From NCBI GenBank assembly GCA_036924085.1, contig JAVGWX010000013.1, forward strand, positions 48,261,965-48,325,964: a stretch of DNA of 64,000 nucleotides, read 5' to 3'. The notes under the pieces were generated by a model. That model was not told the DNA's origin. It searched no databases and saw only the letters and a program-made list of their open reading frames with translations. The stretch is from Ariolimax columbianus (Eukaryota; Mollusca; Gastropoda; Stylommatophora; Arionidae). Positions 1-64,000 of the stretch are shown here, piece by piece (position 1 is the first letter of the stretch; each line of letters begins with the position of its first letter). Both the position numbers and the translations under genes were made by a program.

Positions 1-225
1 ACATTTCTCGTATACATTTCATTTTCGTTGTTACGAAGTGTCGTTTGATGTTAGTGTCCAGAGACGAACAAGACGTTTAAAAAATGTTGTATTGATTAAT
101 CAAATTTCATATTTTGAATTCTTAAAACGTATTCTCAGCTTTAAAACGTAATGCCCGGAAAACAAAAATAAGCAACCTTCACAATCCACTGGCAACCGAA
201 AGGTTGCAAAACAGATTTCCTTAAC

Positions 226-990
226 CAGGGGTTCTCAACCTTTTAGGATTGCGAGCACCGTTAACGATTAATAATAAGTGAGCGAGTACAGTGCAATCTA
301 ATAGGTTTCCTTTTTTAAAAACAATACATTTTTAAACCACTCACAGGGTTAATAATATCCTGGAGCTTGAAAGTCACTCAGAAGTTCAGTGATGTCTAAT
401 GAGATGTCGCTTGTAGCTACACGTAAACAGTCTTGCAGGTGGGGGATCAGTTAATCGATATCGTGCTTTGTTCTTGAGGTATTTCATAAGTGAGCAAACT
501 TTTCCGCACAGGTAGGTCGTCCTGAACATAGCCAGACATTTGAGAGAAACACTCAGCAGTATTTGGAAACTTTTTGTATCTTCTACTCCCAAAAAATGTT
601 GTGAATTTCTCCTCTTCAAGCAAATATTTAAGCGTTAAGGAGGATTGGACATCTACCAATTCAAGTACCCTTGATGCAGCACAACAGTGACACTGACCAG
701 CATCGGAGAAACCTACTGATCAAGTCAGCAGTGTGAAATATATTAGAATATAGAGCGATAAATACGTTTACTGGCAGCAAACGTGCAATGTAATAACTTT
801 TAGGTCGCCTAAATAAAATGGATAGATAGCAACATCATTACTATGGGTTTGACAACAACAAAGTTTCAATTGAAAAACGGGTCTCACGAGGGTTGGTGCC
901 CGCGAGCCCTTTTTTGCTTGCATGAAGCGAGTACCAAATGTTATTAAAAGAGCACCAACGTGGTCGCGACCACCAGGTTGAGAATGCCTG
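226..990 (-). mobile_element. hAT DNA transposon, 765 bp, defective
   Basis: The ends are imperfect terminal inverted repeats. The left end 226-240 reads CAGGGGTTCTCAACC and the right end 976-990, reverse-complemented, reads CAGGCATTCTCAACC (13 of 15 match). The flanks are an 8-bp target duplication, TCCTTAAC at 218-225 and TCCTAAAC at 991-998 (7 of 8). An 8-bp duplication and this TIR are typical of hAT elements. A transposase remnant lies inside on the minus strand. The element is too short for a full hAT transposase of about 600 residues, so it is a deletion derivative. Confidence 0.85.
386..659 (-). pseudogene. hAT transposase C-terminal (hATC dimerisation) remnant
   Basis: Two overlapping minus-strand frames each carry part of a hAT C-terminus. 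One covers a helix ending near NTAECFSQMSG. The other reads TYLCGKVCSLMKYLKNKARY then RLTD, like the conserved hAT block with S/C-E-x-x-FS-x-M and a basic stretch before RLTD. The switch between frames near 500-540 implies a frameshift. Only the last 80-90 residues of the transposase survive, and the catalytic core is absent. The closest relatives are probably Charlie-like or GTF2IRD2-like hATs, judged from the motif only. Confidence 0.7.
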
Positions 991-1523
991 TCCTAAACCA
1001 TTGAAGACTTGACCAGAAAACAGATTAGAGCTGCTTTCTGTCAGTTAAAGGGGAGTAATCCTTAGTTTATTAACAGCAAGTCTGTCGTTTCATGACTTCT
1101 CTCCCTTGTTTAGTCTTCTCCAAAGTGTAATCCAGAGATTTGTTATTCAGGTGAAGTCAAGTTTGCTAATCCTCTTACGTCTCTCTGTGTTTTATGGCAT
1201 TGCAACTTAGATTGACTGTACTGGATCTCTGATATTGTCAGTCTCATATGGTTTAATGATGTCTCGGCATATGTCTGTTGTGCCCCGTGTCAACCACACT
1301 GTTGCAGCTGTTGCTAGGAATATATTTCCATTTGCCGTTTAATTTCCCCCAACATCGTTGACGCTTTAGTGGATTTGACTTCCTCGTTAACAGTTCTTCT
1401 TAAGACACATTCTGGCCCTCAAATTCTTCTAATATCACAAGGTTTCCATGAAAGTAATGATGATATATCTCATTGCTCTTTTCCACATTTCTTCTACTTA
1501 TTTATATATCTACTTATGTCGTT
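991..1523. other. Unassigned spacer between hAT and the 45-bp repeat
   Basis: No feature recognised. There is no coding frame of note and no repeat structure. Confidence 0.5.
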
Positions 1524-1793
1524 AGCCGTCGTTGGGAGGTGTAGATATCATTCGTTCACTAGATGTGTAGCCGTTGTTGGAAGGTGCAGATATCATTCGC
1601 TCACTAGATGTGTAGCCGTTGTTGGGAGGTGTAGATATCATTCGCTCACTAGATGTGTAGCCGTTGTTGAGAGGTGTAGATATCATTCGCTCACTAGATG
1701 TGTAGCCGTTGTTGGGAGGTGTAGATATCATTCGCTCACTAGATGTGTAGCCGTTGTTGGGAGGTGTAGATATCATTCGCTCACTAGATGTGT
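1524..1793. repeat. 45-bp minisatellite, 6 copies
   Basis: Six near-identical 45-bp units fill exactly 270 bp. The period is divisible by three, so both strands stay open (minus strand MISTPPNNGYTSSER per unit). It lies immediately downstream, on the minus strand, of an RT C-terminus, so the unit may come from that element's 3' end. That origin is inference. Confidence 0.95.
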
Positions 1794-1799
1794 CCCCAA

Positions 1800-3513
1800 T
1801 GCTGTTGTAGTTAAGTAGTTCTTCAGTATCTTACTGAAACCGTCTATCCATCTTTTACTTGGTCTCTCTGTTGCTCTGTAACCTTCTTGTCCCGTGTCCG
1901 AACCATATTATTGTCTACCTTTCCATGTAACCCATACACGATGTTACGCTCACCTTGCCAGATTTCTTTGTATTGCTCTATACCCATCAATATGACCGCG
2001 ACCGCTTTTCTCAAACACCTCATTTCGCAAACCATCATTTTTGTTTTTGTGTCTTAGTGAGATTCCATATATGACACTGGTAGCAGAGAGTTGATATAAA
2101 AATACTTTTTATGACACTGGTAGCAGAGAGTTGATATAAAAATACTTTTTATGACACTGGTAACAGAGAGTTGATATAAAAATACTTTTTATGACATTGG
2201 TAGCAGAGAGTTGATATAAAAATACTTTTTATGACACTGGTAGCAGAGAGTTGATATAAAAATACTTTTTATGACACTGGTAGCAGAGAGTTGATATAAA
2301 AATACTTTTTATGACATTGGTAGCAGAGAGTTGATATAAAAATACTTTTTATGACACTGGTAGCAGAGAGTTGATATAAAAATACTTTTTATGACATTGG
2401 TAGCAGAGAGTTGATATAAAAATACTTTTTATGACACTGGTAGCAGAGAGTTGATATAAAAATACTTTTTATGACACTGGTAGCAGAGAGTTGATATAAA
2501 AATACTTTTTATGACATTGGTAGCAGAGAGTTGATATAAAAATACTTTTTATGACACTGGTAGCAGAGAGTTGATATAAAAATACTTTTTATGACACTGG
2601 TAGCAGAGAGTTGATATAAAAATACTTTTTATGACACTGGTAGCAGAGAGTTGATATAAAAATACTTTTTATGACATTGGTAGCAGAGAGTTGATATAAA
2701 AATACTTTTTATGACACTGGTAGCAGAGAGTTGATATAAAAATACTTTTTATGACACTGGTAGCAGAGAGTTGATATAAAAATACTTTTTATGACACTGG
2801 TAGCAGAGAGTTGATATAAAAATACTTTTTATGACATTGGTAGCAGAGAGTTGATATAAAAATACTTTTTATGACACTGGTAGCAGAGAGTTGATATAAA
2901 AATACTTTTTATGACACTGGTAGCAGAGAGTTGATATAAAAATACTTTTTATGACATTGGTAGCAGAGAGTTGATATAAAAATACTTTTTATGACATTGG
3001 TAGCAGAGAGTTGATATAAAAATACTTTTTATGACATTGGTAGCAGAGAGTTGATATAAAAATACTTTTTATGACATTGGTAGCAGAGAGTTGATATAAA
3101 AATACTTTTTATGACATTGGTAGCAGAGAGTTGATATAAAAATACTTTTTATGACACTGGTAGCAGAGAGTTGATATAAAAATACTTTTTATGACACTGG
3201 TAGCAGAGAGTTGATATAAAAATACTTTTTATGACATTGGTAGCAGAGAGTTGATATAAAAATACTTTTTATGACACTGGTAGCAGAGAGTTGATATAAA
3301 AATACTTTCTATCAGCCATCTCTTTGTCACCATCACCATTGGTATGATTGTGTGTCTTAATAATGGCGAGAGCTGATAGGAAATCGCATTTGCGTTCTGT
3401 GTTCTTGATTCCACCTCTCTATGCACTTTGTCCTCTTCTATGAACACCCTACCCATATATTTTAATTCGCTTACCCGTTTTTGCTTGTCACCTGAATATT
3501 TAGTGGATTCCAT
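1800..3513 (-). mobile_element. LINE reverse transcriptase C-terminus split by a 40-bp array
   Basis: The minus strand from 3513 encodes an RT thumb/C-terminal region: SELKYMGRVFIEEDKVHREV, then NANAISYQLSPLLRH, then FISTLCYQCH. The reading is interrupted by the array at 2071-3310. It resumes at about 2040 with VCEMRCLRKAVAV and a basic tail to 1844. In two other copies of this family (4330-4710 and 61531-61960) the STLCYQCQT block is followed directly by the C-x-MRCLR/V block, so the array is an insertion or expansion inside the coding sequence. The catalytic palm is missing (5' truncation). The family resembles RTE/L2-type LINEs of invertebrates. Confidence 0.8.
2071..3310. repeat. 40-bp tandem array, 31 copies
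   Basis: Exactly 1240 bp, or 31 units of 40 bp. Units differ mainly at one site (ACACTGG or ACATTGG), with one TAACAGAG variant near 2161. The reverse complement of the unit carries the codons for FISTLCYQCH, the RT motif at which the array sits. It is therefore an amplified piece of the host LINE. The period is not divisible by three, so the array destroys the reading frame. Confidence 0.97.
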
Positions 3514-3524
3514 ATTCTGATGAT

Positions 3525-3534
3525 TTGCAGACTA

Positions 3535-3578
<44 letters not shown>

Positions 3579-3615
3579 GTCTCTCTTTCCATCCACCCAT
3601 CCATCCCTCCATCTT

Positions 3616-3684
<69 letters not shown>

Positions 3685-3760
3685 ATATCTATCTATCTAT
3701 CTATCTATCTATATATCTATATATCTATATCTCTGTCTGTCTATCTATATGTCTGTCTGT
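3525..3760. repeat. (CT)n and (CTAT)n microsatellite
   Basis: CT dinucleotides from about 3535, then CCAT and a long CTAT/CTATAT run to about 3740, ending in CTGT repeats. It sits among RT fragments. The Ser/Leu/Tyr-rich ORFs over it are not genes. Confidence 0.95.
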
Positions 3761-3778
3761 CTGTCTATCTCTGTTGTT

Positions 3779-3862
3779 GGTTGTCGCCCATGCCATTCTC
3801 TCAGGCTGTCCAGTATCTTCTCTCTCGGCCTTCCTCTATCTCTCTTTCCTGCTATCTTCCCA
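3779..3862 (-). mobile_element. Short LINE RT C-terminal fragment
   Basis: This piece matches, with few changes, the 3' coding end at 12085-12195, including the antisense GGCCTTCC block (GRPRKK side) and the TTGTCACGATGT block. It is a small copy of the same LINE family, followed by TAATCAATCAATCAATCAAT, probably a simple-repeat tail. Confidence 0.7.
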
Positions 3863-3929
3863 GTTGTCACGATGTGCTCTAATGGTAATCAATCAATCAA
3901 TCAATCAAAGTCAATTGTTTCTCTCAGTG

Positions 3930-4265
3930 TAAAGCCCCCTTGACAACATCCCGACAGCATGCACGGTCCTGGGCTATTATGTCTGTCTCTCTCCATGTTT
4001 TAATCGTTTAATCTTAGTTCCTTCTCGCATTGTCTTCTCCATGTGTGTTTTGATATATATATATATCTCTTTCTTCTCTTGAGGATTCCTTGTAAGAGCC
4101 TGTGTGGCAATGTTGGATGGTGCCTTCCGCAGTGTATGTAAAATCCAGCCCCATTTTCTTTGCTTCTTAATGTTTATATTAAATCCATAATCCGTAATTC
4201 TATTCCTGACTGTCTCTACTAGTTACTGCAACTGACTTTTAGCCAACAATACTGTCATCAGCATA
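3930..4265 (-). mobile_element. LINE RT fragment with YADD, internally deleted
   Basis: The antisense strand carries YADD at 4254-4265, the RT catalytic box. It then reads LVETVRNRITDYG across a shifted frame, followed almost at once by WGWILHTLRKAPSNIATQAL. That is the C-terminal W-G-W-I-x-HTLRK block of invertebrate LINEs. It ends with KTWRETDIIAQDRACCR, matching the usual TWRELERxAQDRxxWR tail. The thumb region between the palm and the WGWI block is deleted. Several stops and frameshifts are present. Confidence 0.7.
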
Positions 4266-4329
4266 TTTATTCCTTCTTCTTCTTCGTCTTCTTTTTCTTT
4301 TGTCGCATCACTTTCTACCGGGTTGTAGC

Positions 4330-4710
4330 TCAGTGTCGTGCTATGTATTTGTCTCTCGTGGCTCAATGACACTATCCTCACTTTACGGCTTGTCTTGTTT
4401 ATGATGTATATCCACCTTTTCCTCTGTCAACCTCTTTCCCTTCTACCTGATGTTCTACTGTCGTCTGGCTGCATTCTCACAAATCAGGCCAAACCAATTC
4501 ATTCTCTGGTTGCTCGATGTAATTTAGGCAGGGAATTGTTCCAACCTTCTCCCGAAAATTCATATTTGTGATTCTGTGGCTTCTGGTGTTGTTAATGACC
4601 GTTCGTAGACAACGCATTTTGCAGCTTGCTAACTGTCGTTCCTGGGCCCTAATCAAAGCTCATGTCTGGCATTGGTAGCACAGGGTAGAGATGAAGATAC
4701 TATTTATCAT
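4330..4710 (-). mobile_element. LINE RT C-terminus, same family as 1800-3513
   Basis: The antisense strand reads NSIFISTLCYQCQT, then CKMRCLRTVINNTRSHRI, then EKVGTIPCLNYIEQ, followed by a W-x-HxxRM-like block. The DNA encoding SIFISTLCYQCQ aligns directly with the 40-bp array monomer at 2071-3310, which identifies the source of that array. Stops and frameshifts are present. Confidence 0.75.
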
Positions 4711-6040
4711 CTGCTTTTTTGCTTTCAAGAAAATCTTCGGGTGTCTTAGTAGTGGAGACAGTATATCTCATACTTTTTAATACAGAATGAATGAACAGTA
4801 CACAAATAATTAGGTTAACATTTTTTACATTCAACAAGGCATAACATCTTGCTGAAAATAACGGCAGCAAAAGTGGTGTCAAATGTTGAAGGATAACACC
4901 AGGATACCTTGATCTCGATGACCCGTTCATTAGTGAAGCTGTGGGTCCCAACCTCGTCTCCAGCGGACCCTGTTTTTAGCCATGGAAGTACAGAGCATGG
5001 TAAGCCCTCCTCCAGAGGCGTCTCTGATGCTGGTGTGTGCAGAAGGGCATTGGAGGTCTTCTACGGGGTCTGTTTTTACCTTAGGGGTACTAATCTGCTG
5101 TCGCCATGCTCCATCGACTATTGGTTTGTTTCAACATGTGAAGTGCTCATCTGTGATTTGGCTTGTCTCCATAGATTAGCGCATCATTCACCAAGGACGA
5201 TCGTTTGAGTCAGAATTGTGGAGATTTGTTATATTTTGGATCCGGTGAGTGATTCGACCAAGCGTCCTCCTACAGAGACCTGGGTTACTCAATTTGTCCT
5301 CTAGTTATGTAGTTAATGTCCACATCTCAGCACATCACAGGGAGTACAGGGGAACTGAAGAGGGAGACTCGTAGCTCCTGTCATCGCAACCATTTAGGAC
5401 CGTGTTATTAGACGAGAAGGCTGCCTGTCCCTCGGGGCGTCTTGTCAATTCAGGTTTCAGGTTATTCTTCACATTCAGGAGGTGGCTATGACAGGTGTAC
5501 ACGTTGACATCCTGTAATCGCACCCCACCAGGGAAGACTGGATCATAACTGGCGTGACGATTACATAACACTTTGATCGTCAAGACATTAATCTCAAATG
5601 CCGCTTTCCTGCCCTCACCACCGAGTAGATGTTCAAAATATATACAAAGGAAACCCTTTCAAATTGAACCAACAAAACAAGCGGTAGAGGACGTTCCAAA
5701 TTCATTGCAACGAACCTTCGGACGGACGAGGCCAACTAATCTGCAGCCTGTGTTTTTATTTGCAGTAGAAATCAATTCTCTAGCCATTGCCGCTATCCAC
5801 CCTCTCCTTGGTGCAAACATAACACAGAGGAGAGTGTACTTTGAAACCACGGAATTAAAGAGGAGGTTTGGGTTAGCCACTTTATTTATCAGATTTGTTA
5901 GTTTTCGACTGCGCTGTGTCCTTTTCAATCAAGCGGTTGTCTGGGGGAACACACGGAGAGGGGGACTGGGAGAGATAGGTCAGGATATATGGATTGTTAG
6001 TGAGCTGCTTACTGAGAGGCATGTAAATGGACACTAAGAG
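4711..6040. other. Unassigned sequence, weak ORF at 5573-6037
   Basis: No family recognised. A 154-codon + frame at 5573-6037 and an 89-codon minus frame at 5659-5928 overlap. Neither shows a domain, signal peptide or convincing exon boundaries. It could be chance or an old mobile-element relic. Confidence 0.4.
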
Positions 6041-6720
6041 GGAGGGAATGACAGAAAGAATTGAAAAAAGAAAGAATTGTCGAAATGCGAGTCAGCAAAA
6101 GAAAACTGAGAGGGACGGAGAGAGAGAGAGAAAGGGAGAGAGCAACTTGTCGAATGGCTAGTAAGCTACATAAGACTGAGAGGGACGGAGAGAGAGAGAG
6201 AAAGGGAGAGAGCAACTTGTCGAATGGCTAGTAAGCTACATAAGACTGAGAGGGACGGAGAGAGAGAGAGAAAGGGAGAGAGCAACTTATCGAATGGCTA
6301 GTAAGCTAAATAAGACTGAGATAGGGAGAAGGAGAGGAGTGAGAGAATTGACGAAAGGTGATGACACGAAGAAGAAAGAGGGAGAGATAAAGAGGAGAGC
6401 GAAAGATTATTGTCGAAAGGAGGGTGAACGAAGCAAGACCGGGAGTGAGAGAGATAGAGAAAGGAATGTCGAACGACGAGTACACGAAGGAAGATCGGAA
6501 CAGAGTAAGAGAAAGAAAGAGAGACAAACAAGAAATAATAACCAAGGAAGGCAGAGAGAATGGGGGAGAAGACAAAAATGTATTGAAGATAGAAAGATAA
6601 AATTGTCGGAAGACGAGTGAGGAGGGAGTGATAGAATTTCGAAAGACGGGTAAGGAGGGAGATACAGAATAGTTGAAAAACGAGTAAGCAAAACAAGACA
6701 CAGAGAGAGAGAGAGAGAGG

Positions 6721-6762
<42 letters not shown>

Positions 6763-6900
6763 GAGAGAGAAATATATGAATGTCGAAGGACCAGTATACG
6801 AAGAAAAACTGGAACAGAAAGAGAGAAAGAAAGACAAAGAGAAAGAGATACATTTCTCTAAAGTTCAGTAAACGAAGGAAGACTGGGAGAGAGAATGATT
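6041..6900. repeat. 70-bp GA-rich minisatellite and decayed copies
   Basis: Three near-identical 70-bp units lie around 6110-6310, each joining a GA-rich run to the segment GTCGAATGGCTAGTAAGC. More diverged copies of that segment (GTCGAAAGG, TTGTCGGAAGACGAG) recur to about 6900, separated by purine-rich DNA. A pure GA run lies at about 6703-6770. The long Ser/Leu/Phe-rich minus-strand frames here are artefacts. Confidence 0.9.
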
Positions 6901-7060
6901 GAGTGCAACAGACAGAGAGAGTGTGTGTGTGACACACATAGATATATAGTGTGTGACAAACATAGAGAGAAAGATAAAGAGAGATTATGACACACAGAGA
7001 GAGAAAGATAGCGGGTATGACACACACACACAGAGAAAGAGAGAGATAGTCCATGACAAG
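6901..7060. repeat. GA/GT/CA low-complexity tract
   Basis: Short GA, GT and ACAC runs alternate around TGTGTGACACACATAGATAT. Probably a decayed continuation of the upstream GA-rich repeat. Confidence 0.7.
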
Positions 7061-7264
7061 TTTTGAGATGATGTATTAGTCGAACTCCTGGAGAATACAA
7101 GTAGTTTGTTATACAGTGTAGTATGATCACTATGCGACGAGTTTGAGATGTTTAATTAACCACCCTGGTGTAGAAGAATTTCCAACTAATTGACACAGGC
7201 CAAGTCCCTGCGTAGTGAGGATAAGCTTATTGAAAGAGGGATCTTGAAACAATGTCATACGTGT

Positions 7265-7663
7265 GATACAGCAGCGGTGGTGGGAGAAGTAGCAGTGGCA
7301 GCATTACTAGTAATAATAGTGGTAGTAGTAGTAGTAGTAGTACTGGTAATAATAGTAGTAGTAGTAGTAGTAGTAGTAATAGAAGTAGTAGTAGTAGTAG
7401 AAGTAGCAGTGGGAGCATTAGTAGTAATAATAGTGGTAGTAGTAGTAGTACTGGTAATAATAGTAGTAGTAGTAGTAGTACTGGTAATAATAGTAGTAGT
7501 AGTAGTAGTACTGGTAATAATAGTAGTAGTAGTAGTAGTACTGGTAATAATAGTAGTAGTAGTAGTAGTAGTAGAAGTAGTAGTAGTAGTAGCAGTAGCA
7601 GTAAGAGCATTAGTAGTAATAATAGTGGTAGTAATAGTATCAGTAGTAGTACCAATATCAGTT

Positions 7664-7698
<35 letters not shown>

Positions 7699-8000
7699 GG
7701 AAGTAGTGGTGAAGATGGTAGTAGCAGTAGTTGTTGCAGTAGTAGTAGTTTTGGTAGTAATAGTAGTAGCTATTGTAATAGTAGCAGTAGTTGTAGTAGT
7801 AGTTCAAAAGTAGTAGTACTTACAATTGTAGTAGCAGTTGTAAAAGTCGTAGCAGTTGTAATAGTAATAGTAGCAGAAATAGTAGTAGTAATATAAATAG
7901 TAGTAATAGTAACACCAGTTGTAGTATGAGTACTAGTAATAATACTAGTAGTAATTGTTGTAGTATTAGTTGTAGTAGTTGTTGCTGTTTGCGAATGCCC
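7265..8000. repeat. (GTA)n trinucleotide region with internal higher-order units
   Basis: About 735 bp of GTA/GTG/GTT triplets. A segment containing GTACTGGTAATAATAGTAG recurs at least four times between 7440 and 7570. The poly-Val and poly-Leu ORFs on both strands come from the triplet composition. Confidence 0.95.
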
Positions 8001-8375
8001 ACAATGCGTAGGTTTACTCTTTTGTGCGTGCTGAAAAGGACGTTAAATGGAGGGTTGTAGTAGCTTTCCTCACATCCCGAGCGTACTGATGAAGGTGGAC
8101 CGGGGTCCTCCAGGCGGTTGTGCTAGTCTGCCATGGAAACAGCCCGTTTCCATGGAGGGCTGCGAGGAAGCCAAGGTGAGGGTCTTGGCCAGTATGTTTT
8201 TGCCTGATCCTAACATATCTTATCAGCATGTTGTGCCTGACCTGACTAACACATCTTAGCAGTAGGTTGTGCCTGACCCTGACTAACATATCTTATCAGC
8301 ATGTTGCGCCTGACCCTGACTAACATATCTTATCAGCATGTAGTGCCTGACCAGACATTAGTCTTCCTCCCCAGT
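8000..8375 (+). mobile_element. Dispersed element with internal minisatellite (VNTR element), copy 1
   Basis: It begins GCGAATGCCCACAATGCGTA. A block around CTTTCCTCACATCCCGAGCG and GATGAAGGTGGACCG follows, then GAGGGTCTTGGCCA. Next come about four monomers of a CCTGACCCTGACTAACAT minisatellite and a conserved end, ACCAGACATTAGTCTTC. The same order is found at 58264-58592 with one monomer. Partial copies are at 60728-60900 and 47625-47780. It is non-coding and resembles minisatellite-bearing non-autonomous elements of molluscs, but the class is not shown. Confidence 0.7.
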
Positions 8376-8394
8376 TGTAGTAGTAATAGCGGGG

Positions 8395-8535
8395 ACGGCG
8401 TGGGCTAGTGGTTTAGTGACACAGCTCACAACTCGAAGGTGCTGGGCTCGATCCCCATCACAGCACCGCCGATACCCCGGGGAAGCAGACCCTTAGAAAA
8501 TGCAGGAGGAAGCAGACCCTTACATAGCTGGTAGC
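8395..8535 (+). mobile_element. tRNA-derived SINE, family C
   Basis: The head reads GACGGCGTGGGCTAGTGGTT (A-box-like), then CTCACAACTCGAAGGTGCTG and GGCTCGATCCCCATC (B-box-like). A duplicated GGAAGCAGACCCTTA segment follows. A second copy in reverse is at 37425-37642. There is no acceptor stem, so it is a SINE and not a tRNA gene. Confidence 0.7.
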
Positions 8536-8955
8536 TGTAGTAGTAGTTGTAGCTCTAGTAGCTTCCTTCCTGCCGTCTATGTGACAATAATTATTCATCC
8601 TTATAATTGTACAGGAACTCTTTGAAGTAGCACCTTCATGAATTAGTCTCTCGCTGTAGTTACCTGTTTTTCTTTGTTTATGTATTCGTGTTGAAATCAT
8701 CTCCTCTTGGTGTTCTACCAAGCGACAATTTGAATATTACTAAGGATAGCAGCGATCGTTCTGAGATAATGCAATTTTTCTTAATAATATTGTAATATTT
8801 GTCCATTGCAAGCGAACATTGCAACATCATAAGACTTGTGCCGCAAGATATGATCTCAAATGACTGTAAAGAAGAATCCTGGCATGGTAGACTGTAGCAT
8901 CTGAGGCCCACACGCGAGAAGTCGGCTGTGTAGTCGCGGTGCGTTCTGATCTTTC
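8536..8955. other. Unassigned spacer
   Basis: Apart from a short GTA-rich patch near 8530-8560, nothing is recognised. Confidence 0.5.
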
Positions 8956-9250
8956 ATGATGCTTCCTTTCTATGCAGACAAGATGAAACATGGCTGGGGG
9001 AAAGGGGAAAGGAAGGGGGGCACTTACTGCAAAACGGACGATCGATGGAACACAGCGACAGCAATATGGTACAGAGACAACAATCGACCACTGGGACGAC
9101 CGCCAACACGTTGGTCCGACTCCCTTGCAACCAGCAACAACATTCACGACGCCACTGATGGGCGACTTATTCTCCACTGGTCCACCGTAGCCCACGACAG
9201 AGAACTTTGGAAGAGAACTTGGAACCCGCAACGGTGTAACCGCCGCTGAA
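8956..9250 (+). mobile_element. LINE RT C-terminal fragment
   Basis: The + frame ends with NRPLGRPPTRWSDSL, then VAHDRELWKRTWNPQR. This is the GRPPTRW and DRxxWK signature at the very C-terminus of many invertebrate LINE polyproteins. Everything upstream is lost. The 3' side leads into a CAA/CAT-rich repeat at 9300-9605, probably an expanded 3' tail. Confidence 0.7.
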
Positions 9251-9299
9251 GAACGGGTCGTCCAAAAATCCAATACTAATATTCTAGACATCGTTGGCA

Positions 9300-9605
9300 A
9301 AGTAAAACTACATCAACAATAACAACAGCAACAACTACATCAACAACAAGAAAAATAACAATCTCACCAGCAACAACAACATCAACAATACAGACAACAG
9401 CAACAACTACGTCAACAACTACGTCAACAACATCATCATTGACAGCATACACACGAACATCAACAGCATTAACAATACAAACAACAACAACGTCAACATC
9501 GACAGCATACACATCAGCAACAACAGCATTAACAATACAAACAACAACTACGTTAACAACAGCTGCATCGACACCATACACACCAACAACAACATCAATA
9601 AGAAC
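9300..9605. repeat. (CAA)n/(ATCAACA)n repeat
   Basis: About 305 bp of imperfect ACAACA and CATCAACA units. Segments around ACAGCATACACA and ACAGCATTAACAATACAAAC recur two or three times. It lies just 3' of the LINE end at 8956-9250. Confidence 0.9.
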
Positions 9606-10147
9606 TAATCATGTCGTCAACTACCACTAAACAATGGTGTGCATTAGGCTATAACATCCTCACCATGTAAATAAATCGCTACCTAAACAACAACTACTAC
9701 AGCACGCAAAGGACTTTGTCGATGTATTCCCACACCCAACCTTCCACTACGGGTTTGGCTCAACCTTTTTTGCAAAGAACCACTATAAAAGAGAACAGTT
9801 CTTTAACCCTCTTACCACATCGCATGTAATAGGTTTACTTGTTTTTAAAGGCTGCAACTTGATTAAGAGAGAATGAGAGAAATGTTCCGAAACTGGATTA
9901 TCGCACCTTGCAATCAACAGACACGCCTTGGTGCTGTTGGCTGTATCAGAGCGCGCGAATGTCTGTGTTAATCTATAAACAGTTTAATCAACTGAATAGA
10001 AACTTCATGTTGTAGCCACGCCGTTATTTGACAGTGTGTCCAGTGAAAGGAAGAACAGAGTAGGTGGTTCCTGAAATCGTGTCCTGATTCAGGTGAAGAC
10101 GTTTTGAAATTGAAGAAATGTTGTTAGGCATGTTTTATGGTAGCCCG
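9606..10147. other. Unassigned spacer
   Basis: No coding or repeat feature recognised. Confidence 0.5.
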
Positions 10148-10549
10148 TTCTTCTTCTTCTTCTTCTTCTTCTTCTTCTTCTTCTTCTTCTTCTTCTTCTT
10201 CGTTCTCAATCTCCCGCTACCAAACACTGAAAAGGCTTAAGTAGCAGAATGTAGTCAAGAGAACGGAATGCGTTGTGTCATACTTTACAGCTTGGCTGCG
10301 ATATTTGCACATTTCGGTCCAACACATCCGACTTCAGCAAGCATTTTTTGAGTACCGGGTTAGCATTCCCTCTTCGATCCCTTCTTTTTAGCCAGTCTGA
10401 CCTGCTGCAGCCTGTTATCCAGGATCACCGCGTGGAGGTGTAGAAGGGTCTTGGCAGCTGTGGTTCGCTGGCCCTGACGCTAGCAGTCAGCTATGGGTCG
10501 CTGACCACTGCAGCTCATGCGCTGTTCGGCATCTTGATCCCGGTAGCCC
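10148..10549 (-). mobile_element. SINE-A, full-length copy with (GAA)n tail
   Basis: Read on the minus strand, it starts CCGGGATCAAGATGCCGAAC and passes GGTCAGCGACCCATAGCTGA, CCTTCTACACCTCCACGCG and GAAGTCGGATGTGTTGGACC. It ends TGGTAGCGGGAGATTGAGAA followed by (GAA)n, seen as (TTC)n at 10148-10201. Copies lie at 14722, 20520, 42710, 56573, 57366, 57906 and 62835. I see no clear Pol III boxes, so 'SINE' is a working label for a short, dispersed, tailed non-coding repeat. Confidence 0.85.
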
Positions 10550-10659
10550 GTTCAGTTTGGATCTAAGTGTGCTTAGTGTAGAAATGGGGAAAAAAGCAAA
10601 TGAAAAAAATATATAAGTTGATAAGGTTGAGTTTAATCAAAATTTGTTAATGGGTATGG

Positions 10660-10745
10660 TCAGATATCGCACCTAGACGTGAACACAAACAAAACCTACG
10701 TTACGACCAATAGGCCTTCATCGGGGACAACAGATAACAACAATA
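10660..10745 (-). other. Penelope-like terminal motif, possible decayed hammerhead ribozyme
   Basis: The reverse complement reads CCCCGATGAAGGCCTATTGG then TCGTAACGTAGG. A CxGATGA core, a GGCC/GGTC stem and a G(A/T)AAC core resemble the minimal hammerhead ribozyme known from Penelope-like retroelement terminal repeats. Related stretches lie at 36815-36885 and 48430-48500. Here the core has two changes from CTGATGA...GAAAC, so it is probably inactive. Confidence 0.4.
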
Positions 10746-10827
10746 CTGAACTAACAAATCAACATATAAGGATAAAAGGTTCTACTTATCTGATAGTAGA
10801 CCCAGTCTGTCTAAGCGACTGGTTGGG

Positions 10828-11118
10828 TCAGATGCTTGACTGAATATGAAGGGTAACGGTGTAGAACCGGTATGGCACCTGATGATGGTGATATAAGTTA
10901 TTTGCAAATGTATTGATGTGAGTAGTGATGTTTCCTTCGTATTTAGGCAGGGCTAGTGTAGAAAGAAGGTTTTCGGCATCATTTTCGTGGCTTTCCTTTT
11001 GGGGTTCGTCCAAACCAGGTTCTATAATACGCTGCTCGCGTACATGAATTTTCAAATCCGTCTTAATTTGTTTCTGTCCAATGACATGATTGATCTTCCA
11101 GTGGACGATAATGGACAT
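10828..11118 (-). other. Unrecognised 96-codon frame, partly inverted at 11955-12030
   Basis: No domain recognised. The segment encoding THINTFANNLYHHHQV is repeated in opposite orientation at about 11955-12030 (THQYVYQ in another frame, with the DNA closely similar). The frame therefore lies in a dispersed repeat and is probably not a host gene. Its proximity to the Penelope-like motif suggests, but does not prove, a common element. Confidence 0.35.
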
Positions 11119-11195
11119 TAGAGATAAGACTATATAAACATATAAAGTTCTAAACTAAGTTCTCTTTTTGTTCGTTATCTACTCTGTTATATACA

Positions 11196-11680
11196 TAACA
11201 ACTTCATCTAATGTATATTCCTAAATCATTAGTACATGAAGTACACGCTTTCTGATCTTCTTTCTTGGTTATAGATTAACAGGTTTTCCGTGGCGAAGTG
11301 GTTAAGCCGTTGGCTTCGTGATCAGGTGGTGTGGGTTCGACTCCGGACTCCGCTGTCTATTTCACGTGTGCTTGGTGTGAGTCCCCTGCATCTCGTAGTC
11401 GCCCCCTAGTCGTTTTGTCCTTGACCTGCCGCCGGGGTCGGTCGGCACGAGACGACAGAGTGAGGATAAAAAGTAGCGCAGTTAAGTCTTACTAAAAAAT
11501 TGCGCAAAATTAGCCAAATTAATTATGCCATCATCGTCTACGACGGACGACGGCCTTTGCCTTACTTAGTTTACTCTTTTCCTTCCATAACAACTTCATC
11601 TAATGGCTATAGCTAAATCATTAGTACATGAAATGCTCGCTTTCTGTTCTTTCTTCTTGGTTTATAGATTAACAGGTCTC
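11196..11680. repeat. Pair of ~95-bp direct repeats flanking a SINE
   Basis: Segment 11196-11290 (ACTTCATCTAATG, ATCATTAGTACATGAA, GCTTTCTG, TATAGATTAACAGG) is repeated at 11587-11682 with about 85-90 percent identity. A tRNA-like SINE sits between the copies. This is far longer than a normal target-site duplication. Confidence 0.75.
11286..11580 (+). mobile_element. tRNA-derived SINE
   Basis: The A box lies in TGGCGAAGTGGTTAAG. The B box is GGTTCGACTCC, an exact match to the Pol III consensus, about 45 bp further on. A non-tRNA body of some 200 bp follows, including GACCTGCCGCCGGGGTCGG. There is no mature tRNA fold with an acceptor stem, so it is annotated as a SINE head. Confidence 0.65.
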
Positions 11681-11682
11681 AC

Positions 11683-12002
11683 TAGTAGAAGATATGTACA
11701 CAATTCAACTTTCTTGGTTATGAGAAATTCAAGTCCATGAAACGGACAACGATCATTTTATAGAAATCTTGTAAAGAACATCACTCATAACAGAAGATGC
11801 ACACTATGTAATAGAAATCGCCGACAAACTCGCCCTAGTCAAAGCAGACAAAAAAATATGTTATACAATCTGTGTCAAAGTCAGAGAAACGCCTTGAAGT
11901 GGAATGTGCAAACCATGTGGTAAGCATGGACGCACTTAACGATACTAAATAACCACGAAGTAAACATCAATACTCACATCAATACGTTTACCAATAACTT
12001 AT
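11683..12002. other. Unassigned spacer
   Basis: No family recognised, except the 11955-12002 inverted match to 10880-10940. Confidence 0.4.
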
Positions 12003-12700
12003 ATTATCATCATCATCATCAGGTGCCCTTCCGGTTGCCGTTGGCGATCATGGACCTCCATCCATTTCTATCATGTGCGACGTTGACCAACCCTGTTGTT
12101 GATTGTCGCCCGTGCCATCCTCTCAGGCTGTCCTGCATCTTCTTCCTCGGCCTTCCTATGTCTCTTTTTGCTGCTATCTTTCCCGTTGTCACGATGTACT
12201 CTAAGCCGGCTCTTCTCATAACATGCCCGAAAAATGCTGACTGCCTTGTTCTGATCCTTGCAATAAGTTGTCTTTGTGTCTGTGCCTCCTAGAGTACCGT
12301 ATCAATAGTCTTCTTTGTGGTCCATAAGATCTGCAGCATTCTTCTGTAAAACCACATCTCCGTTGCTTCCAAAGATCTAATCGCTTGCTAGCTAATTGTC
12401 CATGATTCACTGCCATATGCCAGTGCTGGTTCCACGTATCCACCAAGGACTCTCTTTCTCAGTTCCAGCGACAAGGTTTTGTTGCACAATATTCCTTTCA
12501 TGGTCTGGAAGACCGATTTTGCTTGGGCTATTCTGCATTTTATTTCGTAATTGCATCTTCCATCTGATGTTATATTTGTGCCCAGGTATTTAAACGTGTT
12601 AACTTGTCTCAATTCGGTCCCCTTCACTTTGACGCAGCATTTTGGAGAGTCCTGTTTCTTCCTCACTATCATCACTTGCGATTTCTTTTTATTTAAGCTG
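12003..12700 (-). mobile_element. LINE RT C-terminal half, frameshifted
   Basis: The minus strand encodes VNTFKYLGTNITSDGRCNYE, then AQAKSVFQTMKGILCNK, then YVEPALAYGSESW. Frameshifts follow, leading to GRPRKKMQDSLRGWHGRQS and VAHDRNGWRSMIANG. That is the normal order of an RT thumb followed by the W-x-GRPRxxW and DRxxWR tail. The 3' end is a short (ATG)n tail, seen as ATCATCATCATCATC at 12006-12020. The palm with the catalytic aspartates is missing, so the copy is 5'-truncated. Confidence 0.8.
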
Positions 12701-12769
12701 AGACCTTCGTTTTCACTTTGCTAAACTACCATTTCTACCATTTCTATACAATTGTTTAATAATGTTTTT

Positions 12770-13110
12770 TCACAAAAGGTTGTTCGTCTTCCTCTCGTTC
12801 AGCACATGTCATTACGTATTTACGCGAGAACCAGTTCACTGAATGAAGGTCGCTTAGTGGAGAGTTCTTCAACTCTACCCAACATCTTTGGGCGAAGATT
12901 TGTCAGTTATTGGCTAAGCATATGACAGTCTTGCCAGACATGCTCGGCTTTCCATTGGTACATGTGGGATTGAGATAATTTCAGGCTGTGTAAGTGGCCA
13001 TTCAATCGGTTATGTCCCGTTCTCATACATAACAGGATCACTTGTTCCGTTCGATTAAGACAGTGATAGTTGTCTCTCTTTTGGGCGACTTTCCTTATGG
13101 CTTTGAAGGT
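12770..13110 (-). mobile_element. Jockey-like element C-terminal fragment
   Basis: The minus frame reads NRTEQVILLCMRTGHNRLNG, then HLHSLKLSQSHMYQ, then AEHVWQDC. RTGH-x-RL and the (P/A)EH-x-x-QDC block are hallmarks of the C-terminus of RNase H-bearing Jockey-like LINEs. The CxCG zinc-like segment between them is lost. It directly abuts the 3' side of other repeats. Confidence 0.65.
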
Positions 13111-13169
13111 GATGTTTTTGTTCTTTTTATTAAATTTTATAACTTGTCTGCTGTCTCATTTCCTGGTAT

Positions 13170-13310
13170 ATTTTAACTGACCCCGACTAACATGTCTGAT
13201 CAGTATATTTTGACTGACATGACTAACATATCCGATCAGTTTATTTTCACTGACTCAGACTAACATGTCCGATCAGTATATTTTGTCTGACCAGACATTA
13301 GTATTCATTC
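13170..13310 (+). repeat. Dispersed 37/38-bp minisatellite, ~3.5 copies
   Basis: Monomers around CTAACATGTCCGATCAGTAT ending in CTGACCAGACATTAGTATTC. The same monomer and end occur in the VNTR elements at 8000-8375 and 58264-58592, and in the larger arrays at 33468 and 36275. Confidence 0.8.
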
Positions 13311-13384
13311 CCATCAGTTCAGTGTAGATTATGTTTTCTGTGACATTTGTCTTTTTTTGTGTCCCACATATATATCACCATAAT

Positions 13385-13575
13385 CTGGTTGATCAACGCA
13401 AAGACTGTTTGCAACGTTGTCTGAGCTCGTGTCTCCATTTGAGCCGATTATCTGGTTGGTCAGTCATAAGATTGGTTGTAAGGTTGTCTGATGATGTCTC
13501 TCCATTTGACCCCATCCTTTTGTTGGTCAGTCTTCAGACTGTTTGTAAGGTAGTCTGAGCATGTCTCCCCTTTTG
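13385..13575. repeat. ~65-bp tandem repeat, 3 degenerate copies
   Basis: Three units with GGTTGGTCAGTC, then GTAAGGTTGTCTGA, then TGTCTCTCCATTTGA. Not recognised elsewhere in the window. Confidence 0.7.
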
Positions 13576-13584
13576 GCCGTATCC

Positions 13585-13830
13585 AAAGTCACATTAAGTC
13601 AAGTTGATCGAGTAAGCGCCGTGTCAAGTCAAATTGACGGTGAAAGAGTCACGTTAAGTCAAGTTTTAAGTGCAAGCGCCACATGAGGTGAATTTAATGC
13701 TGTAGGGGCCATTTGAAGAGAAGTTTATTTTCCCCGTACCTCATAAAGTCAAGATTTTTTTTCCAAGGCCTCATCAAGTTAAATTAATAGTTTAATAAAT
13801 TCAATAACTGCATAAATTCAATTTAAATAT
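13585..13830. repeat. 30-bp degenerate minisatellite, ~8 copies
   Basis: Units begin near CACATTAAGTCAAGTT and end in a variable A/G-rich half. Divergence increases toward 13830. The right edge runs into an (AT)n tract. Confidence 0.7.
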
Positions 13831-13834
13831 ATAT

Positions 13835-13926
<92 letters not shown>
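13826..13926. repeat. (AT)n microsatellite
   Basis: About 100 bp of alternating AT, interrupted once by AAATAT near 13848. Confidence 0.97.
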
Positions 13927-13928
<2 letters not shown>

Positions 13929-13934
13929 AGTAAC

Positions 13935-14215
13935 TGCATACAACTGCGTTTATGGAGAATACATGATGTATGAACTCAAGTTTATGGAGCATACCTATTG
14001 TGTTAAATCAATTTTATGGCCCATATCGATCGTGTGAAATCAAGTTTATGGAGCATTCCTATTGTGTGCAATCAAGTTTATGGACCATATCGGTTATATG
14101 AAATCAAGTTTATGGACCATTCCTGTTGTGTAAAATCGAGTTTATGGACAAAACATGCTGTGTGAAATCAAGTGTGTAGATCATTTCGGCAGCATAAAAT
14201 CAAGTTAATTGACTA
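13935..14215. repeat. 32-bp minisatellite, ~8 copies
   Basis: Anchored on AATCAAGTTTATGGACCAT, followed by a variable ATCGATTGTGTGA-like half. Divergent at both edges. Confidence 0.85.
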
Positions 14216-14407
14216 TAGCAGCTGCAGGAAATCGCGAACTGTCCTTGATAACAAAACTTAAATGTCATCTATCCACCCGCCTCTCGGTCGCCCGCTTTTC
14301 CTGTAGCTAGAAAGGTCCGATGTAAGCTATCACGGGAAGTTGGTGATGGTGCATTATCATGCGATGACCAAACCAACGTATTTGTGCGTAGCAATGTATT
14401 CGGCACA

Positions 14408-14647
14408 AAACGTGGTGCCGACCATACCTCAAGACGTGGTGCCGACCATACCTAAAGACGTGGTGTCGACAATACCTCAAGACGTGGTGTCAACCATACC
14501 TCAAGACGTGGTGTCGACCATACCTCAAGACGTGGTGCCGACCATACCTCAAGACGTGGTGCCGACCATACCTCAAGACGTGGTGCCGACCATACCTCAA
14601 GACGTGGTGCCGACCATACCTCAAGACGTGGTGCCGACCATACTTCG
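14408..14647. repeat. 24-bp minisatellite, 10 copies
   Basis: Ten units of 24 bp containing GACGTGGTGCCGACCATACC. The middle copies carry GTGTCGACC or GTGTCAACC variants. The period divides by three and keeps a + frame open (DVVPTIPQ per unit), so the 144-codon ORF is not counted as a gene. Confidence 0.95.
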
Positions 14648-14721
14648 AATGTCGTCGTTACGCAACTTTTATTTCCTGGTAATACGGATGACCGTCCTCA
14701 AAGACTTCATTCAGGAACAAG

Positions 14722-15047
14722 ATGCTGAGCAGCGCATGAGCTGGAGTGGTCAGCGACCCATAGCTGACTGCTAGCCTCAGGGCCAGCGAATCAAAGCTAC
14801 CAAGACCCTTCTACACCTCCACGCGGTGATGCTGGATAACAGGCTGCAATAGAGCATACTTTTTAAGGAGAGAGGCTCGAAGAGAGAATGCTAACCCGGT
14901 ACTTAAAAAAATTCCGGCTGAAGTCGGATGTGTTGGACCGAAAGGTGCAAATACCGCATTCAAGCTGTAAACTATAACATTCTCTGGGCTATATTCTGCT
15001 ACTTGCCCTTTTCAGGGTTTGGTAGCGAGAGATTGAGAACGAACAAA
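14722..15047 (+). mobile_element. SINE-A copy
   Basis: Same sequence order as 10148-10549 in + orientation: GATGCTGAGCAGCGCATGAG through GAAGTCGGATGTGTTGGACC to GGTAGCGAGAGATTGAGAAC. The tail is ACAAAAACAAGACAA in place of (GAA)n. It ends about 200 bp upstream of the exon at 15252. Confidence 0.85.
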
Positions 15048-15251
15048 AACAAGACAAGCCATGCAATATGCTGGTGCTAGAGCTTCTTTAATCTTTATCC
15101 AACCGTTACCGTTCTTTTGGCGCCATTTTTCTATTCGGTTTCTCTCGGCGAGTTCTATTCTGAGAGATGTACAATCCGCAGAAAACTTGTCCTCGCTTTC
15201 AGTCGTAATCTTTCTGTATTGATTCATTGGTCTAATTCATTACATTCACAG

Positions 15252-15417
15252 GTACAACACGGGACAAGGAAAACCAGCACTTTACTATGCGTCTTCATCA
15301 TCACTACTACCATCATCTGATAGCCCCACGGCATCATCTGCACCTCTAGTTGCCCAGGCGCAAGCGTATCTTGATCAGAACGTGAGGGCATACATGAGTC
15401 CGAAGAAATACTCGCAG
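15252..15417 (+). CDS. Candidate protein-coding exon 1 (internal), unknown protein
   Basis: The acceptor is TTACATTCACAG at 15240-15251. The donor is CAG|GTGAGT at 15415-15423, an excellent match to the U1 consensus. Between them, after one base completing a split codon, 55 codons are open: YNTGQGKPALYYASS, then a Ser/Pro-rich stretch (SSDSPTASSAPL), then QAYLDQNVRAYMSPKKYSQ. The exon starts in phase 1 and ends on a codon boundary. Triplet-repeat or transposon signatures are absent. The next exon candidate at 56080 starts in the matching phase. The minisatellite downstream is built from this exon's own donor region. I do not recognise the protein. An acidic-poor, Ser/Pro-rich linker or cytoplasmic tail is possible. 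Confidence 0.55.
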
Positions 15418-15453
15418 GTGAGTCAAATCATTATTTGAATAGCCTGTATTTAT

Positions 15454-15670
15454 ACACGGATGCAGTAGTCTAGAGGTGAAACTCGCTCGGCTTCACAATC
15501 GCATTGCATCGGGTACGAGTCCTGCTGGATGCGGGGGGATTGCACGCAATGTAGTCGGTTATCAATGTGCGGATAGTATTGGCAACCTACCGTGCCAAGA
15601 AACATATTACATCCAAATAGTTTGACAGCTGTAAGAAACTACGTTCTGCAAAGGACATGCTAATTACTTG
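15454..15670 (+). mobile_element. tRNA-derived SINE inserted in the 42-bp array
   Basis: The A-box-like TAGTCTAGAGG is followed by the B-box-like GGGTACGAGTCC, with CACAATCGCATTGCATC between them. It separates the donor-proximal first monomer (to about 15453) from the remaining monomers, which suggests it inserted into an existing array. End points are approximate. Confidence 0.5.
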
Positions 15671-15679
15671 TTTTTAATA

Positions 15680-16186
15680 TTTATACTCACGGAGCCAATT
15701 CGTACTTTTCATAGTTTGTATTTATATTCAGGGGAGCCAACTCGTTCTTTTAATAGTCTGTATTTATACTCAGATGAGCCAGCTCGTACTTTTCATAGTC
15801 TGTATTTATACTCAGGTGAGCCAACTCGTCCTTTTCATAGTCTGTATTTATACTCAGATGAGCCAGCTCGTACTTTTCATAGTCTGTATTTATACTCATG
15901 TGAACCAACTCGTTCTTTTTATAGTCTGTATTTATACTCAGGTGAGCCAACTCGTCCTTTTCATAGTCTGTATTTATACTCAGGTGAGCCAATTCGTTCC
16001 TTTTATAGTCTGTATTTATACTCAGGTGAGCCAACTCGTCCTTTTCATAGTCTGTATTTATACTCAGGTGAGCCAATTCGTTCTTTTTATAGTCTGTATT
16101 TATATTCAGGTGAGCCAACTCGTCCTTTTCATAGTCTGTATTTATACTCAGGTGAGCCAACTCATTCTTTTTATATGTTGTATTTG
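15680..16186 (+). repeat. 42-bp array of 5' splice site copies, 12 units
   Basis: Twelve units of about 42 bp, each with a C(A/T)(G/T)(A/G)TGA(G/A)CCAA core, then CTTTTCATAGTCTG and TATTTATACTCA. Seven units keep CAGGTGAG exactly. Compared with the exon donor region at 15413-15455, a monomer matches at about 34 of 43 positions without gaps. The array is therefore an amplified copy of the exon's 5' splice site and first intron bases. The open frames on both strands arise because 42 divides by three. Confidence 0.9.
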
Positions 16187-16429
16187 CAGAAAAAGAAAGA
16201 ACTCGTAATATTAATGGGAGCGTCAACTTATTATATAAATACTCCCTTTTTCGACATGAGTTTAAAACAAAATTCTGAATGAATTTTTATTTCTGTGTGA
16301 CTACATCAGTGTAATTGTTGTTTAAAATGTTGGTGTTTCTTTGATGAATTGTAAAATATATTTAAAATCTATTTGTGCTGGTCAACAGTCATTACGGACT
16401 TAAGTCTTTGACAATGATCATTATTCGTG
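16187..16429. other. Unassigned spacer
   Basis: AT-rich, nothing recognised. Confidence 0.5.
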
Positions 16430-17030
16430 TCGATTTCTTCCCCTGCGCCATCCTCAATGTTTACTTTGCTTGGTTCACGATTTTCCAACTCAATGGACAC
16501 GTGTGCCTGTTCGACTTGCGACTTAGAAGTGCCTCATTTCGCATATTTTTTTAATTTCCTTTTTTTTTGTACACACTTTGGAATGACATGTCCAGGATGC
16601 TTCATTTTATAGATCGCTGCTAACTCGACCTTAACATCTTTGTCCAAAAGGAGGTCACTGAACAACTTCAATATGCCACCTCTATCTCTTGCCAATGTCT
16701 CCACTGCGGGTGCCCATGACGTCAAAATATCAAATCTTCCATTCCCACAAACCATAGCATGGCCAGGACATTGGATCCACACAAGTTCCCTGAAGCTCGA
16801 GACCTCTACATCCACTATCCACTCATGCCCCATCCAGCCCGCCTGCTCCCTCCGAAGCAAGGATTGAGAGTCAGAGATGATTACAACCCTCATTAAAGAG
16901 GTCCCTGATAGCCACCTCAGAGCCGAAGTCACCGCCTCGATCTCCATTCTGAAACTGGACCTTGATGTCAAGTATACATCCCTCCTCTCAGCAACGACCC
17001 TGTCTCTCACTCAAACAAAGAGACCCTAAC
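16430..17030 (-). mobile_element. Jockey-like RNase H domain fragment
   Basis: The minus frame (17010-16534) reads SSFRMEIEAVTSALRWLSG, then VVIISDSQSLLRREQ, then LVWIQCPGHAMVCGNGRFD, then LLLDKDVKVELAA. This is the RNase H fold of non-LTR elements. The E in MEIEAV and the D in ISDSQSLL are catalytic positions, followed by W-x-x-PGH-x-G-x-x-GN. The NERAD aspartate position reads GNGRFD, so the last catalytic site is degraded. The first RNase H strand (YTDGS) is missing. The family is the same as 23680-24292. Confidence 0.75.
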
Positions 17031-17530
17031 CGACTTTCTTGCCACGAGACATATATCTGTTGGTATATGACAGCACCAAAAATCCTGAACATTTTCACTT
17101 ACTAGTTGTTTAACCTTGAGGTTTGCTTTCCCACTGCCTCAGTCTCTGCATTCACTCCCCCAGCGTGTCAATAAAAAGTCTATAATCGATCATTGACTAA
17201 GTCTTTTTATTTTAAAGATTGCCTCTGGTAGCTGGTCGTAATAGTTCTTCGTATATACAATTCTATCTGAAGAAGCGAACATGCCTTCTTTTCGCAGTAG
17301 TGCAACGCAAGCTTCTTCAATGCTCACCACTACTGACATCACAGTGTCAATCCCTACCTCGTTTCCCGGGCTGCTGCCTGTATTCAGATGGAAGACGAGT
17401 GCCTGAAATTCTATCTTGGTCATTATGTTGCGCCTAACCTTGACCTTGGTATCTACAAGTATAACCCGACATCCCGGGGTTTGGAACCCTCATAGAATTT
17501 ACGAGGTGAAGGTCATATGTGACATAAACA
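17031..17530. other. Unassigned, 77-codon antisense frame at 17190-17423
   Basis: Nothing recognised. The minus frame has no clear motif and could be chance. Confidence 0.4.
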
Positions 17531-18060
17531 CATATCATCATCATCATGTTGCATGTCATTTGTAGAACGTCGCTCTCATCACAGCCATTCGATGGGAATC
17601 TCGAGCAGCCATCAGTCTACCCGCCTGCTCCATGTTCGTGTTTAGGGTGTCCTTGTCTTGTATCCATCTACGCCTTGGTTGATCTCCGTCTGATCTTCCT
17701 GGAACAATGCCCTCAGAACTCCTTATTTCAGTCCGTCGTGGCGTTTGATGTGACCGAAAAACCTGTTTCCGAGACATAACTCCGTTTATAAGCCAGTTCT
17801 CTTCCACACTTAGGTCTTGCAGCACGGCTTTATTGGCTATTTTCTCGACACAATGTATTTTTAGATTTCTCCTGTAGCATTTTGTCGCCAAAGCCCCGAT
17901 CCTTTTCTCAATATGTGTGTGTTGGTCCATGTCTCGCATCCGTACAGCGCCACTGAAATACGCATGTTCTTTCTATTCTTAAATTGTAATTCTTTGTTAG
18001 TATTGTGCCACACTTTTTGCATACTGTTCAGTTTCTGCATCGCTATGGACAATCATCTTA
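17531..18060 (-). mobile_element. LINE RT C-terminus, frameshifted
   Basis: The minus strand encodes ISVALYGCETWTNTH. A frame change follows, then KCYRRNLKIHCVEK, then LQDLSVEENWLINGVMSRKQ, then RRWIQDKDTLNTN, then GRLMAARDSHRMAVMRATFY. It is the same order, and clearly the same family, as 19815-20340. It ends in a short (ATG)n tail (ATCATCATCATC at 17533-17544). The usual YFGHVKRH block reads VFRSHQTPRR, so it is damaged. Confidence 0.8.
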
Positions 18061-19494
18061 TTATTTCCCTTGTACAGTTCCCAATGCACATATCATTAGT
18101 CCTTTCTCGACCTATATTTCTACAGGGGTAGATGTCCCTTTTGCAGGTCCCAGCTCTACTATGAGCTGGATGTAGCCAGGAGAAGGATTTCCTGCTTAGC
18201 GGGCTAGGCTCGAGCAGCTTATTACTCTGCTGCGTTGGGACCAAGTGTCGCAAAGGGTGGTTAATCGATGTACGATTAATCTTATTAGTCTCAAACACTA
18301 GAGCAAAGTAGACCCGCAGCCTATTAGACATCATCTATGCTGCTCTATACAAACAACCTAATCATATCCGGTGTTATGCCATATCACACAGTTAGTCCCC
18401 TCTTACGAGATGCTCTCTGTGGAGCAGTAGTCCTATTCTTGTCCTTGTCATACACAAAGACTCCAGCGGACCACTCTGGACCCATCGCACATATAATAAC
18501 CTGAAATGATAAACATATATGCGTTAGATTGGAACCCCCGGTGGAAGAGAAGATATAGGTTGATCATGTTAATGGCTACACGATTGTTGATGGCTACATG
18601 ATTGTTGATGGCTACATGATTGTTGTTGTACAACGCTACTTAGTTACCTAAGAGTGAACTCTTCTCTCTGGTAACTTGGTTGCTGGTTACAGTGGCTCTT
18701 CTTGCCATTCCGAGGCGTAATTGAGAAAGTAGACCTGACTCCTCCTGACTGCAGCCTAATGCGAAACTCTTCATTATGCTTACCACTGTGGGGATTGAAT
18801 TGTCGATCCCCACCTAGCTGACCAGTCTCCTGGGACACATCCTGTTTCCACGAACCTGAAAGCAGGACGAAAGTTGCGGTCTTGATTAGTATATTTCACC
18901 CGACCCTGATTACTCTTCCCTCTTTATCCACATGACAAAATTAGGCACGAACCTATGACACGCCAACTGTACGTTTCAGACTCTTCGAGCTGCATTTCCT
19001 TATACAATAAAAATCGTCGCTCCACATTTTCTATGTATCTCATCACATTACAGCCCCGAATATTGCAGCTCTTGTAGATATTATTTCTGGTAGCTGATCT
19101 GTTTTAAGCTGCCTTATTTCTTCGGTGCTTTTATTCATCTGCTGTGTTCTCTACACTTTTTTTTATCCTTTGCATTCTTGTAAAGATGCAACTTTTATTG
19201 CTCGCAGGTTTATGGGGCATTCAGAAAGCGAGGCAGGGAACCAATCATTGTGTGAGATTGAGAGCCAAATGGAAATTGTGGTTGCGATGATCCGGAATTT
19301 GCGTCTGCATGGAATGTCTATGTTTAAGGGCATTGTTTGCCTAGGTGGTTCACATAGGAACTATGCATGGGATAGAGACGAGAACTGAGCCACTGCTACA
19401 CTGAGGGGAAGTTGTGAAAGGTAGGAAATAGTGCGGTTGAACTCCTCAAGCATAGAATGCTCCCCAGTTCTAGACTAAGGTAGATTCAAATAAT
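18061..19494. other. Mostly unassigned sequence
   Basis: No gene found. A lone monomer of the dispersed 37/38-bp minisatellite (TTGATTAGTATATTTCACCC) lies near 18880, and a three-copy 21-bp repeat lies at 18565-18625. A stretch near 18660-18700 shares GGTTACAGTGGCT with 44195-44225 and 45755-45790 in reverse, pointing to an uncharacterised dispersed repeat. Confidence 0.4.
18565..18625. repeat. 21-bp repeat, 3 copies
   Basis: Three units of ATGGCTACATGATTGTTG with small changes. Confidence 0.85.
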
Positions 19495-19600
19495 TCATAA
19501 ACTTGATGAGTGTGACGTGTCAGCCTTGGTTTAACAAATCCTAAACTTGATTAGCTTAACGTGTCAGTCCTGGTTTAACAATTTCTAAACTTGATGAAGT
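19495..19600 (-). repeat. 44-bp minisatellite, ~2.3 copies
   Basis: The reverse complement carries TTGGTTTAACAATTCCTA-like and GACGTGACAGTC-like blocks, matching the larger array at 32465-32905 in the opposite orientation. Confidence 0.75.
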
Positions 19601-19629
19601 ATACCACCACAACATTGGTTCCTCATTTC

Positions 19630-19772
19630 CTGTTTTCCTTCCATAGCCTTCAACCAGATACCCATTTACAACTGGGTCGGCAGGTGCTTCCCGGTAGCAG
19701 GAGTTGGACCACGTACTTTTGCCATGAAAAGTGTGCCACTTTTCTAGAGTGGTAGACTGTAACAGAGACGAG
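19630..19772 (-). mobile_element. tRNA-derived SINE, family E
   Basis: The reverse complement reads GTGGCACACTTTTCATGG, then GTGGTCCAACTCCTGCTACC (B-box-like), then GACCCAGTTGTAAATGGGTA. Related copies are at 45500-45645 and 48680-48795. Confidence 0.6.
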
Positions 19773-19814
19773 AATAGGATCACTGCAATACTTGGAGAAT
19801 ATCGCAAGAGGTTT

Positions 19815-20340
19815 TTATCATTATGGTAATGCAGAGACTGAACAGCCTGAAAAAATTATCGCAGAGCACCAACAAAATGATAAAAGTGAAAGTCTTGAGA
19901 GCCTGTGTTTTTCCTGTTGCAGCTTATGGCTGCGAGTCATGGACGATTACCAAAACTTCTAGACAAAGAATCGAATCCTTCGAGTTAAAATGTTACAGAA
20001 AGATCCTCAGAATACCCTGGACAGAGAAAAAGACAAATGTAGACATTTGGCAAGAGTTGAGCATAGAGGAGAACTGGTTTATCAATTCCATTTTGGCTAG
20101 AAAATGCAAATACTTTGATCACACCAAAAGACACAATGGTCTTGAGAGAACGGTGATGGAAGATATGGTGCCAGGCAAAAGAGGAAGTGGTAGACCAAGA
20201 AGACGATGGCACCAAGATATCCACGAATGCCTGGGTACGACTGTGGCGGAGGCTGAAGTTTTGGCAAGGGAAAGAGTTTCTTTCAGACAGACTGTGATTG
20301 GCGCAACGTTCTATAAAGGACATTCTACGTGATGATGAAT
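19815..20340 (+). mobile_element. LINE RT C-terminus, open frame
   Basis: An uninterrupted 169-codon + frame (19823-20332) reads VFPVAAYGCESWTITK, then FELKCYRKILRIPWTEKKTN, then LSIEENWFINSI, then KYFDHTKRHNGLERTVMED, then RPRRRWHQDIHECLG, then VIGATFYKGHST and a stop. This is the C-terminal third of a LINE RT after the palm, with the stop at the expected place and a TGATGA tail. It is 5'-truncated at about 19815, so there is no catalytic YADD. Among the copies of this family (17531, 40187, 53430) it is the least damaged and serves as the reference for them. Confidence 0.85.
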
Positions 20341-20519
20341 CACATTTCTCGGGTTGTAGAATATAATAAATACGAAAATAGAATCACTGCCACACGTGGA
20401 TGATATCGTAAGAGACTTCTATTTTTGTCGCATCACTTTTTCTAGAGTGGTAGACTGTAACATAGACGAGAATAGGATCACTGCCACACTTGGGGGATTT
20501 CGTAAGATGCCACTAACTT

Positions 20520-21055
20520 GATCTCAGCACGACATTTATGGAATCAGGTCTGCCTTCCTTCCTCGATCTCTAATCTGTTAGCCAGACTGCGTAGTCACAG
20601 TCTGTTTTCAGGGACATCACTTAAAGATGGATTATTGTTTTTGGTCAATTGTAGGTCACTGACTCTGATGCAAACAGGAATCTACGAGTCGCTGACTATG
20701 ATGCAGACAGCAAGGTATGCGTCACAGACTCTGATGCAAGCAGCCAGCTATGAGTCACCGACTCTGATGCTAGCAACAAGCTATGAGTCACTGACTCTGA
20801 TGCAAACAACCATCTACAAGTCAATGACTCTGATGCAAGCAGGCAGCTACGAGTCACTGACTCTGACGCAAGCAGCCAACTATGAGTCACTGGCCATTAT
20901 GCAAACTTCCAGCTGCGAGTCGCTGACTATGATGCAGACAGCCAGGTATGAGTCACTGACTCTGATGCAAGCAGCCAGCTATGAGTCACTGACTCTGATG
21001 CAAGCAGCCAGCTTCGAGTCTCTGTCTGTTGTCAGCTCATTCACTATTACGTCTT
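20520..21055 (-). mobile_element. SINE-A copy expanded by a 33-bp array
   Basis: Positions 20555-20650 align with the antisense SINE-A consensus (CTCGATC, TTAGCCAG, CCTGTTATCCAGG-like, AGGTGTAG-like). The element then enters the 33-bp array, whose unit matches the SINE-A segment around GACGCTAGCAGTCAGCTATG. The copy ends at 21025-21055. Confidence 0.7.
20654..21020 (-). repeat. 33-bp array grown from SINE-A, 11 copies
   Basis: Units contain CTCTGATGCAAGCAGCCAGC then TATGAGTCACTGA. In intact SINE-A the matching segment is CCCTGACGCTAGCAGTCAGC then TATGGGTCGCTGA, already followed by a partial second unit. That partial repeat could have seeded the array. The period is divisible by three, so a 184-codon ORF is a by-product. 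Confidence 0.85.
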
Positions 21056-21072
21056 GGACGTGGAACAGCTAA

Positions 21073-21355
21073 GATGGCGCGTATCAGACTATGGGTCGTC
21101 ATTGCTCTGCTGTTTTAGTTCATTATAGATGCCACCAGACCACGGATTTGCCTAGACTTCACACTACTCGATGACTTGCACTTGTGTTTGCGAAAACGTG
21201 TTGTTCTTTTCAATTTAGACTGGTTAGTTAATTCGCTTTTTCTCATTTCTTCTGTCCCATTATCCTAGCCTGGACATCGGCTATATGATGTGTCGTATTT
21301 CACGGCCTGTTCACACGGCTGAACTTTACGAGATTAGCCGCCATTCGCCTTAGCC
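21073..21355 (+). mobile_element. Dispersed repeat family D, copy 1
   Basis: About 280 bp, non-coding. Starts GATGGCGCGTATCAG and passes CTGCTGTTTTAGTTCATTAT, TTGCACTTGTGTTTGCGAAA and CGTATTTCACGGCCTGTTCA to CACGGCTGAACTTTACGAGA. Three more copies lie at 34238-34545, 38800-39080 and 55028-55345. No coding capacity or Pol III box is evident and the class is unknown. Confidence 0.75.
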
Positions 21356-21399
21356 GTACTTGTTTCTGTGTTTAATATTTCTTGTTATCATACCTAACA

Positions 21400-21520
21400 T
21401 TACATTTGTCTTTGCCTCTACTACCTAGACTTGCTCACTCACCGTACCTGTACGATCTATTATAATCCCTAGGTCCGTTTTTTTCCCAACATTCTATTAT
21501 TCTTCTCTCTCATTCTGTAA
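21400..21520 (-). mobile_element. CR1/L2-like LINE fragment
   Basis: The stretch closely matches 45345-45470, the part of that element encoding the region before the NKALVRP block (shared GTACGATCTATTATAATCCC and CTACTACCTAGACTTGCTCA). Stops are present. Confidence 0.6.
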
Positions 21521-22414
21521 TTATGTCCCAAATTGGATCTACCCATGTGGATGACTGTAGTCCTTCTGTCCTAGTTCCCCATGTGTGTTGAAACATCCTT
21601 GCTGCCTTTCCCAGCATTTGCTGATCTTATTTAGGTCACAACGTGGTATTAATCCGCGCAAGCTGCGTTAACAGCCCTGGCTTTTACAGCCGTTGTCTCA
21701 CTGATAGCGCTATCCTGATTACCATGATTTTCATCTCAAGAGCGGAACAAAATGGCGAAAATCTTTGACCTTTAACGGCAGCTTCGAATGAGTTTGAGAA
21801 ATGTAACGTCTTTAGAGAACCCGTCCGAGGTTTTATCGCTATGGAGAACTCAGTTCATCGGCGTTGTCTGTCTCTAGTGGGCCTGGCGCAATTTCGGAGA
21901 AGAAATAAAAGCGAAAATCAACAGCCATTGTGACCAGTGGGTCATTAAAACCCTAGCAGTGGCGGCAAAGTGACTCCCTGTCTGGGGGCAGGATTATGTG
22001 AGATGTGGGGGTCACATGCTAACCCCGCTTAAAGGGAACATTCTTTTCGTTTTTCGGCGCATACTGTTAATTTTTATAACGTTTCTTATGTGTAGCAAAA
22101 TAGTTGATGTGTGACGTAATCGTTCTTGGCTGTGACGTGATTAATCATCAGTTAAAATGTTGTCTATGACGTCATGAAGTTAACAGGACGTACGGATAGT
22201 TCCCAGTGCAAATAAACACAGATAGGTTTGGCCAATGTCTGTTTATGAGAATCGACGTTACTGCAATCTGGGAATACCTATAGGTGCTCAGTCTACTTAG
22301 CAAATGGTGCAGGATCTGGATGATGATGGTCCCTATAGCTCTCTGGTTGTACTCTCCTGCTCCGTTCTATCATGCGCCCCACTCCGATCGAACATCGTTT
22401 AATGTCAAAACTGT
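21521..22414. other. Unassigned spacer
   Basis: No coding frame, repeat or RNA gene recognised in about 890 bp. Confidence 0.5.
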
Positions 22415-23482
22415 GTAGTCTGTGGATTGTTGATTCATTTATTGTGCGGAAATATTATAACGGTCCTTGAACACCTGTATAACAAGGCGTCTAGTGCAGT
22501 TCTTGTGAATGGGAGGCGAGGAGACTGGTTTCGCACATCAGTTGGTGTGAGACAGGGGTGTACACTCTCTCCAACTCTTTTCAATATATTCCTTGAAGGA
22601 ATTATGAGTGAGGCACTTGGAGGTCACGTTGGTTCTGTCAAGATAGGGGGCCGAACGATTACCAACCTTCGTTTTGCAGATGATATCGACAGGTTGGCGG
22701 GTTCAGAAGCAGAACTCCAGGAATGGGTCAGAAGGCTCGATGAAACAGCTCTTGACTATGGTATGGAGATAAACGCTGGAAAGACAAAATTAATGACCAA
22801 TAACGCTACGGGCTTCAAGAGCAAGATAAAAGCTAACGGTCAGGAACTCGAAGTGGTTGACCGTTTTAAATATCTTTGGTCGATTGTCAGTGATGAAGGA
22901 TCAAAATGTGAAGTATTGGCCAGAATAGCACAGACAATAGCGGCGCTTGCACGGCTTAACAAAATCTGGCAAGATAAACGGTTAGCACTACGCACGAAAA
23001 TCAGATTAATGCGTACACTGGTCCTGTCAATATTCCTCTATGCGTGTGAGACATGGACAGTTACAGCTGACCTTCAACGAAGGATATAGGCCTTGGAGAT
23101 GAGATGTTTCCGAAAACTTGTAAACGTCACGTACAAAGATCGAGATACAAACGAGGAAATACGAAATAGAATTACAACGGCAATAGGGTCTTTCGAAGAT
23201 CTTTTGGCAACTGTCAAAAGAAGGAAACTCACTTGGTACGGTTACATATCGAGATCAAATGGTCTTGCAAATACAATTCTCCACGAGAAGGTGCATGGCA
23301 GACGACGAAGAGACCGGCCCAAAAAGAGATGGGAGGACAACATAAAAGAATGGACCAGTCTCCGACCGGAAGAGTCACAGGCAGCGGCATGTGACAGAGA
23401 GGGATGGCGTGGAGTTGTGAGGATGTCTTCATGTGTGCCCCAACGACCTCACCGGTTACGGGATGACCTGACCTGACCTGAC
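22415..23482 (+). mobile_element. LINE reverse transcriptase, near-intact 3' half with one stop
   Basis: A + frame runs from about 22427 to 23476, broken only by TAG at 23087-23089 (from CAG in the relative at 49438). It shows VGVRQGCTLSPTLFNIFLEG (RT motif B), RFADDIDRLAG with the catalytic FADD at 22673-22684, IKANGQELEVVDRFKYL, SIFLYACETWTV, EMRCFRKLVNVTYKDRDTNE, KLTWYGYISRSNGLA and RPKKRWEDNIKEWT. This matches the palm, thumb and C-terminus of an abundant invertebrate RTE-like LINE. The endonuclease and RT fingers are missing (5' truncation). The 3' end is a short (GACCT)n repeat at 23461-23482. Confidence 0.88.
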
Positions 23483-23690
23483 AGCCTCCATGAAGGCAGA
23501 ACATATTTTGCAGTCCTGTCCACTGTATACTGACAAAAGAAGTAGCATTTGGCAATAGCCAGTGTCCTTCCACGAGAAGCTGTACGGAAACGTACAGAGC
23601 CTTGAGTCGACTGCTGCCTTCGTTAGAGTCATTGAAGTTGAGGTCTGAAGATGAACAAGGAAGAAGAAGAGAAAGAAGAAGATTCATTTA
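23483..23690 (+). mobile_element. Jockey-like LINE 3' end with (GAA)n tail
   Basis: A + frame reads AEHILQSCPLYTDKRSSIW, then FHEKLYGNVQSLESTAAFVR. It is homologous to the last 50 residues of the element at 50413-53421. The tail is AAGGAAGAAGAAGAGAAAGA. Only the extreme C-terminus survives. Confidence 0.8.
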
Positions 23691-24292
23691 TTTCGATGTC
23701 CTCATCCAACAGACGGTCGTTGATCGATTTCAAAATGTCACTACTATCCACCACGGATGTGCCTATAAATAGAGCACGTGAAGCCAAGATGTCAGCTCTT
23801 TCATTGCCCTGAACACTCACATGATCAGAACAGTACTATAGGTCCCTAGTTGTTTGAGGCTTTAACAGCTGATATCCACTCATACCTAAGCCATCCCGTC
23901 TGCGCCTTCTGAAGTGCGGCTTACGTGTCAGTCACGATGATTGCCCTTGTTAAAGGTGTCTCTAACCATTGTAACGCTGAGGTCACTGCTTCTATATCCA
24001 TTCTAATACTGGAGTTTATTGACTTTTATGCCCCACTCCGATGAGCAATGACCAGTCCTCTCACTCTAGCTGAGAAGCCCCAATCTGATGTCCCACTGCG
24101 CAGCACAGATCCGTCGGTGTATATGACGGCATCACTATGCTGTGTGGTCTCAGTTACCAGCTTATTCACCTCGTGCTCTGCTCTCCCGTTGCTCCATTCT
24201 CTGCATTCATTGCATAAGATTATGATGACTCTCTGGTACTCTATCATTCTATCACCAGTATTGACCCATTCTCCTCCCTGGCCAGACACCAT
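23680..24292 (-). mobile_element. Jockey-like RNase H domain fragment
   Basis: The minus strand encodes AVIYTDGSVLRSGTSDWGFS (first RNase H strand with catalytic Asp). It continues through a degraded middle (EAVT and IIVTD-like at 23930-24010) to SVQGNERADILASRA, the last catalytic block, at about 23765-23815. Frameshifts separate these parts. It is the same family as 16430-17030 and complements it, since this copy keeps YTDGS and NERAD. It abuts the previous element tail to tail. Confidence 0.75.
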
Positions 24293-25289
24293 GAAAAGAC
24301 GGAAACAAACACAAAGCTACGTTGCAACCAAAATACCTTCAGCAGTCAGAGTGAACAACAAATTTATATGTTCTCGCGCCTGACAGAGAAACGAAAGAAT
24401 TCATGAAATAAAGATATGAACACTTGAAGCAGAAAAACAATTACTTAGCTGGGTAACAGATGGCTTATCCTCGTAGAAGCAACGCCTCATGGCAAGTCAG
24501 ATCCAAGTAGAATAGGAGCGAGCGGAAGTGGCAGTGGCCATCAGGTCGAGAAAAGTGGGAGAACGCCAAAATAGACGAAAGCAACCAAACAGGAAATGGT
24601 AAAACTGTGATTGGGTTCAAGTATTGCGCCGAACAGGTTGAGAAACAAGACAAGCAGGTGGAGCCATAGAACTGAGACATTAGCTGGTCCTTCAGTCATG
24701 ACTGACTATTATAGCCCCTTACAGTCATGATTGACAATAGTAGCCCCTTGCAGTCATGACTGACTATAGTAGCTTATTTCAGTTATGACTTACTTTAATA
24801 ACCACTTTCAGTCATCACTGACTATAATAGCCACTTTCGACCATGACTGACTATAGGGGGAAGCGACCGGTGGAGTGATAACTCTCTACTGATTTCTACT
24901 TGTCTTTATCCTTGTGGCGTTGTCATTGTAAATCTCCATGTCACAAGAGCTGCAATCCCCCAGCACGAAATAGCTCTTCTGAGCGTAACTCCACTTGGGT
25001 CCGTCTGCAGTTTCATGCCACGCTTACACACATTGTTTAACCTCAGCTGATGTCGGCCGGCTATTGTTTTACCATCTGCCAACGGGCTATAGATAATTTC
25101 TTTGGAGATGATACCATGTTCTTTTCATTCTACGAAAATGTTCTTTCCATCCGACGAACATGTTCACGCTATCGTAGTCTTTGCTGTTTAAGGTGAATGT
25201 ACATGCTTAAAAGACCGGCGCGAGAGTGTACCTCTCCATTTGTTACTCTGACACTCCGTTGAATTCCAAGGACGGAGAGTAGACAGCGT
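24293..25289. other. Mostly unassigned, with a 29-bp repeat
   Basis: Apart from the tandem repeat at 24691-24856, nothing recognised. Confidence 0.45.
24691..24856. repeat. 29-bp minisatellite, ~5.7 copies
   Basis: Units of CAGTCATGACTGACTATAGT plus nine variable bases. CAGTCATGACTG is an imperfect palindrome, so each unit can form a small hairpin. Confidence 0.9.
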
Positions 25290-26110
25290 AGATTTAAGGT
25301 GCTAAGAGTGTGCACTTGCTCGGCATAGAGTGTTCAAGTTTCGGTGAAATCTACGAGTGTACTGAAGACGCATGCAATACAAACCGCGGTCTTGCTTGGC
25401 ATAGAGTGTCCAAGTTTCGGTGAAATCTACGAGTGTACGGAAGACACATGCAATACAAACCGTGGTCTTGGTTCAATTATTAGTATCTGGATTTCCACAA
25501 ACACGTGTTGGGAGACGAGACAAATGTAGCAGCAGCTTTGCCAATGCGACTTTTTCTATTTCTGAAATACACCAGTCATGTGAATTGGTGCATATCTGCC
25601 AATTCACAATTACCGATGTTAAGAGCTGGCGTGGCATCTACTTCCTGTTCAAGCACATTTCTTTGGGTGAGACCTGTTTTGAGATCATATTTACATGCCT
25701 GTAAGTAGCGGCGGCTATCACGCTCAGAAGTTCCTGCTGATTGTCGGTGACAATTACAGCATCATCGGCGAAAAGTGACTCCCTGATGGTGATCTGTCGT
25801 AATTTCATTCTTACCTTCAGTCTTTCGAGGTTAAACAGGCGACAGTCCGACCTAATGTGACGGTAGATTCTTTCATTTATGTCTCTAAATTCTTCCGTAG
25901 CAGAGCAAAGTAAATTTCGAACAGTGTCTGGGCGAGGCCGCAGCTGAACACAACTTCCAATATGAAACGATTGTGATATGCTACAATCAGATTGGTATGT
26001 TACTTTCGTGCTTCCATGGAATGATATTTGTTGTTGTAGAGGCCTGCTGGGGTAGCCAATTTTAGAGAGGATTTTGAGTCCATTCCTACAAATTATTTTT
26101 CTTCTTCTCC
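25290..26110 (-). mobile_element. LINE RT fragment with FADD, internally duplicated
   Basis: The minus frame reads ILSKIGYPSRPLQQQISFHG, a degraded motif B region (SCVQLRPRPDTV), RSDCRLFNLERLKVRMKLRQ, then ESLFADDAVIVTDNQQELLS with the catalytic FADD at 25761-25772. Below 25690 the frames shift, but IGKAAATF-like, LPTRVCGNPDT and TTVCIACVFRTLVDFTETW can be followed. This matches the palm and thumb of a LINE in which LFNL-R-L precedes FADD. Frameshifts and the 76-bp duplication make it a pseudogene. Confidence 0.75.
25319..25470 (-). repeat. 76-bp duplication inside the RT thumb
   Basis: Two copies differing at a few sites (GTACTGAAGACG or GTACGGAAGACA, ACCGCGG or ACCGTGG). The reverse complement encodes TTVCIACVFRTLVDFTETW, the same RT position as the STLCYQCQTW site expanded at 2071-3310 in a different family. 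Confidence 0.9.
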
Positions 26111-26114
26111 TTTT

Positions 26115-26235
26115 GATGATGGTGATGATAATAGTGGTGATAAGGATGATGATGGTCATGGTGATGGTGTTGGGGGTGGTGATGATGATGATGGTGAATG
26201 GTGATGGTAATGGTGATGATGATGGGGATGATGAC
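26115..26235. repeat. (GAT)n/(GGTGAT)n microsatellite
   Basis: About 120 bp of GATGATG and GGTGATG units bordering the LINE fragment on its 5' side. Confidence 0.95.
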
Positions 26236-26589
26236 GCGTAGACCAGAAGACGCTGCTACTGACCAGCGCCCACAACTGTAGGTCTGGGTGAGGGACCATT
26301 AACCCATGACTCAGGGGAGATTCCGGTCGTGGCATGCAATGAAAATGGACGCGATTTATAAGTAGATCGTGCACACCAACCAAGGACGGTCCAAACATAT
26401 ACGAATTTACAGTCTAGAACGACCATGCATACTCTAGTAGTACGGCCAGGTGTCAAGGTTGAATTACGCGGCCTACAATTGTACTTTGTAAATCGTCACA
26501 GGAACGATACAGAGTGGCAGACCAAAGAAGAGACGAACATTTAATGTTTGCGATTTACAAGGGACTGTTCTTTTTAAGGAAAAAGAATA
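26236..26589. other. Unassigned spacer
   Basis: Nothing recognised. Confidence 0.5.
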
Positions 26590-27235
26590 ATTCTCGAGTA
26601 GTCAAAATGCCATTTATTTTCCGATATAATCTCCTGCAACGTTTTTGCGCTTATCCCATCATTTAAGTAATGCTTGAAAAACTTCAGCGTCAAAATATTT
26701 GTCAGTGTTGCTGAAACAATTCAGTACAGCCTGTTTTATTTCTTCATCAGTGCTGAAATGCTGAACTTCTGGAAGTTCTTTTAGGGGTCCAAACAGGTGG
26801 AGATCGCTTTGAGCGAGATCTGGTCTGTAAGGTGGATGTGGCAATACCTCTCAGCCGAGTTGCTGCATATGGCACTTGGTGCGATGAGCCGTATGAGGTC
26901 GAGCGTTATCTTGCAGAAGTATGACGTCTTTTGTGATCAAACCCTCTGTGCTTTAACCTTCTGAAAATCCAAATGTTCATGAATAATTGTGTTCACTGTA
27001 CCCAGAGAAAGACTTGCCTCTTGTGCAATTTTGCGACAGGTTGTGCGTAGATTTTCCAGAATAAGGTGCTCTACAATCTGGATATTCATAGGAATGATTG
27101 TGTTGTGTTGAGAGCCACCACGGCCGGGAGACCATCACTCACGGATGTACGGCTTTATCTAAAAACGTTTACACCATTCAAATGTCTTACTGCGGCTGAG
27201 TGTCTCATTACTGATTAGATCCCGTTTGATTTGAA
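26590..27235 (-). mobile_element. mariner transposon, internally deleted
   Basis: From the right, the minus strand carries the N-terminal helix-turn-helix region (IAQEASLSLGTVNTIIHEHL then DFQKV). It then jumps to the catalytic C-terminus: KDVILLQDNARPHTAHRTKC, then LPHPPYRPDLAQSDLHLFGP. The spacing between the Asp of LLQD and the Asp of AQSD is 34 residues (counting one stop), the D34D signature of mariner proper. One stop precedes EVLPH. About 100 residues between HTH and catalytic parts, including the first catalytic Asp, are missing. No TIR is clear at these edges. Confidence 0.85.
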
Positions 27236-27269
27236 CGCCTTCGTATACAATGACGGAGATGGGAGAGAA

Positions 27270-27277
27270 AGAAAGGA

Positions 27278-27313
<36 letters not shown>

Positions 27314-27342
27314 TGAGAGAGAGAGAGTGAGAGAGAGAGACT
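27270..27342. repeat. (GA)n microsatellite
   Basis: GAGAGA run with a few GT and AA interruptions. Confidence 0.95.
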
Positions 27343-27399
27343 GTCGTTAGCCGAACACACGTGGAAACAGACGATACATAAAACAGTATTAGGAAACAT

Positions 27400-27689
27400 G
27401 ATAAGTTAGATTAAAGTAACAACGACGCACAATGCATGCTGGGAAGGATATATATTGTTTTTTTTTTGATTAGGTAGAATTTGTTTTGTTTGACCACTTG
27501 GAACTGGAGTATCGGTTGTTTCAAAGACACCATTATACTAGTATTGATATACATTCTTTATGTGCAATGGGTAAATGTATACTGCTCATTGCGAAAATAA
27601 ATTATTTCTCTAAACGTATGCTTCTTTACTATTTATTGTAAAAAAGCTACTCATCAGACGATCCATGAGGATGGAGGGCAGAGACCAGC
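27400..27689. other. Unassigned AT-rich spacer
   Basis: Nothing recognised. Confidence 0.5.
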
Positions 27690-27960
27690 AGGAAGATCCA
27701 AGTCATACATTGACAGGGTAGACAAACTTGCCCAAGATGAGCAGTCAAAGATCTTCAGAAAGCGACACTGCAGACTCAAGTCCAACCTCCACAGAATGGG
27801 CCATTGTTGAGCACCCAACCAAATATCAGAATATATCCTGTGGACTGGCCTTACCTATACAGACAAAAAGAGAAGCAGTCTAACCCTGGTGAGAGACCAT
27901 GTTCAAAAAGATGCAGGGGACGGGCGAACACCTGAAACGCAGTCTCCTTCATGGACCTAC
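27690..27960 (+). mobile_element. Jockey-like element C-terminal fragment
   Basis: A + frame reads RHCRLKSNLHRMGHC, then SEYILWTGLTYTDKKRSS. It resembles the G-H-C-R-L-x-S-x-L-x-RMG and EHIL-x-x-C-P-x-Y-x-D-K-R block at the C-terminus of RNase H-bearing LINEs, with the cysteines lost. Low-copy-like and diverged. Confidence 0.5.
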
Positions 27961-28012
27961 CCGGCTAAAATCATATTATCAGTTGATCAAAGAAGAAGAG
28001 AAATTGTAAGAA

Positions 28013-28165
28013 ATACATTATCTCTTTACGAGGCATAACGGTATTTTTGTTCATCGTAAAAATACATTATCTCTTTACAATGCATAAAGGTATTTTTGTT
28101 CATCATAATAATACATTATCTCTTTACAATCCATAAAGGTATTTTGTTCATCGTGAATATTTATA
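28013..28165. repeat. 49-bp repeat, 3 copies
   Basis: Three units of ATACATTATCTCTTTACAAT, then GCATAAAGGTATTTTTGTTC. Confidence 0.85.
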
Positions 28166-28618
28166 TTTTTATTAGTTTAGGACATACCAATTCTTGTTTG
28201 TGTCCTATAACTATTACAATGATTAGCTAGTGTTACATGCTTGTCCTTTGCTCTGGATTTGTCGTGACTTTCGTCACAGATATTTAAATAATTTCATTGT
28301 ACCAATTATTATTGACTTATCGCACACACTAGCCTTCCTTATGTATCTTGCTTCATACACAAAGATGAAGACATCACTGATTTGTTGTTTAAATTGGTCA
28401 CCTAGCATATGAAATCACCAAACAGGGCTGGTACGCCGCACGAAGGACGGATCCAGATCGAGAGAATGGGGGAGGGGGGGGGAAGGGGTGGGTGAGGAGG
28501 AGGGGTCTTGTTTCTGCCATGACGTCGTCAGGCATGATAATCGCATGACCGATTCGTCAGTTATCGACCAGAGACACGAGAACATGAGAAGGGGGCTAAA
28601 GGCCGGTTACATAAACAC
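28166..28618. other. Unassigned spacer before the 21-bp satellite
   Basis: G-rich near 28464-28505 (GGGGGAGGGGGGGG). No gene recognised. The + frame entering the satellite from 28488 has no independent support. Confidence 0.45.
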
Positions 28619-31555
28619 GTTACCGTGTGGGGAAGACATGTTATCGTCCGTAGAAGATATGTTACCGTTTGCGAAAGACATGTTACCGTGTGGAGAAGAC
28701 ATGTTACCGTGTAGAGAAGACATGTTACCGTGTGGAGAAGACATGTTACCGTGTGGAGAAGACATGTTACCGTGTGGAGAAGACATGTTACCGTGTGGAG
28801 AAGACATGTTACCGTGTGGAGAAGACATGTTACCGTGTGGAGAAGACATGTTACCGTTACCATGTAGAGAAGACATGTTACCGTGTGGAGAAGACATGTT
28901 ACCGTGTGGAGAAGACATGTTACCGTGTGGAGAAGACATGTTACCGTGTGGAGAAGACATGTTACCGTTACCATGTAGAGAAGACATGTTACCGTGTGGA
29001 GAAGACATGTTACCGTGTGGAGAAGACATGTTACCGTGTGGAGAAGACATGTTACCGTTACCATGTAGAGAAGACATGTTACCGTGTAGAGAAGACATGT
29101 TACCGTTACCATGTAGAGAAGACATGTTACCGTGTAGAGAAGACATGTTACCGTTACCCTGTAGAGAAGACATGATACCGTGTGGAGAAGACATGTTACC
29201 GTTACCATGTAGAGAAGACATGTTACCGTGTGGAAAAGACATGTTACCGTGTAGAGAAGACATGTTACCGTTACCTTGTAGAGAAGACATGTTACCGTGG
29301 AGAGAAGACATGTTACCGTGTAGAGAAGACATGTTACCGTGTAGAGAAGACATGTTACCGTGTAGAGAAGACATGTTACCGTTACCGTGTAGAGAAGACA
29401 TGTTACCGTGTAGAGAAGACATGTTACCGTGTAGAGAAGACATGTTACCGTGTAGAGAAGACATGTTACCGTTACCGTGTAGAGAAGACATGTTACCGTG
29501 TAGAGAAGACATGTTACCGTGTAGAGAAGACATGTTACCGTGTAGAGAAGACATGTTACCGTGTAGAGAAGACATGTTACCGTGTAGAGAAGACATGTTA
29601 CCGTGTAGAGAAGGCATGTTACCGTGTAGAGAAGACATGTTACCGTTACCATGTAGAGAAGACATGTTACCGTTACCATGTAGAGAAGACATGTTACCGT
29701 TACCATGTAGAGAAGACATGTTACCGTGTAGAGAAGACATGTTACCGTTACCGTGTAGAGAAGACATGTTACCGTGTAGAGAAGACATGTTACCGTTACC
29801 ATGTAGAGAAGACATGTTACCGTGTAGAGAAGACATGTTACCGTGTAGAGAAGACATGTTACCGTTACCGTGTAGAGAAGACATGTTACCGTGTAGAGAA
29901 GACATGTTACCGTTACCATGTAGAGAAGACATGTTACCGTGTAGAGAAGACATGTTACCGTGTAGAGAAGACATGTTACCGTTACCGTGTAGAGAAGACA
30001 TGTTACCGTGTAGAGAAGACATGTTACCGTGTAGAGAAGACATGTTACCGTTACCATGTAGAGAAGACATGTTACCGTGTAGAGAAGACATGTTACCGTG
30101 TAGAGAAGACATGTTACCGTTACCGTGTAGAGAAGACATGTTACCGTTACCGTGTAGAGAAGACATGTTACCGTGTAGAGAAGACATGTTACCGTGTAGA
30201 GAAGACATGTTACCATGTAGAGAAGACATGTTACCATGTAGAGAAGACATGTTACCATGTAGAGAAGACATGTTACCATGTAGAGAAGACATGTTACCGT
30301 GTAGAGAAGACATGTTACCGTTACCGTGTAGAGAAGACATGTTACCGTTACCGTGTAGAGAAGACATGTTACCGTGTAGAGAAGACATGTTACCGTTACC
30401 GTGTAGAGAAGACATGTTACCGTTACCGTGTAGAGAAGACATGTTACCGTTACCGTGTAGAGAAGACATGTTACCGTGTAGAGAAGACATGTTACCGTTA
30501 CCGTGGAGAGAAGACATGTTACCGTTACCGTGGAGAGAAGACATGTTACCGTGTAGAGAAGACATGTTACCGTGTAGAGAAGACATGTTACCGTGTGGGG
30601 AAAACATGTTACCGTGTGGAGAAGACATGTTACCGTGTGGAGAAGATATGTTACCGTGTAGAGAAGACATGTTACCGTGGAGAGAAGACATGTTACCGTG
30701 TGGAGAAGACATGTTACCGTGTAGAGAAGACATGTTACCGTGTGGAGAAGACATGTTACCGTGTAGAGAAGACATGTTACCGTGTGGAGAAGACATGTTT
30801 CCGTGTAGAGAAGACATGTTACCGTGGAGAGAAGACATGTTACCGTGTGGAGAAGACATGTTACCGTGTAGAGAAGACATGTTACCGTGTGGAGAAGACA
30901 TGTTACCGTGGAGAGAAGACATGTTACCGTGGAGAGAAGACATGTTACCGTGTAGAGAAGACATGTTACCGTGTGGAGAAGACATGTTACCGTGTGGAGA
31001 AGACATGTTACCGTGGAGAGAAGACATGTTACCGTGTAGAGAAGACATGTTACCGTGTGGAGAAGACATGTTACCGTGGAGAGAAGACATGTTACCGTGT
31101 AGAGAAGACATGTTACCGTGTGGAGAAGACATGTTACCGTGTGGAGAAGACATGTTACCGTGGAGAGAAGACATGTTACCGTGTAGAGAAGACATGTTAC
31201 CGTGTGGAGAAGACATGTTACCGTGTGGAGAAGACATGTTACCGTGTAGAGAAGACATGTTACCGTGGAGAGAAGACATGTTACCGTTTGGAAACGACAT
31301 GTTGCCGTTGGAGAAGATATGTTGCTATGTGGGGATAACATGTTACTGTGCGGGAAATACATGTTGCCTTATAGGGAAGACATGTTACCGCTGGAGAAGA
31401 CATTTTATCGTGGAGGAAGATATGTTGCCGTGTGAGGACGACATGTTACTGTGTGGGAAAGGCACGTTACCTTGTCGCGAAGACATTTTATGGTGTGCTG
31501 AAGTAAGATTATCCTTTGGGGAAGACATGTTACCTTGTCGGGAAAACATGTGTGG
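28619..31555. repeat. 21-bp satellite with 27-bp length variants, ~130 units
   Basis: The basic unit is GAGAAGACATGTTACCGTGT plus one base. Many units carry an extra GTTACC (27 bp). All length changes are multiples of three, so at least five frames on both strands stay open for 500-3000 bp (for example EDMLPCR repeated). The edges (28619-28680 and 31300-31555) are diverged while the core is uniform, as expected from unequal exchange. Three zones are visible: GTGTGGAG units on the left, GTGTAGAG with many 27-mers in the middle, and a mixed zone on the right. There a three- or four-unit higher-order pattern (GTGGAGAG, GTGTAGAG, GTGTGGAG, GTGTGGAG) recurs between about 30990 and 31240. I treat it as non-coding. 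Confidence 0.95.
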
Positions 31556-31639
31556 GTAAGAAACACACATAGTAGAACACATACTACAACTTGTACTAGT
31601 GGTATGTAGCACTTGCAACACAACCACAGAAACAACATT

Positions 31640-32248
31640 AGCCAAGACTACTACCTTGACCACCACCACCACGACAACAACACCAACTACAACTACTCCG
31701 ACTACTACTACAATTACTACTACTACCACTAAAATACAAACAACAACTACTACCACTGCTACTATTACCACCACCATTACCACCACTCCAACTACTATTA
31801 CCACCACCATCACCACTACTGCAACTACCACTACGACAACTACTACTTCTACTATTACTACTACTGCAACCACTACAAATGGTAATAATTCTAGTAGTTT
31901 TACAAAAAATCAACTCATACTACAACTACTATTATTAGTATTACTTCTGCACATACTACTATTACTATTACTACTAATACAACGAGGTATACTAACATCA
32001 CTGAAATTACAAATAACTCAGCTATCACTTACATTACTACTACAGATAAAACAACTGCTGCTGCTATTTCTGCAAATACTACTACTACTGCTACTATTAC
32101 TAATACCACTACAATACTACTATTATTACTACTAGAACAACAAGTACTACTATTACTACTATTACTGCTACAAGTGCTACTACTGTAACTAATAAAACAT
32201 TATTATTACTTCTACAGGAACTATTATTACCACTAATACTTTTGCATA

Positions 32249-32279
<31 letters not shown>

Positions 32280-32350
32280 GCTGCTGCTGCTGTTGCTACT
32301 TCTACTATTAATATTACTTTTACTACTACTACTGCTATTGCTACTACTAC
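31640..32350. repeat. (ACT)n/(ACC)n/(ACA)n trinucleotide region
   Basis: About 700 bp of ACx triplets, becoming ACT-dominated from 31900. The poly-Thr, poly-Leu and poly-Val frames have no coding support. It borders the 21-bp satellite. Confidence 0.95.
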
Positions 32351-32464
32351 AAAAAATTACTACTCCCGTTTTCTTCAGTCGTCATTCAGAAAAGCAGTAT
32401 TGACTCACACCCTGCTTTACCATGTTAACGTTCTCGTTTCTTTATCTTTCTTTCAAACCCAGTT

Positions 32465-32905
32465 AGTCACTTTATGCTCATCAAGTGTAGGAATTGTTAA
32501 ACCAAGAGTGTCACGTCATGTTCATCAAGTATAGGAATTGTTAAACCAAGAGTGTCACGTCATGTTCATCAAGTGTAGGAATTGTTAAACCAAGAGTGCC
32601 ACGTCATGTTCATCAAGTATAGGAATTGTTAAACCAAGACTGTCACGGCATGTTCATAAAGTGTAGGAATTGTTAAACGAAGACTGGCACGTCATGTTCA
32701 TCAAGTGTAGGAATTGTTAAACCAAGACTACCACGTCATGCTCAGCAAATTTTGAATTGTTAAACTAAGACTGTCACGTCATGCTCATCATTTGTAGGAA
32801 TTGTTAAACCAAGATTGTCACGTCCTTATTAACCAAATTTAGAATTATTAAGCCAAGACTGCCACGCCATGCTCATCAAGTGTAGGAATTGTTAAACAAC
32901 ACTGG
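32465..32905 (+). repeat. 44-bp minisatellite, ~10 copies
   Basis: Units of CATCAAGTGTAGGAATTGTT, then AAACCAAGAGTGTCACGTCA plus a few bases. Divergence rises toward the right. A two-copy array of the same monomer in reverse is at 19495-19600. Confidence 0.93.
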
Positions 32906-33056
32906 CATTAGCCTCTCACAATATGTTCTCATCGTGGCAGGAATCCGTTTCTCGCCGCTACTATACAACCTATTATGATAGAAAGACAAAACCGCACTTT
33001 CAGTACCCCCCATCAAAGTTCTCTAGGTGTGACAGTGGGACTCCTACTGTATCTTG

Positions 33057-33343
33057 TCACACATAGAACACCCACGTAAGATACTCTGACCAACCCTCCC
33101 TATTTCTGACTATCTGAAACTCCCAGCTCGCTAGGAGATTCGAGCGTGTGAAAATTCCCCCTCCACACTCAACTGGTCCAGAACTCGCTTTCTGATACGA
33201 GGCGATCTCCCCTGGCGTAAAATATACAGTAATAAACTCTGACAATCATTGATTATCTCTACTGATTGATGCCACATTTTTTGCCATGCACTTCTCAGTT
33301 GCTTTTGCATAAATGTCACATCTGTGTATGCTCTGAAACACAT
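33057..33343 (-). mobile_element. Possible RNase H relic of a LINE
   Basis: The minus frame reads SAWQKMWHQSVEIINDCQSL and LLYILRQGR. The I-x-(D/N)-x-QSLL pattern recalls the RNase H strand with catalytic Asp (ISDSQSLL at 16430-17030). In this copy the Asp would read Asn-Asp. Very diverged. Confidence 0.35.
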
Positions 33344-33467
33344 TCTTTTCGAAGCAATAAAAATCTAGCCAATCGTCTTTACAACAGCATAGCATTTCGC
33401 ATTCTTAATTATTTCTCGTAATCATTTTTCAAATTCTGCAGTTGTTGGGGAGAGAAGACTATCGTCT

Positions 33468-34191
33468 GGTCAGGTAAAACATACTGATTGGACATGTTAG
33501 CCAGGGTCAGGTAAAACATACTGATTGGACATGTTAGCCAGGGTCAGGTAAAACATACTGATTTGACATGTTAGCCAGGGTCAGGTAAAACATACTGATT
33601 GGACATGTTAGTCACGGTCAGGTGAAATATACTGATTGGACATGTTAGCCAGGGTCAGGTAAAACATACTGATTGGACATGTTAGCCAGGGTCAGGTAAA
33701 ACATACTGATTGGACATGTTAGCCAGGGTCAGGTAAAACATACTCATTGGACACGTTAGCCAGGGTCAGGTAAAACATACTGATTGGACATGTTAGCCAG
33801 GGTCAGGTAAAACATACTGATTGGACATGTTAGCCAGAGTCAGGTAAAACATACTGATTGGACATGTTAGCCAGGGTCAAGTGAAATATACTGATTGGAC
33901 ATGTTAGCCAGGGTCAGGTAAAACATACTGATTGGACATGTTAGCCAGGGTCAGGTAAAACATACTGATTGGACATGTTAGTCAGGGTCAGGTGAAATAT
34001 ACTGATTGGACATGTTAGCCAGGGTCAGGTAAAACATACTGATTGGACATGTTAGCCAGGGTCAGGTAAAACATACTGATTGGACATGTTAGCCAGGGTC
34101 AGGTAAAACATACTCATTGGACACGTTAGCCAGGGTCAGGTAAAACATACTGATTGGACATGTTAGCCAGGGTCAGGTAAAACATACTGAT
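33468..34191 (-). repeat. 37-bp array, ~19.6 copies
   Basis: Units of CAGGTAAAACATACTGATTG, then GACATGTTAGCCAGGGT. The reverse complement (TGGCTAACATGTCCAATCAG, then TATGTTTTACCTGACCC) is the dispersed minisatellite seen at 8215, 13170, 36275 and 58545. Two blocks of about seven units containing a CTCATTGGACACGTT variant repeat within the array, indicating a higher-order duplication. Confidence 0.95.
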
Positions 34192-34237
34192 CTGAGTGGA
34201 TCTGGCATCTCTCTTAAGCTGTATTCAGCTCATCATA

Positions 34238-34545
34238 GTAGCATCTAAAATTCCCACACGCCAAATTCGTGAAGGTGAACCGGCAGAACTAACCCGTGAA
34301 ATACGACACAGGTATAAGCGTAGTGGCATTCAGCCGGCGTCCAGACCAGGATAAACGGATGGAAGAAATCACACAAAAAAGAACGAAATAACAAGTCCAG
34401 ACGGAAAACAACACCACGTTTCCGTGAACACAAGTGTAAGTCGTCGACTAGTGTTAATTCCAGACAAATCTGAAGTTTGGCGGCATCCATAATGGTCCAA
34501 AACAGTAGAGAAATGTAGACTCGCAGCCAGTTATGGCGCCATCTT
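34238..34545 (-). mobile_element. Dispersed repeat family D, copy 2
   Basis: The reverse complement starts GATGGCGCCATAACTGGCTG and passes ACTAGTCGACGACTTACACT and GTCGTATTTCACGGGTTAGT. It matches 21073-21355 and 55028-55345 throughout. This is the longest copy, at about 308 bp. Confidence 0.8.
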
Positions 34546-35454
34546 TCGTTAACATATGCCTGCAAAGAATAATGGACATGCAGTGTCAGAACATACTGAG
34601 GAATGAAGACATATTGGAAAGGATCCAACAACAACCATTGGAATAACACATTAAGAGAAATAAATGAGACCTGATAGGACACACGATGTGCAAGAGCGCA
34701 TCCAACATAGCATGGCAGGCTTTAATATAAAATCCTCAACGAAAAAAAAGAGATGTAGACCAACAAGTGAAAGAAGAAGAGAATTTGTGAATTTGAGAAG
34801 TGACAAAAATTAACTGGTTTCACCTGGAGATATGCAGAAAAAGCACCCCAGAACCGTGTTTGCTGGCGAGATGTTGTCAATGGCCTATACACAGAGACGA
34901 GCGTTGAGCGTTGATATGCATATATATTTTGCACATCCAGCCTTAAAGGGACCAAGTGTCCGATCGGCAGAAATATTGGAAACCATTTTTACAGACATTT
35001 TTATGCTCTGGACAAACTAGGCAATTGGCCTACATATCTTGTTCATTCTGCACTCAATGCCAACGTCATCTCCCTTTCCCTAAAATCATGAACACTGTAT
35101 ATAATAACATTTATGATTTTTTTAAATGTCGGAGCAGTTTATGAAAATCCAGTTTTCACATTTTTTGGAGAAGAGGTTCTAAAACGGCGTGACTCACGCC
35201 CCCGTCGGGGCGCGGCCAAGTTCTGTTTTTTAAGTGTCAAGGACGTTGCATTCCAGAAGAGTTGTATATTCTCATCAAATCTCAGTAAATGTCGTTCCCG
35301 TATCTCGCTGTTCCCACACACTAATTATTCTTACTCTCGGGTGCCTCTCTCTCTCTCTCCTCGCCTCGTAGAATGGTTTCTTCATCTTTTTCTTCTTCTT
35401 CTGCTTCTTTTTTCATTTTCTTTCTCTTCTTGTCCCACTTAATTGTCTTCTTCT
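34546..35454. other. Unassigned, with a (TTC)n end
   Basis: Nothing recognised, apart from CT- and TTC-rich DNA at 35345-35454 that leads into the next element. Confidence 0.45.
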
Positions 35455-36265
35455 TCTTCTTCTTCTACTTCTTCTTCTTACGCTGTCAGACGTTAACTTG
35501 AATCTGTCTAAAGACAGCAGCGGTCATACTGAGGCTGTCGACACTGCCATAGAGCTTGCAAAGTGCTGACACTGGTGATGGCCACATGTGTTTTCTCTGG
35601 TCCTTGTATGTCAGGTAATTTTGCAGCAGGTGTTCAGGGGTTATTTTCCAAGTGTCACTGGTACATTCTTCATTAGCACCTATCTTCAGATTATTGAATA
35701 GATGGTACCTCGTTCTGTTGTGGCCTGTGTAGAGTCTGAAATCACCACCTGTTCTCTTCTGTTTAACTGGTAATAAGCATCATTTTGTGTGTAACCAGTA
35801 TGCTCTGTTTCCCATTTGCCCATGTATCTGGCCCTAATCAACATTTTAGACTTTTCTTAACTCACACTGGAATCTGGTTGTCGTAACCTTCCACCTTCTT
35901 TCATCGGTCAGTCTATCTCCTCGTTGCCTTGGATGTAACATTGAGACGGGGTTCACTGTACTACGACTCTTCTGAGTTTAGGCTGCGTAGTTGACAGACT
36001 ACTGATCCTAGGTCCCTTAGGATTATCTTTTTATTGCGCTATAGCGCTGTAACCACAGATATGGCATTTAAAAAGAAAAAACTACCTGCATTTCATTGCT
36101 TTTATCTGCCAGCATAGTTTCTACTGAATCTTTCAGAATCTCTACCTCTGCTATGAAAATTCTTCAGTATTTTCCTGTACCCACTGCCAATGTCAGCTTT
36201 CGTCCGTTTGTTAGGCTCAACAATAACGCAAGACCTCTATTTTCGTTTGCGTTTGTTGTCGAACC
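35455..36265 (-). mobile_element. Jockey-like LINE 3' end (RNase H and C-terminus)
   Basis: The minus strand starts at about 36250 with a degraded RNase H segment (NFHSRGRDSERF against NFRAEAEALRAAV in the reference). It continues through QGNEEIDRLTDERR to the C-terminal block homologous to 49015-49437 (ACGCTGTCAGACG, TGTCGACACTGCCATAGAGC). The tail is (GAA)n, seen as TTCTTCTTCTTCTTCTAC. It is more diverged than the copies at 49 and 53 kb and is an older insertion. Confidence 0.75.
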
Positions 36266-36274
36266 TAAGAAAGT

Positions 36275-36612
36275 CTGATCAACATGTTTCACCTGACCCT
36301 GACAAATATAATCTGATCAGTATGTTTCACCTGACCCTGACAAATATAATCTGATCAGTATGTTTCACCTGACCCTGACAAATATAATCTGATCAGTATG
36401 TTTCACCTGACCCTGACAAATATAATCTGATCAGTATGTTTCACCTGTCCCTGACTAACATAATCTGATCAGTATGTCCCACCTGACCCTGACTAACATA
36501 GTCTGATCAGTATGGTTCAAATGACACTGACTAACATAATCTGATCAGTATGTCCCACCTGACCCTGACTAACATAGTCTGATCAGTATGTTTCACCTGA
36601 CCCTGACAAATA
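36275..36612 (+). repeat. 38-bp minisatellite, ~9 copies
   Basis: Units of TGATCAGTATGTTTCACCTG, then ACCCTGACAAATATAATC. Same monomer family as 33468-34191, opposite orientation, one base longer. It starts directly at the truncated end of the preceding LINE. Confidence 0.93.
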
Positions 36613-36814
36613 TGAACGAGTTATTGACTTATATATACTTGAACAAATTGACTGAATTACATCTGAGTTTCTAAGATCTGTTAAGTTCTACACTCTTCAT
36701 TCCACAGCCCTCGGAGGATGTGACCTCTACAACACCACACTCCTTCTATCATTCCATCACAATTATGTCTCAAGTTTACGCTGTGATTCGTTAGGTGTTT
36801 TCATATACATTATG

Positions 36815-36885
36815 TTTTACCAATGACGAAGACCGTTCGGACGTAACGAAGTTTCGTGTTGTGTCTATTTAATATATGTTTTATA
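36815..36885 (+). other. Penelope-like terminal motif, possible decayed hammerhead
   Basis: CAATGACGAAGACCGTTCGG then ACGTAACGAAGTTTCG. It shows the (C)TGACGA core, a GACCG/CGGAC stem and a GTAAC core, then a TTTCGTGTTGTGTC-like run also seen near 10685 and 48490. Confidence 0.4.
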
Positions 36886-36899
36886 TTTCGCATTCTGTG

Positions 36900-37424
36900 A
36901 TGAATGTCAACTGTTAGAAACCGAATTACCACTCGCTGATCAACTCTTGACGGATTCCGTATCACATCCGCCATGTTTTCAACGGTCTGCTGAGGAAACT
37001 ATGAGTCGGAAGATACATTTTGCAAACTTGACGGTTGGTATGTGTTGTTTACAGCAGAAGTGACGTGATCATGCACATCGAACGTATGTTTACTTGGTGC
37101 AGTTAAGTCCGGTTTCATTTTAATACGTCTCGAATCACCTGCCCACTTGTGTCGTTAGACGTCTTGGGGTTGTGTAACCTTCTTTGTTTCAGATTTGTTG
37201 GCACGTGAATATCCACTGATGACTTACCAGGTCAATTCCAGTAACTCTTACCAACTGTTAGGTTGGCTCCCCTCCTGGAATATACCATCGCCTATTTTGG
37301 TGGCGGGCGAAAGCGTAAATAAATAGAGATTTGGAGCATATAGAAGAACCGCTTGGTAAAAACATTAAGATAGAAATATATTTTTTGTTTTTTTGTTTTT
37401 TTGCGTTCGCCTTATTTCTCTAAT
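36900..37424. other. Unassigned spacer
   Basis: Nothing recognised. A T-rich run lies at 37380-37402. Confidence 0.5.
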
Positions 37425-37642
37425 GCCCAAGGTGGTGTGCGTTGCACTGTGCTTTTTATTTTGCGCCTGTCGGCCCAGTGCAATGCGAATTCCGCATGCA
37501 TTTTATGTAAGGATCTGCTTCCTCCTGCATTTTCTAAGGGTTTGCTTCCCCGTGGTAACGACCGGTGTTGTGATGGGGATCGAATCCAGCACCTTCGAGT
37601 TGTGAGCCGTGCCACTTAACCACTAAGCCGCGCCGTCCCAGA
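37425..37642 (-). mobile_element. tRNA-derived SINE, family C, copy 2
   Basis: The reverse complement reads GGGACGGCGCGGCTTAGTGG, then GGCTCACAACTCGAAGGTGC, then GGATTCGATCCCCATC (B box), then AAGCAAACCCTTAGAAAATG. It is homologous to 8395-8535 but extends about 80 bp further into the body. Confidence 0.75.
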
Positions 37643-37805
37643 TAGAATATATAAAATAACTGTTTGATATAAACAGATAGATAGAATATATAAAATAACT
37701 GTTTTATATAAACGGACTGACATATAAAAGAACTGCTTGATGTAAACAAATAAATAGAATAGTTAAAATAACTGGTTGATGTAAACAGATATTTAGAACA
37801 ATTAA
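37640..37805. repeat. ~46-bp AT-rich repeat, ~3.5 copies
   Basis: Units of ATAAAATAACTGTTTGATAT, then AAACAGATAGATAGAAT with growing divergence. Confidence 0.75.
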
Positions 37806-38049
37806 AAATGACTTGGAAATAATCAATCAACTACCACCATTTAATTATGACGGCCCCAGTATTGCTAGTTAAGAATCAGAGAATGAATTAACAATATGAA
37901 CAAGAGGTAGGGAGAAAAAAAAAAGGAAATATAGGAAGGATAGAGGCGCCGTGGGACTTCGGTGTAGATAAAATTGCCATCAATATTTAATACGAGATCG
38001 ATACCGCTCGCACATATAATATGGCCCCGAAATTCTTTGTAAGACTTAC

Positions 38050-38218
38050 ATGCTGAGCATTCATATACTTCTGAACAAGACCCAGATAAGTTGAACGGGG
38101 TATGTTGTTCGCGTTCCCGGAATCGCACCCCCAAGCAACTGCTGTACGATGAGCTCAAGGCAGACAGACGCTCATAATGAGACATAGAAAAAGCTATAGA
38201 GACTCCTTGAAAGCGTGC
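38050..38218 (-). CDS. Weak candidate exon, unknown protein
   Basis: On the minus strand a good acceptor (TTGACATTTTTCAG) precedes 169 bases that are open in one frame (ARFQGVSIAFSMSHYERL, then SSYSSCLGVRFREREQ, then SGSCSEVYECSA). They end at a donor-like CAT|GTAAGT. It enters in phase 0 and leaves in phase 1. No domain or transposon motif is recognised. A minus-strand exon would sit in the intron proposed for the + gene, so this may be a chance match. Confidence 0.25.
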
Positions 38219-38799
38219 CTGAAAAATGTCAACAGTGATGTCACCTTCTGGTAGTTGCTGCACAGTACCGCTACACCTGACACGCCAGGTGCTCAGATCG
38301 CAAAGCGAGACTCCTTCGCGGAAAGAGCAGAACGCACAGCCGACTCCTCAGATGAGTGCTCCAGCTGTGCCAGGATCTGCCGTGCCAGGATTGGTCTCTA
38401 TGATGTTCGTCCATCACGTGTGATGAAAACCGCTCTCTTTGTTCAGTCGTTGGACAGTCTTTTCTTTTGCTGTGTCTGGTGAAATAGGTGAATTGTGCGG
38501 TGATTTGGATTAAAGTGAGGAATGAATAAATTACGAATTTGTTCAACCTTACTCTCTGGTCCTGAGCTACCCTTGGCCAGTGGAAAGATATTTATCGAGA
38601 CGACTGGAGATAGCAACGGGTGTTCTTTTTTCTTCAGGGCTTACTTCCGAAGCCTTTCCAGCAAACATGTGTCTCTCAAGGCAGCTAATGGGTGATGGCA
38701 TCTAACGTTGTACATTTCCCATAACCGCCACAGGTCGTATGTATATCACTCAGCGTGTAAGTGAGTTTGGGCATATCTCTATGGCTGTGTGCAGTCCAT
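38219..38799. other. Unassigned spacer
   Basis: Nothing recognised. Confidence 0.45.
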
Positions 38800-39080
38800 T
38801 ATAGCCGTGTCTAAATTTCACACACTAAAACTGACGTTTGCAGATAAGACGTAGGGCGCCAATTTCGTAAAGTTCAGCCGCGGGAACTAGTCTGTGAAAT
38901 GCGATACACGTTTAAGCGTAGTGCTATTCATAAAGCCAAAGTCCAGGCCAGGATAATCGGACTGAAGAAACTAAAAAAACAAAAAAAACGAACGAATTTA
39001 CCAGTCCAAATGAAAAACAACAACACGTTTCCGAGGACACATGTGTAAGTCGTCGACTAGTATGAATTCCAAATAGTGTT
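38800..39080 (-). mobile_element. Dispersed repeat family D, copy 3, cut by mariner
   Basis: The reverse complement matches family D (ACTAGTCGACGACTTACACA, CGTATTTCACAGACTAGTTC, GTAAAGTTC-like region). The head of the element is absent and the sequence stops where the mariner left end begins at about 39077. This copy is therefore older than the mariner, or was truncated there. Confidence 0.75.
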
Positions 39081-39998
39081 CAAGTCAAAGATAGACCTTT
39101 TCTTGTGAGAAAACAAATTTTTTTTTTTTCAAGTAGTCAAAATGTCATTAATTTTTTTAAATATAATCTCCTGCAATGGTTATGCACTTTTTCCAGCGTT
39201 GAAGTAATGGTTGAAAAGCTTCAGCGTAGAAGGGTGTGTCAGTATGTCTGAACCATTCATGACAGCATGTTTCAATTCGTCATCAGTGCGGAAATGCTAA
39301 CCTCCCTTGAATTCATTTCGGGGTCCAAACAGGTGGAAATCGCTTGGTAGGAGGTTCTGAACTGTAAGGTGGATGTGGCAATACCTCCCAGCCGAGTTTC
39401 TGCAGATGGCACATAATGCGGTGAGCCGTATGTTGCCGAGCGTTATGTTGCAGGAGCAGGACGACCTATGTGATCAAATCCAACGTGAACAAACCATACG
39501 AAAATCTAAATGTTCATCAATAATAGTGTTCTTCGTACCCAGAGAAAGACTTGCCTCTTGTGAAATTACGCGATAAGTTATGCGTCGATTTCCCAAGATA
39601 CGGCGTTCAACAATCTGGAAATTTACAGGAATGACTGTGGTGGGATGAGAGACATCACGACCGGCATCAGCACTCACGGATTTACAGCCTTATCTAAAAC
39701 GTTTGCATCATCCCAATGTCCTACTGCAGCTGAGCGTCTCATCGCCGTATTGTAATTACAGTGTTATGTAAATTTTCGCAGGCTTCACGCCTTCTTCTTT
39801 TGCAAGAAACTTCATAACAACATATAAACACTAATAGTGTTGTCCGCCATTTGTATTTATCTGTCATGTAACTGGCCAATGACAAGTGGGCTACCTAGCA
39901 GTAATAAGATACAAGTGCCTCTAACTAATGATAGTAGTTCCAGAACGCTATAACCCATTCATGTAGAAATAGAACAGAAAGTCCCGGTTTGATTTGAA
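39077..39998 (-). mobile_element. mariner transposon, internally deleted, with TIR-like ends
   Basis: The left end AGTGTTCAAGTCAAAGATAG and the right end, reverse-complemented, GGTGTTCAAATCAAACCGGG form imperfect TIRs. The minus strand encodes SQEASLSLGTKNTIIDEHLD, then FRMVCSRWI, then a jump to degraded catalytic blocks (QHNARQHTAHRIMCHLQKLG; PSDFHLFGP). The LLQD aspartate reads H here. A 5' untranslated stretch of about 200 bp (39780-39960) precedes the HTH region. The internal deletion lies at nearly the same place as in 26590-27235. Confidence 0.8.
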
Positions 39999-40186
39999 CA
40001 CCCTTTCGCAATTATAATTATCAATGGAGAAATAATCGAACAACTACAGAAGTTCACATATTTAGAGCAAAACATAAAAAAGATGCCCCCAGTGAGACGG
40101 AAATTAAGACAAGAATTGCATTAGCAATAAAGAATTTATGACAAAAACATAATTTGTTAACGTCAAAGAATATGAGGACCATCATC
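39999..40186. other. Unassigned spacer
   Basis: AT-rich. A minus/plus LINE relic is possible (a KNL and TSKNMRT-like reading near 40150) but too weak to call. Confidence 0.4.
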
Positions 40187-40214
40187 ATCATGTGAGATAT
40201 CCTTTCTAGAACAT

Positions 40215-40790
40215 ACTTTCAGTCACGGCAGCTCTGTATGCATCTCGATTTAGGGCGAGTCGGTTCTGGTCTCGGTTACGCCAGCTCTGTGTGCATTTCG
40301 GTTTAGGGCGAAGTCGGTCCTGGTCTCCGTTACGCCAGCTCTGTATGCATTTCTGTTTGCAGCGAGTCGGCTCCCGTTTCAGTCACGACAGCTCTGTATA
40401 CATCTCGGTTTAGGGCAAGTCGGCCCACATCTCCGTCACAGCAGCTCTGTATACATCTCGGTTTAGGGCAAGTCGGCCCGCATCTCCATCCCGGCAGCTC
40501 TGTATACATCTTGGTTTAGGGCAAGTGGGCCGCATCTCCGTCACGGCAGCTCTGTATACATCTCGGTTTAGGGCAAGTCGGCCCACATCTCCGTCACAGC
40601 AGCTCTGTATACATCTCGGTTTAGGGCAAGTCGGCCCGCATCTCCATCCCGGCAGCTCTGTATACATCTTGGTTTAGGGCAAGTGGGCCGCATATCCGTC
40701 ACTGCAGTTCTGTATACATCTCGGTCTAGGGCAAGTCGGCCCGCATCTCCGTCATTGCAGCTTTGAATGCATCTTGGTTCAGGATATGTC
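40215..40790 (-). repeat. 53-bp array within an RT C-terminus, ~11 copies
   Basis: Units of AGCTCTGTATACATCTCGGT, then TTAGGGCAAGTCGGCCCGCA, then TCTCCGTCACGGC. Three consecutive units (from about 40387) are repeated almost identically by the next three, a higher-order duplication of about 158 bp. The outer units are diverged. Confidence 0.93.
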
Positions 40791-40920
40791 GGTCAACGTC
40801 AAACAAAGACATCCCCAGAAAGATGTCCTGATGCAATGTTCCTCCTTCTAGGAACCATGTCTTCCATTATCACTCTTTCTAGACCGCTATGTCTCTTCAC
40901 GTGACCGAAATATCTAAGCT

Positions 40921-41810
40921 TGTTTCTTGTCTAGGATCTTGTTTCTGGCCTAGGAGCTTGGTTCTTGTTTAGGAGCCTGGTTCTTGTCTAGGAGGTCGTT
41001 TCTTGTCTAGGAGCTTGTTTCTAGTATAGGAGCAAGGTTCTTGTCTAGGATTTGGTTTCTTTTGTAGGAGCTTGGTTCTTGTCTAGGAGCTTGGTTCTTG
41101 TCTAGGATTTGGTTTCTTTTGTTGGAGCTTGGTTCTTGTCTAGGATGTGGTTTCTTTTGTAAGAGCTTGGTTCTCGTCTAGGAGCTTGGTTCTTGTCTAG
41201 GAGCTTGGTTCTCGTCTAGGAGCTTGTTTCTTGTCTAGGATTTGGTTTCTTTTGTAGGAGCTTGGTTCTTGTCTAAGAGCTTGGTTCTTGTCTAGGATTT
41301 GATTTCTTTTGTAGGATCTTGGATCTTGTCTAGGATTTGGTTTCTTTTGTAGGAGCTTGGTTCTTGTCTTGGATGTGGTTTCTTTTGTAGGAGCTTGGTT
41401 CTCGTCTAGGAGCTTGGTTCTTGTCTAGGAGCTTGGTTCTTGTCTAGGAGCTTGGTTCTTGTCTAGGATGTGGTTTCTTTTGTAGGAGCTTGGTTCTTGT
41501 CTTGGATGTGGTTTCTTTTGTAGGAGCTTGGTTCTCGTCTAGGAGCTTGGTTCTTGTCTAGGAGCTTGGTTCTTGTCTAGGAGCTTGGTTCTCGTCTAGG
41601 AGCTTGGTTCTTGTCTAGGAGCTTGGTTCTTGTCTAGGAGCTTGGTTCTTGTCTAGGATGTGGTTTCTTTTGTAGGAGCTTGGTTCTCGTCTAGGAGCTT
41701 GGTTCTTGTCTAGGAGCTTGGTTCTTGTCTAGGAGCTTGGTTCTTGTCTAGGATGTGGTTTCTTTTGTAGGAGCTTGGTTCTTTTCTAGGAGCCAGTTTT
41801 CGGTAAAATT
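40921..41810 (-). repeat. 19-bp array within an RT C-terminus, ~47 copies
   Basis: Two unit types alternate: AGGAGCTTGGTTCTTGTCT and AGGATTTGGTTTCTTTTGT. A five-unit higher-order block of 95 bp recurs between about 41370 and 41770. At its left edge the unit merges into the RT sequence (AAGCTTGTTTCTTGTCTAGG next to the antisense of KQAxYFGHVKRH), so the monomer derives from the codons just before YFGH. Confidence 0.95.
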
Positions 41811-41830
41811 ATGGAGGTGCTAACAACATT

Positions 41831-42084
41831 TAACGACTGTCTTTGTTCTGGGTACCCGTGTTAAGAGGCCGATTGCAGACCTCGAAATACGAGGCAAAGG
41901 GTGCTCAGCTCTTAAACGTCCGGGGCACATGGAGAGTGTGAGGATGAGTTCAGACGCAAGACACAGGATCGGAATATTTGGAGAATATTTGTTGAAGGCA
42001 TGTGCTCCATTGAGCGTTATAAGTTTATATATATATATATAAACGAAAATATGGAAGGAGGGGTGGAGTATGAATAACTCAATT
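41831..42084. other. Unassigned spacer
   Basis: A short (AT)n tract lies at about 42028-42042. Nothing else recognised. Confidence 0.5.
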
Positions 42085-42470
42085 TAACGTCCTTATACTG
42101 TTTTAGAAGACTCTGCAGAGTCTGTGTACAACCAGTTTCTTTTACATTTCCTTGATAAAAAAAACAAAAAACAAATGCGCATCTAATCTATTCTTGAATG
42201 CATTAACTGACCCTGCCTTCACTATTTCCTGTGGAAATGCATTCAAAGCTTTCACCGATCTCTGACTAAAAACATATTTCTTGATATCTTATGTGTACCT
42301 TTATTTAGTTAATGTGTTGTTGTGCAATCTTGTTCTTGTATGCGACTGTATTTTGAGAAAGAAAATTTGGTACACCCTAATTTATCTTCTCCGTTGATTA
42401 TCTAATGAGCCTGAATTAAGTCACCTCGAATTCTTCTCTGTTCTAGACAATGTAGACCGGTAAACAGGTA
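42085..42470 (-). mobile_element. CR1/L2-like LINE C-terminus
   Basis: The minus strand encodes KYVFSQRSVKALNAFPQEIV, then KAGSVNAFKNRLDAH, followed by a conserved non-coding end (CTCTGCAGAGTCTTCTAAAA in reverse). F-x-x-R-V-x-x-x-W-N-x-L-P-x-x-V-V and V-x-x-F-K-x-x-L-D are the final motifs of CR1/L2 RTs. The W-N of that motif is L-N here. Upstream codons up to 42470 are frameshifted. Confidence 0.75.
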
Positions 42471-42709
42471 GACTTGTTAATTATTTCCACCTGTGGTGTG
42501 GAACTGTGGGGTTGCAGCAGGAGCACAGTGAATTAGCTGACAGCAGCCACCGACTCTCGGAAAGCTGATTGTGTCAGCATCAGCGATTCAGAGCTGACGA
42601 AGATAGTGTTCTGCCTCCAGATGACGCGTCCTGGAGACAGGCTGGTTTAGTGTAGACTGACAAAGAGAGTAGGGATCGCCTTTCGGCGCCTCACATCCGG
42701 TTTCGGGAT

Positions 42710-43067
42710 CAAGGTGCTGAGCAGCGCATGAGCTGCAGTGGTCAGCGACCCATAGCTGACTGCTAGCGTCAGGGCTAGCGAACCAGAGCTGCCAAGACCC
42801 TTCTACACCACCACGCAGTGATCCTGGATAACATGCTGCAGCAGAGCAGGCTGGCTAAGGAGAAGATATCGAAGAGGAAATGCTAACTCGGTACTCAAAA
42901 AATGTTTGCTGAAGTCGGATGTGTTGGGCCGAAAGGTGCAAATATCGCAGCCAAGCTGTAAACTACGACACAACGCATTCCGTTCTCTGGACTACATTCT
43001 GCTTCTCAAGCCCTTTCAGGGTTTGGTAGTGGGAGATTGAAAACGAACGAAGAAGAAGAAGAATAAG
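42710..43067 (+). mobile_element. SINE-A copy with (GAA)n tail
   Basis: Full-length, from GGGATCAAGGTGCTGAGCAG to GGTAGTGGGAGATTGAAAAC and GAAGAAGAAGAAGAATAAG. About 85-90 percent identical to 10148-10549 by eye. Confidence 0.88.
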
Positions 43068-43124
43068 ACATCCAGTTTCAGCTGACCTCTGTTGTGTACC
43101 GATGCGTCTTCCCATTACGACCAT

Positions 43125-43265
43125 TGTTCACTTAGCCAGACTCAATCGATCCAGGGTTGGAATAGGCTCTTGGTCAGCTCTGGTTCACTGAATCTGATCC
43201 AATCAGATAGCTATCAGTCCTTTGCTGCTTTGAGCTCATTCATTGCTGCATCTTCGTTACTAGGA
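43125..43265 (-). mobile_element. Diverged SINE-A fragment
   Basis: TTAGCCAGACTC, then GGCTCTTGGTCAGCTCTGGT, then TCACTGAATCTGATC and AGCTCATTCATTGCT follow the antisense SINE-A order, with the variant TCACTGA seen in the 33-bp array at 20654. Confidence 0.5.
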
Positions 43266-43429
43266 TCGGTCGTATTTGGCGATAGTGCAGAGCAATCAGG
43301 ATCAGGTGAAACATATTGACCGCACATCACGTCCTCGTACGTTCTCCTGGAAATATGATGAATCACAATATTCTGACCAGCCTACTCGAGATTGACAATA
43401 TAATCCCTTTAATGGTCAACTTATTAGAG

Positions 43430-43670
43430 AGCTTAGAAACACAGACATGTGTCCTCAACAGATCAGCACTGCTACTGCGTCTCTTAGCAGCGGAATTCGG
43501 CACGCCAGTCTGGAAAAACTCTGTCCACGCAAAACTCGTTGACATAGCAACAATCAAGACAGTCTGGATAGTGTTAGGATGGCTAAATCCCATTCATACT
43601 GCTAAAATATACCCTACATTAGGCATATCTCCACAGGCCGCCAGAAGAAGCGAGGCTGCTGAAATTTAAC
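43430..43670 (+). mobile_element. Jockey-clade RT thumb fragment (BS/X-element type)
   Basis: A + frame reads LLLRLLAAEFGTPVWKNSVH, then AKLVDIATIKTVWIVLG, then YPTLGISPQAARRSEAAEI. It matches the pattern A-x-EYC-x-PVW-x-x-S-x-H-x-x-x-VD...LP-x-L-x-x-I-x-P-x-x-x-RR of Jockey-clade RT thumbs. It ends in TAA. Confidence 0.65.
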
Positions 43671-44755
43671 GAGATAGACAGGAAAACGGCCCTAAACACC
43701 CAATGTTCTGACACCTGGAGTAGATCACAAGACTCAAATCCAGGCATAGATCCCTTAAATAAATAAAGCTCATACAGTCAAGCCCTGAAAGTCGTCGCAC
43801 TGTGTTATGGCACGAAATGATACAGGACCCAGGGATCGAGCGTCAGGAGGAACCTACCCCTGGACATCACTTACCCTACTAACTTTAGAAGACAATAAAT
43901 AGACTTCGAACTGGCGTATCACGATGTAGGAAGGTCATGAAGAAAATGGGGTCTTTTCCGAAGACGATACACGTGAGGTGCGGCACAAGATTCAGGTCAG
44001 CTGATGATATACCCCAACCTTCCGGATACACGTAACGAGAGCGACATACTGAAGGTGAATGACGTGGCAATTCAAGGTCGCTGAACACTGGATGACGCTG
44101 TATGACGTGGTGCTTAGACAGGGGATGTAAGTCAGTACTGGACAGCTTCTTTTTGTTAACAACTAAGAGGTCCAAGATCAACGTCGGACGTAATAACAGC
44201 CACTGTAACCAGCTACCAAGAAACGTCAAGAGCTTGCTAAACGTATCCCCAGTAGCTTCCAACAATAACACCATTTACCATCAGTCTGTTGTTTTTGCAG
44301 AGAACATTTACTAATTGGGCGTCTCAGCCAAGGACAGAGATATTTACACGTTTAAATTAGTATCCTACAGGGAACTTGCAATTCTCAACTTGCTTGAGGC
44401 TTGAAGAATTTTACAGACACAATTGCTGTCAATTGTGACAGGTAAATATGACAGCTGTCATGTCAGCATGTCAGGCGTTGGCATTGTGATTGATGAAACA
44501 GAAATTCTTGGGCTGTAGGGGTTTGAAATTAAACGGAGGAGAAGAAGACGGGCCCATGAGAGAACGGTTCTGAAGTGTGTACTATAAACGAGTTACAAGA
44601 ACCATAAAGCTATATGTTCTTCGACATCTTTGGAAGAGGACTCAATCCTATGGGTCCGCCTTGCGCGCAGTGATGTTGGTTCATCTTAATATAATAAAAT
44701 ATACCAATTGTGCATTTGGTAAATATATAGACAGTACCCACACCAGACACTGCTT
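43671..44755. other. Mostly unassigned
   Basis: No gene recognised. The short segment 44195-44225 (AGCCACTGTAACCA and TACCAAGAAACGTCA) recurs at 45755-45795 and, inverted, near 18670. Confidence 0.45.
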
Positions 44756-45470
44756 AACTTAGCTTAACGTAACTTCTTTATACTGGTTTAGAAGACTCTG
44801 CAGGGACTATATAAACGTGTTTCTTTTACATTCACTTTATTTAAAAACAATTATGCGCATTCAATATATTCTTGAATGCATTAATTGACTCCGCCTCTAC
44901 TATTTCCTGCGGCAGTTCATTCCAAGCATTCACCATTCTCTTATTTTTTTTAATGTTTCCTGGTCACTAATTTGGACCTTTCTTTAATAAATGTGTGGCT
45001 GTACTCTCTTGCTTATGTAGGTGGTTGTAGTTTGAAAGATTTGTTATGGTCAAATTAACCTTTCCATTCATTATCTCTTAAGCCTGTATTAAGTCACCTT
45101 CGAATTTTTCTCTTTTCTAGACACTGTAGGCCGGTTTTTCTGAGCATATCTTGTAAATATAATTCCGGTATCTCACTATCAGTTTTGTCGCTCTTCTTTG
45201 TGTCCTTTCCAGCATGTTTATATCCCCTCTACAATAAGAAATCCACACCTGTACACAGTACTCCAATCTAGGTCTAACTAATGCTTTATTCAGTTTGACA
45301 ATCACTTCCTTGCTCCTATGTTTAATATTTCTTTCTACCATACCTTACATTGCATTAGCCTTTTTTACTGCTACCTGGACTTCCTCTATCACCTTACCTG
45401 TATGATCTATTATAACCCCTAGTTCCCTTTCCTTTTCTATCTTTCTAATATTGTTCTCTTGCTGTCAGGG
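44756..45470 (-). mobile_element. CR1/L2-like LINE C-terminus, longest copy
   Basis: The minus frame reads MVERNIKHRSKEVIVKLNKA, then LVRPRLEYCVQVW, then DINMLERTQRRATKLI. After frameshifts it reads MVNAWNELPQEIVEAESINA, then FKNILNAH. This is the thumb and last block of a CR1/L2 RT. Upstream (45345-45470) it reaches ERELGVIIDHTGKV. The 3' end contains GTTACGTTAAGCTAAG, as in other copies. The palm is missing. Confidence 0.82.
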
Positions 45471-45499
45471 GGTGAAATGTTAAAAAAACGTCATGGCAC

Positions 45500-45645
45500 G
45501 AGGTCACATATTTGTAATGAAGTGGGGTGGACAGTTCCCTTCCTCGCAGCTTTTCCTTCCATTAGACAGGTAACCATTTACGGCTGGGTCGACCAGAGCA
45601 TGTTGGTGTTGTGAAAAAAGAGTGCTCTACTACTAACAATGATTC
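45500..45645 (-). mobile_element. tRNA-derived SINE, family E, copy 2
   Basis: The reverse complement reads GTAGTAGAGCACTCTTTTTT, then GTCGACCCAGCCGTAAATGG, then TTACCTGTCTAATGGAAGG. Homologous to 19630-19772. Confidence 0.6.
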
Positions 45646-45799
45646 ATCATATGGTATGTATATTCATCATTACTAAACGGGGCGGAATCGTAGACAATAC
45701 GCAAACATACGGAGGATATAATAGATACATTTTATACGTGGGCTATACAGATAACGTAAGAAGAGCCACTGTAACCACGTACCAAGAAACGTCATGAGT

Positions 45800-46588
45800 G
45801 GCAATGAACATCTAAGAAATGCGGATGATACAGTTTTGATGGCAAAAAGTTAGCAAGATATACAGGAGCTTGTGACAACAATATACAAAATAAGTCAAGA
45901 GTTTGGATTAAGACGTAAACATAAAGAAAAGAAAGACTATAATAATTGGGAAAAGTGACAAGAAACCATTTATGCAGATAATAATAAAAGATCAACTACT
46001 TGAACGGACACATGATTTCTCCTATCTAGGTCAAATAATAACGGAAGAAGGCGGCTGTGAAACAGAAATCAGAAAGAGAATAGGTATGGCCAAGATGGTA
46101 TTCAGCAACATGCGACACATACTGACATCCAAACAGATGAATCAGAATTTGAAAATGAGAATTGTCAGGTGTTATGTATACTCGTCACTACTTTATGGCG
46201 CAGGAACAATGAATAACAAGTTGGAAAATAGTATTGAAGCGTCCGAAATGTGGGTAAATAGAAGATTGAGTCGCATTCCTTGGAAAAAGAAGAAAACAAA
46301 TTTGGAGGTACTGGAAAAGTTGGGGTGAAAAGAGAATTAATGACCGAAATCAGGGTTAGAAAGTTACGTTATTTTGGTCATATAACAAGACATACTTCCT
46401 TGTTGAAGACCATACTGGAGGGTAGGGTAGAAGGCAGTCGTTCAAGAGGCAGACAACGTGTTAATAGGGTGGATCACATCAGGAGTTGGACTGGAAAAAG
46501 CCTCTCAGATTGCACAATTATGGCGAGAGATAGAGTACACTGGAGATCAACTGCAGCTGACCTTCGATGCGGAGATGGCACCTGAATT
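45800..46588 (+). mobile_element. LINE RT palm-thumb fragment with mutated YADD
   Basis: A + reading of HLRNADDTVLMAKS, with NADD at 45818-45829 in place of YADD, is followed by QELVTTIYKISQEFGL. After a frame change it reads LLERTHDFSYLGQIITEEGG, EIRKRIGMAKMVFSNM, YVYSSLLYGAGT and NRRLSRIPWKKKKTN. After another shift near 46325 it reads VRKLRYFGHITRHTSLLKTI, RGRQRVNRVDHIRSWTG and MARDRVHWRST. The Y-to-N change and one stop after KS make the copy dead. The usual C-E-T-W block reads AGTM. Confidence 0.8.
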
Positions 46589-46597
46589 GAACTGAAT

Positions 46598-46790
46598 AAA
46601 GAAGATCGACTCGCATTTCATGGAAAGAAAAATAATCAAAGAATTCCTGACGAAATTAGGAATGAGACTGGAAATACTGAAAGACGTACAAATTAAGTAG
46701 AAAACATATTGTGGACGTATTAAGAGACACAAAATACTCCTGCAATCAATTCTGGAGGGAAAGGTTGAAGGTAGCCGGACAAGTATTTCA
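46598..46790 (+). mobile_element. Second, diverged RT C-terminal fragment in tandem
   Basis: A + frame reads EFLTKLGMRLEILKDVQIK, then TYCGRIKRHKILLQSILEGK and VEGSRTS. It is a paralogue of the VLEKLGVKRELMTEIRVRKL ... ILEGRVEGSRSRG segment just upstream. Confidence 0.65.
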
Positions 46791-47100
46791 GGTAATATAA
46801 ATATGACCAAAATAGAAAGAGAGCGAAAAAAAAGATTAATCTGGCGCAATATAGAAAGTTTGAGTGAGAAAGAACGAAAGAGGAGAGAGAAACATAATGT
46901 GAAAGAAAAAGCTTGTAAAATATATAAAGAGTTAGAGACTGTGAAAGCGATTGACAACAAAAAGGAAGAAATATTAAATAAGAGATAGAAATTAAGTGAG
47001 AGAAATAAGGGTAAAGATATATAAGGAGAGACAACAGCGAAAGAAAGAATAATGTAGAAAGAAAGAAAGACAGAAAGACAGAAAGAAAGAAATCATATGA
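46791..47100. repeat. A/G-rich low-complexity tract
   Basis: AGAAAGAAAGA and GAGAGAAAC-type sequence. The 61-codon Lys/Glu-rich frame is compositional. GAAAGAAAGACAGAAAGAC lies at about 47056-47090. Confidence 0.7.
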
Positions 47101-47361
47101 AGTGTCCCAGGTTGAGGTGTCCTTGTCAGCCTTGAGGTCCCATGTCGTCCATCTTTATAATGTATATCTAGATCCATTAGCTGGGAGTAATATGACATGG
47201 CTGCTCCATGGGACTGCATGCTTTCTCCCAGCTTTTCCGTCGGCAGCATAGCTTATTATTTAACCAAACATTCGGTCTGACGCCCATTCAAGGTGACGTG
47301 AATTGTATTAGACATACACACACGCCTTTACTTGAATGTTTGTTGGGCGCGTTCTCTGGAA

Positions 47362-47562
47362 CAGAGGTTCTCAACCTTTCCCTGGACATCATACCCCTGA
47401 TGTCATTGATACACGTCCTGTCCACACGTGCAGATACCGTTACATTGCACTGAGTAAAAGGGCGAGAGCCCAGATGCTGCTGAATTGGTAACAATAATAC
47501 CACTAACGTTTGAAGTCCACTGCCTGACACGTACGGTGAAATAGAGATTACTCTTCCATGTA
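47362..47562. mobile_element. Insertion with hAT-like left end and 13-bp direct repeats
   Basis: It starts CAGAGGTTCTCAACCTTTCC, like the hAT TIR at 226. It is flanked by identical GCGTTCTCTGGAA at 47349-47361 and 47563-47575. No matching right TIR is present. The interior (TTACATTGCACTGAGTAAAA) is related to 54448-54475. Possibly a truncated hAT relative reinserted by another route. Confidence 0.45.
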
Positions 47563-47624
47563 GCGTTCTCTGGAAACGGGGTGTGTCAAGGCAGTCTGGC
47601 TGACGAGATGTAGATCGATGTGAT

Positions 47625-47780
47625 CCCTGTAGTAGTAAGCGTCACACAGAAGAGGCCAAGGATTGCACCTTCACATGCAAGCTCGGATGTGAGGAAATCT
47701 ACTACAGCCCGCAATTTAACGCCATTTTCACGGCGCACAAAAGAGTTAAGTTACTCGTTGTGGACATTAAACAACAACAA
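47625..47780 (-). mobile_element. VNTR-element fragment
   Basis: The reverse complement reads TAACTCTTTTGTGCGCCGTG, then GGCGTTAAATTGCGGGCTG, then TTTCCTCACATCCGAGCTTG, matching the 5' block of 8000-8375. Its (GTT)n lead is also present (CAACAACAACAG). Confidence 0.65.
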
Positions 47781-47904
47781 CAGAAAAAGTAGCATGAAGG
47801 AATACCAACATCGAAGATGTAGCGGTACTGACAAATAAGTTGTTTTTTTTCAAACCACTACATACATGAACAAGAGGGCATAGTCACATGTTATCTGTCA
47901 ACAC

Positions 47905-48140
47905 GATCCAGATTAGATGCCAGGAAATATTTGTTTAGTCGATGAGTGGTAAATGCTTTAAATGCATTGCCGCAGGAAATAGTGGAAGCAAGGTCAAAAT
48001 AATGCATTGAAGAATAGATTTGATGCCCTTAATTATGTTCTGATCAAGTGAGTGTCAAAGAAACTGGTTGTACACAGATTGCAGAATCTTCTAGACCAGT
48101 ATGAAGCGATTAGATTGAGTTAAATGTCGGTGAAAACGCA
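47905..48140 (+). mobile_element. CR1/L2-like LINE C-terminus
   Basis: The sense strand follows the 59505-59710 copy: RLDARKYLFSR, then NALPQEIVEA across one frameshift, then the shared end with CTTCTAGACCAGTATGAAG. Ends at about 48125-48140. Confidence 0.65.
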
Positions 48141-48429
48141 TTTAGGGGATGGTTTAATGACCGCACCAAAACAAAAACAAAAACAAAAACAAAAACATCA
48201 ATAATTATGTTAGAATCACAAGGTCTTCGTCAAAGAAAACAAATTAACGAAAACAACTAACAACCAACAATAAAACATGATGTAAAATTAACAGTTTAAG
48301 TTCGCCGCCATTACAAGATGCCTATTTCATAACTAATAGGCCGTGTCTCGCACTTTGCTGGCACATCATCTTGTGGTGGCGAACTTAAGTCGCTCATTTT
48401 ATATTATGTCTTGTGATTTGGTAGTTTTT
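48141..48429. other. Unassigned spacer with (CAAAAA)n
   Basis: A short ACAAAAACAAAAAC tract lies at 48172-48197. The sequence around 48340-48400 may belong with the following Penelope-like motif. Confidence 0.4.
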
Positions 48430-48500
48430 TTTAGGTGATTGTCCCTGACGAAGGTTTTATTGCTGAAACGTAAGTATCGTTTGTTTTTATCTTGTGCGGT
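48430..48500 (+). other. Penelope-like terminal motif, possible decayed hammerhead
   Basis: CCCTGACGAAGGTTTTATTG then CTGAAACGTAAG. It keeps the CTGACGA and GAAAC core elements in the right order, but stem II between them is weak. Confidence 0.4.
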
Positions 48501-48679
48501 CACTGTGTCATATAGGTTTTTAACGAATTAAACATCAACGCACATATGTTAAATAGCCTATTTACTTGATTCGTTGGACATCGTGCGATCAGATAACCAG
48601 CGTCGACATGATGGAAAAGATCATGTCAGATCTCAGTAGAACGCAAAATAAAGCGAGAAAGTGGCGCTGGATAGGATGT

Positions 48680-48795
48680 ATCTTGCAAAAGGAGTTTGTA
48701 AGACAGCTGGGTTGACTGGAGCGAACCGGTACGGGGGTTTGTATCCCGCACCTTTTCCGTGAAAAGCGAGTGCTCTTTCACTACATCAACTAAAT
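48680..48795 (-). mobile_element. tRNA-derived SINE head, family E, copy 3
   Basis: The reverse complement reads GTAGTGAAAGAGCACTCGCT, then GGTGCGGGATACAAACCCCC, resembling A and B boxes. No complete tRNA fold. Confidence 0.55.
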
Positions 48796-49014
48796 AAAAA
48801 CTATTTTTAAAAATACAAATTAAATATATACCATCTTTGTTGTTGGTCTTGGACAAGCATAGTACTCTAGGGTTAAGGAAAGACACAGATTCAAGCAGCG
48901 TTTGACTAGCTGGCATTAGGCAACCTTGCCTGATTGAATACCCAGATTCAAGTGAGTGTCCTCAATTTAAAGGAAATAAGTGATTTCTTTTGTTTTCTCT
49001 CCAACTTTTTTCTT
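48796..49014. other. Unassigned spacer
   Basis: Nothing recognised. Confidence 0.45.
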
Positions 49015-49437
49015 CTTCTTCTTTTTCTTCTTACGCTGTCAGACGTCGACCTTTATTTTTTCGAAAAAAGCAGCGGTCATCCTGAGGCTGTCGACACTGC
49101 CATAGAGCTTCTCTAGTGTTGCCACTGGTGACGGCCACATCTGCTCTCTCTGGTCCTCGTATGTCGGGCAGTTTTGCAGCAAATGTTCAGCGGTCATTTT
49201 CCCGGTACCGCACATGCATTCGTCGGTGCCACCTATCTTCAATTTGTTGAATAGGTGGTACCTCAGTCTATTGTGGCCAGTGCGAAGTCTGAAGACCACG
49301 AACTGTTCTCTTCTGTTCAACTGGTAATAGGCATCGTTTTTGTGTAGCCAGTATGTTGTTTCCCATTTGGTCATGTATCTAGCTTTAATAAGCCGTTTTG
49401 ACTCTTCGTATGTCATACTAGTATCATATCTTTTCAA
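49015..49437 (-). mobile_element. Jockey-like LINE C-terminus, open frame, with (GAA)n tail
   Basis: The minus frame reads DTSMTYEESKRLIKARYMTK, then WLHKNDAYYQLNRREQFVVF, then RLRTGHNRLRYHLFNKLKIG, then DECMCGTGKMTAEHLLQNCP and EKLYGSVDSLRMTAAFF, then a stop. It is the intact C-terminal 130 residues including the CxCG...H...C zinc-like block, followed by an AAGAAGAAAAAGAAGAAGAA tail. The 5' end joins the LINE at 49438 at CATACTAGTATC. It is about 93 percent identical to the 3' end of the element at 50413-53421, in the opposite orientation. Confidence 0.85.
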
Positions 49438-50412
49438 TATATTCCTTGAGGTTGGTACTGTTAGGATAGGGTGCCGAACGATTAACAACCTTCGTTTTTC
49501 AGATGATATCGACAGGTTGGCGGGTTCAGAAGCAGACCTCCAGGAATGGGTAAGAAGAATCGATGAAACAGCTCTTTACTATGGTATTGAGATAAACGCT
49601 GAAAAGATAAAATTAATGACCAACAACGCCGTAGGCTTCAACAGCAAGATAAAAGCTAATGGTCAGGAACTCGAAGTGGTCGACCGTTTTAAAAATCTGA
49701 GTTCGATTGTCAGTGATGAAGGATCAAAATGTGAGGTGTTGGACAGAATATCACAGACAATAGCGGCGCTTGCACGGCTTAACAAAATCTGGCACGATAA
49801 ACGGTTATCACTATGTACGAAAATCAGATTAATGCGTACACTGGTCCTGTCAATATTCCTCTATGCTTGCGAGACATGGACAGTTACAGCTGACCTTCAG
49901 CGAAGGATACAGGCCTTGGAGGTGAGATGTTTCCGAAGACTTTTAAACGACACGTACAAAGATCGAGTTACAAATGAGGAAATCGATGTAGAAATACAAC
50001 AGCAATAGGGCCTTATGAAGACCTCTTGAGAACTGTCAAAACAAGGAAACTCGCTTGGTACGGTCACATATCGAGATCAACTCGCTTGGTCCGGTCACAT
50101 ATCGAGATCAACCCGCTTGGTCCGGTCACATATCGAGATCAACCCGCTTGGTCCGGTCACATATAGAGATCAACCCGCTTGGTCCGGTCGCGGAGAATAA
50201 ATGATCTTGTAATTACCATCATATACAGAAAGGTGCAGACGACGAAGAGGCCGGCCCAACAAGAGGTGTGAGGATAACATAAAAGAATGGACCAATCTCC
50301 AACCAGATGAGGCACAGGCAGCGGCGGCTGACAGAAGGGTGGCGTGGGGTTGTAAGGATGTCTTCAGGTGTGCCTCAACGACCTCGCTGGTTACGGGATG
50401 ACCTGATCTGAC
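49438..50412 (+). mobile_element. RTE-like LINE RT, same family as 22415, with deletions
   Basis: A + frame reads FNIFLEVGTVRIGCRTINNL, lacking about ten residues present at 22415-23482. It continues with RFSDDIDRLAGSEADLQEWV (FADD changed to FSDD), SIFLYACETWTVTADLQRRI and ALEVRCFRRLLNDTYKDRVT. It then shifts frame near 49985, enters a small 31-bp array at KLAWYGHISRS, and ends with RPNKRCEDNIKEWTN and GATGACCTGATCTGAC. The CAG codon that became TAG at 23087 is intact here. Confidence 0.85.
50048..50191 (+). repeat. 31-bp array inside the RT C-terminus, ~4.6 copies
   Basis: Units of AACTCGCTTGGTCCGGTCAC, then ATATCGAGATC, encoding the KLAWYGHISRS block. The family member at 22415 has a single copy at this place. 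Confidence 0.93.
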
Positions 50413-53400
50413 TGTTTTCTCGACCGTGCAATTTCGAATGTCAGGATCTGACAGACGGGCTGTGTGAAACCATCAACACACGAAACAACAAAATAAGCCC
50501 ATGGTGGAAAGCCTAAGCAAGGCAATGATGCAAGCCGCCACTGAAACCATCACAAGAAGGGCTAGGAAAAACTATAAGCCCTATTGGAATGATGAGTTGC
50601 AGAAAGCGGAAGATGCAATCACAAATGCTAGGAACATGGCAGAGCAAGAACAATCTATGGAGGCAAATATCGCCCTCAAAGCCGCCACGGCGAAATACAA
50701 ATACACTCTTAACCAAACAGCAAGAGAGAGCTGGAAAAACAAAACTGAAAGTCTCAACCTAGACAAAGAAGGGAACAAGCTATGGAAGCTAGTCAGAGCC
50801 ATGAACGACGAAACCCCCTCAAACAAACAAACTACCATCAAGCAGGGCGAAAACCTGCTCACAGGAAAAAAAGCCGCAAACGCTTTTGTGGAACACTATA
50901 CCAAAGCAAACCACATCGAGGTCCCTGCAGATAGGCATACAGACATTAGTGAAGAGCAAAAGGGGCACGACAACATCAATACGGCACCAGAAGAGCATAT
51001 GATGGCCAAATTAACAATGAGTGAAATGGAAGAGGCCATGAGAACATTAAAGAAAAGGAAATCTCCCGGAAAAGACGGGATAACAAACGAAATGCTGATG
51101 GGGCTGGGCCAAACAGCGAAGAGGAAACTGCTATCGGTCCTGAACCAAAGCTGGAAAAGAGGAATTGTACCCCAGGCATGGAAAGACGCAGTACTTGTAC
51201 CAGTACCAAAGAATGGAAAGGACAAAACAGATTCGAATGGATACAGGCCTATCAGCCTACTGAGCTGTGTCGGCAAACTGATGGAACGTATGATAAACAC
51301 CAGACTGATGTGGCATCTGGAAGAAAAACAAATACTAATTCCACAGCAAGCCGGCTTTAGACAGCACAGATCCACTGAGGACCAGGTCATCCTCATAGCC
51401 CAGGAAATAGAAGATGCCTACCAGGCACAGAAACACACAGTAGCGGTTTTAGGTGGATCTGGAAAAGGCATTTGACAAAGTCTGGAAAGATGGACTTAGA
51501 GTCAAGCTAAGAAGAAGTGATGTCTGTGGGAAGATGTACAAGTGGATCAACCACTACCTCAAACAAAGAACGGCCAGAGTCCAAGTACAAGGGCAGATGA
51601 GCAAAAAAGGTGACACTCGAGCAGGGAGTACCCCAAGGGGGAGTACTGTCACCCACACTCTTCCTGGTGTATATAAACGACATTACAGATAATATACCAA
51701 GAAGAGTCCATAGCTCAATGTTTGCAGACGATCTGGCTATGTGGACCTCTGAAAAGAATTTCACCATAGCAAGAAATCGGATGCAGCAGACCCTAACATC
51801 GCTGGAAGAGTGGGCGAACTCATGGCTGGTCAAAATAAACGAGGAGAAAACCACATGCACAATATTCTCGCTTTCAATCAAAACACCAAATTAAGCCTAA
51901 ATGGCAAATTCCTGCAGCCAAACGACAACCCAAACTATCTGGGTGTCACATTTGATCGGCGCATGACATGGAAAAGTCAGATCGAGAGAAACCGAATGAC
52001 AGCCAGAGAAAGAATGGCAATCATGAGGAAACTTGCTGGCACAAGCTGGGGAGCAGACGAAAGCATACTAAAGAAACTGTACACTGGAAGAGTGAGACCA
52101 GTTCTCGAGTATGGCATTGCGGCATGGACAACAGCAGCAAAGGCAAACTTCGATAAAGTTAGCAAACTTCAAAACCAAGCCATGAGAGTTATAACAGGAG
52201 GCATGAAGTCAACGCCAATTGTAGAACTTGAAAATATTACAAAACTGCAATTCATGACCGATAGAAGAGACTGCAGAGCCCAGCTGCAGTCAGAGAAGCT
52301 CCGAAGACTGACTGACCATCCAATGCACCAGAGACTAAACAATTTGGGAAATGGGAAACTAAAGCGGAGAAACTTTGCAGAAATAGCCAAAGCAAAGATG
52401 CACGAAGATCCCATAAACGCACTAACAACACCAAAGCCCATGACTACTGTACGAAAACCTACCTGGAGGCAGGATATATTTCCAGAGGTGGTAGAAAATA
52501 TACCAGGTATTGGAAACAAAAACTGCCAGACTGAAAAAGAAAGGAGAGATACTACCCTAAGCTTTATATCGAAAAACTACCCAAGCATGGACTGGACCCA
52601 TGCATACACCGACGGTTCTGTAACAAACACTACACAGAACGGAGGGGCAGGAGCATTACTGAACCTACCAAATGGCAGAAAAATAACACTGTCATTCGCT
52701 ACTGGTAAGTACACAAGCAATTTTAGAGCGGAGGCAGAGGCACTGAGGGCGGCAGTGGAAAAAATGGTGAAACATAAAGAAAATGAAAGCCATACAGTCC
52801 TGATTACAGATGCTCTGGCCGTAGTCACAGCGTTAAAAAGCCAGAAAAACACTGAGCTTAATGACTTAAGAGCAGTACTCTGTTAACTATGCCAGCAGTC
52901 CACACCAAAAAGGGTAGTGGTACAGTGGGTCCCATCGCACTGCAACATTCAAGGCAACGAGGAGGCAGACAGACTGGCAAAAGAAGGTGCAAGACTACCA
53001 CAAACAGATACTAGTATGACGTACGAAGAGTCAAAACGGCTTATTAAAGCCAGATACATGACCAAATGGGAAACCGAACATACTGGTTACACCAAAAACG
53101 ATGCCTATTACCAGTTGAACAGAAGAGAGCAGGTCGTGGTCTTCAGACTTCGCACTGGCCACAATAGACTGAGGTACCACCTATTCAACAAATTGAAGAT
53201 AGGTGAACCGACGAATGCCCGTGTGGTACCGGGAAAATGCCCGCTGAACATCTGCTGCAGAACTGCCCGACATACGAGGATCAGAGAAAGCAGATGTGGC
53301 CATCACCAGTGGCAACACTAGACAAGCTCTATGGCAGTGTCGACAGCCTCAGGATGACCGCCGCTTTTGTCTCGAAAAAATAATGGTTACTGTCTGACTG

Positions 53401-53421
53401 CGTACGAAGAAGAAGAAGAAG
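50413..53421 (+). mobile_element. Jockey-like LINE, RT plus RNase H, 5'-truncated
   Basis: This is the most complete mobile element in the window. Frame 1 (50501-51475) holds KKRKSPGKDGITNEML, WKDAVLVPVPKNGK, GYRPISLLSCVGKLMERMI and QAGFRQHRSTEDQ. After a shift come MDLEKAFDKVW (catalytic Asp in AFD), then GVPQGGVLSPTLFLVYINDI, then FADDLAMW with FADD at 51721-51732. After another shift there are the thumb (NPNYLGVTFDRRMTW, RPVLEYGIAAWTTAAKAN) and an RNase H domain: YTDGS at 52605-52619, FRAEAEALRAAV, ITDALAVVTAL and, past an in-frame stop at 52884-52886, GNEEADRLAK. The C-terminus ends in the RTGHNRL and zinc-like region with a late frameshift near 53205, and a (GAA)n tail. ORF1 and the endonuclease are missing. 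At least four frameshifts and one stop make it non-functional. Confidence 0.92.
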
Positions 53422-53429
53422 AATGTCAG

Positions 53430-53430
53430 G

Positions 53431-53463
<33 letters not shown>

Positions 53464-54100
53464 TAACATCCCCTTTGAAGTACGTTACTCTCATCGCATC
53501 CGATCTGTAAGACTTCCGCCTTTGTCGATGTCTTTCTCCGTGATGTCTTGTGTCCATCGTCTCCTTGGTCTTCCTCTTTCCAGGCACCATAAGCCCCACT
53601 ATCGTTATCTCCACACCATTATGACGTTTGATGTGTCCAAAATAATTTAGCTTCCTGGACATGATATTGTTAACTAACCAATTTTCAACGATCTCCAGTT
53701 CCTTTTTTCATGTTCGCTATCCATGGTATTTTGAGCACCCTTCTGCAGCATTTTAGTTCAAAACATGCAATATTTTTCTTAAGTGTTTGTGTGGTGGTCC
53801 ACGTTTCACATCCCGTACGTTGCCACCTGCAAGTTCGCATGATTGTTATGTTCGTCATTGTATTACAGTTCTGCCATAAGTTTCAAATTTTATTCAATCT
53901 CTGCATTGCCAAAGCTATTTCCCTTCTGACTTCCTTAGGCAATTTCCATTGTTGCTTAAAATTGAGACAAAGCACTCAAAACTTATTACTTTCTCAATCT
54001 CCTGTTGATGTAGAATAACTTTCTGGTTTGGTTGTTGCCTTGTTTGTGCTCATGATTTTTGGTTTTACTTAAATTCAACTACAGATTTTCATCTTCGCTG
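53430..54100 (-). mobile_element. LINE RT C-terminus, same family as 19815
   Basis: The minus strand carries LQVATYGM, FELKCCRRVLKIPWI, then SRKLNYFGHIKRHNGVEITI, then VGLMVPGKR. A frameshifted tail ends at DAMRVTYFKGDV and a long (ATG)n tail, seen as (ATC)n at 53430-53463. Upstream codons to about 54100 keep a KKTE-like reading. Several stops. Confidence 0.75.
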
Positions 54101-54769
54101 TGTTTTGTTTACCCTTAAGGGTTATCTGTTCACTGTCTTTGAGAGGACAATCGTCTCATCTACTATGTCAGGGTCACTGATGAGAATTCAAATCTTAAGC
54201 CCGGCTCTACATTATGTTTCTCTCAATATTTATTTTTAATATGCTAGAGGGCAAGACATATTGTCGATAACAGATAAGCGGTGGCAAATGACGTCAATGA
54301 CTGTATTGAAGAATCAATGATTACTTATGTTTAAACAGCGTATAACGATGGTTACGAAAATGCTTCTTCCTCCGAGGCTAGATAGATAAATGGAGCACTT
54401 TGTATGGCACTAGACAACAGCTGACAAACACGTACATATAGCCTTACATGGCACTGTGTCGAAGGGTGAGAACTCGGATGTTGCTGAGTCCGTAACAACA
54501 GCAAGGTTTCAATAAAATAATTACAAATATTTATTTTTAAATAGAATACTACTCCGCCTCTCTCTCCCCCACCCCACCTCACTCACGACTCTCATTACCT
54601 CACCCAACAATAAGGTAATAAAAGTGATTTCTAAATAAAGATATTGATCATTGGAACACCTCTCCCGCTCTCTATTTTACCTGTCTGCATCAAATGTGCC
54701 AGTTGATCTATAATCTCCATATTAAGAGCGCACTTATTACAAATGTTCTACTTTAACTTGTTATACCGT
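54101..54769. other. Mostly unassigned
   Basis: A segment near 54440-54515 (TTACATGGCACTGTGTCGAA) is related to the insertion at 47362-47562. Nothing else recognised. Confidence 0.4.
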
Positions 54770-54990
54770 CAGCCTCAAATATTTATTTTGGTGATATACC
54801 GTCAGCTTCAAACATTTAATTGGATGTCCATGTTATACTATCAGCATCAAACATTAAATTGAATCTCATCGGCCTCAAACATTTAATTTGGTTTCGCTCT
54901 TTCACAGCATACGCCTCAAACATTTAATTTGGTTTCGCTCTTTCACAGCATACGCCTCAAACATTCAATTTGGTCTTGCTTGTTTTGTAC
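54770..54990 (+). repeat. ~42-bp minisatellite, ~5 copies
   Basis: Units carry GCCTCAAACATTTAATTTGG and a variable half. It is the same monomer family as 55530-56079, from which it is separated by family D and spacer DNA. Confidence 0.8.
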
Positions 54991-55027
54991 AATGTGTACA
55001 ATATTCACAGCAGCATCATTGAATAGC

Positions 55028-55345
55028 AAAGACGGCGCCATAACCGGCTGCGGGTCTACATTGCTCTTCTGTTTTAGTGCATTATAGATGCTGCCAGACT
55101 ACGGATTTGAAGGGAATTCACACTAGTCGACGACTTACACTTGTGTTCACGAAACGTGTCGTTGTTTTCCATTTGGATTGGTTAATTTGTTCGTTTTGTG
55201 TGTTTTTTTCTGTCATATTATCTTGGAATGGACATGGGCTATATGAATAGCAACTACCCTTAAACATGTCATATTTCACGGTCTAGTTCACACGGCTCAA
55301 CTTCACGAGATTGGTACCCTTTACCCTAGCTGAAGACAGTGCCAG
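55028..55345 (+). mobile_element. Dispersed repeat family D, copy 4
   Basis: Starts GGCGCCATAACCGGCTGCGG and passes CACTAGTCGACGACTTACAC and GTCATATTTCACGGTCTAGT. It appears inserted within a once continuous minisatellite (54770-56079). Confidence 0.8.
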
Positions 55346-55529
55346 CTTTGTTGTATGAGATCTAGACACAAATATAATGAACTGCCACCTGGAAAGAGAT
55401 GGGCTCTTTCAGGTGTGTAGCGGCCCAAGACACACCGTTGTTGTATGGCGGGTAGTTGGTACTACAAACTGCAATAATGGTACCTCAACGACCTTCTAGG
55501 TTATGGGACTGATGATGGTTCACATCAAA

Positions 55530-56079
55530 CGTTTAAAGCTATTGTACAAAATGCCTCAGACATTCACCTGTATTCTAATATTCTAGCAAAAGCCCCTAAC
55601 AAATTAACCGTTATCCTGTCGTCCTACCAAAAAGCCTCAAGCGTTCAATTTTGTCCTGCTGATCTACCAAAGCCTCAAACAACACGTTTATTCTAACAAA
55701 AGCCACAGATATTCATTTACATCCTGCTGTTTTATAAGAAATCTAGAGAGTTCTCTTTTACACTTACATTCTACATAAAGCCTCAAACATTCACTTTATT
55801 CTTGATATATTGCACCAACACCTCAAACATTCACTTTGTATTGCGTTACACCCATACCCTTAATCATTCACTTTATTTTTGACATATCGCACCAACAATT
55901 CAAATATTCACTTAGTATTGTATTACACCTATACCAGCAAACATTCAATTTAAATTGCGTTACACCCATACCCTTAAACATTCACTTTATTCTTGACATA
56001 TCGCACCAACAACTCAAATATTCACTTTGTATTGTATTACACCTATACCCACAAACATTCACTGTAATTATGTCATCAG
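55530..56079 (+). repeat. ~39-bp minisatellite abutting a 3' splice site, ~13 copies
   Basis: Units of 34-41 bp anchored on CTCAAACATTCACTTTATT, then TTGACATATCGCACCAA. A two-unit higher-order block (about 55860-55965 and 55975-56065) includes TTACACCTATACCCAC-type sequence. The last unit, ACAAACATTCACTGTAATTA, then TGTCATCAG, is the acceptor region of the exon at 56080. Copies toward 55530 are strongly diverged. Confidence 0.85.
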
Positions 56080-56399
56080 ATGCTGACAGGTCGCCTACCA
56101 GGCTACACTCTCCAGGACACACAGCGAGATCTTCCTCTTGAAGAGCCAGGTTCCCAAGGATTGCTACCTGACACAAAGGGAACGCCGACAAGGGCACATC
56201 GTTCACCAGTCGGACCTTACCTCCAGACTCCACAAGAGCACCTGAAGTGGCCTGGATACGTGCATATTGGCACCGCCACTACCACTTCCTTACCCACATC
56301 GCAATGTGTGCCTTTAAGGGACGCCAACTCCTCCAGCCCGTTTTCAAGTCCAACATCACCACCCCCAGCTCACTCTGTTGCTGTATCATTTTTTGCAAG
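56080..56399 (+). CDS. Candidate protein-coding exon 2 (internal), unknown protein
   Basis: The acceptor TTATGTCATCAG ends at 56079 and the donor AAG|GTTAGT starts at 56400. The 320 bases between are open in phase 0, which matches the end phase of the exon at 15252-15417. The peptide is Pro/Ser/Thr-rich: MLTGRLPGYTLQDTQRDLPL, then GSQGLLPDTKGTPTRAHRSP, then KWPGYVHIGTATTTSLPTSQ, then SPFSSPTSPPPAHSVAVSFF. The exon is richer in G and C than its surroundings and shows no transposon motif. It ends in phase 2. I do not recognise the protein. The composition would suit a disordered linker or cytoplasmic tail. If real, the next exon lies outside the window or is unrecognised. Confidence 0.5.
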
Positions 56400-56572
56400 G
56401 TTAGTAATTATTTTCTTAAAAACTAAATTGTATTCTGCGCCACTTTTATATCAAATGCGTTTTTACAGGTGGGTAGACTGACACGTGTGCGAACAGGAGC
56501 TGGGACCGGTTCCTATGTCGCGAAATGCAACAGCTGTAAATATTTTGTTGAATAATTCAGATCGTCTTTACA

Positions 56573-56912
56573 GGATCAAGATCCTGAACAGCGCATGAGC
56601 AGCAGTGGTCAGCGACCCATAGATGACTGTTATCGTCAGGGCCAGCGAACCAGAGCTACCAAGACCCTTCTACACCTCCACGCAGTGAACCGAGATAATG
56701 GCCAAAAAATAGAGCAGACCAAAGATGGAAGACAGCCTGGTACTCAAAAATTCCTGCTAAAGTCGAATGTGTTGGACCGAAAGGTGCAAATAGCTCAGTG
56801 AATCTGTAAACTACGACACAACGCATTCCTTTCTCTGGATTACATTCTGCTACTTGCAAAGCCCTTTCCAGGGCTTGGTGTTGGGAGATTGAAAACGAAT
56901 GAAGAAGAAGAT
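56573..56912 (+). mobile_element. SINE-A copy with (GAA)n tail
   Basis: From GGATCAAGATCCTGAACAGC to GGTGTTGGGAGATTGAAAAC and GAAGAAGAAGATC. It has an internal change of the AGGCTGCAGCAG segment to AATGGCCAAAAA. Confidence 0.87.
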
Positions 56913-57365
56913 CTTCTTTACAACATACCATTTCTTCATCACCGTATGCAGCCATAGGGTGTCTCGACGATGTCTAGAGAAAGCACTGAAAATCCTCCTG
57001 ATGCTGGTGTCTACACAGAGTTTGGACATGGCTCGTATTTGTAAATAGCATAGATCTTACGTTATTAACCTTTTCGTTAACGCGGAACCCTGTGTATTTA
57101 TATTTTGTTCACGCAGACACCCCCTTCCTCCCCCCTTTAACTATTTCTTTTGTTGCCGCTAACCCGAAGACATATTTCATATATATACTATTTTTCAGGA
57201 ATGAAATATCTATGTTTACAATAGTAAACAATGTCTGCTATTTAAAATGTTTTTGGAAATGTGCTGTTATTAAAATAAAATCAAAATAAAATCTTCTCTT
57301 ACCGTCAAACGTTAATATATCCTTCACTTATTATCAGTATATATTCATGTTCACACAATCTTGGC
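56913..57365. other. Unassigned AT-rich spacer
   Basis: No gene recognised. Confidence 0.5.
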
Positions 57366-57542
57366 TTGGCATCGTTCGTTCTCAATCTCCTGCTACCATT
57401 CCATGAAAGGGCTTTAGTAGCAGAATGTAGTCCAGAGAACGGAATGCCTTGTTGTCGTAGTCACATCATCTTGGCTTGGCATCGTTCGTTCTCAATCTCC
57501 TGCTACCATTCCATGAAAGGGCTTCAGTAGCAGAATGTAGCA
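57366..57542 (-). mobile_element. SINE-A 3' tail, tandemly duplicated
   Basis: Two copies of about 115 bp, the second shorter, containing TTGGCTTGGCATCGTTCGTT, then CTCAATCTCCTGCTACCATT, then AGTAGCAGAATGTAG. They include the very segment amplified at 62835-64000. It looks like an early stage of array growth. Confidence 0.8.
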
Positions 57543-57905
57543 AATAACATTTCAATACAAATTTATAGCGTTCACGATGTGTGCGCGAGTCAATGCCCAC
57601 TAATGTTCATTTTAAATTACATTATCTATATCATACATTTATCTTTCTGGATCACTTTGACCGGTACTCGACAATCCGTACTCTCTTATGTTTATTTAAA
57701 TCCTATGAAAATTAGAAGACGATCGTATTCCAGAGTAAATATTGGTTGTAAGTTCAATTGAACTGTTGACTTGCCTCATTGAGAGGGTTGGCACTGCATT
57801 ACTTACAAGTTTTGTTATATTGGGCTCAACAGCTGAGATTTGTATTCTGAGTTCTGGCGACGTTTTTCAAACGGGTTCTATACTTATTCTTGGCTTGCCT
57901 TGGCT
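57543..57905. other. Unassigned spacer
   Basis: Nothing recognised. Confidence 0.5.
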
Positions 57906-58085
57906 TTGTTCGTTCTCAATCTCCCGCTACCAAATCCCGACACGGGCCTAAGTAGCAGAATGTAGTCCAGAGAACGGAATGCGTTGTGTCGTAGTTTAGG
58001 GTTTGAATGCGATATTTGCACCTTTCGGTCCAATACATCCGACTTCAGCAAGCATTTTTTGAGTACAGGGTTAGCATTCTGAAGA
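57906..58085 (-). mobile_element. SINE-A copy, 3' half
   Basis: Antisense order CGTTCTCAATCTCCCGCTAC, AGTAGCAGAATGTAGTCCAG, CACCTTTCGGTCCAATACAT, AAGCATTTTTTGAGTACAGG. The 5' half is missing and the tail is TTGGCTTTG instead of (TTC)n. Confidence 0.83.
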
Positions 58086-58263
58086 CGAACCATCCGTTTA
58101 AAATCCGACTCAGTGGCGGTGTTTACAGAGGTCTGTGATCACGCACGACAGCCCTGCGTTGGTGTTCGGTCAACTGCCTCACCCGCTGAACTTCCTTCCA
58201 CGCCATCTGTTTAATCGGCATTTATCTCATTGTGTGCTCGTTGTCTACATGGATTTCTAATGT

Positions 58264-58592
58264 CGTTGTTGTTGGATGCCCATAATGAGTAGGATTACTT
58301 CTTTGTGAGCCCTGAAAAGGACGGTAAGTGGCGGGTTGTAGCTTTCCTCATATCCCGTGCGTGCTGATGAAGATGGACCGCGGTCCCCCACGCTGTTGTG
58401 CTATGCTTAGCTTTATCTGCGTGTCACTCACTACTATGGGGATCACCTCGTTAACCAGACTGCCGTGAAAACAGCCCGTTTCCAGGAAGGGCTGCGAGGA
58501 AGCTAAGCTGAGGGTCTTGGCCATAATATTTTGCTTGATACTGACTTATAAGAGTGATCAGTATTTTGTGCCTAACCAGATGTTAGTCTTCA
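58264..58592 (+). mobile_element. VNTR element, copy with one minisatellite monomer
   Basis: TGTTGTTGTTGGATGCCCAT, then CTTTCCTCATATCCCGTGCG, then CTGATGAAGATGGACCGCGG, then GAGGGTCTTGGCCATAATAT. One monomer (GAGTGATCAGTATTTTGTGC) and the shared end CCAGATGTTAGTCTTCATTC follow. Relative to 8000-8375 it has an extra 60 bp near 58400-58460. Confidence 0.75.
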
Positions 58593-59504
58593 TTCCCAAC
58601 TTATACTGTATATGTCTTTGTTTCTATCTTTCTAATTAGTATATCTTTCTATTTTTCGTCTGTTTTTAAATATCAAAGCCCAAACAGTTCTTCAAGCCTT
58701 CCTAGACCACATGAGAGGTAACTAAAGACCGGAGGAGTCAGCGAACCACAGGCTTAGAACCGCTCCCATAAAGCAATCCAAACAAATATCATCTTATTTT
58801 TCTTCATCTTCGTACTCATGAACGTCTTCATCTTCTTCTACTTCTCGTCATACTGCTGCTTCCATTAAATTTGATGAAAATGAGTAATTCAAACTTCTAT
58901 TTGTTTCGTCATTTATAGAATACTATGATGATTTAAAAAGTTGTATCGAAACCTACAATACAGATACGGCAGATCAAACACTAATACTGGCAAATAGTTT
59001 CTTTTTTGTCTTGCAAATTTAATAACTGGTGATGGAAGATACGAAATGGAAATCAAGAACAGATTTGGGATCCCCAAATCTATTTTCGCTAACATAAATC
59101 ACATATTGGCTCCAACATTTTATTTTTATTTTGTTTCGTTTGTCGCACTGCTCTTGGCATGAGGCGTCGGGTAGAGGCAGAATGCGTCGATTTCTTGTTA
59201 TCGCCAGGTGGGAGGGAGGCTTATGCTGTCGTTAGGTGAAACTTTATGAGTGTGCCTTATACGCTGTCGATCTACCTACGTCGAGGGTGGCTTCGTGCTT
59301 GTGGACCGGACCCTGCCTATTTATATGCTCTCGCTGCATGTTGATCATAATGCATTCTGACTTCTTGGCCGTCAATGTAGACACTAACTGGTTTTGTTCA
59401 CACTATCTGCCTCAGTGTGGTGTCACAATTTGTCGTTCCGGCTGCACTTCCCACACAGCGCATCTCAACAGCTCTGGATCTTACTCTTATGTGTTTCAAG
59501 TAAG
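58593..59504. other. Mostly unassigned
   Basis: A 94-codon + frame at 59236-59520 has several Cys but no recognised family, and its end lies in the following LINE. No exon call made. Confidence 0.4.
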
Positions 59505-59710
59505 AACCAAGATTAGATAGGAAATATTATTTTAGTCAGAGGGTGGTGAATGCTTGGAATGCATTGCTATGGGAGGTAGTGGAGGCAGCGACAGTTAATG
59601 CATTTAAGAACAAATTGGATGCGCATAGCAGGGTGATGTAAATTAAACTGGCTGTATACAGACTCTGCAGGGTCTTCTAAACCAGTATAAAGACGTTAAG
59701 TTAAGCTAAG
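59505..59710 (+). mobile_element. CR1/L2-like LINE C-terminus
   Basis: A + reading gives RVVNAWNALLWEVVEAATVN, then AFKNKLDAHSRVM and a stop. The shared 3' end has CTGCAGGGTCTTCTAAACCA and GACGTTAAGTTAAGCTAAG. Less than 40 codons of the RT remain. Confidence 0.75.
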
Positions 59711-59819
59711 ATTTACATTGTTAACATAAGGAAGGAATAAATAGTGCATTAAACAGCCTCCTCTTAGATGAAAGAAACGCTCTACGGTGTTTTAAAATCG
59801 ATGCAGTTTGATAGTTGAC

Positions 59820-60000
59820 AATGTTCGCCTTCTAAATTATATGTACGATGCTTCTGTCTACTCTGTCGTCATCAGTAAACTTACTACCCAGGTACGTATT
59901 TTAACTCTCGAACTTGCTTGATACATTTGTCACTGATGTGGAAACTTCTCTGTGCATTTATTTCATCCAAAGAAATACGTCACAAATTAAAAAAGAGAGA
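59820..60000 (-). mobile_element. LINE RT thumb fragment, family of 1800-3513
   Basis: The minus strand reads INAQRSFHISDKCIKQVREL, then YLGSKFTDDDRVDRSI. It matches the FKYLGSxFTxDGRxDRE block, and the segment QRSFHTSGKTQNQVRE at 61880-61930. Confidence 0.55.
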
Positions 60001-60093
60001 GATCCAATGTTATGTGATATACGTTCGCCTTTACTGTATGGTGTAGATACTTCGACATTCAACAACGTGTTGAGGGAGAGAATGGTTGCGTAG

Positions 60094-60680
60094 TGTGTTG
60101 TATGCTCTAGTCGTGTAATGTGTTGTACCGTGTTGTATGGCGGGTCGTGTAGTGTGTAGTATAGCTAATCATGTAGTATGTTGTACTGTATTGTACTGTG
60201 TTAGTCATATAGTGTGTTGTACTGTGTTGTATGAGCTAGTCATATAGTGTGTTGTACTGTGTTGTATGCGCTAGTCATGTAGTGTGTTGTACTGTGTTGT
60301 ATGCGCTAATCGTGTAGTGTGTTGTACTGTATTGTATGCGCTAGTCATGTAGTGTGTTGTACTGTGTTGTATGCGCTATTCGTGTAGTGTGTTGCACTGT
60401 GTTTTATGCGCTAGTCATGTACTGTGTTGTACTGTGTTGTATGCGCTAATCGTGTAGTGTGTTGCACTGTGTTTTATGCGCTAGTCATGTACTGTGTTGT
60501 ATGCGCTAATCGTGTAGTGTGTTGTACTGTGTTGTATGCGCTATTCGTGTAGTGTGTTGCACTGTGTTTTATGCGCTAGTCATGTAGTGTGTTGTACTGT
60601 GTTGTATGCGCTAATCGTGTAGTGTGTTGTACTGTGTTTTTTGCACTAGTCATGTAGTATGTTGTACTATGCTGTATGCA
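60094..60680. repeat. 35-bp minisatellite, ~16 copies
   Basis: Units of TGCGCTAGTCATGTAGTGTG, then TTGTACTGTGTTGTA, with GCTAATCG and GCACTGTGTTTTA variants that recur in blocks (higher-order units of 105-120 bp between 60340 and 60600). The left edge is degenerate. Confidence 0.95.
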
Positions 60681-60727
60681 TCAAAATTTAACAAATAATT
60701 GTTTATTCTTCTTAATTTTTTTTCTTC

Positions 60728-60900
60728 AGGCGTTGAATGGCAGGTTGCAGTAACTTTCCTCATATTCCGAGCGTGCTGATGAAGGTGGACCGTTGTTCCT
60801 CCATGCGGTTCTGCTATGCTTGTTTTCATATCCGTATTGTTCACTAATTCATGGATTGCGTCTATCTGCCACCTCGTTAGCCAGGTGGCCAAGAACAACA
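60728..60900 (+). mobile_element. VNTR-element 5' block fragment
   Basis: GCGTTGAATGGCAGGTTGCA, then CTTTCCTCATATTCCGAGCG, then GCTGATGAAGGTGGACCGTT, then ACCTCGTTAGCCAGGTGGCC. It has no minisatellite monomer and is truncated where the next LINE begins. Confidence 0.65.
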
Positions 60901-60904
60901 TCGT

Positions 60905-61200
60905 CCTCTAATTCTTCATCGATCAGCCGATGCTATGCTGGTAGACCGATGAGGTCCACGAAGGAGACTCATGTCAGGTCTTCGCCGGTCCACCAAATCT
61001 TTTCGAGCGAGGTCATTCCCCCGGATCAAACTGGTTTTCTCTGGTCTGCATAAGTTGGGCAGTCCTGGGGAATATGTTCTAGTGTTTGCTTGGATGCTGC
61101 GCAATCGAATTTGGTCGTGTTTCTAAGACATATTCTATGAAAGTGGGTAAAGAGTCTGAAGATTTGCCCATCTCTGTCAAACTTGTCAATTCTATCATTT
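60905..61200 (-). mobile_element. Jockey-like element C-terminal fragment
   Basis: The minus strand carries FHRICLRNTTKFDCAASKQT, then LEHIPQDCPTYADQRKPV, across a frame change, then TSLEKIWW. It matches the HLxRxxL...C...PQTxEHILQDCPxxxxxRxxxWP block of RNase H-bearing LINEs. Confidence 0.65.
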
Positions 61201-61229
61201 CCTGGTTGTTATTCTTTGTGGTGGTCTCT

Positions 61230-61530
61230 CCAATCTGTCCTCATGCATCGTTCTATGAGTGTCTTTTCCTTACAGCTCCGTGGATGATGAGCCTGCGTGC
61301 CAAAGAACAGCTTTTTTCCAGGGAGACCTTCGTAGAAGTGAGGTTAGTCTTCTTGTCTCCATAGAAGTTATGCACTTGCTGAACTTTGTAGAATGTTTAT
61401 TTGATCCTATCTGTCCATCGTCTCAATGGTCGACTTCTTGCTGGTGGCCCTGAAACATCCATGTAGTCTGACCTTGCTGCGATTTGATCCTTGTTTGTTG
61501 TCCATAACATTTGATTTTGTGTGCTTCAGT
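61230..61530 (-). mobile_element. LINE RT C-terminal tail fragment
   Basis: The minus strand reads NQMLWTTNKDQIAARSDYMD, then VSGPPARSRPLRRWTDRI, then STKVSLEKSCSLARRLIIHG. The SGPPA-x-x-RPLRRW-x-D stretch resembles an RT tail, but I cannot place the family with confidence. Confidence 0.45.
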
Positions 61531-61960
61531 TTAGTAATTAACTGATGTAGTCCCCACCATTTTCCTCAACGGACTGTAGTTAATTTTGTCGCGAATTGTT
61601 TTTCCTGCTGCACTACGAACACAGCGCATCTCACAGGTCTCAATCTTACTTTTGGGCCTTTCAAATTGCGCCCAAGTTTGACATTGATAACATAACGTGC
61701 ACATGACTAACGTGTTTATCAGCGTCTGTTTAGTGGACATAGTGACACTTGGATAGTTTCAGTATCGGTACTAGCTGGTAGTGCAACTGGTTTGCCTTTT
61801 GAATTAGATTTTCCATTTCTCTGTCCAGTCTACCGTCGTCAGTGCATACACTTCCCAGGTGCGGGATTCCCGTACCTGATTCTGGGTTTTCCCGCTGGTG
61901 TGGAAACTGCGCTGTGTCGGTTGACGTTTGAGTGTCACGGTGTCTGTCTCATCATAATAC
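61531..61960 (-). mobile_element. LINE RT C-terminus, family of 1800-3513
   Basis: The minus strand reads GIPHLGSVCTDDGRLDREME, then NLIQKANQLHYQLVPILK. After a frameshift it reads INTLVMCTLCYQCQTWAQFE, then ETCEMRCVRSAAGKTIRDKI, then KMVGTTSVNY. The CTLCYQCQTW and CEMRC blocks are adjacent here, with no array. Confidence 0.78.
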
Positions 61961-62049
61961 GGTAGTTTCCGAATTTTGTAAGTAGGTTACATTCTCATGA
62001 CGTTTCTTAGAAATACCACCTTGATGGGCTTTTGTTTTTAAAAATCATA

Positions 62050-62165
62050 GCACACTGTAGGTAGATAAGCAGGTAGGTAGATAAGCGGGTAGAAAGGAAG
62101 GGAGGTAGGTAGGTAGGTAGTGGATCGGAAGGAATGAAGGAAGATAGGTAGGTATGTATGTAGGA
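62050..62165. repeat. (GTAG)n/(GAAG)n microsatellite
   Basis: GTAGGTAGATAAGC and AGGTAGGTAGGTAG units with GGAAGGAA interruptions. Confidence 0.93.
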
Positions 62166-62834
62166 ACATTGGTAACAAGCTTAGGGGACAAAGGTCTTTC
62201 ACAACAACGGGCCATTAACACGGTGGGTGTCCGAGTTCCAATCTGCATGTCGTAAGGATGTTATTTGTCGTTTTACACAACCAGATAGTGCGTGGGCGGC
62301 AGCGAAGGCGTGATCATGAAGGAGAAAGCCGAACGTAAGGACGTTTGGGATGTTGAACCGCGCCACTAACCGTTTCTCCAAGATCCCACCCCTGACTTCA
62401 GTTCACACCCCTACCCCTCGCTTTCACCCCCCTACCCCGGCTTTCACCCCTCTGCCCCCCCCTCCCCCAAAATACCCCGACTTGGTTGAGTTTTAACAGT
62501 GGTAGTGTGTATGATATTGATGTCTTCCGCCTAAGATTGTTTGTATCACAATATTAGAAGCCTTAATCGACTGTCCAAACTCAGGCAGCAGTCCGATTCT
62601 CCTCTATGTCACGCACGCGCATCCCTCCTGGTAATTACCTCGGGTAGTAAACAATATTCATGTTTACGATATTCCCATCAGTATTCATGCTTACGACATT
62701 CCCATCAAAATCACGCATGAGAACTTTCTAAACCAAACCACTGGAAAATCACAATAATGAAGAATAAAATGTTACATTTAATTGCAAAAGACAACACAAT
62801 ATCTAGACCAGCTTCATTGCCCTTCTTCTTTGTT
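62166..62834. other. Mostly unassigned; C-rich patch
   Basis: A C-rich stretch with CCCCTACCCC and CCCCCCCTCCCCC lies at 62385-62475. A possible SINE head (GGTTCAACATCCC in reverse near 62350) is too weak to call. Confidence 0.4.
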
Positions 62835-64000
62835 CATTCTCAATCTCCCACTACCAAACCTTGAACGTTCTCAATCTCCCACTACCAAACCTTGAACGTT
62901 CTCAATCTCCCACTACCAAACCTTGAACGTTCTCAATCTCCCACTACCAAACCTTGAACGTTCTCAATCTCCCACTACCAAACCTTGAACGTTCTCAATC
63001 TCCCACTACCAAACCTTGAACGTTCTCAATCTCCCACTACCAAACCTTGAACGTTCTCAATCTCCCACTACCAAACCTTGAACGTTCTCAATCTCCCACT
63101 ACCAAACCTTGAACGTTCTCAATCTCCCACTACCAAACCTTGAACGTTCTCAATCTCCCACTACCAAACCTTGAACGTTCTCAATCTCCCACTACCAAAC
63201 CTTGAACGTTCTCAATCTCCCACTACCAAGCCCTGAACGTTCTCAATCTCCCACTACCAAACCTTGAACGTTCTCAATCTCCCACTACCAAACCATGAAC
63301 GTTCTCAATCTCCCACTACCAAACCTTGAACGTTCTCAATCTCCCACTACCAAGCCCTGAACGTTCTCAATCTCCCACTACCAAACCTTGAACGTTCTCA
63401 ATCTCCCACTACCAAGCCCTGAACGTTCTCAATCTCCCACTACCAAGCCCTGAACGTTCTCAATCTCCCACTACCAAGCCCTGAACGTTCTCAATCTCCC
63501 ACTACCAAGCCCTGAACGTTCTCAATCTCCCACTACCAAGCCCTGAACGTTCTCAATCTCCCACTACCAAACCTTGAACGTTCTCAATCTCCCACTATCA
63601 AACCTTGAACGTTCTCAATCTCCCACTACCAAGCCCTGAACGTTCTCAATCTCCCACTACCAAACCTTGAACGTTCTCAATCTCCCACTACCAAACCTTG
63701 AACGTTCTCAATCTCCCACTATCAAACCTTGAACGTTCTCAATCTCCCACTATCAAACCTTGAACGTTCTCAATCTCCCACTACCAAACCTTGAACGTTC
63801 TCAATCTCCCACTACCAAACCTTAAACGTTCTCAATCTCCCACTACCAAACCTTGAACGTTCTCAATCTCCCACTACCAAACCTTGAACGTTCCCAATCT
63901 CCCACTACCAAGCCCTGAACGTTCTCAATCTCCCACTACCAAACCTTGAACGTTCTCAATCTCCCACTACCAAGCCCTGAACGTTCTCAATCTCCCACTA
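62835..64000 (-). repeat. 31-bp array grown from the SINE-A tail, at least 37 copies
   Basis: Units of CGTTCTCAATCTCCCACTAC, then CAAACCTTGAA. The main variant has AAGCCCTGAA, and rarer ones have CTATCAAAC. Directly left of it is CCCTTCTTCTTTGTTC, the SINE-A (TTC)n tail. The unit equals the last 31 bases of SINE-A (GTTCTCAATCTCCCGCTACC then AAAC). The array runs past the end of the window. Confidence 0.95.

Follow-up and report, generated by a model that had tools for sequence, protein, structure and literature searches.

Minisatellites at known and candidate intron-exon boundaries

Tandem duplication of intron-exon boundaries has been described in the lancelet, where the resulting minisatellite-like arrays, called mirages, are reported from Adh3, troponin C, the globins BflGb6 and BflGb9, and PGBD5 (PMC3087553, PMC3902484). 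According to these accounts, unit length is 10-72 bp for Adh3 and 150-160 bp for the globins, many units carry AG/GT, and the arrays vary in length and are spliced normally (PMC3087553, PMC3902484). In BflGb6, the units at the edges of the cluster are described as excluded from homogenisation, and mirages have been proposed as a source of new introns (PMC3087553). The minisatellite of human IFI6 (6-16; Turri et al. 1995) is reported to supply multiple splice donors, and splicing makes use of two of its downstream units (PMC4526556). Tandem duplication of an AGGT-containing segment can also create introns (Rogers 1989 and Hellsten 2011, as described in PMC4974935 and PMC3443670); multi-copy intron gain with 24-bp repeats is reported in fission yeast (PMC4974935), and internal tandem repeats in human are reported both to give rise to introns and to activate cryptic splice sites (PMC2812944). 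Lastly, the ratchet points of recursive splicing are defined by a juxtaposed acceptor and donor (PMC8605326).

Here we describe a 12-copy array of a 42-bp unit lying downstream of a related donor-like site, at the end of a candidate exon, in a 64-kb stretch of DNA (the whole stretch analysed, hereafter the window). The known system that appears to fit it best is the lancelet mirage, which would give the phenomenon precedents. Three features of mirages are found at the locus: a tandem array (42 bp, 12.1 copies), the retention of AG/GT by many, not all, of the units (7 of 12), and, as in BflGb6, divergence of the units at the array edges, the donor-like site itself (unit 0) and the last unit having mean identities to the other copies of 0.73 and 0.77, respectively, and the 11 units in between 0.82-0.91. 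The mirages differ in that their genes are known and their transcripts were examined, whereas the gene here is a candidate only; in addition, the exonic share of the unit here is 3-10 bp, and a SINE-like insert splits the array.

As in IFI6, donor-bearing units stand in tandem at the end of a (candidate) exon. However, the IFI6 units are reported in use, whereas the present donors are candidates read from the sequence alone, with a unit of 42 bp. The unit of the IFI6 minisatellite is reportedly short, about 12 bp. As in introns formed by AGGT duplication, the repeated segments could potentially serve as both 5' and 3' splice sites, but the copies here perhaps run past the candidate acceptor, and the CAG ending at 16189 is followed by A. 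Seven units resemble ratchet points in juxtaposing an acceptor-like and a donor-like signal (scores 6.66-6.88 and 11.83, respectively), although the copies here are in tandem, 42 nt apart, with no sign of use.

The array and its relation to the donor-like site

TRF reports a 42-bp period in 12.1 copies at 15678-16185 of the + strand; unit alignment places the array at 15678-16189, with a GT-like position at 15690 + 42n up to 16152. The array begins 260 bp after 15418, the GT of the donor-like site CAG|GTGAGT, and the unit consensus phased on that GT is GTGAGCCAACTCGTTCTTTTCATAGTCTGTATTTATACTCAG. Aligned without gaps, the 43-mer surrounding the donor (15413-15455) matches the 12 units at 26, 34, 32, 34, 32, 33, 34, 34, 34, 34, 33 and 31 of 43 positions, and the array consensus at 35 of 43. 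Its best matches elsewhere in the window are 26 (+ strand, 16213) and 27 (- strand, 48553), and the maxima in 100 order-2 Markov strands of 64 kb each are 23-27. A 54-mer composed of the unit's last 12 bases and one whole unit matches the donor region at 40 of 54 positions; the runner-up in the window (31 of 54, at 42308) equals the top of the range given by 20 order-1 Markov strands (maxima 27-31) and was rejected as a second match. BLASTN aligns the donor region with the array at 81% over 48 columns (E 1.7e-7). By this homology, the donor-like site and the array share ancestry, and the donor region (15408-15459, + strand) can be counted as unit 0.

The homology of unit 0 to the array extends to 15455 from 15415 without a gap, or from 15408 with a 2-base gap, so that its exon-side share is 3 bp or 10 bp, respectively; the exonic part by itself is not significant in an exon-only comparison. 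A single genome gives no polarity to the copying, which may have run from the donor into the array or the other way round. No array or locus resembling the 42-bp unit occurs elsewhere in the 64-kb window, and a search of viral contigs with a 23-base piece of the unit, which was uninformative, found none.

The motif CAGGTGAG is intact in 7 of the 12 units, first at 15813-15820 (GT at 15816, + strand) and then with GT at 15942, 15984, 16026, 16068, 16110 and 16152. The remaining five, at 15690, 15732, 15774, 15858 and 15900, are without AG or GT; they occupy 15690-15941 of the + strand, with the intact unit at 15816 among them. Scoring each unit as a 5' splice site, as the original prediction had proposed, gives 11.83 for all seven intact units, second on the + strand to 12.98 at 15418. 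These and the other splice scores come from simple weight matrices with vertebrate consensus frequencies, which were not trained on this species. In its description of the array the original prediction is borne out: twelve tandem 42-bp units 260 bp downstream, which align to 15413-15455 without gaps and, at 26-34 of 43, largely above the chance maxima, seven of them with the motif perfectly kept.

The units at both edges are the most diverged, suggesting that homogenisation does not reach the edges. Across 9 of the 12 units (15774-16110), copies two apart are more alike than neighbours (permutation p 0.0014), and this alternating 84-bp pattern indicates that later growth of the array probably proceeded in 84-bp steps. 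The last unit (16152-16189, + strand) is 38 bp long, and its terminal TTTGCAG could serve as a 3' splice site. A further relic unit may be present at 16217-16256 of the + strand, where the sequence resembles the donor unit more than it does the array consensus. Its score against the donor, 14, is reached by 0.16% of 2508 segments of the real window, a post hoc value that is one of four comparisons and concerns a place noticed first and then tested. Against the consensus, its score is reached by 7.8% of segments, and the intervals 16190-16260 and 16190-16230 give 1.5-22%, varying with scoring and null. Because of this range and the order of noticing and testing, we regard the relic as suggestive only. 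A comparable relic on the left, over the acceptor of the candidate exon (15213-15251), was rejected as not significant (5.7% of segments).

A SINE-like insert within the array

Units 0 and 1 are separated by a SINE-like insert (15461-15677, + strand) containing an A-box-like TAGTCTAGAGG at 15466 and a B-box-like GGTACGAGTCC at 15512, both found with motif patterns. Its flanks resemble a target-site duplication. The left copy, TATTTATA--CACGGA, lies at 15447-15460, and the right copy, at 15678-15693, overlaps the start of unit 1; they have TATTTATA(CT)CACGGA in common at 14 of 16 columns. Within 15400-16200, the CACGGA variant occurs only at 15455 and 15688, that is, in the two flanks, and the likeness of the flanks thus exceeds ordinary unit-to-unit similarity. 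When the flanks are joined, the distance between the donor GT and unit 1 becomes 41 bp, which differs from the period by a single base. Given this empty-site spacing and the duplication of a private variant, unit 0 and the other units most likely formed one array before the insertion; the array would then probably be the older element and the insert the later one.

The insert is probably a mobile element, as it combines A- and B-box-like motifs with a target-site duplication, which are traits of tRNA-derived SINEs. No second copy occurs in the 64-kb window, ARAGORN reports no tRNA in the insert, and Rfam returns no match at E<=10. The tRNA-like SINE that the original prediction placed between the first monomer and the rest is accordingly one that we infer from the motifs and the duplication: its position, boxes and duplication hold up, and recognition by ARAGORN or Rfam and a second copy in the window do not accompany them.

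The candidate exon and its surroundings

The candidate exon (15252-15417, + strand) is an open frame in phase 0 at its 3' end, with the predicted peptide YNTGQGK...MSPKKYSQ. Its acceptor scores 7.45, a value reached by 106 + strand sites, itself included. The exon has a three-base periodicity (chi2 16.9, shuffle p 0.008) at a level reached by 8% of random segments of the window; for comparison, 35 overlapping pieces of the window's reverse transcriptase frame average 9.6, with a maximum of 14.6. A serine-rich stretch may contribute to the periodicity. Of 30 random strands, 10 contain an open frame with the same summed splice score; the real window offers two exon candidates of this kind per strand, both of those on the + strand using donor 15417. 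Since every random strand contains 1-6 donors of at least 11.8, a strong donor by itself is not rare; open stretches of at least 71 aa, the length of the exon's own, number 94 on the + strand and 95 on the - strand.

No relative of the exon peptide was found in the PDB, or in Pfam with the peptide taken alone or spliced to the candidate next exon. Protein searches in contexts of about 126-402 aa and 1100-3500 aa yielded 5 and 35 candidates, none within E 10, and those in a context of 385-1225 aa yielded 11, none within E 1; among viral contigs, 55 stretches match the search pattern, none encoding a relative. The collections are described as covering prokaryotes, phages and plasmids along with viral contigs; as the protein database is perhaps poor in animals, the missing homologue is a weak negative. 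The original prediction had taken 15252-15417 as an exon and the first monomer as its real splice site. The exon is unproven, its splice signals and frame being within chance (10 of 30) and no homologue having been found. As for the splice site, the homology to the units stands, and the signals plus open frame are at chance level, with no relative among the collections searched.

No host gene is named by Pfam in the three + frames of 2.0-51.7 kb or the three - frames of 12-22 kb, where reverse transcriptase and a weak RNase H are the only coding domains credited. The reverse transcriptase matches (+ strand, 22403-23476 and about 51.2-51.7 kb) are probably decayed retrotransposons. The RNase H match (- strand, about 16828-17040; E 0.046, under the curated cut-off) falls over an open frame at 16534-17010, just 3' of the array, which is probably part of a retrotransposon. 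Matches to DUF6451, DUF3915, DUF3545, the Dickkopf C-subdomain, the prion octapeptide and RPA_interact_N were below curated cut-offs and were disregarded, as was FliX in three frames near 33.5-33.9 kb, which lies inside a minisatellite (one frame scoring 25.7 bits, against a cut-off of 25).

Splice signals of the units

At the seven intact unit boundaries, the donor signal of 11.83 coincides with an acceptor signal of 6.66-6.88. This acceptor signal comes near those of the exon (7.45) and of the candidate site at 16190 (7.22), though scores of this order are commonplace: 7.45, 7.22 and 6.66 are reached by 106, 122 and 184 + strand sites, respectively. Acceptor-donor pairs at the units' strength number 0-2 per random strand and occur at least once in 9 of 30 strands. 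The top sum in the window, 20.65, belongs to a juxtaposed acceptor/donor-like point at 27854 on the - strand, compared with 18.5-18.7 for the units.

A whole unit consists of 14 open codons in the exon's phase (VSQLVLFIVCIYTQ). Translation past 15417 meets an in-frame TGA at 15436-15438 (+ strand), the seventh intronic codon, so any unit donor used in place of 15418 would entail read-through into this stop. Among the 11 full units (of 12), the splice core has 7 changes in 88 positions and the rest of the unit 20 in 374 (Fisher p 0.32), and preferential conservation or decay of the core was rejected. Because the core changes as often as the rest and 5 of 12 units are without AG or GT, selection for or against decoys is invisible. 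The original prediction had seen the units as potential decoys, buffers or alternative donors; the splice core is neither more nor less variable than its surroundings, and a decoy, buffering or ladder role would be inference only.

Origin of the array

We give roughly even weight to the possibility that the locus is a mirage-type minisatellite, grown from a donor-bearing segment of about 42 bp beside an exon. This account brings together the homology, the insert inside the array, the divergence of the edges, the 84-bp pattern and the seven intact donor motifs, all of which the analysis supports. The segment with the donor CAG|GTGAGT (GT 15418) would have undergone tandem duplication and further amplification, for which slippage or unequal exchange is the probable mechanism and 84-bp steps the probable later mode, giving at least 13 copies 3' of the putative exon. 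A tRNA-like SINE would subsequently have inserted between units 0 and 1, and the copies at the exon edge and at the far edge would have been left out of homogenisation and become divergent. Were the exon real, normal splicing would use the donor at 15418, which comes first and scores highest, and the downstream donors would be passengers removed with the intron; at most, they would give rare isoforms terminated by the TGA in the seventh intronic codon. As the units of other minisatellites recur at several loci in the window, a dispersed source for the 42-bp unit is also possible.

A real exon would make this a mirage with a readable order of events, the array and then the SINE-like insert. In that case, the notion that minisatellites in animal genes can arise from splice boundaries, a route to new introns that has been proposed for mirages (PMC3087553), would gain support, and the locus would serve as a natural experiment on the choice of the first among eight near-equal donors.

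It is also possible, though somewhat less likely, that no gene is present and that the array is one of many genomic minisatellites, with a donor-like motif in its unit by chance. Unit 0 would then be the diverged left edge of the array, and the exon a chance open frame before the motif. The abundance of minisatellites in the window (33 arrays with a period of at least 20 bp, some with units common to several loci) is in keeping with this explanation, but a strong consensus donor (11.8) occurs in only this one of the 33, the consensus donor of the other 32 reaching 9.0 at most. Likewise, the exon's signals at chance level and its lack of a detected homologue have to be set against a motif that is the best donor of the + strand and ends an open frame with an acceptor upstream, and against the exon's three-base periodicity (shuffle p 0.008). 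Reverse transcriptase and weak RNase H as the only credited domains in the scanned frames, and a relic unit perhaps lying inside the supposed next exon, also favour the absence of a gene. If the exon is not real, the locus serves as a warning that minisatellite edges can mimic splice sites in gene prediction.

Intron gain or replacement according to the model of Rogers, with a CAGGT-containing segment multiplied into an intron, strikes us as improbable. The GT of the first copy would be the 5' splice site and the CAG of the last copy (16187-16189) the 3' splice site, and the array plus the SINE would make up a 772-bp intron (15418-16189). CAG is indeed present at both array ends, acceptor- and donor-like signals are juxtaposed in the unit, and the open frame continues from 15417 into a candidate next exon, from 16190 in frame to a TGA at 16280-16282 (+ strand). 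However, 16190 makes a weak acceptor (122 + strand sites, counting this one, score at least its 7.22), 16189 is followed by A where a copied AGGT would give GT, and the relic unit perhaps continues beyond 16190. Multi-copy precedents are reported in fission yeast (PMC4974935), and one is suspected in an amphioxus globin intron (PMC3087553).

That the unit boundaries act as ratchet points (acceptor then donor) or alternative donors, with copy number tuning splicing efficiency or isoforms, seems very improbable. In its favour, seven units pair a donor of 11.83 with an acceptor of 6.66-6.88 at one point, each unit spans 14 codons that are open and share the phase of the exon, and repeat units of human IFI6 are reported to serve as donors (PMC4526556). 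Against it, AG or GT is lost in 5 of 12 units, preferential conservation of the splice core is not seen, equally strong points arise in 9 of 30 random strands, 27854 (- strand) outscores every unit, and skipping the first donor leads to the stop at 15436-15438. In addition, splicing is reportedly undisturbed by the mirages of lancelets (PMC3087553, PMC3902484), and ratchet points are described from long introns (PMC8605326). We attach equally little credence to a self-similar arrangement, in which a donor would be regenerated whenever 15418 was spliced to an intact unit, and the reading frame would be kept by whole units that were retained. Were such a ladder to exist, unit amplification would be tolerated by the spliceosome, and copy number could be converted into a longer or shorter intron, into recursive splicing steps or into an in-frame exon of variable size.

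Other repeats in the window

The 33 separate arrays in 64 kb represent a density that, judged on this window alone, looks high. One unit family of 37-38 bp is found in both orientations in the minisatellites at 8210-8352, 13166-13296, 33468-34191 and 36274-36613, and makes up a dispersed minisatellite family within the 64 kb. Two 44-bp arrays (19498-19597 and 32466-32904) have a common unit in opposite orientation. Upstream of the candidate exon, at 15005-15061, lies a dispersed sequence with copies at 10188-10235, 57891-57947 and 43011-43059; the array at the end of the window (62837-64000; 31 bp, 37 copies) is 87-92% like part of this sequence. Finally, a 33-bp array of 11 copies (20655-21024) is located inside a 188-aa open frame.
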